Assembly: GCA_021730225.1 (NCBI GenBank)
Contig: CP072532.1
Location: forward strand, 703,230 to 767,229
DNA length: 64,000 bases
Source of the DNA: Candidatus Vesicomyidisocius sp. Agig_15_S12
GTDB taxonomy: Bacteria > Pseudomonadota > Gammaproteobacteria > PS1 > Pseudothioglobaceae
Direction of reading: 5' to 3'
Shown: one piece after another, positions 1-64,000 of the stretch
How positions within the stretch are numbered: the first letter of the stretch is position 1
Layout of the letters: the number at the start of each line of letters is the position of its first letter
Program-made: the position numbers and the translations under genes
The notes under the pieces: model-generated
Databases searched by the model: none
What the model saw: the letters and a program-made list of their open reading frames with translations, nothing else
What the model was told of the DNA's origin: nothing

Positions 1-1103
1 TGATAACTAAAGTCAATTGTTGTTTGTTTGTTTTCTTCAGACAAATCATTAAAATAAACTTCTGTTATGTTAATATCAACTTGTCTAACAACAATTTGAA
101 AAGATTCTATAATTACATTATCACTAAATAATCGTGAAAATATACTTTTATCTTCTTCTTTAGCAAAATTAATATAAAAACTACCATCTCTAATATCTTT
201 ATCTTCGATATCGGCTCCAATTTGATCTAAAGCCCAACTTATATTACTCCAAGTTTCATATTTAGTTAATGGAAAAACCAACTTAGCATAACCACCAACA
301 CCTTTAGCAACTACAATAGTTAATCTTTGTTGCTCTCTGGCAGCAGTAATTTTTTCTTTAGCAAGCACATGATCACTACCTAAAAAAATCATTAACCGAT
401 AAAGCATTTCTGTTTCTAATATTGGATCTTTAGATTGAGCCTGCCAAATAGTATTTTCATCATCATCTCCTTTATTAGTCAGCACTTCTTGCATTGAACT
501 TAATGATAGATAAACTTCAGATTTATTATCATCAATCGGCTCAATACGAAGTCGATATTTATCAGCAACTGGCAATGTGTATTTCATTTTTGTTACTTTT
601 CTAAACATAGAACGAATAAATCCCAAAGATTGATTAGAAATTTCTGGATGTCTTTCTAAAAAATTAGTCTCCATAATTCCAGTCTTTTTACTAGCCTTTT
701 TAATAATAAAGCCATGAAATTGAAAAAAACTTTTAGCTAATTCCCATACTACATCTGGTTCTTTATCGACCACTAACCAGCGAAAACTACTAGACTTAAT
801 TACCTCAATATTAGTAGGGGTTTTTAAAATATTTGAAACCTTTTTAATTGAACTATCTTTCTTAGAAACATTGACTAAATCTTCTTGAAAATTAGAAATA
901 TACTTGCTTAATTTTAGAGAGTTTTTAGAACTAGGTTTGGTTAAATCCGGCGGAACCTCTAAAGAAGTTAATATGTTTTTTGAATAATATTCAACATCTC
1001 TTTCACATGATACATTCTGTTTTCGCTCTTCTTTATTACCTAGAGAAAGGCAACCACCTAAAGAAAATACCAAAAATAATACTATTAATTCTCTAATTAA
1101 CAT
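1..1103 (-). CDS. bamC: outer-membrane assembly lipoprotein BamC (NlpB), 3' end cut by window edge
   Basis: Reading the minus strand from the ATG at 1103 gives 367 codons with no stop up to the left edge, so the C-terminus is missing. The N-terminus has a short hydrophobic signal and a lipobox-like SLGGC with the acceptor Cys at about residue 17, indicating an outer-membrane lipoprotein. A PPDLT-type segment follows near residue 45, then mixed alpha/beta sequence including RWLVVD and a repeat-like second domain, as in the two helix-grip domains of BamC. The gene lies 3 nt after dapA, the same dapA-bamC order as in E. coli. BamC is an accessory subunit of the BAM complex that folds beta-barrel proteins into the outer membrane. 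Identity rests on lipobox, position and overall pattern rather than on a strong motif. Confidence 0.8.
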   Translation of the reverse strand, partial: MLIRELIVLFLVFSLGGCLSLGNKEERKQNVSCERDVEYYSKNILTSLEVPPDLTKPSSKNSLKLSKYISNFQEDLVNVSKKDSSIKKVSNILKTPTNIEVIKSSSFRWLVVDKEPDVVWELAKSFFQFHGFIIKKASKKTGIMETNFLERHPEISNQSLGFIRSMFRKVTKMKYTLPVADKYRLRIEPIDDNKSEVYLSLSSMQEVLTNKGDDDENTIWQAQSKDPILETEMLYRLMIFLGSDHVLAKEKITAAREQQRLTIVVAKGVGGYAKLVFPLTKYETWSNISWALDQIGADIEDKDIRDGSFYINFAKEEDKSIFSRLFSDNVIIESFQIVVRQVDINITEVYFNDLSEENKQTTIDFSY

Positions 1104-1106
1104 TTA

Positions 1107-1997
1107 TTATATAATCCCTAAATTAGATAAATCTTGTTCTAATATAATTTTGGCTTGCTTTGATAACATCATTAAAGGCAAACGAATACCATTATTACAC
1201 TTTCCCATTTTATACATTGCCCACTTAACAGGTATTGGGTTAGATTCAATAAATAAATGTTGATGCAAATCGATTAGTGATGCATTAGTTAATTCTGCTA
1301 ATTCTCTTTTATTCTCAAGTGCAAATTGATAAGCAAAAGCCACCTGCTTTGGTGCAACATTAGCAGTTACAGAAATACCGCCATGTCCACCCATTAAAAT
1401 AAATTCAACTGCTGTCGCATCATCACCACTATAAAGCAGAAAGTCATCCGAACATTGCTCAATTAATAATTGTGCAATGTTCAAATTACCCGTAGCATCT
1501 TTAATGCCAATGATATTATCAATATCGGATAAGCGAATTGCTGTTTCTACAGAAAGATCGACTGCTGTTCTACTAGGCACATTATATAAAATTTGATAAA
1601 TATCTACCGTCTCAGCAATCAACTTATAATGTTGATACAACCCCTCTTGAGTCGGCTTATTATAATACGGCGTAACTAAAAGACAAGCGTCAGCACCAAT
1701 TTCTTTAGCCACTCTAGTAAGCTTAATAGCTTCAGAAGTAGAATTTGCACCCGTACCAGCAATTACCGGAATACATGAGTTTGCAAATTCAACCGTTGCT
1801 CGTATCACCTCAATATGCTCATCCTGATTAAGCGTTGCGCTTTCTCCTGTAGTGCCCATTGAAACAATCGCCTTAGTACCAGCATCAATATGAAATGCTA
1901 CCAATGATTTTAATGCGCTAAAATCTATCGATCCATCATCAAACATCGGGGTAATTAAGGCAACCATTGAGCCAGTTAGTGGGTGATTTATATGCAC
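1107..1997 (-). CDS. dapA: 4-hydroxy-tetrahydrodipicolinate synthase
   Basis: A 296-residue (beta/alpha)8 aldolase of normal family length. It condenses pyruvate with aspartate semialdehyde, the first committed step to diaminopimelate and lysine. The Schiff-base lysine is in GIKDATG, the catalytic tyrosine in LYNVPSRT, and the substrate-binding GTTGES motif is near residue 48. The annotated start is GTG at 1997; the family normally begins only a few residues before GSxVALxTPM, so this start adds about six residues, and an ATG at residue 11 falls too late. No clear ribosome site is seen. A TATAAT sits about 25 nt upstream without a good -35. bamC follows after 3 nt, so the two are probably co-transcribed. 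Confidence 0.95.
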   Translation of the reverse strand: MHINHPLTGSMVALITPMFDDGSIDFSALKSLVAFHIDAGTKAIVSMGTTGESATLNQDEHIEVIRATVEFANSCIPVIAGTGANSTSEAIKLTRVAKEIGADACLLVTPYYNKPTQEGLYQHYKLIAETVDIYQILYNVPSRTAVDLSVETAIRLSDIDNIIGIKDATGNLNIAQLLIEQCSDDFLLYSGDDATAVEFILMGGHGGISVTANVAPKQVAFAYQFALENKRELAELTNASLIDLHQHLFIESNPIPVKWAMYKMGKCNNGIRLPLMMLSKQAKIILEQDLSNLGII

Positions 1998-2110
1998 TTA
2001 AACTATTTAATAAAACTAATTAATGTGAATTATATACGAATCCGTTTTTATCAACATAAAAACCTGCTAATGATTCAATAATTAGGAGGTTTAATTAAAC
2101 CAAACTTAAC

Positions 2111-3388
2111 TTACAAGTCGTATCCTTTTTCTTCATGAGAAATAATATCTAAACCTTGTTGTTCTTCCTCCTTACTTACTCTCAATCCTATTATAACGTT
2201 CACCATTTTAAGAATAAGATAAGTAGCAATAGCCGTATAAGTAACTGTTGCTACCACGCCTATAAATTGGATTTGTAATTGATCGTAAATCAAAATTGCT
2301 TCATGATCCCAACCACCTTGTCCAGAAAAAACACCCAACTCTTTAGAAGCAAAAAATCCTACCATTAAAGTGCCCATAATACCGCCCACGCCATGCACTG
2401 GAAATACATCTAATGAATCGTCAATTTTAAATTTTTGTTTGATGATAATCACTGCATTAAAACACACAATACCAGCAATAAAACCAATCACTAAAGCACC
2501 TACTGGGCCTACAAAACCAGAGGCTGGTGTGATTGTTCCCAAACCTGCAACCATACCTGTTACCGTACCTAATGCAGTTGGTCTACCAAACTTAATCCAT
2601 TCGTAAAACATCCACGTAATCGCCCCTGTTGCTGCCGAGATATGTGTTACCAAAATAGCCATAGCTGCATCCCCCCCTACTGCTAAAGCAGAACCACCAT
2701 TAAATCCAAACCAACCAACCCAAAGCATTGCTGCACCTGTAATAGTCATAGTCATATTATGGGGTGGTATAGGTCTTTTTAAAAAACCTTTTCTAGGCCC
2801 TAAAACAATAGCTGCTACTAGTGCAGCAATACCAGCAGTAATATGAACAACCGTACCTCCGGCATAATCAAGCATATTACTTAACCAACCCCCGCCCCAC
2901 ACCCAATGCGTAATAGGTGCATAAACCACTAAAAGCCAAATAGAGCTAAACAGCAATACAGCTGAAAATTTCATTCTTTCTGCATAACCGCCAATAATCA
3001 AAGCAGGTGTAATAATGGCAAATGTCATTTGAAACATCACAAATAAAGATTCTGGAATTGAATTGTTAACCATGTTTATGCTAACTTTCATCAAAAGTAC
3101 ATTAGAAAAATCACCAAAATAAGGGTTATCCCCTGAAAAAGCAATCGAATAGCCTACCACAAACCACAAAATACTCACAATACCTGCAATAGTAAAACAT
3201 TGCATAAGCACTGATAAAATATTTTTAGTGCGAACTAAACCCCCATAAAATAACGCTAAACCTGGTAAAGTCATCAATAACACCAAGGCTGTTGATGTCA
3301 TTATCCAAGCTGTATCAGCACCATTAATATCCTGTGAAAACACACTCATTGGTAAACATGCCAATGTTACTACTAATAATTCCTTCAC
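2111..3388 (-). CDS. amtB: ammonium transporter AmtB
   Basis: A 425-residue polytopic membrane protein that conducts ammonium/ammonia across the inner membrane. It starts with GTG at 3388, supported by AAGGAG seven bases upstream. The first 18 residues look like a cleavable signal peptide, as in other AmtB proteins, followed by about eleven membrane spans. The family signatures TALVLLMTLPGLALFYGGLV and AGGTVVHITAG are present, the latter with the first pore histidine; the second is in FPVHGVGGIMGT. The cytoplasmic tail (SKEEEQQGLDIISHEEKGYD) resembles the conserved AmtB C-terminus that contacts GlnK. It lies 10 nt after glnK and surely shares its transcript. This is the obvious nitrogen-entry route of the window. 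Confidence 0.96.
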   Translation of the reverse strand: MKELLVVTLACLPMSVFSQDINGADTAWIMTSTALVLLMTLPGLALFYGGLVRTKNILSVLMQCFTIAGIVSILWFVVGYSIAFSGDNPYFGDFSNVLLMKVSINMVNNSIPESLFVMFQMTFAIITPALIIGGYAERMKFSAVLLFSSIWLLVVYAPITHWVWGGGWLSNMLDYAGGTVVHITAGIAALVAAIVLGPRKGFLKRPIPPHNMTMTITGAAMLWVGWFGFNGGSALAVGGDAAMAILVTHISAATGAITWMFYEWIKFGRPTALGTVTGMVAGLGTITPASGFVGPVGALVIGFIAGIVCFNAVIIIKQKFKIDDSLDVFPVHGVGGIMGTLMVGFFASKELGVFSGQGGWDHEAILIYDQLQIQFIGVVATVTYTAIATYLILKMVNVIIGLRVSKEEEQQGLDIISHEEKGYDL

Positions 3389-3398
3389 TACTAACTCC

Positions 3399-3737
3399 TT
3401 AAAGTGCGTTTTTATCTGTCTCTCCCGTACGAATACGAACCACTTTATCTAAATTAGAAACAAAAATTTTCCCATCGCCTACCTTACCAGAATTCGTTAC
3501 ACTACTAATCATTTCAATCACTTCATCAAGTTTTTTCGCCTCAATTGCAATTTCTAATTTAATTTTAGGCAAAAAATCAATTTGATACTCTGTTCCTCGA
3601 TATAATTCAGTATGTCCTTTTTGACGACCAAAACCTTTCACTTCAGTCACTGTTACGCCAGATACGCCCACTTCAGATAACGCCTCTCTAACACTGTCTA
3701 ACTTATGCGGTCTTAGAATTGCTGTCACAAACTTCAT
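3399..3737 (-). CDS. glnK: nitrogen regulatory protein P-II (GlnK/GlnB)
   Basis: The 112-residue product is a canonical P-II signal protein: it binds ATP/ADP and 2-oxoglutarate and, when deuridylylated, plugs AmtB. The T-loop with the uridylylation site is intact (GFGRQKGHTELYRGTEY, Tyr51), as are the B-loop (GKVGDGKIFV) and the C-terminal RIRTGE signature. The ATG at 3737 is chosen because AGGAGAG lies just upstream and it matches the family N-terminus MKFVTAILRPHKL; the longer reading from 3770 adds 11 non-homologous residues. It is immediately followed by amtB, the standard glnK-amtB pair. A TATAAT about 32 nt upstream (3769-3774) may be its -10; no sigma-54 type GG/GC element was found. 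GlnK and GlnB cannot be separated by sequence alone; the neighbour favours GlnK. Confidence 0.94.
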   Translation of the reverse strand: MKFVTAILRPHKLDSVREALSEVGVSGVTVTEVKGFGRQKGHTELYRGTEYQIDFLPKIKLEIAIEAKKLDEVIEMISSVTNSGKVGDGKIFVSNLDKVVRIRTGETDKNAL

Positions 3738-3896
3738 ATTTCTCTCCTTTTTATCGTAATTAAATTGCATTATATCGTCTGATTATAAAAATTATTCAGC
3801 AAATAAACTACAATCTATAGTATCTAATAACTTAATTCTATAACTATCCTATTGTTTCTAACAAAATAAAACTAATGACATCTAATGCAAATGTAC

Positions 3897-4571
3897 CTAA
3901 TTTTTTAAAAGATCATTACGTTTTTTTTTAGTTTTTTTAATGGATTGCTCTATTCTCCAAGTATTAATATTAGCTTGATGTCCACTTAATAGTACTTCAG
4001 GAACTTTTTGGTTATCAATAATTTTAGGGCGCGTGTAATTTGGGTAATCTAATAAATTATTTGTAAAGGAATCATTTAATGAATCAATATTACCAAGTAC
4101 ATTTGGGATTTGCCGACTAACCGTATCAATAAGAACCATAGCTGCTAATTCACCACCGCTAATAATATAATCACCAATAGATATTTCCATATCAATATCG
4201 TGATTAATAATGCGTTCATCTACACCTTCATAACGTCCACATAATAAAGTAATTGCATCAAACATAGATAATTCTTTAGTTAGTTTATGTTTAAGTGGCT
4301 GACCTTGGGGTGATAGATAAATGATCTTAGTTTTCGGACTTGATTGTTTAATTTTTTGAATACAATCACGAATGGGCTTGACTTGCATTACCATACCTCC
4401 ACCACCACCATAAGGCTTATCATCGATATTTCTGTATTTGTTATTACTAAAATCTCTAAGTTGCCAAATATAAACTGAGAGGTATGATTTTTTTATAGCT
4501 CGCGCGACAACACCTTCATCCTTAATGATATTAAACATGTTAGGAAATAAAGTAATAATATCAAAACGCAT
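3897..4571 (-). CDS. trmD: tRNA (guanine-37-N1)-methyltransferase
   Basis: A 224-residue SPOUT-class enzyme that methylates N1 of G37 next to the anticodon, preventing +1 frameshifts. The trefoil-knot cofactor segments are clear: YLSPQGQPL, LLCGRYEGVDER and SIGDYIISGGELAAM, plus the PNVLGN..S element. The start (MRFDIITLFPNMF) matches the family. In most gammaproteobacteria trmD sits in the rpsP-rimM-trmD-rplS operon; here it is instead last in a serB-ccmF-ccmI-dapE-trmD run, 3 nt after dapE, so the ribosomal context has been broken up. The C-terminus is lysine rich, consistent with AT bias. Confidence 0.95.
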   Translation of the reverse strand: MRFDIITLFPNMFNIIKDEGVVARAIKKSYLSVYIWQLRDFSNNKYRNIDDKPYGGGGGMVMQVKPIRDCIQKIKQSSPKTKIIYLSPQGQPLKHKLTKELSMFDAITLLCGRYEGVDERIINHDIDMEISIGDYIISGGELAAMVLIDTVSRQIPNVLGNIDSLNDSFTNNLLDYPNYTRPKIIDNQKVPEVLLSGHQANINTWRIEQSIKKTKKKRNDLLKN

Positions 4572-4574
4572 GAG

Positions 4575-5705
4575 CTAAGTAAGTATATTTTTTAAAATAT
4601 GATAATAAATATCACTTAAATCTTCTAAATCTTGGATGGATACACACTCATTAACTTGATGAATGGTTGCATTTAAAGGACCTAATTCTATAACTTTAGC
4701 CTTTAAAATTGGAGCAATAAATCGTCCATCTGAAGTACCACCCAAAGTGGATAATTGGGTATTTATATTTTTTACCGTTTTAATAGCATCAACACAAGCA
4801 TTAACCAATTTACCCTTTGAGGTTAAAAATGGATAACCAGAATGCTCCCAATTGATTTGATATTCAAAATCATGTTTATCTAGAATTGCACAAACTCGAC
4901 TTTGTAATTGCTCCTGAGTACATTGTGTGGAATAACGAAAATTAAAAACAATATTGATTTCACTTGGAATAACGTTGGTTACCCCTGTTCCTGAGTGGAT
5001 ATTAGAAATTTGAAAACTAGTAGCTGGAAAATATTCATTACCCTCGTCCCAAACTTCATTGCACAAATCATTTAACGCTGGTATGACTAAATGAATAGGA
5101 TTATTTGCCAAATGTGGATAAGCAATATGCCCCTGCTTTCCAATAATTTTACAAGAACCATTTAAAGAACCGCGACGACCATTTTTAATAATATCTCCTA
5201 ACTCATGAGTGGATGATGGCTCACCCACTAAACAATAATCAACTGTTTGGTTTATTTTTTTTAAATATTGGGCAACTTTAATAGTACCATTAATAGCAGG
5301 GCCTTCTTCATCAGAAGTGATTAAATAACCAATTGAGCCTTTATGATTAGAATGATCTTTAACAAATCTATCAGTTGCACTGAGCATGGCTGCCAAAGAG
5401 CCTTTCATATCAGCTGTTCCACGACCATACAACATGCCATTTTTAACTTTAGCAGAAAAAGGTGACATGTGCCATTCTGATTCATTGCCCACAGGCACAA
5501 CATCAGTATGCCCTGCAAATACAAACACAGGAGATTGCTGACCACGAATTGCCCAAAAATTATCAACCTCGCCAAATTTTAAATCGGTAATCTCAAAATT
5601 AAGATCATTTAAATAACTGATCATAATGGACTGACAACCTTTATCTTGCGGGGTAATAGAATCTATACTAACTAGCTTTTTTGCTAATGTTAAGATTTTA
5701 CTCAT
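4575..5705 (-). CDS. dapE: succinyl-diaminopimelate desuccinylase
   Basis: A 376-residue M20-family zinc hydrolase that removes succinate from N-succinyl-LL-diaminopimelate in lysine and peptidoglycan-precursor synthesis. Metal and catalytic motifs are FAGHTDVVPVG (His ligand and Asp), YGRGTADMKGS (bridging Asp), TSDEEGPAINGT (general-base Glu-Glu) and a C-terminal HQVNE. The ATG at 5705 is preferred over an in-frame TTG one codon earlier. It follows the ccmI stop by 4 nt and precedes trmD by 3 nt, so it is translated from the same message; no independent promoter is visible. Together with dapA it shows that the succinylase branch of lysine synthesis is kept. Confidence 0.95.
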   Translation of the reverse strand: MSKILTLAKKLVSIDSITPQDKGCQSIMISYLNDLNFEITDLKFGEVDNFWAIRGQQSPVFVFAGHTDVVPVGNESEWHMSPFSAKVKNGMLYGRGTADMKGSLAAMLSATDRFVKDHSNHKGSIGYLITSDEEGPAINGTIKVAQYLKKINQTVDYCLVGEPSSTHELGDIIKNGRRGSLNGSCKIIGKQGHIAYPHLANNPIHLVIPALNDLCNEVWDEGNEYFPATSFQISNIHSGTGVTNVIPSEINIVFNFRYSTQCTQEQLQSRVCAILDKHDFEYQINWEHSGYPFLTSKGKLVNACVDAIKTVKNINTQLSTLGGTSDGRFIAPILKAKVIELGPLNATIHQVNECVSIQDLEDLSDIYYHILKNILT

Positions 5706-5709
5706 CAAA

Positions 5710-6876
5710 TTATTTCATATTCAAATAAACAGATGGATCATCAGCCACATTAATGACTTTGCTTAGCACTTGTATATCGTCTATACCACGTATAGCAGAA
5801 CCAGTTGCACTAATACGTACTACCACAATTACTTGATTATAGGTTGATAGTTGTCTGCCTTGTATGATAGAATCTTGGTCAGTTAAGACTACTTGTCCTG
5901 TAAAAACTTTTAACTTGATTTTTTTAATTGCAATTGGTATAGGCCTACCTTTAACTGCTTTAACATAAATCATTATAAAATCTTCACTAGATCTAAACTT
6001 TAATATTTCATCAGAAACATCAACACGTACACTAATAAAATGTTTAGACATATCCCTACTTGATTTAAGTACTTTTAACTCAGATAAAATATTAACTAGA
6101 GCTACTCTATTAATGCTATCTTTTGGTAAAGTATTAAGTGCACGTTGCCATAATCCTTTAGCTAAATTAAAATCTTCTTGCCTTGCAGCAAACATACCCG
6201 CTAAATACAGTGAATCTGATGAATTTGGATCAATCTCCAAAGCTTGTTTAATTAATTTAATAGACTGATTTGAAAATTGATGACCATTAGCACTAATCAT
6301 TATAGATGCATATTCAACTAATAACCTTGGATCTTTAGGATTAATTTGAAAAGATTTCTCATAAGCATTGATTGATAAATCTAATTCTCCTAATTCAAAA
6401 TACGTCAGTCCAAGTATTCTCCAAGCCTCAGCATCATCTCTATTAGTTTGCAAATACTGTACAATTTTATTAACACTTTGTTCTAAACTTAATGACTCTT
6501 CTGTATTTGAAAACGATTGGTTCATGTTATTTTTTGAAATCAAAAATTGATAAAAACCAATGGACATGACAGGTATTAATATTAATATTAATATTAATAC
6601 CAATATGTTATTATTAATATTATTTTGAATACTATTCGCTTGTTTTAGTTCAGTAGCCAATGTTATTGAGATTTCTTCTTTAGCCTGATTAAATTGCTTT
6701 TTATCAATCAAATTTTGATATAAATCTTGCTCAAGTTCTAATAATTTTTGTTTGCCTAAGAAAATATTAGAGCTTTCTAGATTAAATTTATTAGATTTAA
6801 TAGGTCGATACAAAAACCAGATTATCCAAATAAAAGAAGCAATCACCATTAAAGAAAACCACAGATATAAATTCAT
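5710..6876 (-). CDS. ccmI: cytochrome c biogenesis factor CcmI (TPR protein)
   Basis: A 388-residue membrane protein. Residues about 3-23 form one membrane span, a charged cytoplasmic loop follows, and a second span lies near residues 91-111 (ILVLILILILIPVMSIGFYQ). The C-terminal half contains tetratricopeptide repeats, for example around DAEAWRILGLTYFELGELD and the next two segments, and ends in a beta-rich domain. This architecture fits CcmI/CycH, which holds apocytochrome c for haem ligation. It overlaps ccmF by 4 nt and is followed by dapE. The genes ccmG and ccmH, which usually lie between ccmF and ccmI, are absent here. The second membrane span is encoded by a short hexanucleotide repeat. 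Confidence 0.85.
   Translation of the reverse strand: MNLYLWFSLMVIASFIWIIWFLYRPIKSNKFNLESSNIFLGKQKLLELEQDLYQNLIDKKQFNQAKEEISITLATELKQANSIQNNINNNILVLILILILIPVMSIGFYQFLISKNNMNQSFSNTEESLSLEQSVNKIVQYLQTNRDDAEAWRILGLTYFELGELDLSINAYEKSFQINPKDPRLLVEYASIMISANGHQFSNQSIKLIKQALEIDPNSSDSLYLAGMFAARQEDFNLAKGLWQRALNTLPKDSINRVALVNILSELKVLKSSRDMSKHFISVRVDVSDEILKFRSSEDFIMIYVKAVKGRPIPIAIKKIKLKVFTGQVVLTDQDSIIQGRQLSTYNQVIVVVRISATGSAIRGIDDIQVLSKVINVADDPSVYLNMK
6572..6601. repeat. 30-bp perfect palindrome made of four ATTAAT units inside ccmI
   Basis: Positions 6575-6598 are four exact copies of ATTAAT, and with the flanking GGT and ACC they form a perfect 30-bp inverted repeat. It encodes alternating Leu-Ile in the second membrane span of CcmI, so gain or loss of one unit would remain in frame and only lengthen or shorten a hydrophobic stretch by two residues. 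This is direct sequence observation; any role is conjecture. Confidence 0.9.
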
Positions 6877-8780
6877 TCTTTTATTCTAAATCGATATCTT
6901 CTATCAAATGCACTTAATAATGCACCTAATGAAATCAATAAACCTCCCAACCAAATCCAGCGCACAAAGGGTTTATAATAAATTCTTAAACTCCATGAGT
7001 CATCTTCCAATGACTCACCTAATGCAATATAAATATCACGATATAATGATGAATCAATACTCGCTTCAGTCATTGGCATACCTGTAGTATATTGACGTTT
7101 TTCAGGTCTTAAATCTGCTATTTTTTCATCCTCAAAGTAAACCTCTACATGACCTTTGTTTCCTTGATAATTTTGACCAAATAAACGTGTCACACCTTTA
7201 AAAATAAAATCATAACCTTTTATAGTTATTGGTTTATCAATTTCCATTTGTATATCTTTTTCAATACCATACTGGGTTGTAACTGTAGCGCCTAGTAAGA
7301 ATACGGCAATACCAATATGAGCAAAGATCATGCCAATAAAAGCAAAATTCATACTACCTTTTTGGCCTAACCTTTGAAACAAAAGTATTAATGAATGTGA
7401 AACTATCCAAATAAATAAGAAAACAGCCAATAGAACTAAAATATTATCGATTAAAAATACACTAATCACAAACAACAAACCTACACCTATCCAAACCCGC
7501 TTTAGTAAGCCAAACACCCTTTGTGTAGTATCTTTCTTCCAACGTAAAAAGGGGATAATTGCCATAAGCAATACTGCCAAAATCATAATAGGCACAAACA
7601 CTGAGCCAAAATAAGGTGCACCTACTGAAATTTTACCTAAACCTAATGCATCTAATAGTAGTGGATAGAATGTACCTAAAAAAACACTTAACATTGATGC
7701 TACTAATAATATATTGTTAACTAATAAACCACTTTCTCTTGATAAAAGGGAAAAGGTATTGCTACTTTGCATTAGTAAAGTAGCGCGCCAAGCATATAAT
7801 GCTAACGAACCACCAATCACAATCACTAAAAATATCAAAACAAACAAACCCCTATCAGGGTCAGTAGCAAATGAATGCACTGAAGTAAGAATGCCTGATC
7901 TGACTAAAAAAGTACCTAACAAACTTAACGAAAAACTAGAAATAGCCAATAGAACAGTCCAGTGTTTAAATGCACTGCGCTTTTCACTCACACTTAAAGA
8001 ATGCACCAATGCTGTTGCCACTAACCATGGCATAAACGAAGCATTTTCTACTGGATCCCAGAACCACCAACCACCCCAACCAAGTTCATAATACGCCCAC
8101 CAAGAACCAAGTGTGATGCCAAGCGTTAAAAATGCCCATGCTATTAACGTCCAAGGGCGTGACCACCTAAGCCAAGTGGAATCTAACTGTCCACGAATCA
8201 GTGATGATACAACAAAAGCAAAAGGGATAGCCATTCCAACATAACCCATATACAACATAGGTGGATGAATAATTAAACCAAAATCTTGTAGCAAAGGGTT
8301 AAGCTCTCGCCCTTGTAATGGCACAATATCTAAACGCTCAAAAGGATTAGAAGTTAATAACAAAAACAACAAAAACCCAATACTAATTAAACCAAGAATA
8401 ATTAAAATATGATTTAATACTTCAACAGGTAAACGTCTAGAAAATACAGATACTGCCACACTCCAAGCAGCTAAAATTAAAGCCCATAATAACAAAGATC
8501 CCTCATGTGCACCCCAAATAGCTGACATTTTAAAAATATTAGGCAATTGAGTATTTGAATTACTTGCCACGTATCTGACAGAGAAATCATCCACAACAAA
8601 AGCATTAACGAGAATAACAAAAGCAATCAGTATCCAAAAGAATTGCATCCATACCAAGGGTCTAGATAATCCAGAAAGTACAACATCACATTTAATCATA
8701 CCTATAGTTGGCAAAATCACTTGTAACATTGCAAACACCAAAGCAAGTACCAATGCAAAATGTCCGATTTCAATTAACAT
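6873..8780 (-). CDS. ccmF: haem lyase subunit CcmF
   Basis: A 635-residue integral membrane protein of the System I cytochrome c maturation pathway. It carries the tryptophan-rich WWD haem-handling motif GWGGWWFWDPVENASFMPWL near residue 225-245 and conserved periplasmic histidines (for example IHPPMLYMGYVG and the ATALVHSLSVSEKR region). About 13-15 membrane spans are predicted by eye. CcmF takes haem from holo-CcmE and, with CcmH and CcmI, attaches it to apocytochromes in the periplasm. It lies 6 nt downstream of serB and overlaps ccmI. The other ccm genes are not in this window, so the operon is split. Confidence 0.96.
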   Translation of the reverse strand: MLIEIGHFALVLALVFAMLQVILPTIGMIKCDVVLSGLSRPLVWMQFFWILIAFVILVNAFVVDDFSVRYVASNSNTQLPNIFKMSAIWGAHEGSLLLWALILAAWSVAVSVFSRRLPVEVLNHILIILGLISIGFLLFLLLTSNPFERLDIVPLQGRELNPLLQDFGLIIHPPMLYMGYVGMAIPFAFVVSSLIRGQLDSTWLRWSRPWTLIAWAFLTLGITLGSWWAYYELGWGGWWFWDPVENASFMPWLVATALVHSLSVSEKRSAFKHWTVLLAISSFSLSLLGTFLVRSGILTSVHSFATDPDRGLFVLIFLVIVIGGSLALYAWRATLLMQSSNTFSLLSRESGLLVNNILLVASMLSVFLGTFYPLLLDALGLGKISVGAPYFGSVFVPIMILAVLLMAIIPFLRWKKDTTQRVFGLLKRVWIGVGLLFVISVFLIDNILVLLAVFLFIWIVSHSLILLFQRLGQKGSMNFAFIGMIFAHIGIAVFLLGATVTTQYGIEKDIQMEIDKPITIKGYDFIFKGVTRLFGQNYQGNKGHVEVYFEDEKIADLRPEKRQYTTGMPMTEASIDSSLYRDIYIALGESLEDDSWSLRIYYKPFVRWIWLGGLLISLGALLSAFDRRYRFRIKE

Positions 8781-8786
8781 AAAAGA

Positions 8787-9590
8787 TTATTGATTAAATA
8801 AATCTATTATTTTATCTAAACCGCCAAAGTTAATGATAATATCAACATGCTTTATGATACTAGGCTTAGCATGATAAGCAATACTTAACCCAGCAATATT
8901 CATCATGTCTAAATCGTTAACACCATCGCCCACTACAATAACCTGACTACATGACCAACCTTGTTTATCACACAATGCTTTAACAAAATCTGACTTAGCT
9001 TGTGCATCAATCATCAAACCCTCTGTAACACCAGTTAATTGATTATTTTCAATTGATAATACATTAGCACATGAATAATCTAGCGCTAAATCTTTAACCA
9101 AACGATTAGTAAAATAAGTAAATCCACCTGATACAACAGCGGTTTTAATAAACTTAGTTTTAAAAAATGAGATAAGCGATCTACCACCAAGACTGACTGA
9201 TAAACGCTGAGTATAAACCTTATCTAACACATCAACACTGAGTCCTTTTAACAAGGAGACACGTTCAAATAAAGAACTACCAAAATCCAATTTACCTTGC
9301 ATAGTAAGTTCAGTAATAACTCCTACCTCTCGCTTAATATTAGCGAAATCAGCAATTTCATCAATACATTCAATATTAATCAGGGTGGAGTCCATATCGC
9401 TAACAAACAATCTAATGCTAGAAAGGTCAAGCTTAGGTAAATAGTTAAAATCAATTTGATATTGTTGTCTTAAATCATCAAGATCAGCCGATACTATTTT
9501 ATGACGGATATGAGTATTAAAAACTTGGAATTTACTTGAAACTTTCTTAGCAATATTTTTATCTAAACTATGTTGAATAATAATTGTCAT
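8787..9590 (-). CDS. serB: phosphoserine phosphatase
   Basis: A 267-residue HAD-superfamily phosphatase catalysing the last step of serine synthesis. Motif I is SDMDSTLINIECIDEIADF with the nucleophile and acid Asp pair, motif II is VVSGGF, and motif III/IV is VVGDGVNDLDMM. The N-terminal ~70 residues form the divergent ACT-like extension seen in gammaproteobacterial SerB. The ATG at 9590 is preferred to an in-frame TTG two codons upstream. It is the first gene of the serB-ccmF-ccmI-dapE-trmD run and its start is just downstream of the tRNA-Leu gene on the same strand, so transcription may continue from the tRNA. Confidence 0.95.
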   Translation of the reverse strand: MTIIIQHSLDKNIAKKVSSKFQVFNTHIRHKIVSADLDDLRQQYQIDFNYLPKLDLSSIRLFVSDMDSTLINIECIDEIADFANIKREVGVITELTMQGKLDFGSSLFERVSLLKGLSVDVLDKVYTQRLSVSLGGRSLISFFKTKFIKTAVVSGGFTYFTNRLVKDLALDYSCANVLSIENNQLTGVTEGLMIDAQAKSDFVKALCDKQGWSCSQVIVVGDGVNDLDMMNIAGLSIAYHAKPSIIKHVDIIINFGGLDKIIDLFNQ

Positions 9591-9612
9591 GCTCAAATTA
9601 ATAACCTAATAT

Positions 9613-9697
9613 TGGTACGGAAGGAGAGACTCGAACTCTCATGTCTTTCAACACTGGAACCTAAATCCAGCGTGTCTACCAATTCCACCACTCCCGC
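9613..9697 (-). tRNA. tRNA-Leu (anticodon UAG)
   Basis: On the minus strand an 85-nt class II tRNA folds from the G at 9697 to the encoded CCA at 9613-9615. The anticodon arm is CTGGA-TTTAGGT-TCCAG giving anticodon UAG; the D-arm, a long variable arm (TGT..ACA) and the T-arm GAGAG-TTCGAGT-CTCTC are all present. The acceptor stem contains two G-U pairs, including the terminal G1-U72, where E. coli tRNA-Leu has G-C. It precedes serB on the same strand. Confidence 0.95.
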
Positions 9698-9793
9698 ATT
9701 TAAATCTAACACTATTCAAGAGAGTTTAAAAGCTCAAAATTATACCTATAATTAATGTTATAATTATAGAAAATAAAATTTGGAGAAAGATGT

Positions 9794-9997
9794 ATGACAA
9801 TAAATAATGTTGTATCAGCAATAGCTGGTGTCGTTATTATTATCTCATTACTATTAGGTGCACAAGAAATCAGTCCATTTGCTTATAATTCCAATTGGTT
9901 ATGGTTAACTGTATTTGTTGGTTTTAATCTATTTCAATCAGCATTTACAGGGTTTTGTCCAGCAGCAATAATTGCAAAAAAACTTGGTGCTAAATAG
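9794..9997 (+). CDS. small DUF2892 (YgaP-type) inner-membrane protein
   Basis: A 67-residue protein with two membrane spans (about residues 5-22 and 34-52) and the DUF2892 signature FVGFNLFQSAFTGFCPAAIIAKKLG. The domain occurs alone or fused to rhodaneses such as E. coli YgaP, where it anchors sulfurtransferase activity to the membrane. Here it stands alone, without a rhodanese neighbour. GGAGAAAG lies about 7 nt before the ATG. The conserved Cys in TGFCP is present. In a sulfur oxidiser a link to sulfane-sulfur handling is plausible, but this is inferred from the family only. Confidence 0.8.
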   Translation: MTINNVVSAIAGVVIIISLLLGAQEISPFAYNSNWLWLTVFVGFNLFQSAFTGFCPAAIIAKKLGAK

Positions 9998-10032
9998 ACA
10001 TACTTATAGACAAAAAAGGTTTATAATTTTTA

Positions 10033-11433
10033 TTATTTTTTAGATGGTATAGGTTTAGCGTCAAACCAATTTAATTTTTCTCTTAATTTCACTACCTCTC
10101 CAATAATAATTAAAGTGGGGGCGTGGATGGTTTCATTTTCTACTAAATTTGGTAGTTCTTTCAAAGTTGTTGTGTAAACCTTTTGCTCAGGTGTCGTCCC
10201 TTTTTCAACCAACGCCACTGGCATATCTGGACGCATATTATGCATGATTAATTGTCCTGATAAATACTCTACACTATTAAGAGCCATGTAAAATACAATA
10301 GTTTGTTGTTCAATCGCTAACTCATGCCAAGGCAAATTCATACTACCATCTTTTAAATGCCCTGTCACAAAACGGCAAGATTGTGAATAATCTCTATGTG
10401 TTAATGGAATACCTGAATAAGTGGAACAACCAGAAGCTGCTGTAATACCAGGCACTACTTGAAATGGTATACCATTTTCAGCCAACGTTTCAATCTCCTC
10501 ACCCCCCCGACCAAAGATAAAAGGATCTCCTCCTTTAAGACGACAAACTCTCTTGCCTTCTTTAGCTAAATCTACCAACAATTGATTAATATCACCTTGT
10601 GGAACGGCATGATTATCGCATTCTTTACCAACATAAATCAGCTGTGCATCACGTCTAACCAGCTCCATTACTCTATCTGAAACCAATCGGTCATATAAAA
10701 CCACATCTGCCTGTTGCATAAGGCGTAAAGCCCTAAAAGTTAATAAATCAGGATCGCCAGGACCCCCCCCTACTAAATAAACTGCACCTACTTGAGATTC
10801 AACAGTATTATTAAGTTGTGCTTGCAAATCTGCTTTGGCTTCCTGAATTTTTCCTGAAAATACTTTCTCAGCAACAATACCAGAAAAGACTTCTTCCCAA
10901 AAATATCTTTTGTCTTCAATTTTACTAAACTTTGCCTTCACTTGGTCTCTAAAATTACCCGCTAATTCTGCTAACTTACCATACGCATGTGGCAGTGTAC
11001 TTTCTAACTTTGCGCGAATTATACGCGCTAATACTGGAGCTTTTCCTGCTGATGAAATAGCAATCAAGATAGGAGATCTATCCACAATTGAAGGCATAAT
11101 AAACGTGCATAAATCCGGGGAATCAATTACATTTACAGGAATATTATTTTGACTAGCCAACTCAGATACTTTTTTATTAAGAGTCACATTATTTGTAGCC
11201 GAAATAATCAAAACTTGTCCATTAACATCAAACGACTCAAAACCTCTTTCAATGTAAATAATTTTTTTGTCATTAACTAATTTAGCTACATTTTTACAAC
11301 TACTTTTCGCAATACAAGTTACCTGACCATAAGCTTTTAACAAAAGATTAATTTTACGATAAGCGATAGAACCACCACCAACAACTAAACAAGGCTTTTG
11401 CTTAATATCAATAAAAACAGGTAGATAATTCAT
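10033..11433 (-). CDS. cysG: siroheme synthase (trifunctional CysG)
   Basis: A 466-residue fusion enzyme. Residues 1-210 are the precorrin-2 dehydrogenase/ferrochelatase module with the NAD site CLVVGGGSIAYRK and the SSAGKAPVLARIIR motif. Residues 215-460 are the SAM-dependent uroporphyrinogen III methyltransferase, with VYLVGGGPGDPDLLTFRA, RLKGGDPFIFGRGGEE, VVPGITAASG and GIPLTHRDYSQS. It makes siroheme, the cofactor of assimilatory and dissimilatory (reverse-Dsr) sulfite reductases and nitrite reductase; in a thiotroph the Dsr use is the likely main demand. Length equals that of the family. It is transcribed divergently from the small cysteine-rich protein at 11530. Confidence 0.96.
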   Translation of the reverse strand: MNYLPVFIDIKQKPCLVVGGGSIAYRKINLLLKAYGQVTCIAKSSCKNVAKLVNDKKIIYIERGFESFDVNGQVLIISATNNVTLNKKVSELASQNNIPVNVIDSPDLCTFIMPSIVDRSPILIAISSAGKAPVLARIIRAKLESTLPHAYGKLAELAGNFRDQVKAKFSKIEDKRYFWEEVFSGIVAEKVFSGKIQEAKADLQAQLNNTVESQVGAVYLVGGGPGDPDLLTFRALRLMQQADVVLYDRLVSDRVMELVRRDAQLIYVGKECDNHAVPQGDINQLLVDLAKEGKRVCRLKGGDPFIFGRGGEEIETLAENGIPFQVVPGITAASGCSTYSGIPLTHRDYSQSCRFVTGHLKDGSMNLPWHELAIEQQTIVFYMALNSVEYLSGQLIMHNMRPDMPVALVEKGTTPEQKVYTTTLKELPNLVENETIHAPTLIIIGEVVKLREKLNWFDAKPIPSKK

Positions 11434-11529
11434 GTAATGTTTAGCACTACTAATAAATTAGCACATATAAAATATAAGCTTGTATTATAATGTTTTAATT
11501 ATCTATATAAACAAAAAACGTTTATTATT

Positions 11530-11937
11530 ATGTCAAACAAACACTATGCTTGCCCTTTTGACAAGCTAATACTTAGCGGTAGATGTGGTTGTAAGTTTAG
11601 TGTAAAAAATTGTATAGCAGAAAAAGAGTTTGGTGTTTGTTTAGATAACTCATCTTCCAACCTATGTCAATTGTTATATACTAATTTACGTGATAATAGT
11701 AATTTTGTCTTAAATATACACCATCAAAATAATTTATTAATCGGACAACAATTAAAAATTAAAATGGGTGGTTTACTGGCTTTACAAGAAATACTTAACA
11801 TTAACAATAGCAATCAAATCAAAGATATATCTAATCTAGTAAAAGTTATCAAAAAAAAATATATAGATTTTAAAAAAATTCATTTTTCAAAACTCATGCC
11901 TAAAATTGCACAATTCAGATTTAGAGAAAAATTTTAA
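11530..11937 (+). CDS. conserved-looking cysteine-rich protein of unknown function
   Basis: A 135-residue soluble protein that I cannot assign. The first 50 residues hold six cysteines (about 8, 19, 21, 28, 37 and 47) in the arrangement CPFDKLILSGRCGC...C...C...C, suggesting a metal or Fe-S site; the rest is mixed, ending in a basic segment FRFREKF. A GGLLALQEIL stretch is found mid-protein. It is divergent from cysG, whose product needs iron insertion, and converges with hda, the two stop codons overlapping by 4 nt. Its codon use resembles that of its neighbours, so it is probably a real retained gene. TATAAT about 40 nt upstream could be its -10. Function is not inferred. Confidence 0.7.
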   Translation: MSNKHYACPFDKLILSGRCGCKFSVKNCIAEKEFGVCLDNSSSNLCQLLYTNLRDNSNFVLNIHHQNNLLIGQQLKIKMGGLLALQEILNINNSNQIKDISNLVKVIKKKYIDFKKIHFSKLMPKIAQFRFREKF

Positions 11938-12608
11938 ATACCTAATGTTTGTTTGATAAAAGGAATAGAAATATTACTCTTTTGTTGCAATGAAGCTTCT
12001 TCTAAAACACTAATTACATTCAGAATATCATTCAAATCACGTGAAAAAACTTTAAACAAATAATGATAGACTTTACTATTTATATTGATATTCTTGTCCG
12101 CCATTTTACGCTCAATAATAAGAATTTTTTGTTCATCATTAAGCACTTCCAATGTAAAAGAAACCGCTAAAGACAAGCGTGTTTTTAAATCCTTTAACAA
12201 GTTCAATTCATTAGGTGAACTGCTTGCTGCAATAATTAACTTAGCGCTAGTTGGTTTATTTCTATTATATAAATCAAATAACGCTTGTTGTTGAGTAAAG
12301 CTTAAACAATCAACATTATCAATACAAATCCAGTCAACAGAAGCTAAATCACTTATTATTCCTTTTGGCAGCTCTTGCTTTATGTCAATATAAGCAACAT
12401 TTAATTTCTTATCTAGCGCGCTAAAAGCGCAACCTTGTAACAAATGTGTTTTACCGCTAGATTTAGTGCCTGAAATAAAGACAACGGCTGATCTTTTTTG
12501 AGTAAATAACCTATTAATAAAATCTAAAACTTGCTGATTTTTATTACCAATAAAATTGGATAGTAATATTTTTGAATTCAATAAAAGTGGCAATCCAAGT
12601 TGATTCAT
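11934..12608 (-). CDS. hda: DnaA-homologous regulator Hda
   Basis: A 224-residue AAA+ protein homologous to the DnaA ATPase domain. The N-terminal QLGLPL is the sliding-clamp binding motif that lets Hda, bound to DNA polymerase III beta, stimulate hydrolysis of ATP-DnaA and so prevent re-initiation. Walker A is SGTKSSGKTHLLQG; the Walker B region reads VDWICIDNVD; an arginine-finger/sensor region lies around LKTRLSLA. It overlaps pgsA by 4 nt and lies across from purMN, the gammaproteobacterial arrangement. Retention of Hda implies DnaA-controlled initiation is kept in this reduced genome. Confidence 0.9.
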   Translation of the reverse strand: MNQLGLPLLLNSKILLSNFIGNKNQQVLDFINRLFTQKRSAVVFISGTKSSGKTHLLQGCAFSALDKKLNVAYIDIKQELPKGIISDLASVDWICIDNVDCLSFTQQQALFDLYNRNKPTSAKLIIAASSSPNELNLLKDLKTRLSLAVSFTLEVLNDEQKILIIERKMADKNININSKVYHYLFKVFSRDLNDILNVISVLEEASLQQKSNISIPFIKQTLGI

Positions 12609-13171
12609 TGAGGATTTTTCTTCTCTTGCAAAATAATCTGTTCAATCCAAATCCATGCATAATCCGCACCGCTAAGCATAGTTGAGGTAGCTATAATAAT
12701 AAAGAAAATAGTACTATACTGTACCGGGACTGGATAAATCTGTACTATTACCAAAAATAAAACCAAAATAATTTGTAGCACAGTATTAATTTTTGAAAGT
12801 TTTGAAGGTGATAATAAATCATTTTTAGAGGAGCCTGAACCAATAAAACACCCAACTGTACCTGAAATAATCATAAAATCACGTAAAAAAACTAATACTA
12901 ATAACCATAATGGTATTAATCTAATCACATATAAAGCCATAAAACTACTAACCAATAATAACTTATCCGCTATCGGGTCTAAAATAGAACCTAATCTAGT
13001 TTGAAAGGAATAACGTTTAGCAATCCATCCATCTAGCGCATCAGTAATACCTGCAATAAAAAACAGTACCATTGCTAAAAAATATTGACGATCTAACAAA
13101 GTCATAACAACTGGCACTGTTAAAATAATGCGTAAAATTGAAAGCAAATTAGGTAATGAAGAAAAACTCAT
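12605..13171 (-). CDS. pgsA: CDP-diacylglycerol-glycerol-3-phosphate 3-phosphatidyltransferase
   Basis: A 188-residue membrane enzyme that makes phosphatidylglycerophosphate, the precursor of phosphatidylglycerol and cardiolipin. The CDP-alcohol phosphotransferase signature is present as DALDGWIAKRYSFQTRLG followed by SILDPIADK, giving the four metal-binding aspartates; the usual Arg after the DG..A is Lys here. Around five membrane spans follow. The N-terminus MSFSSLPNLLSILRIILTVP matches the family. First gene of the pgsA-hda pair and divergent from purM. Confidence 0.93.
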   Translation of the reverse strand: MSFSSLPNLLSILRIILTVPVVMTLLDRQYFLAMVLFFIAGITDALDGWIAKRYSFQTRLGSILDPIADKLLLVSSFMALYVIRLIPLWLLVLVFLRDFMIISGTVGCFIGSGSSKNDLLSPSKLSKINTVLQIILVLFLVIVQIYPVPVQYSTIFFIIIATSTMLSGADYAWIWIEQIILQEKKNPQ

Positions 13172-13224
13172 TTTTTATTTACTATAAAAAAATTTAAGAA
13201 AACTAATTATACGGAAGAACTATC

Positions 13225-14226
13225 ATGTTATCACTCTCATACCTTGACTCAGGCGTTAACATTACCAAAGGTAATGCGCTTATTGAACAAATCAAACCAA
13301 TTGCTAAATCAACCACTAGACCTGAAGTATTATCTGGTCTTGGTGGCTTTGGCGCGATGTTTGAATTATCTTTTAATAAATACAAACGTCCAATCCTAAT
13401 TTCAAGCACAGATGGCGTTGGTACCAAACTTAAAATAGCACAAATGTTAAATAAACACGATACAATTGGTATCGATTTAGTTGCTATGTGCGTAAATGAC
13501 TTAATTGTTCAAGGGGCTGAACCATTATTTTTCCTAGATTATTATGCAACAAGTAAGTTAAATACTAAATTAGCTACATCAGTTATTTACGGCATTGGTG
13601 AAGGTTGTAAACAATCAGGTTGTGCTCTAATTGGCGGTGAAACAGCTGAAATGCCAGGCATGTATAAAGGTGAAGAATACGACCTTGTTGGTTTTTGTGT
13701 AGGTATTGTTGATAAAAATAAGGTAATTAATGGTATAAAAGTAACTATAGGTAACCACATCATTGCTCTAGCATCTTCAGGACCACATTCTAATGGTTAC
13801 TCACTAATACGCAAAGTACTGGCCCAATCAAACCCAACTGATAAACAATTAAATGCACTAATTGAACCTACTAAAATCTATGTAAAATCAATCCTATCAT
13901 TGATTAAAAAGTTTTCAGTACATGCTATTTCGCATATTACAGGTGGTGGTTTATTGGAAAACATCCCTAGAGTATTTCCTAAAAACTTGAGCGCAAAAAT
14001 TGACGTTAATTCTTGGCAACTACCTAGTATTTTTCAATTTTTACAAGATAGTGGTAATATTGACATGATGGAAATGTATCGAGTATTTAACTGTGGCATA
14101 GGCATGATTATTATTGTACCAGAAGAACAAAGCACTGATGCCATTGAATATTTAAACAAAATAGGGGAGCAAGCTTGGTTAGTAGGCGAAATTAAGAATA
14201 ATCAAGGTAATCAAGTTATTATTTAA
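13225..14226 (+). CDS. purM: phosphoribosylformylglycinamidine cyclo-ligase
   Basis: A 333-residue enzyme, normal length, which closes the imidazole ring of AIR in de novo purine synthesis using ATP. Recognisable segments are [76 protein letters not shown] and [13 protein letters not shown]. The ATG at 13225 has a weak GGAAGAA upstream. purN follows after 14 nt, forming a purMN operon. Confidence 0.96.
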
Positions 14227-14240
14227 CTCGCTTATTAAAC

Positions 14241-14852
14241 ATGAACGGTATTGTTTTAATTTCTGGCAATGGTTCAAATCTACAATCAATTATTGATCAT
14301 TCTATTGCTATCGATTTAAAAATTAGAGCAGTTATTAGCAATCACACCAATGCTTATGGTCTTAAACTATCTAAACATGAAAATATTCCTACTCATACAC
14401 TAAGTCATAAAAATTTTTCATCTAGAGAAAAATTTGACCAAGCATTAAGTAATATTATTAACAAATACAATCCTGAAATTATTATTCTTGCTGGATTTAT
14501 GCGTATACTAAGTGCTGAATTTACACATCAATATTCAGGAAAAATACTTAATACTCATCCATCATTATTACCAAAATTTAAAGGACTAAATACCCACCAA
14601 AGAGCGATAGAGGCTAAAGAGAAACAACACGGAGTGAGCATACACTTTGTAACTGAGCAACTTGATGGAGGTCCTATTATTGCCCAAACTAGTATTAATA
14701 TTATTGATACAGATACAAAGGAAACTTTAGCAAAACGTGTTCTACTTGAGGAGCATAAATTATTCCCAAAAGTCATTCATTGGTTTACACAAGGAAGGTT
14801 AAAACTTAAAGGAAATCAAGCTACACTAGATGGAAAAATATTATCAAACTAG
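14241..14852 (+). CDS. purN: phosphoribosylglycinamide formyltransferase
   Basis: A 203-residue formyl-THF dependent transferase that formylates GAR in purine synthesis. It shows the phosphate-binding ISGNGSNLQSIID, ILAGFMRILS, the catalytic region ILNTHPSLLPKFKG with the active-site Asn and His, and HFVTEQLDGGPIIAQ with the catalytic Asp. Length is near the E. coli value. It is the second gene of purMN; a candidate terminator lies 145 nt downstream. Confidence 0.95.
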   Translation: MNGIVLISGNGSNLQSIIDHSIAIDLKIRAVISNHTNAYGLKLSKHENIPTHTLSHKNFSSREKFDQALSNIINKYNPEIIILAGFMRILSAEFTHQYSGKILNTHPSLLPKFKGLNTHQRAIEAKEKQHGVSIHFVTEQLDGGPIIAQTSINIIDTDTKETLAKRVLLEEHKLFPKVIHWFTQGRLKLKGNQATLDGKILSN

Positions 14853-14996
14853 TTCCTATAATACTCTAACTTTCTTATCTATTTTAGAATCATTCATACA
14901 TAATTAGCAATTATTAGTATTACTTTTACTAAATATACACTGTCAAACTCTAAATATATATTTTTACAACAAAAAAGCTATAACTTATACACTTTT

Positions 14997-15030
14997 AGCC
15001 TTTATAAAAAATAGAAGGCTCTACTTTTTT
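14997..15030 (+). terminator. candidate Rho-independent terminator of purMN
   Basis: AGCCTT pairs with AAGGCT, extended by three AT pairs across a bulged G, with an A-rich loop, and is followed three bases later by TTTTTT. It is 145 nt beyond the purN stop, which is rather far. Confidence 0.4.
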
Positions 15031-15292
15031 AGACAATCATCAAAATGATGATTCTATACACTATCAAATTATAGATGGTTAAAGACCATAAGATTGTATC
15101 TATTCTTAGAATACCATGACTCAAACAAAAATTAGAAAAATGATTTGACGTGTAATACAAAACTAATTTATTTTTGTGAAACTATCCAAATTAACAGAGT
15201 AACACCCCTCTACCTAATAACAACAATATAAAATCTTTTTTACACACAAGCTGTACTAATAAATATAAGAAATACATACATATAAACCTAGT

Positions 15293-15311
15293 TTCAGATT
15301 AAAAATCTGAA
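15293..15311 (-). terminator. hairpin just after uvrA, possible terminator
   Basis: TTCAGATT and AATCTGAA form a perfect 8-bp stem with a 3-nt loop, 11 nt beyond the uvrA stop codon. On the minus strand no run of T follows the stem, so it may act as a 3' stabilising hairpin rather than as an intrinsic terminator. Confidence 0.4.
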
Positions 15312-15322
15312 TCAAAGATAAA

Positions 15323-18139
15323 TTACACGTAAGTTTTTAAATATTCTCCTGTATACGATTCCTTAACTTGTGCTACTTCTTCTGGTGTACCAAATGCAAT
15401 AATCTGCCCACCCTTATTACCCCCTTCAGGTCCTAAGTCAATAATCCAATCTGCAGTTTTAATAACATCAAGGTTATGTTCAATAATAACAATAGTATTG
15501 TTACGCTCGCATAATCTATTAATAACTGATAACAAAAGTTTAATATCATGAAAATGCAAACCCGTTGTTGGCTCATCAAAAATATAAAGCGTTTGTCCAG
15601 TATCCATTCTTGACAATTCCTTTGCTAATTTAATACGTTGTGCTTCACCACCAGATAAAGTAGTTGCATTTTGCCCAAGAGTAATATAAGAGAGTCCAAC
15701 CTCCATTAGAGTTTGTAGTTTTTGTTTAATTTTAGGCATAGATTGGAAAAACTTAATTGCCTGTTCTACAGTCATGCCAAGCACCTGTGAAATACTTTTT
15801 CCTTTATAAAATACTTCTAAAGTATGTTGATTATAACGCTGACCTTGACATACATCACATGATACATAAATATCCGGCAAAAAATGCATTTCTACCTTAA
15901 TCAATCCATCACCCTTGCACGCTTCACACCTACCTCCTTTAACATTAAAGCTAAAACGGCCTGCTTTATAACCACGTAACCTTGCCTCTAAAGTTTGTGA
16001 AAATAAATCACGCACTAACGAAAATACGCCTGTATAAGTAGCTGGATTAGAACGGGGCGTACGTCCAATTGGACTTTGATCAATATTCACAATTTTATCA
16101 AGATAATTCAATCCTTCAACTGATTCATATTCAGCAGGTATTATTTGTGCATGATGAAGCTCCCTTGCGGCCAAAGCATACAAAGTATCATTAATTAAAG
16201 TTGACTTCCCAGAACCAGATACACCTGTCACACAAGTTAACACACCTATAGGAATAGACAAATCAACATTATTAAGGCTATTACCCTTAGCACCTTTAAT
16301 ACGAATCCATTGATTGGCACTTTTTCGTTTAGTAGGAACTTTAATACTTTGACGACCGCTTAGATAATCACCTGTTATAGACTTAAGGTTGTTTTCAATA
16401 TCTTCAGGTATGCCAATGGCAACTATTTCACCTCCATGTACGCCAGCACCAGGACCAATATCAATTACATAATCGGCTTGTTTAATTGCTTCTTCATCGT
16501 GTTCTATCATAATCACTGTATTACCAATATCACGTAAATAAGCAAGTGTATTTAATAGCTTTTGATTATCTCTTTGATGTAAACCTATTGATGGCTCATC
16601 AAGCACATACAAGACACCCATCAATCCTGCACCAATCTGACTAGCTAAGCGAATACGCTGTGCTTCACCACCTGATAAGCTATTCGCTCTACGATCAAGA
16701 CTTAAATACTCCAGCCCTACATTAATTAAAAATTCTAAACGTTGAATAATTTCTTTTAAAATTTTTTCCGCAATTTGAGCACGAATCCCTTCCAGTTTAA
16801 TCTCTTTCAAAAAACTATAAATATCAGCAATAGAAAGCTTAGTAATATTTGATAAATTTTGCTCATCAATAAACACATTTCTAGCTGATTCATTTAATCT
16901 ATCACCATGACATTCAGTGCAATCCTTACTAACAACATAACGAGAAAGTTCTTCTCTAACGCTATGAATCTCACTTGTTTCATAACGACGCATCATTCTT
17001 GGAATAATACCCTCAAATGGCTTGGCTTTATTCGACCAATCCTTACGTCCTTTGATTCTTGAAAAGTCAATGTCATCTGTGCCACTCCCATAAAGGACAA
17101 TTTTTTTGTGTTTATCGCTTAATTGTTCATAAGGTGTTTCAATACTAAAGCCGTAATACCTACCTACTAAGATTAATATTTGATAAAAATAAGCATTTGA
17201 GCGTCCCCAACCATAAACTGCCCCATCTGCCAAACTTATACTAGGACTAACTACAACTTTTTGTTCATCAAATGTATCTTTCACACCCAGTCCATCACAA
17301 GTTTGGCAAGCACCAACTGGATTATTAAATGAGAAAAGTCTAGGTTCCAATTCACTTAATGAGTAACCACACTCAATACAAGAAAACTTAGCAGAAAATA
17401 CCTTTTCTTGCAAAGATGATTCATCTTCCATAGGTGCAATGCGTACCAAACCTGCGCTTAAATTAAGTGCAGTTTCTAATGATTCAGATAAACGTAAAAT
17501 CATATCTTTTCGTATTTTTAAACAATCAACTACAATTTCAATACTATGATTAACCTTACCATTCAGTGCTTCCATTTCATCTATATACACAACTACACCA
17601 TCAATTCTAGCCCTTAAAAAACCTTGGTGATTTAACTCTTTTAATAATTGCACATGACTACCTTTGCGATTCTGAACAATAGGTGCTAACAACATAATTT
17701 TTCTACCCATTGGCAATTTAACAATACTATCAACCATTTGAGAAATGGTTTGAGATTCAAGATTAATTTTGTGTTTTGGACAATTAGGAATACCAATACG
17801 TGCAAACAATAATCTTAAATAGTCATAAATTTCAGTAATCGTACCAACCGTTGAGCGTGGATTATGTGAAGTGGATTTTTGCTCAATAGAGATAGCTGGA
17901 GATAACCCTTCAATATGATCAACATCAGGTTTTTCCATGAGTGATAAAAATTGACGTGCATAAGCTGATAAAGACTCTACATAACGACGATGTCCTTCTG
18001 CATAAATAGTATCAAAAGCTAGTGAAGATTTACCTGATCCAGATAGTCCAGTAATTACAATCAATTTGTTTCTAGGAATATCAATGTCGATATTCTTTAA
18101 ATTGTGAACTCTAGCGCCACGAATACTAATTTGATCCAT
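15323..18139 (-). CDS. uvrA: excinuclease ABC subunit A
   Basis: A 938-residue DNA damage-recognition ATPase of nucleotide excision repair. Two ABC modules are present: Walker [15 protein letters not shown] near residue 30 and [14 protein letters not shown] near 640, each with a signature ([14 protein letters not shown] and [14 protein letters not shown]) and Walker B ([20 protein letters not shown]). Two zinc-finger segments are seen: CIECGY...CQTCDG and CEACKGDG...CDVCQGQ. The ATG at 18139 matches the family start ([16 protein letters not shown]); an in-frame TTG six codons upstream is less likely. It is divergent from pyrH. No LexA-type SOS box is visible, but a dyad lies over its putative -35. 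Confidence 0.96.
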
Positions 18140-18163
18140 ATAAAATATGTCAGACAAAGATTT

Positions 18164-18195
18164 ATTATACCCATAAGGATAGGTAAAATTATCCT
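18164..18195 (-). promoter_or_regulatory. putative uvrA promoter with overlapping dyad
   Basis: TATAAT on the minus strand at 18164-18169 lies about 25 nt before the uvrA ATG. Where the -35 should be there is no consensus, but a dyad AGGATA-8 nt-TATCCT covers 18176-18195. A repressor or activator site is possible. The region is shared with divergent pyrH. Confidence 0.35.
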
Positions 18196-18221
18196 AATAT
18201 TATGATTTTCAGCACACAATA

Positions 18222-18935
18222 ATGAGTAAATATAAACGTATTTTATTAAAACTTAGTGGTGAAGCACTAGCTAGTACTACAAATATAATTGACCCAATAA
18301 CACTAAATAAAATAGTTGGTATAATAAAATCAGTACTTAATCAAAATGTTGAAATAGCAATTGTTATTGGTGGTGGTAATATTTTTAGAGGTGAAACACT
18401 TACAAAAACTGGCATTAATCGAATTACTAGTGATCATATTGGAATGTTATCAACTGTCATCAATGCACTTGCTATCGCAGACACTTGTCAAAAAAATAAG
18501 ATTGATGCATTGGTCATGTCAGGCTTGTCAATAGGTGGTGGTGTATGTAATTCGATTAATCACATACACGCTAAACAAGCGTTAAAAAAAGGCAAAGTCA
18601 TTATTTTTTGTGCAGGTACAGGTAATCCATGTTTTACTACTGACACTGGTGCAGCATTACGCGCTATTGAAATTGATGCAGATGCTGTGTTTAAAGCCAC
18701 TAAAGTAGATGGTATTTATACCGATGATCCTATTAAAAATCCAAATGCAAAACGTTATAATTCATTAAGTTTCGATGAAGCAATTGAAAAAAATCTTCAA
18801 ATTATGGACGTATCTGCATTTGCACTATGCCGCAAACATGATTTAGAAATTTGTGTATTTAGCATACTAGAAAACACCAACACATTGTCAGACTTATTAA
18901 AAGGAAAACTCTTAGGCACTATTGTAAGGAAATAA
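18222..18935 (+). CDS. pyrH: uridylate kinase
   Basis: A 237-residue bacterial UMP kinase of the amino-acid-kinase fold, which phosphorylates UMP to UDP and is normally GTP-activated. Motifs are KRILLKLSGEAL, VIGGGNIFRG, DHIGMLSTVINALA, IFCAGTGNPCFTTDTGAALRA and ATKVDGIYTDDP. Length is normal. It is followed after 3 nt by frr, the usual pyrH-frr pair; the customary rpsB-tsf genes upstream are absent here. Confidence 0.96.
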   Translation: MSKYKRILLKLSGEALASTTNIIDPITLNKIVGIIKSVLNQNVEIAIVIGGGNIFRGETLTKTGINRITSDHIGMLSTVINALAIADTCQKNKIDALVMSGLSIGGGVCNSINHIHAKQALKKGKVIIFCAGTGNPCFTTDTGAALRAIEIDADAVFKATKVDGIYTDDPIKNPNAKRYNSLSFDEAIEKNLQIMDVSAFALCRKHDLEICVFSILENTNTLSDLLKGKLLGTIVRK

Positions 18936-18938
18936 ACT

Positions 18939-19496
18939 ATGTTAAATGAAATACAACAAAATGCCCAAAATAAAATGAATAAAAGTATCGACTCACTTGG
19001 AAATGCTTTTAGTAAAATTAGAGCTAGTCGTGCACACCCATCATTACTTGAACAAATTCATATAAATTATTATGGTTCTATAGTGCCACTATCTCAAGTA
19101 GCTAATATCAGTACAGAGGATTCAAGAACACTTAAAGCATCTCCATGGGAAAAGGATATGGTATCTGTAATTGAAAAAGCCATTATGACATCAGATTTAG
19201 GACTTAACCCACAAACCATAGGTCAAGTAATACGTATTCATTTACCACCACTTACTCAAGAGCGTCGAGGTGAACTAGTAAAAGTCGTCAAAGATGAAGC
19301 AGAAAAAGCTAAAATTGCTATTCGCAATATTCGTCGTGATGCTAATTCTAATTTTAAAGAATTATTAAAAGAAAAAGAAATTTCAAAAGATGAGGCTAGA
19401 AAAGCAGAATACGATATTCAAAAAATTACTGACAAATATATTAAAAAAATAGAAATTAACCTTAATAAAAAAGAAGATTCTTTATTAGAAATTTAA
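18939..19496 (+). CDS. frr: ribosome recycling factor
   Basis: A 185-residue tRNA-mimic protein that, with EF-G, splits post-termination ribosomes. It shows the family pattern in order: [15 protein letters not shown], the [11 protein letters not shown] hinge region, [40 protein letters not shown] and a C-terminal three-helix-bundle strand. It follows pyrH by 3 nt and is closed by a strong hairpin terminator. Confidence 0.96.
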
Positions 19497-19520
19497 TCTA
19501 TAACCTTGAAATAGTTATGG

Positions 19521-19565
19521 TTAGTCAATAAAAAGCCGATATAAAACGAGCTTTTTATTGACTAA
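19521..19565. terminator. bidirectional hairpin terminator between frr and the convergent exported-protein gene
   Basis: TTAGTCAATAAAAAGC at 19521-19536 is perfectly complementary to 19550-19565, giving a 16-bp stem with a 13-nt loop. The A-run in one arm and the T-run in the other place U-rich sequence at the stem end on both strands, so it can end transcription from both sides. Confidence 0.8.
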
Positions 19566-19581
19566 TAAACATTAATTTTGG

Positions 19582-19971
19582 TTATTCTTGGTTATTCTCT
19601 ACGCAAGTAAAATAATCTTCCCATCTCTCAGGAGAAAATAATGTACCCATTTCATCAATTGGACCTGTATTATACAAAATACCACTAGCTAACGCTTGTT
19701 CAAATCTTTTTATGTTAACATTGGGTAAATTAAGTCTATTTTTACAAGCTTCATGTACTACTAATATCACTGAAGAATCAGATACAGTTTCTCTAACTAC
19801 CCTGGAAGTTTCAATTAATGGTATTGTATCAAGGTTGTACTCACTCTTCACTACAATTTTATTAAAGATCGGTTCAATAAGTTCCATTTCCATATTACGA
19901 TTATCTCCACCAGCCATTACACCGCCTACTAATACATATATTACAACAAAACTAAGTATTTTACTTATCAT
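19582..19971 (-). CDS. small exported protein of unknown function
   Basis: A 129-residue product with a clear Sec signal peptide (MISKILSFVVIYVLVGGVMA, cleavage near residue 20) and a strong GGAGGT six bases before the ATG, so expression is well supported. The mature part is acidic and hydrophilic with two cysteines (HEACKNRLN and YFTCVEN) that could form one periplasmic disulfide. I do not recognise the family. It converges on frr across a shared terminator and is followed upstream by 800 bp with no gene, so its context gives no functional hint. Confidence 0.72.
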   Translation of the reverse strand: MISKILSFVVIYVLVGGVMAGGDNRNMEMELIEPIFNKIVVKSEYNLDTIPLIETSRVVRETVSDSSVILVVHEACKNRLNLPNVNIKRFEQALASGILYNTGPIDEMGTLFSPERWEDYFTCVENNQE

Positions 19972-20735
19972 TTTTATACCTCCAAATTATTCAAAAAATT
20001 AACTTATCCACATTTTTTGAATCTTTATTTTAAACTACTTATTATAGTATCACCATTCTTACACGGATTTATACTGAATAATTTTTATAAATGTACTATA
20101 TCAATTTCGCCTTATAAAAATCGCTAACATAACCCATTATTTAGCATAAATACCCATATTAGATTGGTCATTCACCATAGCATATTATTCTTCATATCAA
20201 GCCCACTTAAAAAACAAATCTGTTCTTAATATGATCTCTCATAATGGATACCTATCTTTACAACTATACCACATGCTAAAATTATACCAAATATTGAATC
20301 GTTCTTATTATTTAATTATTATTCTCAAGTTATTCACACGTTAATTAACAATCCAACAAACGCACTCATATTACCATTATTCCTAGAATAACAACTAAAA
20401 AATATTTATTTAACATGGTATATTCTATAGGTGTTTTATATAATCAAAAACCAAGATTGTACTTAAAAAATTAGGAAATATCATTAATCCAAATAGAAAA
20501 AACCTATAGAAACGCTTATCACTGATTAGAAAAGAGTTAAAAAATAATCCCAAAAGAGTACTATGATAAAATATACTAAATGTTTAGTTTAAAGATACAG
20601 AATTTAAAAACATTCAGTTCCTATGTACAATTAAAAATATACCTAAATAATAACGATAAATCACAATCTCTTGAAAAATTTTCAAGTTTCAGAATAATAA
20701 CCGGATTTATAGCACTTCAACGTATAATTTTTTGT
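19972..20735. other. long gene-free stretch upstream of znuA
   Basis: Roughly 760 bp of AT-rich sequence with stops in every frame and no ORF of coding character. A small palindrome CTTGAAAA-A-TTTTCAAG lies at 20670-20686. It may be decayed coding sequence, but I could not identify an ancestor. Confidence 0.5.
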
Positions 20736-20763
20736 TTGTTAAAAACAAATTGAGCAGTATAAT
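20736..20763 (+). promoter_or_regulatory. putative sigma-70 promoter of znuA-bioC
   Basis: TTGTTA at 20736-20741 and TATAAT at 20758-20763 are separated by 16 bp, about 27 nt before the znuA ATG. A short dyad TTTGTT-AAA-AACAAA overlaps the -35. No Zur-box consensus is evident. Confidence 0.5.
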
Positions 20764-20790
20764 TATTTCCTTATTTTAGAAAAAATAATT

Positions 20791-21669
20791 ATGATTTCTC
20801 GTTTTCTCTTAACAACACTATTATTTTCTGTAAATATCTTTGCAGAGCCAAATATTGTAGTTAGTATTAAGCCTATTCATTCTATTGTTAGTAGCTTAAC
20901 TCAAGGAATAACAACACCAAAATTATTACTAACAACCAATCAATCAGCGCATCATACTCATCTAAAACCATCACAGTTATCGTTATTAAGTCATGCAGAC
21001 TTAGCTATTTTTATTCATCCTAACCTTGAAGGTGGGCTTAAAAAAATATTAAATAATCTTAGTGATAATAAAAAACTAATTATTGGTAACATAGAAGATA
21101 TTCATCTTATACATAATAAAGAATACAATGAATACGAACTTTATGAACATCAAAAAACAACTAACTATCATCTTTGGCTAGACATAAATAATATGCAAAT
21201 ATTTGCAAAAGAATTGATTGAAAAATTGATTAAAATTGACCCCAATAACCAGTTAAATTACACAAATAATTTAGACAAACTTAATAAAAATTTAGACAAA
21301 CTAAAACAAGATATTAATCAAAAGTTATTATCTTACAAATCTAAAATTATTGCAAGTTATTCTAATACCTTTGATTATTTTATTAATGCTAATCAATTAA
21401 AGAAATCAATCAATATTACGAATTACCACGGAGAAAGGTTAAGTATATCTAAAATACTTAAAGCTAAAAAAATAATGAAAAATACACAAACACAATGTTT
21501 ACTTACCACCATAGAAGTATCAAAAAAACGGACTAATCCACTGATTAAAGGTTTGAATATAAATTCAGTAAATATTGATATTATAGGTTTTAATATTCAA
21601 CAAAAATCTAATCATTATTTTAAACTGATGCATAATATTACCAATAAAGTTATTCAATGTCTCAAATAA
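20791..21669 (+). CDS. znuA: zinc/manganese ABC-transporter substrate-binding protein (ZnuA-like)
   Basis: A 292-residue periplasmic cluster A-I binding protein with a signal peptide ending near AEP (residue 19). The N-lobe carries the VSIKPIHSIV start and the first metal histidine in SAHHTHLKPSQLSLL; a His/Glu-containing loop leads to YHLWLDINNM with the second histidine. Where family members have the third ligand (FHDAYGYF), this protein reads YSNTFDYF, so that histidine is replaced by serine. The C-terminal lobe is short. No permease or ATPase gene (znuB, znuC) is adjacent, unlike usual operons. The stop overlaps bioC by 13 nt. Zinc is the usual substrate but the altered site makes specificity uncertain. 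Confidence 0.82.
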   Translation: MISRFLLTTLLFSVNIFAEPNIVVSIKPIHSIVSSLTQGITTPKLLLTTNQSAHHTHLKPSQLSLLSHADLAIFIHPNLEGGLKKILNNLSDNKKLIIGNIEDIHLIHNKEYNEYELYEHQKTTNYHLWLDINNMQIFAKELIEKLIKIDPNNQLNYTNNLDKLNKNLDKLKQDINQKLLSYKSKIIASYSNTFDYFINANQLKKSINITNYHGERLSISKILKAKKIMKNTQTQCLLTTIEVSKKRTNPLIKGLNINSVNIDIIGFNIQQKSNHYFKLMHNITNKVIQCLK

Positions 21670-22445
21670 GGCTTTCATTTAATAAAGCCTCAAATAATTA
21701 CGATAATCACGCATTTTTACAAAAAGAAATTGCTATTAGGTTAGATAAAAAACTTAATACTATTTCATCTAAAGCTGATATCATTCTTGATCTTGGTGCA
21801 GGTACTGGTTTACTCAGCAAACAGTTAACTAAGTGCTTTTTAAACTCAAAGATTATTTGTATAGACTTCTCCCAAAAATCCTTAAAATACAACCCATCTA
21901 GTAACAAGATTTGTGCTAATGCTAATTATTTACCCTTACTTAATAATAGTATTGATATAATTACTTCTAATTTAATGATGCAATGGTGTCCAGATCTTGA
22001 TACTTTATTCTCAGAATGTTTTCGTGTGCTTAAAAATGATGGATTATTTTTATTCTCTACCTTTGGTCCAGACACACTAAAAGAATTAAAAAATAGCTGG
22101 GCAATTGTGGATGATAAAACACATGTCAATACTTTTATTGATATGCATGATATTGGTGATCAAATGTTACAAAACAGATTTCAAAATCCTGTAATGGAAA
22201 TGGAAACTTGGACACTTACTTATCAAACAGTCATTGACTTATTGCATGATCTTAAGGCCATTGGCGCTCAAACAGTTATCAAACGTTCAAAATCACTAAC
22301 TGGTAAAAATAAGTTCAAGCTAATGATTAAAATGTATGAATCTTACAAAAATAATGGAAAATTACCAGTAACTTATGAAGTAATTTATGGACATGCATGG
22401 AAACAAATAAATAATATTGACAATATCACTCTTGAAAACCATTAA
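21657..22445 (+). CDS. bioC: malonyl-ACP O-methyltransferase BioC
   Basis: A 262-residue SAM-dependent class I methyltransferase. Motif I is ILDLGAGTGLLSKQL, motif II lies around IICIDFSQKSLKY, and the middle region NLMMQWCPDLDTLFSECFRVLKNDGLFLFSTFGPDTLKEL is diagnostic of BioC (W.D....F.E..RVLK.gG...FsTFGPdTL.EL). It methylates malonyl-ACP to disguise it for pimeloyl synthesis, the first step of biotin production. It starts inside the last codons of znuA, a translationally coupled but functionally odd pairing. The other bio genes are not in the window. Confidence 0.88.
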   Translation: MSQIRLSFNKASNNYDNHAFLQKEIAIRLDKKLNTISSKADIILDLGAGTGLLSKQLTKCFLNSKIICIDFSQKSLKYNPSSNKICANANYLPLLNNSIDIITSNLMMQWCPDLDTLFSECFRVLKNDGLFLFSTFGPDTLKELKNSWAIVDDKTHVNTFIDMHDIGDQMLQNRFQNPVMEMETWTLTYQTVIDLLHDLKAIGAQTVIKRSKSLTGKNKFKLMIKMYESYKNNGKLPVTYEVIYGHAWKQINNIDNITLENH

Positions 22446-23754
22446 AAAATTCATTAAGATAATTAAGTAACAGCGCCTGTTCTTTCTAAAATAGATTCAA
22501 CTTTACTAACTAGTAATTTAGATAAAATTATCGCCCATACCTACCCTATTCCATATTTATATTAATCTAAGTAACTATATAAACTAGATAATTATATTAT
22601 ATTGGCTGGCCCCTAGCAAGAACTGTAAATACGTCTTCATTATCATAAACATACATCATTAATATTATTTTCAACAGTATAATAAACATCATCTGTACTT
22701 AACAAAGAATCTAGATGAGATAAATAAATATAAACTTAAAAATATCTATTAAATATAACAGTAGTATTATTGAATAATAGCACTTGAAATAATTCCCTAC
22801 TCATTAGTAATGATATTAAAATTTTGATTTAAAATTTAGTAGAGTGATTGACAGTTTGTAATACTCTTTGTTCTTACGTACCGTCAATTTTTATTATCTT
22901 TTCCTATTGTTGTACTATTTTTTTCATTATGTTTCATCTTTTATACTTTTTACTCATAAATACAGTAAACGCTAAATATTAATTTATATTTCTCACCTTA
23001 TTTCTCTTTCTTATTGACAATAAGTTACTCTTTATCAAAAATTTTTATATTTTTATATATTTACAGACATCAATTTTAAATTGAAATAAATACTTAGTAT
23101 TATGTATACTTATTAAAATTATCATCTATAACATATTATTTTATTCTAAAAATATTATATCAAATTAACTCATTAAATTAGTTAAACATACTAATAGATT
23201 TTCAGTAAAATTAAAAAAGATTTAATCTTTTTATTGGCTGTTTATATTTAATCAATAAATATCACTGTACTGTTATAGACTCCAATTTACTTTAAATTAT
23301 TGTGTATTGTGTAAGTAACCACTCTTTGGTTCATGTAATAAAATCTGACGTCTACTACTCTTTCAGCAAGAATAAGAAATCATTAACCCAAAACCATTTA
23401 CATGCTCAAGAAACAAAATAACTCTCGTAGGAACCATAATCTATTCTCAATTAAATCAAGCTTTATTATTTATAATCCAAGTTACACAAGTTCTTGATAG
23501 CACGCTAAATAACACTAACAACATGAATAAGTTACTCTACCGCCTTTATTTTTAATAATTTTATAAACTTACTCAACAAAAAAAATTATTACAATGTCAA
23601 CTCTTTGTAAGTACAATCTTAATTCTACCCCCATATTAACAATAGAAGTAATAGTCTTTAAAGAATTTATTAAACATAAATTTTCAATAACAATTCCTAT
23701 CTAGGAACTAAAATTATCACTATATACAATAAAACTTTATGAACATGGTTTAGT
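22446..23754. other. 1.3 kb gene-free stretch between bioC and nuoN
   Basis: The longest non-coding interval of the window. Both strands are full of stops, base composition is even more AT-rich than in genes, and I recognise no protein fragment. A small hairpin CTTATT-GAC-AATAAG lies near 23010. It probably represents one or more fully eroded genes downstream of the nuo operon. Confidence 0.5.
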
Positions 23755-25209
23755 TTAGAATAGTGACAGTACTAATTGTATCAAGAAGTCTGGAAATAAA
23801 CCAACTACAAGTATTAAGATGACATTCATTGATAAAACTAATTGCATATCCATTGATGCATTAATAGTTATTTTGTTATCAATTTCATCAAAATACATAA
23901 ATTTAATAATTTGTAAATAATAATAGGTACTAATAACAGCAAAAATAACAGCAAAAATTGCAATAGTTATAAAACCAGATGATACTATTTGTTGAAGGAT
24001 AAAGAATTTTGAATAAAAACCAAGCAATGGAGGAATACCTGCCATAGATAACATGACAATTAACATCATTAGTGCAAACCATGGTGAATGTTTACTAAGA
24101 CCTTTAAAATCAGAAACTTGATCTACTTCAAAACCTTGTTTATTCAGTAGGATAATCATACCAAAGGCTGCCAAACTCATTAATATATATACCAACGTAT
24201 AAAATATTGCTGCACTATAACCAGTTAATGTTCCAGTCACAAAACCAAGCATGATAAAACCAACATGTGAAATTGTTGAATAAGCTAACATACGTTTAAT
24301 GTTAGTTTGCATAAGTGCCACTACAGAACCTAGTGTAATGGATAAAATAGACAATACCATAAATAAATCTGACCAATAGGAGTGCATACTACCTAGACCA
24401 TCAACTAAAATACGTATCAATATAGAAATCGCTGCAATTTTAGGTACAGTTGAGATAAAAAGTGTAACTGAAGTGGGTGCACCTTGATAGACATCTGGTA
24501 CCCACATATGAAAAGGAACAGAACCTAATTTAAAAGCAATACCAATAACTAAGAACACTAAGCCAAAATTAATAATCAGAGTTCTTCTTGAATTAAGATC
24601 TGTATTAGATACAAAATTGGCAATTTCATTAATATTTAGACTACCACTAATACCATAAATCATACTCATACCGTATAACAATATAGCAGACGCAATTGCG
24701 CCTAATATAAAATACTTAAGTGCAGCTTCAATAGCATATACCCTTTCATGCGCAATAGCAATTAATGCGTATAATGACAAAGATAAGATTTCTAACCCTA
24801 GATATAATGTTAATAAACTATAACCAGACACCATTACCATCATACCTAGTATTGATAATAAAACCAGAATAAAATACTCACTCCTAAAAAGTAAATGTGC
24901 CCTTAAATAATGACGTGAGTAAACCATAGCAATCATCGTAGCAATCATTATAAACACTTTAAATACTGATGCCATATTATCTAGTATGAATGAACCACTA
25001 AAAATAATTACCTGAGGATGATCAATTAAATTGAATGATAATATTCCACTAATTAATAAACTTAGTTGGGTTAGGTAATATGTAACTTGTTGAGAATATT
25101 TATTTAAAAACAAATCTAGCAATAAAATTACTACAATTGCACTGAGTAAAAATATTTCTGGTAACACGACCCATAAAGATGATGTGTCAAATTCGATAAA
25201 ATTATTCAT
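23755..25209 (-). CDS. nuoN: NADH-quinone oxidoreductase subunit N
   Basis: A 484-residue, 13-14-span proton-channel subunit of complex I, homologous to Mrp antiporter subunits. Conserved elements are LYLGLEILSLSLYALIA with the key glutamate, LKYFILGAIASAILLYG with the membrane lysine, KLGSVPFHMWVPDVYQGAPTSVTLFISTVPK, and RMLAYSTISHVGFIMLG. It is the last gene of nuoA-N, 10 nt after nuoM. No hairpin terminator is visible beyond its stop. Confidence 0.96.
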   Translation of the reverse strand: MNNFIEFDTSSLWVVLPEIFLLSAIVVILLLDLFLNKYSQQVTYYLTQLSLLISGILSFNLIDHPQVIIFSGSFILDNMASVFKVFIMIATMIAMVYSRHYLRAHLLFRSEYFILVLLSILGMMVMVSGYSLLTLYLGLEILSLSLYALIAIAHERVYAIEAALKYFILGAIASAILLYGMSMIYGISGSLNINEIANFVSNTDLNSRRTLIINFGLVFLVIGIAFKLGSVPFHMWVPDVYQGAPTSVTLFISTVPKIAAISILIRILVDGLGSMHSYWSDLFMVLSILSITLGSVVALMQTNIKRMLAYSTISHVGFIMLGFVTGTLTGYSAAIFYTLVYILMSLAAFGMIILLNKQGFEVDQVSDFKGLSKHSPWFALMMLIVMLSMAGIPPLLGFYSKFFILQQIVSSGFITIAIFAVIFAVISTYYYLQIIKFMYFDEIDNKITINASMDMQLVLSMNVILILVVGLFPDFLIQLVLSLF

Positions 25210-25219
25210 AAGTTAATAT

Positions 25220-26725
25220 TTAAAGTTTAGACGTTAAAGCTTGATGTAATAAATGTTCAATTGAAATGTGCATTAACTCAATCACTGGTTGTGGATATAA
25301 GCCAATAACTAATACTACTATTGCCAAAATTGCAAGAATTGAAAACTCACGAGCATTAATATCTTTTAACATTGATACAGCAGGATTAGTAATAACTCCA
25401 AAAAAAACTCTTTTTACCATCCATAATGTATATGCTGCGCCTATAATTAATGTGCTTGCCGCTAATACACCATACCAAATATTTGCTTGAATAGCGCCTA
25501 AGATAACCATAAATTCCCCTACAAATCCTGAAGTACCTGGCAACCCCACATTAGCCATTGCAAATAATATAACGAATCCTGTAAATTTAGGCATAGTATT
25601 AATCACACCCCCATAGGTTGATATCTCTCTGGAATGCAAACGATCATACAAAACACCAACTACCAAAAACATAGCAGCTGAGATAAAACCATGTGAAATC
25701 ATTTGCACCATAGCACCTTCAAGACCTAATAATGATCCTTCTATCATCTCTTGCTTATAGCTCAAAAATACAGTAAATATACCTAGTGTTACAAAACCCA
25801 TATGCGAGATTGAAGAATAAGCTATAAGTTTTTTTATATCAAGTTGCACAAGTGCAATAAAACCAATATAAACAATGGCAATAAGTGATAATATGATTAT
25901 GATTTCTGAAAACTCTAATGAAGCATCAGGTATAATAGGAAGGGAGAGACGAAAAAAACCATAACCACCCATTTTAAGCATAATTGCAGCTAGAATAACA
26001 GAGCCACCTGTTGGTGCTTGTACATGTGCATCTGGTAGCCAAGTATGCATAGGAAACATAGGTACTTTAACAGCAAATGCCATAAAAAATGCCCAAAAAA
26101 TATAGCTTTGTTCCGTAAAACTTAATTTTAAGTTATGCATATCAATGATTGCAAATGATCCGCCTTTGTTGTACATATAAATTATAGATAATAGCATAAA
26201 CACTGAACCCAAGAAGGTATATAGGAAAAACTTAATAGATGCGTACACACGGTTTACACCACCCCAAATACCAATAATCAACAACATAGGAATTAATGAT
26301 GCCTCCCAAAATACATAGAACAAAATAGCGTCTAATGAAGAAAATACACCAATAATTAACCCCTCCATCATTAAAAATGCCGCCATATAGTGAGAGCATC
26401 TTTTAGTAACCACTTCCCAGCCTGCAATAATGACTAAAATTGTTGAAAAGGTTGTAAGAATAATAAGTGGTATAGAGATACCATCTACGCCAATATGATA
26501 ATTTATATTAAATTGTGATATCCAAGACAATTTTTCAACAAACTGCATTAAATGTGTTGAGGCATCAAAAGATGTATAAAGATTTAATGATATAACGAAA
26601 ATAAGAATTGAAAGTATCAAACTTACCCAACGTGCTATATTAGCACGATCATTACCAATAAATATAACCAATACACCAGAGAAAATTGGCAACCAAATTA
26701 GTAAACTAAGTAACGAAATTCCCAT
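25220..26725 (-). CDS. nuoM: NADH-quinone oxidoreductase subunit M
   Basis: A 501-residue antiporter-like proton-pumping subunit of complex I. Motifs include FYVFWEASLIPMLLIIGIWG (the conserved Glu of helix 5), KVPMFPMHTWLPDAHVQAPTGGSVILA, KKLIAYSSISHMGFVTLG and GFVGEFMVILG near the end. It is 2 nt downstream of nuoL and 10 nt upstream of nuoN. Length matches the family. Confidence 0.97.
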   Translation of the reverse strand: MGISLLSLLIWLPIFSGVLVIFIGNDRANIARWVSLILSILIFVISLNLYTSFDASTHLMQFVEKLSWISQFNINYHIGVDGISIPLIILTTFSTILVIIAGWEVVTKRCSHYMAAFLMMEGLIIGVFSSLDAILFYVFWEASLIPMLLIIGIWGGVNRVYASIKFFLYTFLGSVFMLLSIIYMYNKGGSFAIIDMHNLKLSFTEQSYIFWAFFMAFAVKVPMFPMHTWLPDAHVQAPTGGSVILAAIMLKMGGYGFFRLSLPIIPDASLEFSEIIIILSLIAIVYIGFIALVQLDIKKLIAYSSISHMGFVTLGIFTVFLSYKQEMIEGSLLGLEGAMVQMISHGFISAAMFLVVGVLYDRLHSREISTYGGVINTMPKFTGFVILFAMANVGLPGTSGFVGEFMVILGAIQANIWYGVLAASTLIIGAAYTLWMVKRVFFGVITNPAVSMLKDINAREFSILAILAIVVLVIGLYPQPVIELMHISIEHLLHQALTSKL

Positions 26726-26727
26726 AA

Positions 26728-28689
26728 TTAAAACTCAAAAAATGGGTTTTCGCCCGTAAACAGCACCCAAGTTAAAATAATTAATAAACTAAAAATCATT
26801 AAAAAAGCATAGTGATAAACATAGCCTGTTTGAATGAGACGTAAAATTTTACCAACTAAGATAATGAGTTTGGTACTACCATTAACTAGTAACTTATCAA
26901 TTAAACTAGTATCTGATACCTTATATAAAAAGTTTCCTAGTTTCTTAACCCCGCTAACAAAAATAAGATCATTAAAACGATCAAAACCATACAAAGATTC
27001 AAGCACATAATTAGTACGATAATATTTCTTTTGTACCCAATCAGCCCACTGCACTTTATAAATTGAAAATAACCAAGCGGTGGCAATACCACCTATCATC
27101 ATCCAAAATGGTAAAGTTTGTATCGCATGAGGAATCATTAAGGCTGCACTGTGAAATTCATATTTCAATTTAGCCATAGAAATATGACTTGAAGCAACAG
27201 TAATAGCATTATCTAACCAACCATTAAACAACATAAATTCAATCGTAAAATATCCAATCATTAAAGATGGAATAGCTAATACAATTAATGGAAATATGAT
27301 TGAAGATGCAGACTCATGTAGATGTTTAGCAGTATGTACATCTATCCTAGATTCTCCATGAAATACCAAAAAAAACATTCTTAATGAATAAAAAGAAGTA
27401 ATAAACACACCTACTACTACTGCAACATAAACCCAACTTGAATACGATAATGATGAAAAATACACCGCTTCAATAATCATATCTTTTGAATAAAAGCCTG
27501 AAAAACCTGGAAAGCCAACCAGGGCCAGTATACCAATAAGTGCAGTCCAATAAGTAATTGGCATTTTTTTGCGTAATCCACCCATCTTACGAATATCTTG
27601 CTGATGATGCATAGCAACAATAACTGAGCCTGCAACTAAAAATAACAATGCTTTAAAAAATGCGTGTGTCATTAGATGAAAAATAGCAACTGAATAAGCA
27701 CTAACTCCTAAAGCAACCGTCATATAACCCAATTGTGACAAAGTTGAATAAGCCACTACTTTTTTAATATCATTTTGTACAATAGCAAGTAATCCCATAA
27801 ACAAAGCAGTAATTGCACCTACAACCATAACTACTGTTAAAGCAATATCACTTAGTTCAAACATAGGTGACATACGTGATACCATGAAAATACCTGCAGT
27901 CACCATAGTGGCTGCATGAATTAGAGCTGAAATCGGTGTAGGACCTTCCATTGAACCTGGTAGCCAAACATGTAGTGGTACTTGTGCAGATTTTCCCATT
28001 GCACCGACAAATAGTAATAAACAAATAACAGTAATAAGATCTATCCCCCAAAGCTGTTGACCTATCGTCTTTTCAAGACTCAAAAATACCTCCGTATAAT
28101 CCAACGAGCCACTAAATACCAATACCAAACTAATCCCTAATAAAAAGCCAAAATCACCCACGCGATTAACTAAAAAAGCTTTCAAATTTGCTTGCACTGC
28201 TCTTTCTTTATAATGCCAAAAACCAATTAATAAGTATGAAACCAATCCAACTGCTTCCCAGCCAAAAAAAAGCTGCATAAAATTATTACTCATTATCAAT
28301 ATAAACATTGAAAATGTAAACAATGAAATATAACTAAAAAACTTCGTATAACCTGCATCATTATACATATAACCAATAGTATAAATATGTACCATAAGTG
28401 AGATAAAAGATACAACTACTAGCATCACTGCTGTTAAATTATCAATTAAAAAACCAACACTAATATTTAAATTATTAATTTGTATCCAGGTATAAAGATT
28501 TTGATTAAACACTTCACCCCGCTCTAAAATATGATAATTAAACACATATAGGGATAATACAGTTGAAATCAATAAACCTAAAATAGTCAACGTATGTGTT
28601 ACTGTTTTACCAAGTATGGTACCAAAAAATCCTGCAATAACTGCGCCTACTAAAGGTGAAAGTGCAATTATTAAATAAATTTTTTCCAT
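26728..28689 (-). CDS. nuoL: NADH-quinone oxidoreductase subunit L
   Basis: A 653-residue distal proton-pumping subunit of complex I. It holds FFGWEAVGLVSYLLIGFW, KSAQVPLHVWLPGSMEGPTP (usually LPDAMEGPTPV; here Gly-Ser replaces Asp-Ala), KKVVAYSTLSQLGYMTVALG and a long C-terminal amphipathic helix region ending in a final membrane span, which lies along the membrane arm. It sits 2 nt after nuoK and before nuoM. Confidence 0.97.
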   Translation of the reverse strand: MEKIYLIIALSPLVGAVIAGFFGTILGKTVTHTLTILGLLISTVLSLYVFNYHILERGEVFNQNLYTWIQINNLNISVGFLIDNLTAVMLVVVSFISLMVHIYTIGYMYNDAGYTKFFSYISLFTFSMFILIMSNNFMQLFFGWEAVGLVSYLLIGFWHYKERAVQANLKAFLVNRVGDFGFLLGISLVLVFSGSLDYTEVFLSLEKTIGQQLWGIDLITVICLLLFVGAMGKSAQVPLHVWLPGSMEGPTPISALIHAATMVTAGIFMVSRMSPMFELSDIALTVVMVVGAITALFMGLLAIVQNDIKKVVAYSTLSQLGYMTVALGVSAYSVAIFHLMTHAFFKALLFLVAGSVIVAMHHQQDIRKMGGLRKKMPITYWTALIGILALVGFPGFSGFYSKDMIIEAVYFSSLSYSSWVYVAVVVGVFITSFYSLRMFFLVFHGESRIDVHTAKHLHESASSIIFPLIVLAIPSLMIGYFTIEFMLFNGWLDNAITVASSHISMAKLKYEFHSAALMIPHAIQTLPFWMMIGGIATAWLFSIYKVQWADWVQKKYYRTNYVLESLYGFDRFNDLIFVSGVKKLGNFLYKVSDTSLIDKLLVNGSTKLIILVGKILRLIQTGYVYHYAFLMIFSLLIILTWVLFTGENPFFEF

Positions 28690-28691
28690 TA

Positions 28692-28997
28692 TTAACCCTT
28701 TAAACTGTTAATAACATCAACACTAATAGATCCACGACCCCTAAATAATAAGGTTAAAATAGCTAAACCAATAGCAACTTCAGATGCTGCTACCGTCAAA
28801 ATAAAGAAAACAAAAATTTGCCCTGCTTCATCTCCTAAAAAATGCGAAAAAGCAATAAAATTAGTATTAACAGCAACCAGAATTAACTCTACACACATCA
28901 ATAATGTAATAATATTAGTACGATTAACAAAAATACCCACTAACCCAATACAAAAAATTGTACTACTTAGTATTAAATATTCACTTAGACTAACCAT
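28692..28997 (-). CDS. nuoK: NADH-quinone oxidoreductase subunit K
   Basis: A 101-residue, three-span subunit of the complex I membrane arm. The conserved membrane glutamates needed for proton transfer are visible in [13 protein letters not shown] and [16 protein letters not shown]. Its ATG directly abuts the nuoJ stop and it precedes nuoL by 2 nt. Confidence 0.96.
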
Positions 28998-29612
28998 TTA
29001 TTTCTCCTTCTTGTCAGGTAAGATAATTGAGACAAGTCTCACCCTATCTTTAGCTTGAACATTCACTTGTTCAGAAATAGATTGTTTTTTACGGCTTGTA
29101 TTATCATTTCTATGTACTAATGTAATAGCAGCAATAATTGCAATAAGTAACAAAACTGCCGCAAGTTCAAATGGATAAACATAAATGGTATAAAATTGCA
29201 TTGCCAATACAGTAATATTACTATAACCTTCACTGTGACGAGCTGGGACACTAAATACATCTAATCCAAATTGATTAGAACCTAGCACTAAACTCATCTC
29301 AGCAATAATAATAATAGCAACAATAAGCCGTAACGGTAAATATCCAGTAAATCTTGCCTTGATTGTTGATTTATCAATATTAAGCATCTTAATCACAAAT
29401 AAAAATAACACCATAACCGCGCCAACATAAACCAAAATCAAAATAATAGCTAAAAATTCAGCCTCAAGCAAAATCCAAATGCTAGCAGCACTAAAAAATG
29501 CCAATACTAAAAATAAAACCGCCTTTGCTGCATTACGTGAAAAAATCATAGCCAAAGAGCTAACAACAAACCAAAATGAAAATATATAAAATATTATTTG
29601 TTCGAATCCCAT
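28998..29612 (-). CDS. nuoJ: NADH-quinone oxidoreductase subunit J
   Basis: A 204-residue five-span subunit of complex I. The diagnostic third helix LEAEFLAIILILVYVGAVMVLFLFVIKM is present; its pi-bulge region couples quinone chemistry to proton pumping. A hydrophilic Lys-rich C-terminal tail follows the last span. It is 9 nt after nuoI and adjoins nuoK. Confidence 0.95.
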   Translation of the reverse strand: MGFEQIIFYIFSFWFVVSSLAMIFSRNAAKAVLFLVLAFFSAASIWILLEAEFLAIILILVYVGAVMVLFLFVIKMLNIDKSTIKARFTGYLPLRLIVAIIIIAEMSLVLGSNQFGLDVFSVPARHSEGYSNITVLAMQFYTIYVYPFELAAVLLLIAIIAAITLVHRNDNTSRKKQSISEQVNVQAKDRVRLVSIILPDKKEK

Positions 29613-29621
29613 TATCTACTT

Positions 29622-30113
29622 TTATTTATACTTAGCATCTTCAAGCTTAGTTTGATTAATGACTTTCTCATTTTGACTACCTACTTCTAAAAGACGCTCT
29701 TTAGTCATAATACTACCTTGTCTTGACTCAAACACATAATCAAAAATTTGTGTCTCAACAATCGCATCAACGGGACAAGCTTCTTCGCAAAATCCGCAAA
29801 AAATACACTTGAACAAATCAATATCGTATTGACTGGCTCGACGTGTACCATCATCACGCATCTCAGATTCGATGGTAATAGCATTAGCAGGACAAACAGC
29901 TTCACATAATTTACAAGCAATACAACGCTCTTCACCATTTGGATAGCGACGTAACGCATGTAACCCCCTAAAACGTGATGATATTGGAGTTCTTTCTTCT
30001 GGAAATTGTACGGTAATTTTTTTGTTAACCAACTCTTTAGCAGTAATACTTAACCCAGTTCGTAATTCATTTAGGGTTAAATTTTTAATTAATTTATTTA
30101 AATTTTTAATCAT
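29622..30113 (-). CDS. nuoI: NADH-quinone oxidoreductase subunit I (two 4Fe-4S clusters)
   Basis: A 163-residue ferredoxin-like subunit carrying clusters N6a and N6b between the peripheral arm and N2. Two complete ligand sets are seen, [16 protein letters not shown] and [16 protein letters not shown]. The N-terminal [17 protein letters not shown] is the usual lead-in. It is 13 nt after nuoH and 9 nt before nuoJ. Confidence 0.97.
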
Positions 30114-30126
30114 AAGGTATGTTAAC

Positions 30127-31200
30127 TTAAAACCACGGACTAAGTTGTAATTGGGTCATCAATGCCACAACAAATATCCAAATAATAGTAATTGGTAGAA
30201 ATACCTTCCAAGATAAACGCATAATTTGATCATATCTAAAACGTGGAAAGGTAGCACGTATCCATAAGTATAAAAACATGAAAAAAGTCGTTTTTACCAA
30301 TAGCCAAATTATACCAGGTATCCAAGAAAATACACTTTCAAGATAAGGAATAGCCTCAAAAGGAGAATGCCAGCCACCAAAGAACATTATCACAGAAAGA
30401 ACAGCCATTAAAATCATATTAGCATATTCTGCTAAAAAAAATACTGCAAACGTCATACCTGAGTATTCAACATGTGTACCACCAACAATCTCTGATTCTC
30501 CCTCTACAACATCAAAAGGTGCACGATTTGTTTCTACAAGAGATGAGATAAAAAAGATAATCATTATGGGAAATAAAGGAATAAAGTACCAATAAATAAT
30601 TCCGCCTTGCTGTGCTTGAACAATAGTGTTTAAGTTTACACTACCAGCAATCATGACAACTGTTACTAGCGCAAAACCAATAACAATTTCGTACGAAACT
30701 AACAATGCTGCACTTCTAAGCGCGCCTAATAATGGATATTTTGAATTAGACGCCCACCCTGCTAAAATAATACCGTAAACACCGATAGAACCAATCGCCA
30801 AAACATACAACAAGCTAATATCTAAATTAGTAATATAAATACCCTCGTCAAATGGAATCACTGCCCATACTGCAATAGCAGGTGCAATAGCTAATACAGG
30901 TGCTAATAAAAATAAATAAATATTTGCTTTAGTAGGAAAAATAATTTCCTTAGTCATTAATTTTAAAGCATCGGCAATAGGTTGCAACCAACCTTTTGGA
31001 CCAACACGATTAGGGCCAATACGTAATTGCATATAACCAATTACTTTACGTTCAGCATAAGTAAAATAGGCTACCACTAACATTAGTGGTATTAGTAAAG
31101 CCATTGCTTTAATAAAAATTATTAAGATAATAGCTACTGTACCGTCCAACCAAGGAACGAGTGCATGTACCATTTTCACAAAAGTTTGCCAAAGTTCCAT
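30127..31200 (-). CDS. nuoH: NADH-quinone oxidoreductase subunit H
   Basis: A 357-residue, eight-span subunit lining the quinone chamber. Conserved stretches are [54 protein letters not shown] and [16 protein letters not shown]. The ATG overlaps the last base of nuoG's stop. Length is slightly above E. coli's. Confidence 0.97.
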
Positions 31201-33455
31201 TATGCTTGTCCCTGAATATTAATTGTTTGATTAGTATTGATAAATACACAATTATCTGCTACTGCATCAGTAATTACCACAAATACACCTAAATATTTAT
31301 CACCAACTGATACTTTTAATGCTTTAGCGCTTGTTTGATTCATGTAAGCGTTATTCATCTGTCCTATTTTAGTTTTTTGTAATGTTCTACTGTGTCTTAA
31401 TACAGCATCAATACTATAAGGTGAGTTTTGCCAAATTACACTAATACCATTATGATAACTAGCAAGGTTGCCATTTATATCATGAGTGTGACTTACATGT
31501 GATTGATAAGATATTTCAGTCAAAACTTGGGTGGAATCTTCATAATTAAATCCTGGTAATTCTAATAAATCAGCCATGACTTTTAAAACTTTCCAAGCAG
31601 GTTTAACTTCATTTGGCGCTTTAACTGCAGCTATATAGGATTGCATATCATTGTTAATATTTAAATGCGTTCCTGAAGTTTCATAAATACTGGCGATCGG
31701 CAAAATAACATCTGAATAACCAACAACGATATCGTCTTTAAAACTATTTAAAGAAATAACAAAAGTATCATCTTTTTCAAAAGCTTTAATAGCTGCTCCT
31801 AAATGATGAAAATTATACTGTGGATAAATGTCTAACAAAATAAAGCCGCGCATATCAGACGCAAGCATCGTATTAACATTCATACCAGAGTTTTGGGGTA
31901 CACACCCAACTAAATTAGCTGCTATAGCATTTGCCGTTATACTCAAATTCAGTGTTCTACTATTGGTACTTTGAGCAATTTTAGTAACTAAATTAGCAAT
32001 AGTAGAAGCATCTACATTATTAATAATATGTTCACCTAAAATAATAACTGAACTATCAGAATTTAACACTTTATAAGCTATATTTTTAGCCATTTCATCA
32101 ACATTAATAGCTATCAAGTAGTCAGGTAATTCTTGACCATTATTAATCATGATTGACTTAAGAACGCCTGCTAATATAAATGCTATTTTATTTGGTGCAA
32201 TAATATTTTCAGTATGAAGCGAATAATTAAAATCAAATACCATTACATTTAATACATCGACATCTGCACCTTTTTTTGTAGCTTTACGCAAACGATGATT
32301 AATCATTGGTTGTTCTAATCGAATGTTAGTCCCTATAATTAAAGCATAATCTATCTTTTCTAGTGCATCTAGTTTGATATTGGAATCAAGTATAATAGTA
32401 TTATCTAAATTTTTAACATTTAAACGATAATCAATATTATCGCAACCAACCTCTGTTAGAATCTTTTTAAATAAATAAAACTCTTCCATAGTCGCTGTAT
32501 TTGATACTAAGCCGCCTAATTGGTCGGCTTTTTGATGATTCAAAATATGACTATTAAGTCCTTTTACAGCATAATCCAATGCTACTTCCCAGCTTACTTG
32601 ATTCCACCGTCCTTGTACTTTAATTTGAGGTTTTAACAATCTATTTTTATGTGTTAGACTTTCATATGAGAAGCGATCACGATCAGAAATCCAAATCTCA
32701 TTAACCAAATCATTATCAGCAGACACAACCCGTTTCACCTTACCCTTATAAGGTTGTACCAATAGATTTGAACCCACCAAATCATGCCTTGCGATACTAG
32801 GAATTGAGTTCATTTGCCATGATCTTAACTCATATTTAAATGGCTTAGAAGTAAGCGCTCCTACTGGACAAATATCAATCATATTACCTGATAATTCAGA
32901 CTGAATACCTTGCTCTAAAAATGGTTCAATCTTTAAATTCTCGCCTCGACCAGTTCCACCCATCTCCATTATGCCAGCAATTTCAACACCAAAACGCACA
33001 CAACGTGTACAATGAATACAACGTGTCATATCTGTTTGAATCAACACACCAATATCACTATCTGTCACAACGCGTTTACCTTCTGAAAAAGAAGAAATAT
33101 CTGAACCATATTTAACGGCCACATCTTGTAATTCACATTCGCCACCTTGATCACAAATTGGACAGTCAAGTGGATGATTAATAAGTAAAAATTCCATCAC
33201 TGATTTTTGACTATTCTTAGTTTTTACATTCTGCGTCTGAACTTTCATACCATGTACAACCGGAGTTGAGCAAGCTGGTTGCGGCTTAATAGCACCTTCA
33301 ACATCCACCAAACATATCCGACAAGAAGAAACTACTGAGAGTTTTTTATGATAACAAAATCTTGGCACACTAATATTTTCTCTATCAGCAACAACGATTA
33401 GCATTTCACCTGCTTTAGCACTCACAATATTACCGTTAATGTTAATATCAATCAT
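31200..33455 (-). CDS. nuoG: NADH-quinone oxidoreductase subunit G
   Basis: A 751-residue iron-sulfur subunit. The ATG at 33455 is chosen because it starts [18 protein letters not shown], the usual 2Fe-2S ferredoxin fold, and lies 4 nt after nuoF; the longer reading would overlap nuoF by about 100 nt. Ligands present are CYH..VSSCRIC and PACSTPV (N1b), [17 protein letters not shown] (N5) and CIHCTRC plus DICPVGAL (N4). The fourth site, N7, seen in E. coli is missing: the segment reads [14 protein letters not shown] without cysteines. A degenerate molybdopterin-type domain makes up the rest. Length and missing N7 resemble mitochondrial and alphaproteobacterial subunits. Confidence 0.95.
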
Positions 33456-33459
33456 CGAA

Positions 33460-34728
33460 TTATCCCTTAACCATTGACTTTCTATATTTAATATAATACT
33501 CAAATTCCTTACGAAAATTACGTAAAAAACTCTCAACAGGCGTTGCTGCAGCGTCACCTAATGCACAAATAGTATTACCCATAATTTTATTTTGTATGCT
33601 CAATAATAAGTCAACATCTCCCTGTCTACCATTACCATCAATAATACGTTTTAATACTCTATACAACCAACCTGTTCCTTCACGACAAGGAGTGCATTGC
33701 CCACAAGATTCATCATAATAAAAATGCGCCAACCTTGTTAATACTTCTACCATGCAAGTTGATTCATTCATAATAATCACTGAACCTGCACCAAGCATTG
33801 AACCTGCTTTTTCAATACCATCATAATCCATAGTCATATTCATTACAGTTTCTGCAGTTAATACTGGGGTTGATGAACCACCTGGAATCACAGCTTTTAA
33901 CTTAGTACCGTCACGCATGCCACCTGCCATATCAAGTAAATCTTTAAAAGATATGCCCATAGGCACTTCAAAGTTTGCTGGATTTGTAACATGTCCTGAG
34001 ACTGAAAATAATTTACAACCTCCAGAGTTTTCAACACCAATATCTGCAAACCATTGACCGCCGCATCTTAAAATCTCAGGCACACTTGCAAAACTCTCAG
34101 TATTATTAATCGTAGTGGGTTTACCAAATAACCCTACATTAGCAGGAAATGGCGGCTTAAATCTAGGCTGACCTTTTTTGCCTTCAATGGATTCTAATAA
34201 AGCAGTTTCTTCACCACAAATATAAGCACCTGCACCTAGGTGTGTATATAAATCAAAATTAATCGAACTGTTATTGATATTTTGACCTAATAATCCTACC
34301 TTATAAGCCTCTTCTAACGCACCCTCAAAACGTTTGAATGGCTCCATAAATTCCCCACGAATATAGTTATAACCAACACTGGCGTTCATAACAAAGCCAC
34401 CAATTGCCATACCTTCAATCACTGCATGAGGATTAAATCTTAAAATATCTCTATCTTTACAAGTACCTGGCTCTCCTTCATCTGAATTACAAACTACGTA
34501 TTTTTGTCCATTAGAATGACGTGGCATAAAACTCCATTTAAGTCCAGTAGGAAATCCAGCACCACCACGACCCCGTAAACCCGATAACTTTAATTCGTCA
34601 ATGATTTGCTCAGGTGTCAATTCACCTTTAAGAATTTTACGCCATGCTGAATAACCACCACTATCCTCATAAACCTTAAGTGACCAACATTGATCTTTTG
34701 TCAGATTTTTAAAACAAACTTCGTTCAT
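33460..34728 (-). CDS. nuoF: NADH-quinone oxidoreductase subunit F (NADH/FMN binding)
   Basis: A 422-residue subunit that binds NADH, FMN and cluster N3. The FMN/NADH glycine-rich site is [15 protein letters not shown], with [19 protein letters not shown] following, and the 4Fe-4S ligands are [13 protein letters not shown] plus the distal Cys in TICALGDA. Length is normal. It overlaps nuoE by 4 nt. Confidence 0.97.
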
Positions 34729-35198
34729 TTGAGATTATCTACAATTTTATCAATCTTATCAACAGTAAGATTTTCAAAATACTCTTCATTAATTTGAAAC
34801 ATTGGAGCACCCACACAAGCCCCCAAACACTCAACTTTTTTAACACTGATTAAACCATCTAAGGTTACTTCACCTGTTTTAACACCAAGTTTATTTTCTA
34901 TATGCTTAATTAAATCATCAGCACCATTTAACATACATGAAATATTATGACAAAAACGAATTACATACTTACCAACTTTTTTATAATTGTAATTTTCATA
35001 AAAAGTCGCTACTTCTTGAACAGCAATACCTGACATATCTAAATAATCAGCCACTTCTTGGATAGTACTAGCACTTAATATATTTTCATTTTCTGCTTGA
35101 ACAATTTTTAAAGCTTGCATAACAGCAGAACTTTGTCTATCTTTTGGATATTTTGCAATCCAGACATCAATTTGATTTCTTGCTTTAATTGAAATCAT
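34725..35198 (-). CDS. nuoE: NADH-quinone oxidoreductase subunit E
   Basis: A 157-residue thioredoxin-fold subunit with the N1a 2Fe-2S cluster. The four ligands are in [12 protein letters not shown] and [12 protein letters not shown]. The N-terminal helical bundle ([20 protein letters not shown]) is typical. Start and stop overlap nuoD and nuoF by 4 nt each, pointing to translational coupling. Confidence 0.96.
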
Positions 35199-36448
35199 CT
35201 ATCTATTTCACCAAATACAACATCTTGTGTACCAATAATAGTCACAACATCTGACAACATATGCCCTCTTGTCATTTCGTTCATAGCAGCTAAATGAGGA
35301 AAACCAGGCGCTCTAATTTTAACTCTATAAGGCTTATTAGCTCCATCAGAAATAAGATATACCCCAAATTCACCCTTTGGGTGCTCAACAGCACAATAAA
35401 CTTCCCCCTCTGGCAAACAATAACCTTCAGTAAATAATTTAAAGTGATGAATTAAAGATTCCATGTCATTTTTCATGTTAGTACGTTTAGGTTGTGATAC
35501 TTTATGATCATCACTCATCACTGCACCTGGATTTTCTCGTAACCACTTAACACATTGTTTAATAATATGGTTTGATTGACGCATTTCTTCCATACGCACT
35601 AAGTAACGATCATAACTATCGCCTGTCATACCTATTGGTATATCAAACTTTAATTGATCATAAACTGCATAAGGTTGATTTTTTCTCAAATCCCATTTCA
35701 CACCAGAACCTCTAAGCATAGGACCTGTAAATCCTAACTGTTTAGCACGATTCGCAGAAACAACACCAATATTCACCAAACGCTGTTTCCAAATACGGTT
35801 ATCCGTTAATAAATCATCATATTGCTTAATACTTTTAGGAAATTCTTTAACAAAATTAGCAATAAAATCTAATAATGAACCTTGACGGTTTTCATTCATA
35901 GTTTCTAACTCTTTACTTGTTCGAAAATCTGAAGCCAGATACTTAGGCATTTTATCTGGCAAATCTCGATAAACACCACCTGGACGATAATAAGTTGCAT
36001 GCATACGCGAACCTGATACCGCCTCATAACAATCAATCAATTTTTCACGTTCACGAAATGCATACAAAAAGATACTCATAGCCCCAACATCAAGCCCATG
36101 TGTGCCTAACCACATTAAATGATTAAGAATTCTAGTAATTTCGTCAAACATTACTCGAATGTACTGAGCACGTTCAGGTACTTTTAAATCCAACATAGCT
36201 TCAATTGCCATCACATAAGCATGTTCATTACACATCATTGAAACATAATCAAGCCTATCCATATAACCAATTGATTGATTATATGGCTTAGATTCTACCA
36301 ATTTTTCTGTACCGCGGTGTAACAAGCCAATATGTGGGTCAGCCCGCTCAATAACTTCACCATCAATTTCCAAAATAAGGCGTAATACACCATGAGCTGC
36401 AGGATGTTGTGGACCAAAATTAAGAGTATAATTACGAATTTCAGCCAT
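35195..36448 (-). CDS. nuoD: NADH-quinone oxidoreductase subunit D
   Basis: A 417-residue 49-kDa-type subunit forming part of the quinone pocket. It begins with the hallmark [22 protein letters not shown], then [12 protein letters not shown], and contains DPRG-like region [10 protein letters not shown]. It is encoded separately from nuoC, unlike the nuoCD fusion of enterobacteria. It follows nuoC by 1 nt. Confidence 0.97.
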
Positions 36449-36449
36449 T

Positions 36450-37064
36450 TTATTTCCTAATTACTCTTGGTACATTAATATTTGGTTCAATACTTACTTT
36501 TTCATAAATCACCCGACCCAAATCCTCATCATAACGCATTTCAACTTCACCAATCATAGGAAAATCTTTACGTAATGGATGACCTGTAAAGCCATAATCA
36601 GTTAAAATTCGACGTAAATCTGTGTGATTTTCAAATAAAATACCCATTAAATCAAAGGCTTCTCGTTCATACCAATCAGCAGATGCCCAGATATCGGTAA
36701 CTGACTTAATAATAGGCTCCACTTCATCAACGAATGATTTTACTCTAATACGTTTGTTTTTACTGACAGATAACAAATGATATACCACAGCAAAACGCTC
36801 TTCATGTATATCTTCTAAACCTTGATGATTACGTCCTCTAGAAAAACCAGAAGCACTGGCATTGCCATTCCAATCTGATTGTCCATAAGTTAAATAATCA
36901 ACACCACATAAATCTATTAACGTGTCAAAAAAGAAAAAATCTCTTAATTTCAAACAGGTTTTAATAATATTTTGAGAACTCACTGTTAAAGTTAACTCAT
37001 CAAAAGCTTCAACCAAATGGGTCTTTCCAAAAACCTCAATTAATGATGTCTTTAAATCTTGCAT
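36450..37064 (-). CDS. nuoC: NADH-quinone oxidoreductase subunit C
   Basis: A 204-residue 30-kDa-type subunit. It carries [21 protein letters not shown], and the signature [41 protein letters not shown] (given here as the family's ERE.wD..G..F..[10 protein letters not shown] pattern). A central insertion rich in Ser/Gly/Asn (residues ~60-75) is seen also in related thiotrophs' style proteins but I cannot confirm this. It overlaps nuoB by one base. Confidence 0.96.
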
Positions 37065-37543
37065 TATGTTCTTGCAATAGTGTTAGTGCGTCGAATTTTA
37101 TCTTGCAATTGCATAATGCCGTATAGCAATGCTTCTGCCGTTGGAGGACAACCTGGGACATAAATATCAACTGGAACAATACGATCACAACCTCTAATAA
37201 CTGCATAAGAATAATGATAATAACCACCACCATTCGCACATGAACCCATAGAAATAACCCATTTTGGCTCAGGCATTTGATCATAAACTTTGCGTAAAGC
37301 TGGAGCCATTTTATTGGTAAGTGTACCTGCCACAATCATTAAATCTGATTGACGTGGTGTAGGCCTAAAAACAATACCAAAACGATCTAAATCATAACGA
37401 GAAGAACCTGCTTCCATCATTTCAACCGCGCAACAAGCCAAGCCAAAAGTCATTGGCCAAAGCGAACCTGTTCGTGCCCAGTTAATAACTTTGTCAAGTG
37501 ACATGGTTACAAAACCTTGTTTTATTAAACCCTCAATTGCCAT
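37064..37543 (-). CDS. nuoB: NADH-quinone oxidoreductase subunit B (cluster N2)
   Basis: A 159-residue PSST-type subunit which holds N2, the last cluster before quinone. Ligands are the tandem cysteines in [12 protein letters not shown], the one in [10 protein letters not shown], and [14 protein letters not shown]. It is 3 nt after nuoA and overlaps nuoC by 1 nt. Confidence 0.97.
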
Positions 37544-37546
37544 TAG

Positions 37547-37903
37547 TTATTCCCATTCAAGTGCACCGTTTTTCCACTCAAAAACAAAACCCACTATCAA
37601 TAAAAATAAGAAAATACTCATTACAACAAAACCAAACCAACCAAGTTGGGACTGAACTACCGCCCACGGAAAAACAAAGGCAACTTCTAAATCAAACAAA
37701 ATAAATAGAATAGCTACTAAATAATAACGTACATTAAAGTACGTACGAGAATCATTAAAGGCAGGAAAACCACATTCAAATTGAGTATTTTTTTCTTCAT
37801 TTGGTTTACTCGGACCTAGTAAATAACCAATTAACATTGGTCCAATACCAAAAAAAAGTCCTAAAAATATAAATACAACAATAGGTAAATAATTTTCTAA
37901 CAT
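37547..37903 (-). CDS. nuoA: NADH-quinone oxidoreductase subunit A
   Basis: A 118-residue, three-span membrane subunit and first gene of the 14-gene nuo operon. It shows YECGFPAF-like FECGFPAFNDSR, FNVRYYLVAILFILFDLEVAFVFPWA, and the functional cysteine in ECGFP. TTGGGAGAAATTAG before the ATG contains a GGAGA ribosome site. The 97 bp between it and tldD are AT-rich and must hold either the operon promoter or read-through from tldD; no clear -35/-10 was seen. Confidence 0.96.
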   Translation of the reverse strand: MLENYLPIVVFIFLGLFFGIGPMLIGYLLGPSKPNEEKNTQFECGFPAFNDSRTYFNVRYYLVAILFILFDLEVAFVFPWAVVQSQLGWFGFVVMSIFLFLLIVGFVFEWKNGALEWE

Positions 37904-38000
37904 CTAATTTCTCCCAACTAAAAAATAGACTTCTAAGTATTATATCTAATTAAATTAACAAATTTATCTATAACCAACAAATACATTTTTAGAGATTAAA

Positions 38001-39428
38001 TTATATATTAACTTCAGTGCCACCTACGGTTAACTGGTCTATTTTTAGACTAGGTTGACCCACTCCAACAGGCACGCTTTGGCCATCTTTGCCGCATATA
38101 CCAACACCATTATCAAGTTTTAAATCATTTGCCACCATAGATATTTTTTTTAATACCTTGTCTCCAGAGCCTATCAATGTTACTCCTTTAACAGGGTGCA
38201 TAATTTTTCCATTTTTAATCAGATAAGCCTCATTAGCACTAAAAACAAATTTACCTGAAGTAATATCAACTTGACCACCATCAAAATTAATAGCATAAAT
38301 ACCATAATCAACAGAAGCAATCATATCATCTAAAGAATCTTGTCCATTTAACATGTAAGTATTAGTCATTCTTGGCATGGGAATATGAGCATAAGACTCA
38401 CGTCTACCATTACCTGTTGACACAGTATCCATTAATTTAGCATTAATTTTGTCAAATAGATAGCCTTTTAAAATACCATTTTCAATCAATAAAGTATTTT
38501 GTGTTGGTGTACCTTCATCATCAATTGTCAAGCTACCACGTCTATTTGCCAAAGTGCCATTATCAACAATAGTACATTTATCACTGGCGACTTGATCGCC
38601 AATCCTATTAGTAAATACTGATGATTTTTTACGATTAAAATCACCTTCTAAGCCATGACCAATAGCCTCATGCAACAATACCCCTGGCCAGCCAGAACCC
38701 AGTATTACTGGCATGTTTCCAGCAGGTGTATTCTTTGACTCCAGCGCTAATAATGCCTGTCTAATAGCTTCATTAACATAAATTTCATCCAAAGCGTGAT
38801 TAACAAAATATTGATAATCATACCGACCACCGCCGCCGCTTGAGGCAGTTTCAATTCTGCCATTACACTCAACAATAACATTTACACTAACACGCACCAT
38901 TGGGCGATAATCTTTAGCAAATACACCGTCAGTTGAAGTAATTAATATCTCACTAAACCCGCCAGAAATAGAAGCACTAACTTGTGTAACTTTAGACTCC
39001 TTTCTAGCAATCTTATCAATTCTATTTAGAAAATCAACCTTTTCTTGTGAACTGAAACTATTAAGTGGGTTCAAACCACTATATTTAGCAACTTGTGGAA
39101 TAGATTGAAAATCCTGAATTTTTCCTACAGCAGCCTGATACATTGATACACCCTTGGCAAATTTAATGGCTTTTTCAATCGATCTTATGTTTAAATCATT
39201 TGAATAAGCAAAACCAGTTTGATCAAAACTTACAGCTCTAGCACCTACACCATGGTTGATATGGTAAGTACCAGACTTAACAATACTTTCTTCCAAAAAC
39301 CAAGATTCAACCGCTGAATGTTGAAAATATAAATCTGCATAATCAACACCTTTAACTGCTAAAGAGGATAATAAAGTAGTTATTATTTCCTGATTTAAAT
39401 GATGATCATCCAATACTTGTTCAATCAT
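38001..39428 (-). CDS. tldD: TldD metalloprotease subunit
   Basis: A 475-residue catalytic subunit of the TldD/TldE heterodimeric protease, which degrades unfolded peptides threaded into its chamber. The zinc site HEAIGHGLEGDF (HExxxH) is at about residue 255, followed by the conserved GTLANRRGSLTIDDEGTPTQ and NGRRESYAHIPMPRMTNTYM segments (each quoted within family limits). A cysteine ligand lies near the C-terminus (VGICGKDGQ). It overlaps yhdP by 4 nt, the same yhdP-tldD order found in E. coli. The partner gene tldE/pmbA is not in the window. Confidence 0.95.
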   Translation of the reverse strand: MIEQVLDDHHLNQEIITTLLSSLAVKGVDYADLYFQHSAVESWFLEESIVKSGTYHINHGVGARAVSFDQTGFAYSNDLNIRSIEKAIKFAKGVSMYQAAVGKIQDFQSIPQVAKYSGLNPLNSFSSQEKVDFLNRIDKIARKESKVTQVSASISGGFSEILITSTDGVFAKDYRPMVRVSVNVIVECNGRIETASSGGGGRYDYQYFVNHALDEIYVNEAIRQALLALESKNTPAGNMPVILGSGWPGVLLHEAIGHGLEGDFNRKKSSVFTNRIGDQVASDKCTIVDNGTLANRRGSLTIDDEGTPTQNTLLIENGILKGYLFDKINAKLMDTVSTGNGRRESYAHIPMPRMTNTYMLNGQDSLDDMIASVDYGIYAINFDGGQVDITSGKFVFSANEAYLIKNGKIMHPVKGVTLIGSGDKVLKKISMVANDLKLDNGVGICGKDGQSVPVGVGQPSLKIDQLTVGGTEVNI

Positions 39429-41887
39429 AGTACAGTTGATATCTTCTCAATAACAGGCTTATTCCATGGACCCGTTATTTTATATTTAAATTCAACAACT
39501 TTATCAATAATATTATTAATCAGTTCTCCTTTGAATAACATCTTATCTGTTAACCAAACTCCCAAACCTGCTAATCCTCCGCCAGCTAAATAAGTAGCAA
39601 TCGGTACGGCATCACCAATAGTAGGCAATACCTTTGCTTCTAAATGATAGGTTTGTTCAACAAATTTACTTGAACCTGTTAAGGTAATTATACTTGAGCT
39701 TGAGTTAAGTTCAAAATGAACAATAGTTGCCATAGAATTGTTAATATAAATTTGTGCATCAATTGTATCATAGGCAAACCCTTTACTAATTAAATCAGTG
39801 ATATTTAGTTCCAAACGCTTAACAATGGATTTAATATTAAGCAATGATAAAACCAAACCAATATTAGGACCTTCATTAATAAATACTCCCTCTTTAACTT
39901 TAACTTTAATCAAACCGCTAATATCTTTAGAACTCATGTTCCACGGAGCACAATTACAAAATAGACGCACATCAAACTCAAATTGACCACCACGAACCTT
40001 CCCTTTAATATTTAGTTTATCAAGGAATTCGCTCAATTTATTACCTTTTACTTTGGCAAAAAGCTTGGTTCTGCCATTAATCCAAACACCATTAAAACTC
40101 AGATTTTGAATACCAAAACTAACACCTGAAAATTCTAAATTAATAATTTTTAGCATTTTGTCTCGTGATTCAAGTGTAGCCTGAAAATCAGGTAACTTTA
40201 TTTCACCTACTTGTATGTCTTGTACACTTAAATGCATACTAGGGATATCTTTTACCCTAATATTCCAATTACCTTTTATTTTATCTAGTCCTGTTACTTG
40301 AAGATTTGTTAATTTCACTTCAGGCAAAACACCTTTATCTAGTATAATTTTTGCATCAGTTTTTAACGCATCAGACTTAATATTTACCTGCCATGATTGA
40401 TTTAAATATTTAGCTAAGTAAAACTCAAAATTATCACTACTATTGGTAAGTACTACCGCAAATAATACATCTAAACCACTATCTTGATTATTATAATTGA
40501 TATGAATATCAAACGACTTACCTCGAATATTACCCATACCATGTGAAATAATTTGATTATTATGTAATACCAAATGTGCATTATAGTTCTTAACAACAAT
40601 TGCACTGTCAAATATGGTCAAACGATTGTCTTTGATATTCAAATCAATATCTAACACCGGATTTGTTTTATTTAATGGTATTGTTAACTCTACATCAGCA
40701 ATTACCTTACCAGATAAACTAAAATATTTTAGTACATTACTTACATTACTATCTAGCGGTGCCTCTTTTAAAAACCGAGTCAACACCCCGCTATAGGTAT
40801 TAATTTGACCAACAACACTAACTTCTAATTCATCTTTACTCATATCCAGTATTTGAACTTTAATATCTTGCAAAAACATTTCATTTAACGTAGTGTGATT
40901 GACCATAACTGTAATTTGATCATCGTCAATATAAATATCTGCATCTAACTGTTTAAGATTGTGCCAATCAGAATTAAATAATAGCTCGGTATTAGTTAAG
41001 TGTGCATTAAGTTTTATCTTTGCTGGTAACTCCTTTGAAAGATTCTTCTTAATATTAATATTAATATTATCTATCGTACCTGATTGAAACGCTTGTTTGA
41101 TCCATTGATAAGTTGCACTACCTATTAATACTACGGGTAAATAATCACTAATTTTAACTACATCCATACGTTTAATAAGACCAGTAATCTGTATAAAATC
41201 ATCATTTTTCTGGTTATATAACTTAAGGCTTAATACAAATTTAAAATCATCATTACTCACAGTAATTGGCAGTGTTAAACAACCATCACGACTTACTTGA
41301 ACATTAGATAAGGAAATTGTAACATTAAAATATTTAGTTACAAGATCCTGTCTAGGAATTGTTAATAAGAACTGTACTCCATCTCTTTTAAGAGTCAAAG
41401 GCGCAATTTTAATTGCATGCTTAATAATTATTTTATTGATATGTAAAAATTCAAAGAGATATAGTTTTTCTAGCATGTCAAGTGAGACTATATTGTTAAT
41501 ATTAACATCACTAGGATTAAAATAAAGCATTAAAGTATCAATATAAATTTTGCTAGGATGATAAATATTATTAAATAAATTGAACAAATTCATATGCCAG
41601 GATAATTTCTTAATAATGGCTATTTTCTTCTGATTTTTATTTGATGAGATAGCAATATCATGTACTTTTAAGACGATTCCTATATTCTCAAAATAGAATG
41701 TAATTTTAGATAACCGAACATCAAGACCAGTTAAACTTGATAATTGGTTTTCAATCGGCGCTTTTAATAATATTGGAAATATCACAAAAAATCCTACTAC
41801 TAGTACAATAATAAGCGAAAAAATAACACTAACCAAAGTGCTTATTTTTAATACTTTAATACCGCTCGAAAGTGTTCTTTTAATCAT
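39425..41887 (-). CDS. yhdP: YhdP-like AsmA-family membrane protein
   Basis: An 820-residue protein anchored by one N-terminal span (residues about 16-42) and otherwise a long beta-rich periplasmic region typical of the AsmA/TamB bridge-like lipid-transfer superfamily. The C-terminal part (SGLIKVKVKEGVFINEGPN and the GDAVPIATYLAGGGLAGLG segment) matches the AsmA-like C-terminal domain of YhdP. YhdP helps move phospholipids to the outer membrane. E. coli YhdP has about 1270 residues, so this version lacks roughly a third of the groove. It is directly followed by tldD as in E. coli, which supports the assignment. Confidence 0.82.
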   Translation of the reverse strand: MIKRTLSSGIKVLKISTLVSVIFSLIIVLVVGFFVIFPILLKAPIENQLSSLTGLDVRLSKITFYFENIGIVLKVHDIAISSNKNQKKIAIIKKLSWHMNLFNLFNNIYHPSKIYIDTLMLYFNPSDVNINNIVSLDMLEKLYLFEFLHINKIIIKHAIKIAPLTLKRDGVQFLLTIPRQDLVTKYFNVTISLSNVQVSRDGCLTLPITVSNDDFKFVLSLKLYNQKNDDFIQITGLIKRMDVVKISDYLPVVLIGSATYQWIKQAFQSGTIDNININIKKNLSKELPAKIKLNAHLTNTELLFNSDWHNLKQLDADIYIDDDQITVMVNHTTLNEMFLQDIKVQILDMSKDELEVSVVGQINTYSGVLTRFLKEAPLDSNVSNVLKYFSLSGKVIADVELTIPLNKTNPVLDIDLNIKDNRLTIFDSAIVVKNYNAHLVLHNNQIISHGMGNIRGKSFDIHINYNNQDSGLDVLFAVVLTNSSDNFEFYLAKYLNQSWQVNIKSDALKTDAKIILDKGVLPEVKLTNLQVTGLDKIKGNWNIRVKDIPSMHLSVQDIQVGEIKLPDFQATLESRDKMLKIINLEFSGVSFGIQNLSFNGVWINGRTKLFAKVKGNKLSEFLDKLNIKGKVRGGQFEFDVRLFCNCAPWNMSSKDISGLIKVKVKEGVFINEGPNIGLVLSLLNIKSIVKRLELNITDLISKGFAYDTIDAQIYINNSMATIVHFELNSSSSIITLTGSSKFVEQTYHLEAKVLPTIGDAVPIATYLAGGGLAGLGVWLTDKMLFKGELINNIIDKVVEFKYKITGPWNKPVIEKISTVL

Positions 41888-42239
41888 TATTATATTTATC
41901 GCTACATTCTCAATATAATACCGACCTTGGGAAATTATAACTTATTTTTACAAATTAGCTATTTATTGATATTAATACAAACTATATTAAAAATATAAGA
42001 AAAACTATATACTTAAAAAGTTTAACGTCAATTGTAATAATGTATATTCTTATTATTGACACTGATACGTTTTCTAGTTATTCAATTAAAAATACACTTA
42101 GACCCTATTGGTCTAAGTGTATTTAAAAAATGATTTAACGTTACCAAAAAAGCACTTGAATAAATTTATTCACATAATTAGCTAAAAGTAGTCATCTGAA
42201 TATACGATAAAACAAACACTATTGATTATATTCGAAGTA
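41888..42239. other. intergenic region between yhdP and the asparaginase-like gene
   Basis: About 350 bp containing a strong terminator hairpin (listed separately). The rest is AT-rich with no coding potential; it should hold the yhdP promoter, but no convincing -35/-10 pair is visible. Confidence 0.5.
42090..42124 (-). terminator. strong Rho-independent terminator of the asparaginase-like gene
   Basis: AAATACACTTAGACC at 42090-42104 pairs perfectly with 42110-42124 (15 bp, loop CTATT). On the minus strand the stem leads into TTTTTAATT. It lies 115 nt beyond the stop at 42240; the A-run and T-run also permit function on the plus strand. Confidence 0.8.
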
Positions 42240-42725
42240 CTATATCGATGTAAAAATACCTATCTCTTTGTTTTTTTCTACCTTGTCAAAATCAAACACT
42301 TGCCCATTCATAGTAATATAAACACCATATTCTTTGATTTGTACTGCACTTAAAGCTACACCTAAATTAAACAGTGCATCAGAACAATTAATAGAATAGG
42401 GGATCATGGATCCAAATAAAACAATAGTTTTATTATTAACCTCTTTAGCTAATAATTTTGCAGTTCTAATCATAGAATCAGTACCATGAGTAATTAAAAT
42501 ATGGCTTGTGTCACTTTCCTGACACTTGTTCACAATCAATGTTCGATCAATATCGCTCATATCTAAACTATCTTTTAAGAACAGTACCTCAGATAAAGTA
42601 TCAACCATCGACCTAGACCGATTAAGCATATCAATAAGATAAGTGTGTTGAAACACTAACTGACCAATCAACTCGTCATAAACTTTATCAATGGTACCAC
42701 CAGTAATTAATAATTTGATTCTCAT
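42240..42725 (-). CDS. stand-alone asparaginase N-terminal-domain protein
   Basis: A 161-residue protein equal to the N-terminal Rossmann-like half of type I asparaginases. The first threonine motif is LLITGGTIDKVYDE and the second is ILITHGTDSMIRTA, matching the T..TDT..E catalytic elements; VLFGSMIPYS replaces the usual VLTGAMRP. The C-terminal domain (about 120 residues) is absent. Short asparaginase-domain proteins of this size are known in other gammaproteobacteria, so it need not be a truncation, but activity on asparagine is unproven. It has its own terminator and intergenic space on both sides. Confidence 0.75.
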   Translation of the reverse strand: MRIKLLITGGTIDKVYDELIGQLVFQHTYLIDMLNRSRSMVDTLSEVLFLKDSLDMSDIDRTLIVNKCQESDTSHILITHGTDSMIRTAKLLAKEVNNKTIVLFGSMIPYSINCSDALFNLGVALSAVQIKEYGVYITMNGQVFDFDKVEKNKEIGIFTSI

Positions 42726-42962
42726 AATAAGATCATGCTATGTTTAAACCTAAATATAGTAAAGTAAATTTATATTATTCAAAAGGAAAAAGACAATTTA
42801 TCTAATATATTTATTTAAAAAAATATAAAATTTTTCTTAAAAACTCTATATATACAATATAATTTAGATGTTTTTATAAAAACTAAAACATTAAATCTTA
42901 ACCTTATTCCTTTTCTAAAAATTAGTTATAAAGTACTTCATTTAACAACGAAATGATTATAT

Positions 42963-43597
42963 TCAAGTTCTTTTTCCAAAAATATCTGCACCAATGCGTA
43001 CAGAAGTAGCGCCATTCTCAATAGCTAATTCTAAATCATTACTCATGCCCATCGATAAAACATCTAAATTAGAATATTGCTTGATAATATTTTCCATTCT
43101 AGAAAAACTTTGTGCTGGGCTAAAAGGATTTGGCACACACATAAAACCTCTTAAAGTGAGATTTTTTAGACTTTTAAAATGAGTAATTAATTCATCAACT
43201 TGTCCAACTAATACGCCTGATTTAGTAGGTTCATTATCAATGTTAATCTGTAAAAGTACCTTTAATTTAGGTAAGTTTTTTGGACGTTGATCATTAAGTC
43301 TTTGTGCAATTTTTAATCGGCCTATACTGTGTACCCAATCAAAATTTTTGGCAATTTTTAAAGTTTTATTTGACTGAATAGGGCCAATAAAATGCCAAAT
43401 TAAGTTTTGTCCTTTTAGGCGGTTAATTTTTATAAGCGCCTCTTGAAGATAGTTTTCAGCGAAATGCTGTTGTCCTACATCAATTGCTTGTTGCAACTCA
43501 TATACTGATCTAGTTTTACTCACCGCAACTAAAGTAACAGACTGAGTGTGATTAACCTGACTAATTCTTAACTGGACTTTTGTTAAATTATCTTTAA

Positions 43598-43601
<4 letters not shown>
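42963..43601 (-). CDS. YggS-type pyridoxal-phosphate homeostasis protein
   Basis: A 212-residue PLP-binding protein of alanine-racemase fold type III. The PLP lysine is in LVAVSKTRS; other motifs are FAENYLQEA, WHFIGPIQSNK, VHSIGRLKIA and MGMSNDLELAIENGATSVRIG with the phosphate-binding region. It maintains free PLP levels and amino-acid balance rather than catalysing racemisation. It begins with TTG, overlapping pyrK by 4 nt, which implies coupled translation. Confidence 0.92.
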
Positions 43602-45377
<1,776 letters not shown>

Positions 45378-45459
45378 TTAATAAAAAATATTTTACTTAA
45401 TGTTTATAGCAAAAATCTGATTTTTTAACAAATAAACCCCCAAATAATTCAAAAACACA

Positions 45460-46578
45460 TCATAAAAAAATAGCTTGTAAATCATTCAAGAAATTAAAGC
45501 CTTTTTTACTAGGCTTCGCTAGCTTGCCGTCTAATTCAAATAAACCAAGTGCTTTTGCCTTATTTAATTGACACTCAATTACTTGTATTGGCTGCCTTGT
45601 TCTTAACTCAAACAATCTCAAATCAAATCCATGTTTTAACCTCAATGCATTAAGCATAAAATCAAAATTTAAATTTTCAATCTGATTAACTTGTTTTTGC
45701 CTGTTTTCTAGATAATCCTTTGGCAAACGTGCCTTTATCGTTCTAAACGGAAAAGACTCCTTTAATAAAGTAATTTTTCCATGAGCACCAGCACCTATAC
45801 CAATATAATCACCAAACTGCCAATAATTTAAATTATGCTTTGAAGGTATTTTTCCAAAAGCAGACACTTCATAACGTGTATAGCCATTTCTTTCTAATAA
45901 ACTTACACCTGCATCACCCATCTGCCAAACAACCTCATCACTTGGCAAAATCGGTGTATATTTAGCAAAATAAGTATTAGGTTCAATAGTTAATTGATAA
46001 AAAGAAATATGATCAGGTTTTAAACGCATAGCTTGGTAAACATCAGACAAACATTCATCTAATGTTTGTCTTTCTAATCCATACATAATATCAATATTAA
46101 AACATTTAAAACCCACTTGATTAGCTTGTTCACAGGCATAAATCGCTTCATCAGCATTATGAATACGACCCAATGATTGTAGATGTCTATCATCAAAAGA
46201 CTGCACACCAATTGAAAGCCTATTAATACCAATATGCTTAAATAATTTGAACTTTTCAATCTCAAAAACACCAGGATTAGTTTCCAACGTAATTTCAATA
46301 TCATTTGCAAATTTCAACATCTTTTTTAAACCAGTAAATAACTTAGAAAGTTCTTGCTCGCTCATTAAACTAGGTGTGCCACCACCTAAGAAAATAGATT
46401 GAATAACACGACCTTGAATATAATCTAAATCCTCATTAAGATCTTCCAATAACGATTCAATATAGCCACTTCGTTGATTACAATCATGAGAATTAAAATC
46501 ACAATAAGGACATTTTTTAACGCACCATGGATAATGAATATATAATGATAATGGCGGTAATTCTAGTATGTAACTCAC
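45460..46578 (-). CDS. hemW: HemW-type radical SAM haem chaperone
   Basis: A 372-residue radical SAM protein with the HemW/HemN-like motif YIHYPWCVKKCPYCDFNSH (CxxxCxxC plus the following F rather than the HemN aromatic-Cys extension). Next come IFLGGGTPSLMS, TLETNPG, RLSIGVQSFDDRHLQSLGR and IDIMYGLERQT. HemW binds haem and delivers it to respiratory proteins; it lacks the coproporphyrinogen oxidase-specific N-terminus of HemN. It starts with GTG sharing its first base with the rdgB stop, so the pair is coupled. Confidence 0.9.
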   Translation of the reverse strand: MSYILELPPLSLYIHYPWCVKKCPYCDFNSHDCNQRSGYIESLLEDLNEDLDYIQGRVIQSIFLGGGTPSLMSEQELSKLFTGLKKMLKFANDIEITLETNPGVFEIEKFKLFKHIGINRLSIGVQSFDDRHLQSLGRIHNADEAIYACEQANQVGFKCFNIDIMYGLERQTLDECLSDVYQAMRLKPDHISFYQLTIEPNTYFAKYTPILPSDEVVWQMGDAGVSLLERNGYTRYEVSAFGKIPSKHNLNYWQFGDYIGIGAGAHGKITLLKESFPFRTIKARLPKDYLENRQKQVNQIENLNFDFMLNALRLKHGFDLRLFELRTRQPIQVIECQLNKAKALGLFELDGKLAKPSKKGFNFLNDLQAIFL

Positions 46579-47168
46579 TAATTTTTTTTGAGTACTTTGA
46601 GCAACCCCGATAAAGCCTTTCCTCGGTGAGAAATTTTGTTTTTTGTTACAGATGAAAGCTCAGCAGAAGTGCAATTATGGATTGGCACATAAAAAATTGG
46701 ATCATAACCAAAACCATTATTACCTATTTTTTCACGTAATATCTCGCCTTCCCAGCTTTGTTGAATGATAATAGGCGTTGGATCACTAGCATGTTTAACA
46801 AAAACAATCGCACACCAAAATCGTCCAGTTCTCTCGCCATCTACTACGTCCTTCATATCAATTAATACTTTTTGAATATTTGCCTCATCATCCCTATGAC
46901 AATTCGCATAACGTGCAGAATAAATACCAGGATTACCGCCCAATGCATCAATTACAATACCTGAATCATCAGCCAATGCTGGTAACCCAGACTGTTCACT
47001 AGAATTTCTGGCTTTAATCAATGCATTTTCAACAAAGGTTAGTCCTATTTCTGGAACCTCTTTAATCTGCCTATCCTTCATAGGTATGACCTGATAAATA
47101 CCTCTCAACATGGTATTAAACTCTTTGATTTTGCCTTGGTTATTGCTAGCAAGAATAATCTCTTTCAT
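46578..47168 (-). CDS. rdgB: dITP/XTP pyrophosphatase
   Basis: A 196-residue HAM1-family enzyme that removes deaminated purine nucleotides (dITP, XTP) from the pool. Motifs are ILASNNQGKIKEF, LPALADDSGIVIDALGG, GIYSARYA, and GNNGFGYDPIFYVP near the end. It is followed by hemW with a 1-nt overlap, an order widespread in gammaproteobacteria (rdgB-hemW/yggW). It is divergent from rpiA. Confidence 0.95.
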   Translation of the reverse strand: MKEIILASNNQGKIKEFNTMLRGIYQVIPMKDRQIKEVPEIGLTFVENALIKARNSSEQSGLPALADDSGIVIDALGGNPGIYSARYANCHRDDEANIQKVLIDMKDVVDGERTGRFWCAIVFVKHASDPTPIIIQQSWEGEILREKIGNNGFGYDPIFYVPIHNCTSAELSSVTKNKISHRGKALSGLLKVLKKN

Positions 47169-47210
47169 CGTGTATAATTTAAACTAATATTTAGATTCCA
47201 TGAACTCATT

Positions 47211-47873
47211 ATGACTCAAGACGAAATGAAATTCACTGTGGCACAAACCGCGCTCAAGTACGTAATAAAAAATACTATTATAGGCGTAGGAACCGGTTCT
47301 ACTGCTAATTTTTTTATTGATGCTCTATCCACCATGAAAAACAATATTAAAGGAGCTGTTGCAAGTTCTAAAGCAACTGCACAGCGTTTAGAGAATCATG
47401 GTATTAAAGTATTTGACCTTAATAAGGTAGAAGCTATTTCAACTTACATTGATGGTGCTGATGAATCAGACAACGATTTAAACCTTATCAAAGGTGGTGG
47501 TGGTGCACTAACACGAGAAAAAATTGTTGCAGCAGTGGCTCATCAATTTATTTGCATTGCCGATGAATCAAAATTAGTTTCGATTATGGGTAGTTTTCCA
47601 CTACCTATTGAGGTTATTCCAATGGCGGCTAATTATGTTAAAAATCAGATAAGCCAAAAAATTGGTGGTATACCTGAAGTTAGAAAAAACTTTATAACTG
47701 ATAATGGTAATTTTATTCTTGATATTAAGGATTTAAAAATCACTAATCCCAAGGCAATGGAAACAAAATTAAACAGCATTATTGGTGTAGTAACCAATGG
47801 ACTCTTTGCTAATCGTGGTGCAAATATTTTATTACTAGGCACGCCAAATGGCGTAAAAGTAATAACCACTTAA
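47211..47873 (+). CDS. rpiA: ribose-5-phosphate isomerase A
   Basis: A 220-residue enzyme that interconverts ribose-5-P and ribulose-5-P, serving the pentose-phosphate and Calvin cycles. It has [56 protein letters not shown] and the catalytic Glu/Lys region ADESKLV. Length is normal. A TATAAT is visible 35 nt upstream, and a hairpin terminator follows within 10 nt of the stop. Confidence 0.96.
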
Positions 47874-47879
47874 TTGGAC

Positions 47880-47907
47880 AAAAATTGATATAACTCTATC
47901 AATTTTT
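47880..47907 (+). terminator. Rho-independent terminator of rpiA
   Basis: AAAAATTGATA and TATCAATTTTT form an 11-bp stem around the loop TAACTC, ending in a T-run on the plus strand 34 nt after the rpiA stop. Confidence 0.7.
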
Positions 47908-48690
47908 CTCAACACTCAATGTTAATTTATTAAAAAAAGTATCAAATTAATCATTTCGATCTAGATCGATAAACTTTACTCACTAATAACGAATAATACT
48001 CTCACTTACCTTATCGTTATAGGATCTATCACATAATTCATAAGAATAGTAAGTAAATGCCTATGTTAGATTGTTACGTGTTAGTAACAAAAGTTAATCA
48101 AACATGATTTTTAGCCTTTTGATACTTTTTATTTCCCTAAAACATCATAGTTAAGCACTTTATTTCCAATATAACGCTCTTATAACGAATTAATAACAAT
48201 GCAAGCAAAAATTCTATTAATACTAATATAAATATATACGGAAAAAAATATGACATATTTTTAGGACTAAAGCCAGATCTTAATAGCATCTTAACATCTA
48301 TTAGGTCTTCCTACACTTATACTCACAAGCAGGATTTAGCACTATCAACATGTAGAACATCAAGATTCTTAGATGAATTATCACTATAAACAAGAAGTTC
48401 ATATCCTAACATTTTTAAAAAAACTTGAGTTTTAATATCATATATCATAAAACTATCTCAAATAATATATAAAAATTTATTACTCCTTCCTATTTCTACT
48501 CTTGTAAAACACTTAAAAAAAGGAGCTAAGACACATCTAATCTAAACGTGGATAAAATTATCAATACATACATTTTTAAATATTCAATCATACACTTATT
48601 ATATTTGACTCTTTACTAATGGACGACTAAAATAGTATAACTTATTAGTTATTTCTAATATGTTCATTGTTTTAAACTTTAAAAAATATA
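47908..48690. other. gene-free stretch between rpiA and tusA
   Basis: About 780 bp. Most of it has no coding character. One short minus-strand ORF (48137-48289, 50 codons) begins at an ATG and encodes a single hydrophobic span (FFPYIFILVLIEFLLALLLI) between polar ends; it lacks a ribosome site and I do not call it a gene. The region may be a decayed locus. The tusA promoter must lie near the right end. Confidence 0.5.
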
Positions 48691-48702
48691 AGGAGTCCAC
48701 AA

Positions 48703-48927
48703 ATGGCTGACGAAACTTTAGATGCATCAGGCTTAAACTGCCCATTACCAATTTTAAAAACTAAAAAAGCATTATCTAAAATGGATATAGGCAAGATTTT
48801 AGACGTAATTTCAACTGATGCTGGTTCAGTAAAAGATATTGAAGCTTTTTGCAATCAAACAGGTAATAAACTTATGTCCGCTGTTGAAGAAAGTGGTAAA
48901 TATATCTTCACCATTAAAAAGACTTAA
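48703..48927 (+). CDS. tusA: TusA-family sulfur carrier protein
   Basis: A 74-residue protein with the diagnostic TLDASGLNCPLPILKTKKAL; the Cys of NCPLPILK binds sulfur as a persulfide. TusA passes sulfane sulfur between rhodanese, DsrE-type proteins and the Dsr or Hdr oxidation systems, as well as to tRNA thiolation. AAGGAG lies 8-9 nt before the ATG. dsrE2 follows 29 nt later with its own AGGAG, making a tusA-dsrE2 pair known from sulfur oxidisers. The rhodanese gene that often heads this module is missing here. Confidence 0.93.
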   Translation: MADETLDASGLNCPLPILKTKKALSKMDIGKILDVISTDAGSVKDIEAFCNQTGNKLMSAVEESGKYIFTIKKT

Positions 48928-48956
48928 ACACTAAACATTTTACAGGAGTAATCATT

Positions 48957-49472
48957 ATGTCAGATAATAAAAAAATGACTATTATCGCCACTAAAGGAAC
49001 TTTTGATTGGGCCTTTCCACCTTTCATTATTGCTTCTACTGGTGTTGCAATGGATAAAAAAGTTACAATATTCTTTACCTTTTACGGGCTTAACCTTTTA
49101 TTAAAAGACACCTCTAAATTACGTATATCTCCTATAGGTAATCCAGCCATGCCAATGAAACTACCTATAGGACCGGAATGGTTACAAAAAATTGATTTTG
49201 GTCCTAAAATCCCAAATATATTTTGGTTATTGCCATTTACAGAATATTTAGCCACTTATTTAATGAAGAAAACCATGAAGAAAAACGGGGTTGCAACGCT
49301 TGATGAACTACGTTCTATGTGTCAGGAATTTGATGTTAAATTTATCGCTTGTGAAATGACGGTTGATTTATTTGGTTACAGCAAAAATGACTTCATTGAT
49401 GGGGTCGAATTTGCAGGTGCAGCCACTTACTTTGATGAATGTAATGACTCAAACCATAACCTTTATATGTAA
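48957..49472 (+). CDS. dsrE2: DsrE2-type DsrE/F/H-like sulfurtransferase
   Basis: A 171-residue protein of the DsrE/DsrF-like superfamily, DsrE2 branch. It begins MSDNKKMTIIATKGTFDWAF, has a hydrophobic middle (residues ~88-105) typical of the membrane-associated DsrE2 type, and two conserved cysteines in SMCQEFDVKFIACEMTVD. These are expected to carry persulfide sulfur received from or donated to TusA. ACAGGAG precedes the ATG. It ends before a hairpin terminator. Reading as DsrE2 rests on the pairing with tusA plus the AC.M motif. Confidence 0.88.
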   Translation: MSDNKKMTIIATKGTFDWAFPPFIIASTGVAMDKKVTIFFTFYGLNLLLKDTSKLRISPIGNPAMPMKLPIGPEWLQKIDFGPKIPNIFWLLPFTEYLATYLMKKTMKKNGVATLDELRSMCQEFDVKFIACEMTVDLFGYSKNDFIDGVEFAGAATYFDECNDSNHNLYM

Positions 49473-49493
49473 TAACTAATGTTTACCCATCAA

Positions 49494-49519
49494 CAAAAAC
49501 CTCCTTTTGGAGGCTTTTG
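49494..49519 (+). terminator. Rho-independent terminator of tusA-dsrE2
   Basis: CCTCC-TTTT-GGAGG forms a GC-rich core, extended by CAAAA/TTTTG with one A-C mismatch, 21 nt after the dsrE2 stop. The T-rich arm follows the core on the plus strand. Confidence 0.75.
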
Positions 49520-49563
49520 TACTTTCTAAACTAAACAAAAGTTCGTACTTTTTATAAAAAACA

Positions 49564-50217
49564 TTATGTCCAATCTAAACATCTCCAACCTCTCTCAATT
49601 GCAATGATATTAAGTTTATCATCACCATGAACAACAATAGGATAATCTACTAATTCCAACATTGGTAAATCATTATAAGAGTCTGAATAAAAGCTTGCAC
49701 CTTTAATACTTACACCAGTTTTTTTCAACCACTTATTAAGATGATTAATTTTTCCAAATTGGAAACACGGTTCACCCTTAACTTTACCTGTATATTGACC
49801 TTCTTTTATTTCAGGATTAGTAGCTAGTAGGTGCTTAATTCCATATCTAGCCACAATAGGTTCAGTCACAAAACGATTGGTAGACGTGATCACTATCAAT
49901 GTGTCACCTTTTTCTTTATGTCCATCGACCACTAATTGAGCTTTAGGTAATAAAATTTGCTCAATTTTTTTGCTCATAAAGCGCTGATGCCATTGATTTA
50001 ATATTTCCATAGAATATTGAGATAAAGGTTCTAAACAAAATTCTAAATACTCATGAATATCTAATTTTCTAAGCATATATTGATCAAAGAAATACTGATT
50101 TTTACTTTTATAAATATTTATATCAACAACACCAATCTCACTTAAAAACTCTCCCCAAAGAAAGTCGCTATCGCCCTTAATAAGAGTTCGGTCTAAATCA
50201 AAAATTGCAAGTGCCAT
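49564..50217 (-). CDS. HAD-IB family phosphatase
   Basis: A 217-residue HAD hydrolase. Motif I is AIFDLDRTLIKGDSD with the Asp nucleophile and acid, motif II is VITSTNRF, motif III the Lys in KINHLNKWL, and motif IV SFYSDSYNDLPMLELV. The sequence fits subfamily IB proteins close to SerB; one Pseudomonas member is known as a histidinol-phosphate phosphatase, and such a role would fill the histidine pathway, but the substrate cannot be read from sequence. It is monocistronic, converging with dsrE2 across an 90-bp gap. Confidence 0.85.
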   Translation of the reverse strand: MALAIFDLDRTLIKGDSDFLWGEFLSEIGVVDINIYKSKNQYFFDQYMLRKLDIHEYLEFCLEPLSQYSMEILNQWHQRFMSKKIEQILLPKAQLVVDGHKEKGDTLIVITSTNRFVTEPIVARYGIKHLLATNPEIKEGQYTGKVKGEPCFQFGKINHLNKWLKKTGVSIKGASFYSDSYNDLPMLELVDYPIVVHGDDKLNIIAIERGWRCLDWT

Positions 50218-50812
50218 TATATTTCCTTAACACTGATTAGTGTTTTTACTATCTCCCATACATAAGACAAAATGGAATTTAATCTTGTTGACCAATATAA
50301 CCTACCTACCATATAAGTATTTTAAAACAGTAATGACTACTAATCAAAACAATATACCTAGCAATAAAATTTTAATACATTTATCTTTTTTGATTCACGC
50401 TAATATTAATACTCCCATTAACTCATCAAATATACCAAGTCCCTATTAAGGAAAAATATACAAGCATCTTCATATTTAATCAAGACTACTTTTAGTATCA
50501 AAAAGATACTCAAATAGTGAACCCCTCATTCAAATACAGGTTGAAATATTATTCATTGGGTAATTTAAATTTTAATGAGCTCAATACTTATTAATTTATC
50601 CTTAAAAATATCCTAATTTGCAACTTACATAATATCAATATCATAGATTAATAATCTATTATCAGATAATTATTTACCTAATCAATAAACTTTTTTATTA
50701 AGTCATACTATTTCTTACGAAACTAAAAAATAGTAATATTTTTACTAAAACTATCCAGTAACTCAGCAGTATTACTCAATTAAAACTCAACCTCATCAAT
50801 CTTTATAAGAAT
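50218..50812. other. gene-free stretch between the HAD gene and hemL
   Basis: About 590 bp. One plus-strand ORF of 69 codons at 50240 has unusual composition, no ribosome site and no recognisable motif, and is probably chance. No repeats or strong hairpins were noticed. Confidence 0.5.
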
Positions 50813-52099
50813 TTATACCAATTTTGCAAATACGCGTCCAGCTGCATCAATAGTATTTTGAATGTCCATATCACTATGAGCACTAGAAACAAAATTTGCT
50901 TCATAAGCAGAAGGTGTCATATACACTCCCTCTTCCAGCATTAGGTGATAAAATCTTTTGAACAATTCAATATTACACTGAGAAACTTCTTTAAAATTAG
51001 TCACTGATTTAGCATCCGTAAAAAATAAACCAAACATACCTCCCACAATATTAGCAGTCATACCAATATTATTTTCCTTAGCCTTAGCTAAAAAACCCTT
51101 TGTTAATTTTTGGACTTTAATATTTAAAGTAGTATAAAAACTTTTGTCTTTTGACAATACATTTAACATTGCCAATCCTGCTGACATTGATATTGGGTTA
51201 CCTGAAAGCGTTCCTGCTTGATAAATAGGTCCTAATGGTGCAATAAATTTCATAATTTCACACTTACCGCCGAATATGCCCACTGGTAAACCACCACCAA
51301 CAATCTTACCTAATGTTGTTAAATCAGGTTCTACATTATAAAATTCTTGCGCTCCTCCAAGTGCAACACGAAAACCTGTCATAACTTCATCAAAAATTAA
51401 AATAATCCCATATTTGTCACACAGCTTGCGTAAACCTTGCAAAAAATCATCAATAGGTGGAATACAATTCATATTACCTGCCACAGGTTCAACAATAATA
51501 CAAGCCACTTCAGTACCTACTTCATTGAGTATTTCATATACTTGATCAATATTATTGTATTCCAAGGTTAGTGTATGCTTTGCAAAATCTTTAGGTACTC
51601 CAGGTGAAGTAGGTACACCCAATGTCAAAGCAGCAGAGCCTGCTTTGACTAATAATGAATCAGAATGTCCATGATAGCAACCTTCAAATTTAATAATTTT
51701 ATCTCTACCAGTATAACCACGCGCCAAACGAATAGCACTCATAGTTGCTTCCGTACCTGAACTTACCATACGAACCAATTCAATTGAAGGCATTAGTTCA
51801 CATACCTTTTCTGCTAGCATTGTTTCAATGTGAGAAGGAGCACCAAACCCAAGACCATTTTCCAAATTAGTTTTAATAGCATCCATAACCTCTTGATTAG
51901 CGTGACCTAAAATCATTGGACCCCAAGAAGCAACATAATCAATATACTTATTACCATCCACATCAAAAAGATAAGAACCTTTGCCACGAGTAAAGAAAAT
52001 AGGATTACCGCCTACACCATTAAATGCCCTAACTGGTGAATTCACTCCGCCAGAAATAACAGTTCTTGCTTGTGCGAATAAAACTTCTGACTGATTCAT
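50813..52099 (-). CDS. hemL: glutamate-1-semialdehyde 2,1-aminomutase
   Basis: A 428-residue class III PLP aminotransferase that makes 5-aminolevulinate, the first haem/siroheme precursor, by the C5 pathway. The PLP lysine is in [13 protein letters not shown]; other signatures are [53 protein letters not shown] and [18 protein letters not shown] lies directly before the ATG. It is the last gene of a tmk-holB-hemL run (gap of 15 nt). Confidence 0.96.
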
Positions 52100-52114
52100 A
52101 TCTCCTCCTATTTA

Positions 52115-53143
52115 TTAAAAAACAATCTTTACATGTTTATTGGTAATTTGTGGATATTTTTTTAAATGGACAATATGTGACCAAACAATTAAAATATTAT
52201 CCATTAATAAGCTAATATTAACAGTGGTTTTTAATAGTTTAATGGCGTGATAAATATCATCAAGCAATTTGAATAAAAATTCAAATTTTACTGTTATAAT
52301 AACTCGATAAAGTCCAGTAATAGCACCTTCTTGATGTACAGTTTTTAATCTAATTCCTTCAATAATAATATTTTGCAAACAATTTAAAATAACTAATTCA
52401 TTACCCTTAAAATCTTTAATTTGTACTATCATTAATGGATTAGCAACAATATTAAGCAACTGGTTTTGGTAATTCTGATAATGAGTAAAACTACCATCAG
52501 ACAAATCAGACAATACTTTAAACGGAACGCCATGTGTACTCTCTAATAGCTGTTTAATATCATGATCTTTCTTTTTAGTTTTACCAACATGTTCAATGAG
52601 CCACTCACAAGTTTGTTGATCATACGTCTGAGCAATATGTATATTTTGACACCTTGATACAATAGTAATTGGCAAGTTTTCAACATGATGCGCTAAAATA
52701 ATAATTAACGTATTTGTTCTAGGCTCCTCAAGAGTTTTTAACAAACCATTGGCAGCACCTATATTCATTTGATCTCCGTAAAAAATAACCCCAATTTGTA
52801 ATTCATCGGCAGTTTTATTCAAAGCATCACAAAAAACACGTACTTGATCAATACGAATATCCTTAGATCGATTTTTATTTTTTTCAACCATTTCTCCTGC
52901 GCGGCAATAAACCATATTAGGATAATTTGAGCGCCTAATTAATACAGGATAATCTAAATTATTTCTAATATTATCTTTTCTAATGATAATATCATCCTTT
53001 AACAAAACACCAACCAATTGTTGCATAAGTTCAAATTTACCAATCTTTTCAACACCTGTTATTAATAATGCATGGGGCAGACAATCTTGATCAATCATAT
53101 TTTGTAATTTACACCATGCATTTTTGTGCCAAGGAAGGTTCAT
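52115..53143 (-). CDS. holB: DNA polymerase III delta-prime subunit
   Basis: A 342-residue clamp-loader subunit. The N-terminal PWHKNAWCKL..PHALLITGVEKIGK aligns with the HolB start, and IRIDQVRVFCDAL, ANGLLKTLEEPRTNTLIIILAHH and ITIVSRCQNIHI are hallmark stretches including the SRC motif with the arginine finger. The P-loop is degenerate, as is usual for delta-prime, which does not hydrolyse ATP. The four-cysteine zinc module normally found around residues 50-65 is missing: that region retains only a lone Cys (NMVYCR). It overlaps tmk by 4 nt, the standard tmk-holB order. Confidence 0.9.
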   Translation of the reverse strand: MNLPWHKNAWCKLQNMIDQDCLPHALLITGVEKIGKFELMQQLVGVLLKDDIIIRKDNIRNNLDYPVLIRRSNYPNMVYCRAGEMVEKNKNRSKDIRIDQVRVFCDALNKTADELQIGVIFYGDQMNIGAANGLLKTLEEPRTNTLIIILAHHVENLPITIVSRCQNIHIAQTYDQQTCEWLIEHVGKTKKKDHDIKQLLESTHGVPFKVLSDLSDGSFTHYQNYQNQLLNIVANPLMIVQIKDFKGNELVILNCLQNIIIEGIRLKTVHQEGAITGLYRVIITVKFEFLFKLLDDIYHAIKLLKTTVNISLLMDNILIVWSHIVHLKKYPQITNKHVKIVF

Positions 53144-53757
53144 AACGCTTGTAAAATAACTTTAATTTGCTGAGTTGTTTCCTTAAGTGTCTGTGAGGCA
53201 TTAATAAGCTTAATCCGTTCAGGAAATTGCTTAGACCTTTTAATATAGACATCTCTCACACGATTAAAAAAATCATTTGTCTCAAGTTCAATTCTATCCT
53301 TACGACTTCTAGATTTAATCCGTAACATACCTAATGCAACTGGCACATCTAATAATAAAGTTACATCAGGAGAAAAATCTTTCAATACCCATCGTTCCAA
53401 AAATGCAATACGCTTAATACTCAAACCTCTACCACCACCTTGATAAGCATACGAAGCATCCGTAAAACGATCGCTTAATACCCAATCTCCCCTCTTAAGG
53501 GCTGGAATAATTTTAGTCTTAATATGCTCATTTCTAGCAGCAAACATTAATAATAACTCAGTATCATTGTCTATTAACTGGGTATCGACACTTAATAATA
53601 ATGCTCTTATTTTCTCACCCAGTTTAGTACCACCTGGTTCACGTGTTAGAACAACATTGATTTTTTTTTTGGCTAAATAGCTACAAATAAAATCAATTTG
53701 TGTACTCTTTCCAGCACCTTCAACACCATCAATAGTGATAAATTTTCCTCTTTGCAT
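53140..53757 (-). CDS. tmk: thymidylate kinase
   Basis: A 205-residue dTMP kinase. The P-loop is FITIDGVEGAGKSTQ, the DR(Y/H)-type region appears as LSDRFTDASYAYQGGGRG, and the LTREPGGT motif is complete. The ATG at 53757 is chosen because it gives the family N-terminus MQRGKFITIDG; a longer reading from 53841 adds 28 residues encoded across a perfect palindrome and has no homology. The ribosome site before 53757 is weak. It is the first gene of tmk-holB-hemL, preceded by that palindrome and by the remains of mltG. Confidence 0.94.
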   Translation of the reverse strand: MQRGKFITIDGVEGAGKSTQIDFICSYLAKKKINVVLTREPGGTKLGEKIRALLLSVDTQLIDNDTELLLMFAARNEHIKTKIIPALKRGDWVLSDRFTDASYAYQGGGRGLSIKRIAFLERWVLKDFSPDVTLLLDVPVALGMLRIKSRSRKDRIELETNDFFNRVRDVYIKRSKQFPERIKLINASQTLKETTQQIKVILQAL

Positions 53758-53774
53758 GCCGGATATTTTATATA

Positions 53775-53810
53775 GATTATGTATATATTTTATAAAATAT
53801 ATACATAATC
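53775..53810. repeat. 36-bp perfect palindrome in the tmk leader
   Basis: GATTATGTATATATTTTA at 53775-53792 is followed immediately by its exact reverse complement up to 53810. It lies 18 nt before the tmk ATG. In RNA it could fold into a 15-bp stem with a 6-nt loop; on the plus strand a CTTTTTT run follows, but no plus-strand gene precedes it. It may act as an operator, an mRNA-leader hairpin, or be a relic terminator. Confidence 0.9.
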
Positions 53811-53955
53811 CTTTTTTAGCAAAAGAAAATAAAGCATACAACTAATTTGCGACCACCGAAAAGATTAACCCATAGTAGTAATCCTTAATTTCTATAAGAA
53901 TTATAAAGGCTATTAAATTTTAAATTAAGTCATTATCTAGACTATCTGCCTTAAC

Positions 53956-54360
53956 TTAAATCATAATTTCTGCCAGAGATTTATTATATTTTAATACTTT
54001 CATATTAATATAGTTCTTAATAAAAACAATAATAGTATTATTCTCAATTAGAATAATACTTCTAATTTCTATTTTCATAGAAATAAAATAATTTAAACAA
54101 TCAACAACATTTATATCCACATTATTATCATAATAACCTGATTTAATTTTTAATTATTATTTGAATAATTTAGCAAGTAATCACATAAAATACTAGAATT
54201 GATACAACCTAAACACTCTAAATTATTTACAATCAAATGAAAACTAATGTCTTGAGATATTTTGCTACATATCTAGATTATTTGTTTTGATACCATTTTC
54301 CAAATACATCCATAATAGTAAAAAAAAAATAGCAATAAATACAAAAATAACCTTCAAATA
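53956..54360 (-). pseudogene. mltG: decayed mltG (endolytic murein transglycosylase)
   Basis: Between pabC and tmk, where many gammaproteobacteria carry mltG (yceG), the minus strand still encodes pieces of its N-terminal half in two frames. The membrane anchor is in the pabC tail (54301-54360, YLKVIFVFIAIFFLLLWMY). After a frameshift, 54150-54248 reads LIVNNLECLGCINSSILCDY, resembling the MltG pattern of L..GvI.S...F..Y. Back in the pabC frame, 53956-54150 reads KIKSGYY then DINVVDCLNYFIS and a later IILIENNTIIVFIKNY, matching lKaGtY, mtv.emL..L.sGk and lVEG.tf.q.l. The catalytic C-terminal domain is gone; only 200 bp remain before tmk. These matches are by eye. Confidence 0.72.
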
Positions 54361-55200
54361 AGACGATTTTGATTTAAGCAAAACTGACAATGAATGGTTA
54401 TTCTTGGAGAATACAAAAGCACTAATTAATTGATTCGTAATTTGATGATTATTAAATAACTTCTGATTAATTTTAGACACAGGTTTAATACCAATTATAC
54501 TATTAGTAACAAATACTTCATCTGTTTCAAGCAACTCAAATAATGATAAAGAACAAATCTTAAATTGCAAGTCTAATTCTTTTGCTAAATCAAAAACTAC
54601 AGACCTTCGAGTACCTTCAATACCACAATTAACCAGACTAGGAGTAAGAATTACTTGATTACGAATGGCAAAAATATTACCTTGAGTAACTGAAATAACC
54701 AAAGCATTTTCATCTAACATAATACATTCTTGCTCTTGTAATTCTGACCTTGCAAGAATTTGTTCTAAACGATTACAATGTTTAATTTCAGATAATAATT
54801 GATTACAAGCATAACCACTAGAACAAACACCTAACTCATATTGCCAAGGTAAGTCAAACATAGGATAAATAATTATAATACGAGTTGGCTTAATGTTTTT
54901 CTCATAACCATAACCTCTTGTACTTTCACCGCGAGAAAGAATAATCTTAACAACTGCTTTATTTAATCTAGAGAGAGTAAATGCTTGAGCAACTTCTTTA
55001 AGCCAAATATCCTCATTTACTTTATGAATTCTTAACTTCTCACAACCTTTTTCTAGCCTTGAAAAGTGCTTAGACCAAAATAACAATCTAAAATCTTCAA
55101 TTAAACAAGTTTCAAATAAACCATCACCAAATTGCACTAGACGATTAAACATACTAAGTTTGGTTTGTTTTTTCCCGTTAATTAATAAAATACTAACCAT
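54265..55200 (-). CDS. pabC: aminodeoxychorismate lyase with a foreign membrane tail
   Basis: A 311-residue class IV PLP enzyme that yields p-aminobenzoate for folate. Typical stretches are FNRLVQFGDGLFET, LSRGESTRGYGY, EIKHCNRLEQILAR with the PLP lysine, MLDENALVISVTQGNIF and TNSIIGIKPVSKI. The lyase ends near residue 268; the last ~40 residues add a single transmembrane helix (YLKVIFVFIAIFFLLLWMY), absent from the family. This tail most likely derives from the anchor of the neighbouring mltG, fused after frame decay. The enzyme may thus be membrane-tethered. It is divergent from the DUF1538 cluster. Confidence 0.9.
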   Translation of the reverse strand: MVSILLINGKKQTKLSMFNRLVQFGDGLFETCLIEDFRLLFWSKHFSRLEKGCEKLRIHKVNEDIWLKEVAQAFTLSRLNKAVVKIILSRGESTRGYGYEKNIKPTRIIIIYPMFDLPWQYELGVCSSGYACNQLLSEIKHCNRLEQILARSELQEQECIMLDENALVISVTQGNIFAIRNQVILTPSLVNCGIEGTRRSVVFDLAKELDLQFKICSLSLFELLETDEVFVTNSIIGIKPVSKINQKLFNNHQITNQLISAFVFSKNNHSLSVLLKSKSSYLKVIFVFIAIFFLLLWMYLENGIKTNNLDM

Positions 55201-55305
55201 AAAATGGTATTATAATTCAATAAATAATATTGTTACCTGAAGATAAATTTTTATTATTAGGCCAATATTTTAATCAAAAAAAATAACATAAATCTTAAAG
55301 TCTTT

Positions 55306-56037
55306 ATGAAAAAAACTGTTCAACAGTTTATTAACAATCTAATTGATAGTGCTAAAGATTTAGCTCCTATAATAGGTGTAATTACGTTTTTCCAAATTAT
55401 TGTGCTTCAACAAAGCATACCAAACTTGATGGATATTATTATTGGGACTGGATTTGTTTTATTAGGTTTGACTTTATTTGTATACGGACTAAAACTAGGA
55501 TTATTTCCTATTGGTGAAACATTAGCCTACGGCTTTGTTAAAAAAGGTTCAATTTTTTGGCTACTCTTATTTGCATTTGCCTTAGGATTTGGCACCACAG
55601 TGGCAGAACCTGCCCTCATAGCGATTACTAATGAGGCAGCTAAAGTTGCCAAACTTGGTGGAATTGTCAATACACAAACAGAAATTAATAATTATGCAAC
55701 AACCTTGCGTCTTACTGTAGCTATTTCTGTAGGTTTAGCTGTAGTAATTGGTGTACTCAGAATTTTAAAAGGTTGGCCAATACAATACTTAATTATTAGC
55801 GGTTATCTTCTAGTAATTGCTACTACTTTCTTTGCACCAAACTTTATCATCGGCTTCGCTTATGATTCAGGTGGTGTCACTACAAGCACCATTACGGTAC
55901 CATTACTCACTGCACTTGGTGTAGGTCTTGCTAATTCAATTAAAGGCAGAAATCCTTTAACAGATGGGTTTGGAATGATTGCCATTGCTTCACTTCTACC
56001 TATTATTGCAGTAATGTTATTTGGTATATTACAATGA
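55306..56037 (+). CDS. DUF1538 membrane protein, first of a pair (UmpA-like)
   Basis: A 243-residue inner-membrane protein with about seven spans. It carries the DUF1538 signatures [26 protein letters not shown] and [25 protein letters not shown]. The next gene is a paralogue with the same marks, so the two probably form a heterodimer. As I recall, a DUF1538 pair in a halophile (UmpAB) was described as a two-component sodium(potassium)/proton antiporter; other than this the family is little known. It heads a four-gene operon with P-II-like and CBS proteins, which suggests gated transport. The start ATG has no strong ribosome site. Confidence 0.82.
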
Positions 56038-56774
56038 ATTTAATGGGTAATTTTATTAATATGTTCTGGGATGTTATGCCTATCGCAGTCATATTACTTG
56101 GTTTTCAGATAATTATTCTTAAACAAAAGATACCATATTTAAAGAAGATTATTACAGGATTTGTTTTAGTTTGGATAGGGCTTACTTTATTTATTATTGG
56201 GTTAGAAAAAGCACTATTTCCTCTAGGAAAACTAATGGCACAACAACTAACATCAAGTAATTTTATAGGTAATGGCGTAATTAGCTGGAAAGATTATTAC
56301 TGGATTTATATTTTTGCAGCCAGTATTGGCTTTGCTACAACCATTGCTGAACCAGCTTTACTAGCAATTGCCATTAAAGCCAATCAAGTATCTGGCGGTT
56401 TTATCAAGGTATGGCCCCTAAGAATTGTAGTTGCTATTGGTGTGGCTGTCGGTATTACCATCGGAAGCTTTCGTATTATAACTGGATTACCATTATATTA
56501 CTTTATTATTTCTAGCTATGTTATCGTACTTATACAAACCTACTTTGCACCTAAAAATATTATTGCACTTGCCTATGATTCTGGCGGTGTAACAACATCT
56601 ACCGTAACCGTACCACTGGTTGCAGCTCTTGGACTTGGACTTGCGAGTACAATCGATGGACGCTCTACACTTATTGATGGTTTTGGTTTAATAGCTTTTG
56701 CCTCATTATTTCCTATTATGAGTGTGATGACTTACGTACAAATTATGAAATTTTTAAAACAAAATAAAAAATAG
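56034..56774 (+). CDS. DUF1538 membrane protein, second of a pair (UmpB-like)
   Basis: A 246-residue, about seven-span protein paralogous to the preceding one. Equivalent signatures are [26 protein letters not shown] and [26 protein letters not shown]. It overlaps the first gene by 4 nt (ATGA), so the subunits are made in equal amounts. The two AEPAL and DSGGVTTST motifs recall re-entrant loop motifs of transporters with inverted symmetry; this comparison is mine. Its C-terminus is lysine-rich and cytosolic, and the P-II-like gene follows after 8 nt. Confidence 0.82.
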
Positions 56775-56782
56775 GAGGTACT

Positions 56783-57133
56783 ATGCACTTTAAACTAATT
56801 ATTGCTTTTGTTGATTCTGATAAAACTGACAATATACTTGAGGCAGCTAGAACAAAAGGTGCTACAGGATCAACCATTATTTCTCAAGCTCGAGGAGAAG
56901 GTCTCAAACACAACAAAACATTTTTAGGACTCAATATTGAAACTCCTAGAGATGTCTTATTGTTATTAGTAGAACAACATCTTTCTAGGGATATATTAGA
57001 AACAATTGCTGATACAGGCAATTTTGAATCCAACCCAAAAGAAGGAATTGCTTTTCAAGTTGATGTAGAGGATGCTGTTGGCGTTATGCATCAAATTCAT
57101 GCACTAGAACACACTATAAAGGAAAAAATATAA
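56783..57133 (+). CDS. P-II-like signalling protein
   Basis: A 116-residue ferredoxin-fold protein resembling P-II: KLIIAFVDSDKTDNILEAARTKGATGSTIISQARGEG corresponds to strand 1, helix 1 and strand 2 of P-II (family pattern k.i.ai.....d.v..a....Gatg.Ti...rG.G). The T-loop is short and lacks Tyr51; the C-loop is DVEDAVGV in place of the usual RIRTGE. So it is a divergent sensor, not GlnB/GlnK. AGGAGGT lies 5 nt before the ATG, a strong site. Context places it as the regulator of the DUF1538 pair, as GlnK is for AmtB or SbtB for SbtA; ligand unknown. Confidence 0.8.
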   Translation: MHFKLIIAFVDSDKTDNILEAARTKGATGSTIISQARGEGLKHNKTFLGLNIETPRDVLLLLVEQHLSRDILETIADTGNFESNPKEGIAFQVDVEDAVGVMHQIHALEHTIKEKI

Positions 57134-57534
57134 TGACTAATAATACAACAACCCTAGTAAAAGATATCATGTGGACACAGGTTGATATTGTTAATTCAAG
57201 ATGCACCGTGCAAAATGCACTTAATGACATGCAACATAAAAAAACAAAAATGCTTTTAGTTGACAAATCTCATATATACGATGAATACGGTGTAGTGCTA
57301 ATTTCTGATATTGCCTCCAAAGTCATTGCCAAAGACCGAGCACTTGATCGAGTTAATGTATATGAAATTATGAACAAACCAGTCATTTCAGTCCACCCTA
57401 ATATGGATATTCGTTATTGTGCAAAACTACTAACAAATTTTAATCTATCTCGTTGCCCAGTTTTAGATAATGGTAAAATTGTTGGCATGGTTAGCTTAAC
57501 TAGCATTGTCTTTAATAGTTTAAGGATCGTATAA
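57133..57534 (+). CDS. CBS-domain pair protein
   Basis: A 133-residue protein made of two CBS motifs: residues ~8-65 (VKDIMWTQVDIV ... YGVVLISDIASKVIAK) and ~72-130 (VYEIMNKPVISVHPN ... GKIVGMVSLTSIVF). A CBS pair forms a Bateman module that usually binds adenosine nucleotides. It starts on the last base of the P-II-like stop and is the fourth gene of the DUF1538 operon, so the system would have two nucleotide-type sensors. A short stem and T-run follow. Confidence 0.85.
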   Translation: MTNNTTTLVKDIMWTQVDIVNSRCTVQNALNDMQHKKTKMLLVDKSHIYDEYGVVLISDIASKVIAKDRALDRVNVYEIMNKPVISVHPNMDIRYCAKLLTNFNLSRCPVLDNGKIVGMVSLTSIVFNSLRIV

Positions 57535-57559
57535 CAAAAAAATATTAGCAAATTAGAAT

Positions 57560-57586
57560 ATAGTGATAGATTAACTATTTTTTTTT
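57560..57586 (+). terminator. weak candidate terminator after the CBS gene
   Basis: ATAGT pairs with ACTAT over a 9-nt loop and is followed by eight T. The stem is short, so read-through to the DUF302 gene is likely. Confidence 0.35.
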
Positions 57587-57637
57587 AACCTGCTAGAATG
57601 CAGAAATATTTTATATATTGCATAACAGGAAAAATAA

Positions 57638-58258
57638 ATGAGTGGAATTATCAATCTAATCAAATGGTTATTAATTATTATTGGTGCTATTACAATTTAT
57701 TATGCTGTATCACTACAAATCAAATACGATGGTATAACTGGAAAATTAATTAGTGAAATAATTTCACCAAAACTACATCCAAAGTCTATGCCTAAGGTAT
57801 ACATGCCAATGATCAACACGCTGCTTGATACAGGTGATATTGCTATGGCTTCTATTGTGCGTGTAAAAGTAGCTGATGATGTTTCAAATGAAGATGTTGA
57901 AGAAGCAATGGAAAGCATCGCAACTGCTAAAGGTATTCGTTCTGTAGGCATGTTACCCTTATCAGAAATGGTTGAATTACAAACTAATGACAAGCAAAGA
58001 TTCTTAAAAATTTATCAATATTGCTCACCACGAACAGCAATGACAATGATTGATCACTCAGATGCATTCTCAGCATACTTACCTTGTAGACTAGCACTTA
58101 TTGAAGATAAATCTGGACAAAGATGGCTATATATGTTAAATATGAATACCATGATTTATGGTGGTTCACCATTACCTAATTACTTACTTAAAAAGGCTTT
58201 AGTTATTCAAAAAGCAATGACTGTAATTCAAAATAATGGCGCAAAAGGTGATTTTTAA
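57638..58258 (+). CDS. DUF302 family membrane-anchored protein
   Basis: A 206-residue protein with one N-terminal span (residues 7-25) and a DUF302 domain in the second half, recognised from YLPCRLALIEDKSGQRWLYML. The conserved Cys of PCR is present along with another at YQYCSP. DUF302 proteins are frequent in sulfur-oxidising bacteria and often sit near c-type cytochromes or Dsr genes, but the molecular role is not established. AACAGGA lies 8-10 nt before the ATG. It is 104 bp downstream of the DUF1538 operon and may be partly co-transcribed. Confidence 0.82.
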   Translation: MSGIINLIKWLLIIIGAITIYYAVSLQIKYDGITGKLISEIISPKLHPKSMPKVYMPMINTLLDTGDIAMASIVRVKVADDVSNEDVEEAMESIATAKGIRSVGMLPLSEMVELQTNDKQRFLKIYQYCSPRTAMTMIDHSDAFSAYLPCRLALIEDKSGQRWLYMLNMNTMIYGGSPLPNYLLKKALVIQKAMTVIQNNGAKGDF

Positions 58259-58905
58259 AAAACACTGTTATAATTCAAAAAACTATTTACTATGAAATAG
58301 ACTTTTATATAACTTGTGTTAATAAACAACATATAAGAAAAAATTATACGGCTAATTATTATCGTCCAGCTCCAAACCTTACTAACCAAACAAGTGTAGT
58401 TTAAGCAAAGCATTTACCTAAGTGTATAGATATAAATATTTGATCGATCCATCAAAACTACGTACAAGAAGTTATTCAAGTTTATAGTAAATTACTCTTT
58501 AAATAAATTTAAATCCTACATTAAAAACAACGTATTGCCTATTTAAATTGCCTATTTAAATTTATAAATACCCAGATATTTTTCCATCAACTACTCTACT
58601 AACCCCTATCATTTGACATATAAGTCAAAAAAATCCATAAAGCAAAGTTAATAAAAAATTAAACCAAAGTATGAATGAATACATTGTGAATACATTCATA
58701 TTTATTTAACAAAAACACATTAATCCCACCTAATGAAGTTTTCACTTCTTATAATTACATAACATCATCATACATCATACATCATACATCATACCTTAGT
58801 ATCTTTCTGCTACCATCAAAAATAAACCAGATAATTTGACTTTTTACTCATCAAAATAGATAATTAGTCAACTTTAACAACAGTTATATTTTCAAATATC
58901 TAACA
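58259..58905. other. intergenic region with short tandem repeats
   Basis: About 650 bp between the DUF302 gene and convergent pepA. It has no ORF but two tandem repeats: a 13-bp unit ATTGCCTATTTAA twice (58534-58559) and a 7-bp unit CATCATA four times (58766-58793). Another near-direct repeat GAATACATT occurs twice around 58677-58697. Otherwise plain AT-rich sequence. Confidence 0.7.
58766..58793. repeat. 7-bp tandem repeat, four exact copies
   Basis: CATCATA repeated four times without mismatch in non-coding DNA downstream of pepA; a preceding partial CAT extends it. Likely a slippage product and a possible strain marker. Confidence 0.9.
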
Positions 58906-60342
58906 TCACAATCTCTTTTGAACTTGATCCATAATGAATTGTGTTAATAAAGATACTGGACGACCGGTAGCGCCTTTTTTGTCACCACTAACCCAAGCTG
59001 TACCTGCAATATCTAAATGTGCCCAACGATAATCTTGGGTAAACCTAGACAAAAAACACCCAGCAGTAATAGAACCCGCTTCACTCCCTCCAATATTTGC
59101 CATATCGGCAAAGTTTGATTGAAGCAATTCATCATACTCGTCTTCAATAGGTAATTGCCATACACCATCAAGTGAAACCTTAGAAGCACTAATGATATCA
59201 TTAGCCAAACTTTTATCATTACTCATAAGTCCTGAATTATATTTACCTAGTGCAATAACTACTGCACCTGTAAGTGTAGCAACATCAATAACTACTTCTG
59301 GATTAAACTTCTTAACATAAGTAAGTGCATCACACAAAATCAAACGTCCTTCTGCATCTGTATTTAAAATTTCAATCGTTTTCCCTGACATAGATTTAAC
59401 AACATCGCCAGGTTTAGAGGCATTATGTGCTGGCATATTCTCAACTGCTGGTAACACAACAACTAAATTAATATTTGGCTTAATTTGTGCAATAACACGC
59501 ATTACACCTAATACAGAAGCTGCGCCACACATATCATATTTCATCTCATCCATATCCTTACTAGGCTTCAGTGAAATACCACCACTATCAAATGTAACAC
59601 CTTTTCCTACAAGTACAATCGGTTTTTCATTACCATTACCTTTATAACTCAAACTAATCAGTTTAGGTGGCTCGCTCGAGCCTTTAGAAACTGCCAATAA
59701 AGAGCCCATACCAAGTTCTTCCATGTCCACTTCTTCCAGAACTTCACACTCCAGATTAAATTCTTGAGCCAAAGATATAGAGGTATCTGCCAAATAGCTA
59801 GGTGTACATATATTAGATGGTAAATCCCCCAAATGGCGTGTTAAAGACATACCATCAGCGATTGCTTGGCCTTTCATTAAACCGTATACACTATCCATAG
59901 TTGATTGAATAGTAATACACTCAATACCACTATTTTTCTTTTTATAACTACCAACTTTTTGAACTTTATAAGTTGCATTACACATTATCTTAGCAGTTGT
60001 TTCATGCACCCAAACTTCATTAAAACCTTTAATTCCAATATGTTGAACCATTAATTTTTTAGATTTAATTTCAACAAGTATAACAATCACAGCATTCAAC
60101 GCTTTAACATAGTTTTTAGCGCTTATAGGCGCATCACCAAGTCCAGAAACAATAACTTGTTTGGATTTAAAGCCAGAAACCAAATTTAATAATAACACCT
60201 TACCAGGTTTAGAATCAAAATGATTAAGTTTAATTAATTGTTGAATATTATCATCATTAAAAACCGTATTAGAATTAGAAAATAAGACCACAGCATCGCC
60301 CTTAAAGTTTTGAATTGTTTCATTAATCAGTGTAAACTTCAT
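58906..60342 (-). CDS. pepA: leucyl aminopeptidase PepA
   Basis: A 478-residue M17 aminopeptidase with two catalytic metals. The active-site blocks are VGKGVTFDSGGISLKPS (metal Asp, catalytic Lys), KYDMCGAASVLG and EILNTDAEGRLILCDAL (metal Asp/Glu, catalytic Arg). The N-terminal macro-like domain is divergent. PepA degrades peptides in the cytosol and, in E. coli, also binds DNA at cer/Xer sites and the carAB promoter. The ATG at 60342 is the family-like start (MKFTLINE). It is monocistronic. Confidence 0.95.
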   Translation of the reverse strand: MKFTLINETIQNFKGDAVVLFSNSNTVFNDDNIQQLIKLNHFDSKPGKVLLLNLVSGFKSKQVIVSGLGDAPISAKNYVKALNAVIVILVEIKSKKLMVQHIGIKGFNEVWVHETTAKIMCNATYKVQKVGSYKKKNSGIECITIQSTMDSVYGLMKGQAIADGMSLTRHLGDLPSNICTPSYLADTSISLAQEFNLECEVLEEVDMEELGMGSLLAVSKGSSEPPKLISLSYKGNGNEKPIVLVGKGVTFDSGGISLKPSKDMDEMKYDMCGAASVLGVMRVIAQIKPNINLVVVLPAVENMPAHNASKPGDVVKSMSGKTIEILNTDAEGRLILCDALTYVKKFNPEVVIDVATLTGAVVIALGKYNSGLMSNDKSLANDIISASKVSLDGVWQLPIEDEYDELLQSNFADMANIGGSEAGSITAGCFLSRFTQDYRWAHLDIAGTAWVSGDKKGATGRPVSLLTQFIMDQVQKRL

Positions 60343-61075
60343 CTTAATACCTTATTAAAAACTATAATAGTAGGTATTTTACCTAAAAAAACAAGATTAA
60401 TAAAATTACATTATCTAATTAATCCTTATAATTTAAATTAATATTAATTCTCTTTTAATATCAGAAGATAATCATTATTTAACCTAAAACAATATTATTG
60501 TTAATAATATTAACTAGACAACTCACACAAATAAATAGCAAAATCAAATTAACAATATTATTCTCACAACTTTAAAGCAAATTTAAAATAACATAAAATA
60601 ACACACAAACATCCATAACTTATCCATATGTATTCTTCTCTTAATTTAAACAGCTATCAATAACAATGATAAGAAAAAAGTATTTTAACTAAAGAACTTA
60701 CTATAACACTATAATGATAAATAAAATATTTGCCCTAGCAAAATCTGCTTAAATGAACTTACTATATCCACCATATCTTAACTTAGTTGAAAGAATTCAA
60801 ACTTAATTTCGATACTTTGCAATACGACAATCAATATAACACTAAATCATTATATTTAAAATAACTCGCAAAAATCAATCAAAATACATAACATCCTAAA
60901 CAAATACTTCTACATAAATTTGAAAATATTACCATGTTACCAATAGCTTTAAGCAGCTAATATCAAATAAATCACAAATAGAACTAGATTAAAATATTGA
61001 TAGTTATTATTACTCTAAAATCATAAAAATAGCGTAAGATAATTGATGTTTTTATACAAAAAAAATGTTTTTTAA
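60343..61075. other. gene-free stretch between pepA and the exported DsrE-like gene
   Basis: About 730 bp. Contains an AT-only hairpin AATATTATT-GTT-AATAATATT (60491-60511), whose left arm AACAATATTATT recurs near 60552. No coding pattern. It must include divergent promoters of pepA and the DsrE-like gene, but none stands out against the AT background. Confidence 0.5.
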
Positions 61076-61090
61076 TTGTACCGAGAAAAA

Positions 61091-61504
61091 ATGAAAAAAA
61101 TATTATTCAGTATTACAACACTTATACTATTAACATTAAACGCTCAAGCAGTAAATCAAAAGTATGTGATTCAAATCAGCACAGATGATACTAGAACACA
61201 AAAAATTGTTCTAAATAATGCTATCAACCTACAAAAATACTATGGTATTGATAATGTTGATGTTGAAATTGTAGCTTATGGTCCTGGTTTAAGTATATTA
61301 AATCAAAACAATAAAAATTCTGATCGTGTTGAATCTATGATAATGAATAACATTACTCTTAGTGCTTGTCACAATACTATGAAAGCTATTAAACGCAAAA
61401 AAGGCAAATTTCCAACACTAGTAGAAGGAGTTAATATTGTAACTTCTGGTGTAGTTCGTATTGGAAATTTACAACAACAAGGTTATTCTTACATTAGACC
61501 TTAA
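61091..61504 (+). CDS. exported DsrE-family protein
   Basis: A 137-residue DsrE-like protein with a Sec signal peptide (MKKILFSITTLILLTLNAQA, cut near residue 20). The mature part shows YVIQISTDDTRTQKIVLNNAINLQKYYG, VEIVAYGPGLSIL and a single conserved Cys in ITLSACHNTMKA. This is the periplasmic DsrE type seen in many sulfur oxidisers; sulfur binding at that Cys is plausible. The ATG at 61091 is preferred to an in-frame TTG five codons earlier because it opens the signal peptide. It converges with lon, the stops 6 bp apart. Confidence 0.85.
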   Translation: MKKILFSITTLILLTLNAQAVNQKYVIQISTDDTRTQKIVLNNAINLQKYYGIDNVDVEIVAYGPGLSILNQNNKNSDRVESMIMNNITLSACHNTMKAIKRKKGKFPTLVEGVNIVTSGVVRIGNLQQQGYSYIRP

Positions 61505-61510
61505 GTAATT

Positions 61511-63847
61511 TTATTTTTCTAAAGCAATATCTAGCACTTCATCAATCCATTTCACTTGAATAACCTTAAGTTTTCCTTTAATTTTATCAGGCACTTCAGA
61601 CAACTCTCGTTCATTATCATCAGGAATAATAACCGTTTTAATACCACCACGTAATGCAGCTAACATTTTTTCCTTTAACCCGCCAATTGGAGTAACTTCA
61701 CCTCTAAGAGTAATCTCCCCTGTCATGGCAACATCAGCTTTAACCTTTCTACTTGTAAGTACTGATACTAATGCTGTAGTCATAGCTGCGCCTGCACTAG
61801 GACCATCTTTTGGCGTTGCACCATCAGGAACATGAATATGAATATCCAGTTTTTCGTCAAAATTCTCATCAATACCAAATTTTTTAACCATACTCCTAAC
61901 CACAGATTTTGCTGCCTGAATTGACTCTTGCATTACATCGCCCAATTGACCTGTATAATTAAGTTTACCTTTGCCCTTATAGGCAGTAGCTTCAATAGTT
62001 AACAAGTCTCCTCCAACTGAGGTCCAAGCAAGTCCTGTTACTTCTCCTATTTGATTATTTTGTTCAGCTAGTCCAAAACGAAACTTTCTCACACCCAAAT
62101 ATTTCTCTAAACTCTTAGCATTAATATAAGCCTTAGTTTCACGTTTCTTTAAAATTACCTCTTTAACCACTTTTCGACAAATAGTACTAATTGTTCTACT
62201 GAGGCCACGTACACCTGCTTCACGTGTGTAATAACGAATTATATCTAGAATAGCATCATCTTGAAATTTAATTTCACTATCCTTAACGCCATTACCATTC
62301 ATTGCTTTTTTAATTAGGTGGCGTTTAGCAATTTCAACTTTTTCATCTTCGGTATAACCAGATAATTCAATAATTTCCATTCTATCTAACAGAGGCTGTG
62401 GTAAATCAAGTGAATTAGCAGTTGCAACAAACATTACTTGTGATAAATCATAGTCAACTTCTAAATAATGATCATTAAAGGTATGATTTTGTTCTGGATC
62501 TAATACTTCTAACATTGCTGAAGAAGGGTCTCCGCGATAATCACTTGCCATTTTTTCAATCTCATCTAATAAGAAAAGTGGATTTTTAACTTTCACTTTC
62601 TGCATTTTTTGTACAATTGAACCTGGCATAGCACCAATATAGGTACGCCTATGACCCCTAATTTCTGCTTCATCTCTAACACCACCAAGTGCCATGCGAA
62701 CGTATTTACGATTAACTGCTCTAGCAATTGATTCACCTAAAGATGTTTTTCCCACTCCTGGAGGACCAACCAAACATAAAATATTAGCCTTGTTATGAGT
62801 AACTCGTGTTTGTACTGCTAGGTGTTCTAATATACGTTCTTTAACTTTATTCAAACTATAATGATCATCATCAAGAATTTTTTGCGCTTTATTAAGATCT
62901 TTATTAATAACGGTTTTCTTCTTCCATGGCACATCACACAAATTCTCAATATAAGTACGAATAATAGATGCATCAGACGAATGTGATGACATACGTGAAA
63001 GTTTCTTTAACTCATTTTGTGCTTTTTTCTTAGCTTCCTTGGACATCTTAGCCTTATTAATACCAACTTGTAACTCTTCAATTTCATTTTCATCTTCAGC
63101 CTGACCTAGCTCTTTTTGAATGGATTTCATTTGTTCATTTAAATAATAATCACGTTGGTTAGACTCCATCTGCTTGCGTACACGTGATTGAATTTTCTTC
63201 TCGGTTCCTAGCATGTCAATTTCACCTTGAATCACCGATAAAATCTTATCAAGCCTATCTTGAGCCTTATCATCACTTAATAAAGCTTGCTTTTCAGACA
63301 CTTTAAGATTTAAATTAGCAATAATCACATCACTAAAACGTTCAACATTACTAACTTCTTGTAACATCTTAAGTACCTCTTCTGGCACTCTTTTATTTAA
63401 CTTGATATAATTTTCAAAACTATCTAATGCTAAACGCATCATGGCTTTTATTTCAGTATCATCATTAGACTGTAAACTAAATTCACTTAAACTCACTTCA
63501 AAAAAACCATCAGTTTGTATAATTCGTTCAATTTTAGCGCGCCTAACTCCTTCAACCAAGACCTTAATAGTACCATCTGGCAATTTTAACATTTGCAAGA
63601 TAGTTGCTAATGTTCCAACTTGATGTAAGTCATCACCCGTAGGGTTTTCCACTTGATCATCTTTCTGAGTAACTAAAAAAATATATTTATTCGTACTCAT
63701 TGCTCGAGTAATTGCATTAACAGAGGTTTTCCTACCAACAAATAATGGCATAACAGTATGTGGAAAAACCACAACATCTCTCAAGGGTAATAATGGAATA
63801 TTACCCTTACTTAAATCAATTTGTTCGTTGTTGAGTTCTGTTGCCAT
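61511..63847 (-). CDS. lon: ATP-dependent protease Lon
   Basis: A 778-residue hexameric AAA+ serine protease. It has the N-terminal substrate-binding domain starting IPLLPLRDVVVFPHTVMPLFVGR, a coiled-coil region around residues 210-300, Walker A GPPGVGKTSLGESIA, Walker B PLFLLDEIEKM, and the proteolytic domain with Ser in PKDGPSAGAAM and Lys in GGLKEKMLAALRGG. It degrades misfolded and regulatory proteins in the cytosol. Length is normal. The upstream neighbour clpX, common in this position, is not seen in the 150 bp to the edge. Confidence 0.96.
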   Translation of the reverse strand: MATELNNEQIDLSKGNIPLLPLRDVVVFPHTVMPLFVGRKTSVNAITRAMSTNKYIFLVTQKDDQVENPTGDDLHQVGTLATILQMLKLPDGTIKVLVEGVRRAKIERIIQTDGFFEVSLSEFSLQSNDDTEIKAMMRLALDSFENYIKLNKRVPEEVLKMLQEVSNVERFSDVIIANLNLKVSEKQALLSDDKAQDRLDKILSVIQGEIDMLGTEKKIQSRVRKQMESNQRDYYLNEQMKSIQKELGQAEDENEIEELQVGINKAKMSKEAKKKAQNELKKLSRMSSHSSDASIIRTYIENLCDVPWKKKTVINKDLNKAQKILDDDHYSLNKVKERILEHLAVQTRVTHNKANILCLVGPPGVGKTSLGESIARAVNRKYVRMALGGVRDEAEIRGHRRTYIGAMPGSIVQKMQKVKVKNPLFLLDEIEKMASDYRGDPSSAMLEVLDPEQNHTFNDHYLEVDYDLSQVMFVATANSLDLPQPLLDRMEIIELSGYTEDEKVEIAKRHLIKKAMNGNGVKDSEIKFQDDAILDIIRYYTREAGVRGLSRTISTICRKVVKEVILKKRETKAYINAKSLEKYLGVRKFRFGLAEQNNQIGEVTGLAWTSVGGDLLTIEATAYKGKGKLNYTGQLGDVMQESIQAAKSVVRSMVKKFGIDENFDEKLDIHIHVPDGATPKDGPSAGAAMTTALVSVLTSRKVKADVAMTGEITLRGEVTPIGGLKEKMLAALRGGIKTVIIPDDNERELSEVPDKIKGKLKVIQVKWIDEVLDIALEK

Positions 63848-63853
63848 AACAAT

Positions 63854-64000
63854 CTAACGCCTTTGAAGTTTAGTAATTTAGATAGATAGTGCTTAGTGAC
63901 AAAGATTTCAAGTACCCAATTCACAGAATCATTTACTTTTTCATAATCGATATATCTATTTGCACAAGTCATCATACCATTAAGATGCTTAGCCAAAGCT
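63854..64000 (-). other. lon upstream region with an open frame entering from the right edge
   Basis: The 150 bp before lon contain a minus-strand frame that is open to the window edge and reads AKHLNGMMTCANRYIDYEKV and then a neutral sequence running into the lon start. It could be the last codons of an unseen gene or a chance frame; I do not recognise it. Promoter elements for lon are not obvious, and no sigma-32 consensus was found. Confidence 0.3.

Follow-up and report, generated by a model that had tools for sequence, protein, structure and literature searches.

An mltG pseudogene between pabC and tmk in a vesicomyid clam symbiont, most likely derived from a PabC-MltG fusion

MltG (YceG; PF02618/TIGR00247) associates with PBP1B and RodA in E. 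coli, where it cuts nascent glycan and its function is apparently not essential (PMC8135044). The symbionts of vesicomyid clams are known for reductive gene loss; excerpts of two reports describe the loss of recA, mutY, uvrB and uvrC (PMC3202245, PMC5310779), and the envelope-gene losses of Vesicomyosocius, which include a 20-ORF region, have led to the suggestion that no wall is made (PMC2642828, PMC7826175). Here we describe a copy of mltG in such a symbiont that occupies the same pabC-tmk slot as MltG and in which the N-terminal 150 residues are recognisable, whereas codons 159-262, with the catalytic Glu, are gone and stops and frameshifts have accumulated. As with recA, mutY and the uvr genes, the decay is seen in the same organisms, clade I having remnants with common deletions and clade II decaying independently; it differs in that mltG encodes a wall enzyme, most likely from a fused gene, and is not mentioned in those excerpts (PMC3202245, PMC5310779). 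It also resembles the envelope losses of Vesicomyosocius, as peptidoglycan functions are eroding in the same clade (PMC2642828, PMC7826175). Our literature search returned no report of mltG decay, of a PabC-MltG fusion or of the hairpin discussed below, which is weak evidence given that many journals lie outside its coverage.

The interval between pabC and tmk

The window, a stretch of 64,000 nucleotides, belongs to a complete genome of 1,033,397 bp (1.03 Mb). The minus strand is the coding strand here, and the order is pabC (55200-54265), the interval, tmk and holB. The pabC ORF (311 aa) encodes an aminodeoxychorismate lyase core (PF01063), with the full TIGR03461 domain (pabC_Proteo) matched over residues 6-258 at 223.6 bits against a cut-off of 176.85; about 46 further residues, the old linker and membrane anchor of MltG, make up its C-terminal tail. 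On the other side, the true start of tmk (thymidylate kinase, 53757-53140) is the ATG at 53757, since the MQRGKFITIDG start is conserved in relatives; a longer ORF with a TTG start at 53841 extends into the mltG remnant. Beyond pabC, at 55306-57133, the window also carries a tandem pair of similar membrane proteins (243 and 246 aa) with a common 10-residue motif, and after them a small protein of 116 aa that is P-II-like in appearance.

The interval has a GC content of 20.5%, compared with 29% for pabC, and holds no intact ORF except the tail of pabC. The initial annotation had described 420 bp without an intact ORF; the absence of any ORF beyond the pabC tail is correct, but the distance from the pabC stop to the tmk ATG is 507 bp, and about 420 bp is reached only by counting to the TTG at 53841. 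No Rfam match was found over the region, and the longest open frame of the remnant had no match in Pfam.

As tblastn query we took the last 333 residues of PabC-MltG from a sister clam symbiont (G004), in which the two are fused. MltG residues 1-153 matched window positions 54405-53944 at 48% identity and 102 bits, far above the 24.4 bits of the best of 1000 dinucleotide-preserving shuffles; without the pabC tail, the match still reached 67 bits, where the best of 1000 shuffles gave 25.8. This match, together with the lesions described below, bears out the original proposal that mltG is decaying between pabC and tmk. The slot, first given as 53956-54360, was the right one, but the remnant covers 54405-53758.

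The pieces of this remnant can be followed along the minus strand. The former N-terminal membrane anchor of MltG (54405-54268; KNNHSLSVLLKSKSSYLKVIFVFIAIFFLLLWMYLENGIKTNNLDM) now forms the hydrophobic tail of PabC. This tail aligns in frame with the first 46 MltG residues of the sister fusion, and its maximum 17-residue hydropathy is 2.93. Since the pabC frame continues through the old anchor to its stop at 54265, what had been read as a membrane-anchor piece of MltG is indeed homologous to it but belongs to the pabC ORF. There follows the rest of the N-terminal domain (codons 47-158, 54264-53929), interrupted by in-frame stops at codons 74, 82, 83 and 149. A one-base insertion at codon 46 and a one-base loss at codon 72 shift the INSSIL-type segment by one frame relative to the anchor and the IKSGYY segment, which accounts for the ordered pieces in two frames that were noticed at the outset. 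Compared with the intact gene there is also a 3-base insertion at codon 26, and two further stops, at codons 276 and 290, bring the number of stops to six.

At codon 159, as seen in the DNA alignment and the table of lesions, a 310-bp deletion (junction 53928/53927) has removed codons 159-262. The catalytic-Glu motif LIEKET falls within this deletion at codon 215, a residue that by motif probably corresponds to E. coli E218 (PMC8135044). A functional MltG (TIGR00247), that is, a YceG domain with its catalytic Glu, is thus no longer encoded. The catalytic domain had been thought to have vanished altogether; however, a damaged 3′ end (codons 263-333, 53927-53758) survives, itself shortened by deletions of 26 bp (53834/53833) and 44 bp (53789/53788). 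It reads as NLKFNSLYNSYRN*GL, which tblastn places at about 53926-53879, and ALFSFAKKG. This stub alone scores 24.9 bits, inside the shuffle range (maximum 24.4-25.8); the DNA alignment, read through two siblings (G001 and G006), shows clearly that it is homologous. An intact mltG elsewhere would have told against decay, but PF02618 was not found in the remainder of the complete genome contig, where positive controls matched, and was likewise absent from the other three genomes of its clade (G001, G005 and G006). By its lesions the remnant is a pseudogene, presumably without a functional product.

Decay of mltG across the genus

We compared 12 genomes of the genus, with G000 as the window's own. 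They comprise one intact fusion, two copies that are split but open, one with a single-base frameshift, four that are degraded and four that are dead. As the initial annotation had anticipated, sister symbionts retain an intact MltG in the same slot, fused in G004 and split in G002 and G010. The intact G004 protein combines PF01063 and PF02618, as well as TIGR03461 and TIGR00247, in 601 aa. G002 and G010 have in common a +1 at the fusion point, which leaves PabC with 278 aa and gives MltG an open frame of its own, 340 aa long. This frame has a dN/dS of 0.18, indicating purifying selection, so that MltG is probably still made in these two genomes, perhaps from a TTG start; at both junction loci carrying the one-base insertion (L060 and L062), a TTG overlaps the pabC stop.

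The remaining genomes outside the window clade have a one-base insertion at codon 48 (G007), three stops (G011), a 242-bp 5′ deletion plus one stop (G009), two deletions (G008), or deletions and stops (G003). Because the lesions of G003, G008, G009 and G011 differ, mltG was lost several times, about four to six. A TAA stop at MltG codon 141 is present in both G009 and G011 (L059, L061), which the tree does not group; this common stop may reflect parallel mutation, recombination or tree error.

In the window clade (G000, G001, G005 and G006; support 100/100), mltG is dead in all four genomes. The codon-74 stop (TGA) is common to all of them. G000, G001 and G006 have in common the +1 at codon 46, a TAG at codon 290 and the 26-bp deletion at codon 293, and the 310-bp deletion has identical breakpoints in G000 and G006.

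The G004 arrangement extends well beyond the genus. An MltG domain is part of an open frame about 600 aa long (598-611) in 35 of 83 family genomes, compared with mostly 310-390 aa class-wide, and in each of the eight of these 35 that were directly checked (G004, G014, G016, G020, G021, G023, G049 and G063), PabC is in the same frame. These long frames and the eight checked cases suggest that the ancestral gene of the genus was most likely a PabC-MltG fusion, although the window itself no longer has both domains in one open frame. Given that MltG is a membrane-bound enzyme acting on nascent peptidoglycan, we would expect PabC to have been inside and MltG outside. Fusions of about 600 aa are widespread in the family (L064, L066, L070-L073, L080, L081) and have apparently been re-split in some genera. 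Six long open frames outside the family, in high-GC genomes, were rejected as fusions, with pabC in another frame.

Taken as a whole, we are close to certain that the interval holds an mltG pseudogene, the remains of a PabC-MltG fusion of which the PabC half was kept. We imagine that the ancestor had one gene for a cytoplasmic aminodeoxychorismate lyase, a transmembrane helix and a periplasmic endolytic transglycosylase, and that its MltG half was disabled in the ancestor from which the four window-clade genomes descend. The PabC half would have been under selection throughout and would now end at a chance stop just past the old membrane helix. Erosion of the MltG half would then have followed, with AT-biased substitution, small indels and larger deletions proceeding at a pace that differs per descendant. 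This refines the first reading of the locus, adding what was most likely a fused ancestor, a surviving 3′ end, and a loss that is clade-wide and paralleled in several other clam symbionts.

Possible reuse of the two ends

Is the remnant inert? Its 5′ part might have been kept as an anchor for PabC, or its 3′ part might serve as an RNA hairpin before tmk, in termination, processing or initiation; we regard such retention as improbable. The end of PabC is still hydrophobic in all four window-clade genomes, as expected if the anchor were kept. However, G005 and G006 have a frameshift within the helix of this tail and G001 has a stop that cuts it; the tail also shows about 6 nonsynonymous against 2-4 synonymous differences in 25 codons, compared with a dN/dS of 0.23-0.33 for the PabC core. 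With three of the four tails frameshifted or cut and nonsynonymous changes in excess, the pattern looks relaxed and favours drift.

At the other end, a repeat search found a perfect 36-nt palindrome in the 3′ remnant (53810-53775, minus strand) that ends 18 bp before the tmk ATG; its fold z-scores are -3.9 and -5.4, and no longer perfect inverted repeat was reported in the window. Hairpins or palindromes of the mltG 3′ remnant were also located at L057 (1449-1528) and L055 (1222-1281). The fold z of the 3′ remnant is -5.4 in G000, -5.8 in G006 and -2.5 in G001, and one stem pair, read from the sequences, differs in both of its bases between G006 and G000 (G.U to U-A), all of which would fit a maintained structure. 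Against this, no hairpin was seen in G005 (z +0.9) or in four tested copies outside the clade (z near 0), and templated palindrome correction together with AT drift could build one without selection. The hairpin may be such a by-product or a new element before tmk. That both ends have been reused, with the orphaned MltG helix holding PabC at the membrane and the 3′ remnant acting as a regulatory hairpin ahead of tmk, is a picture to which we give little credence.

The other alternatives fare far worse. Chance similarity in a functional spacer or an unrelated short gene might be suspected in an interval of 79% A+T, as AT-rich DNA yields spurious hydrophobic matches and the smallest stub does no better than shuffles, but the margin of the main match over its shuffles, the collinear order in the correct slot, a DNA alignment that grades from intact to dead copies and the lack of an Rfam match make this extremely unlikely. 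Equally implausible is an intact gene that sequencing or assembly errors have made to look broken: homopolymer-associated indels such as that in the T-run of the anchor are a typical error class, and the one-base frameshift of G007 could be one, but large deletions and many stops recur in four separate genomes with shared breakpoints, and on either side all 12 genomes have open frames for pabC and tmk.

Wall genes and the loss of MltG

Wall genes were identified by genus-wide family searches and named by NCBIfam on G004 representatives. The window clade is without FtsW, FtsI and a PBP1B-like glycosyltransferase domain, and FtsZ was absent in family searches of all 12 genomes. For MltD, G005 has an open frame, G006 a truncated one, G000 a pseudogene and G001 nothing at all. 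All 12 genomes retain an SLT-domain protein of 205 aa. Traces of an FtsW pseudogene and of the MltD-type lytic transglycosylase are found at G000:C1:492136-492582 and G000:C1:235467-235715, respectively. G000, G001 and G005 have open frames for RodA and PBP2, whereas in G006 the two are broken; the Mur ligases persist, with one partial in G006. The breaks in G006, at G006:C1:453014-453625 and G006:C1:758864-759800, affect RodA, its last SEDS protein, and PBP2, the transpeptidase that goes with it, and suggest that wall synthesis is ending in that lineage.

Loss of MltG was probably tolerated because the clade had already dismantled much of its wall-processing machinery, the likeliest reason being slow, low-demand wall synthesis with few synthases. 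Against this, G003 has lost MltG yet keeps all tested partner genes. Two other assignments were discarded: that the lost SEDS protein and transpeptidase were RodA and PBP2, as NCBIfam names identify FtsW and FtsI as lost and RodA and PBP2 as kept, and that MltG is lost where RodA is lost, as most genomes without MltG keep RodA.

The mltG case is one of ordinary reductive genome evolution, with the fusion and the 3′ hairpin its less ordinary features. It offers a natural series in which one gene dies step by step among close obligate symbionts; the stages run from an intact fusion down to almost nothing, and the lesions can be put in order. It also shows that one half of a fusion may be discarded with selection still acting on the other. 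MltG joins the wall functions lost in clade I. Contrary to the published suggestion of no wall (PMC2642828, PMC7826175), three of the four clade genomes still have open frames for RodA, PBP2 and the Mur ligases although FtsW, FtsI and FtsZ are gone; a thin wall may thus persist in these symbionts, a question that can now be tested.
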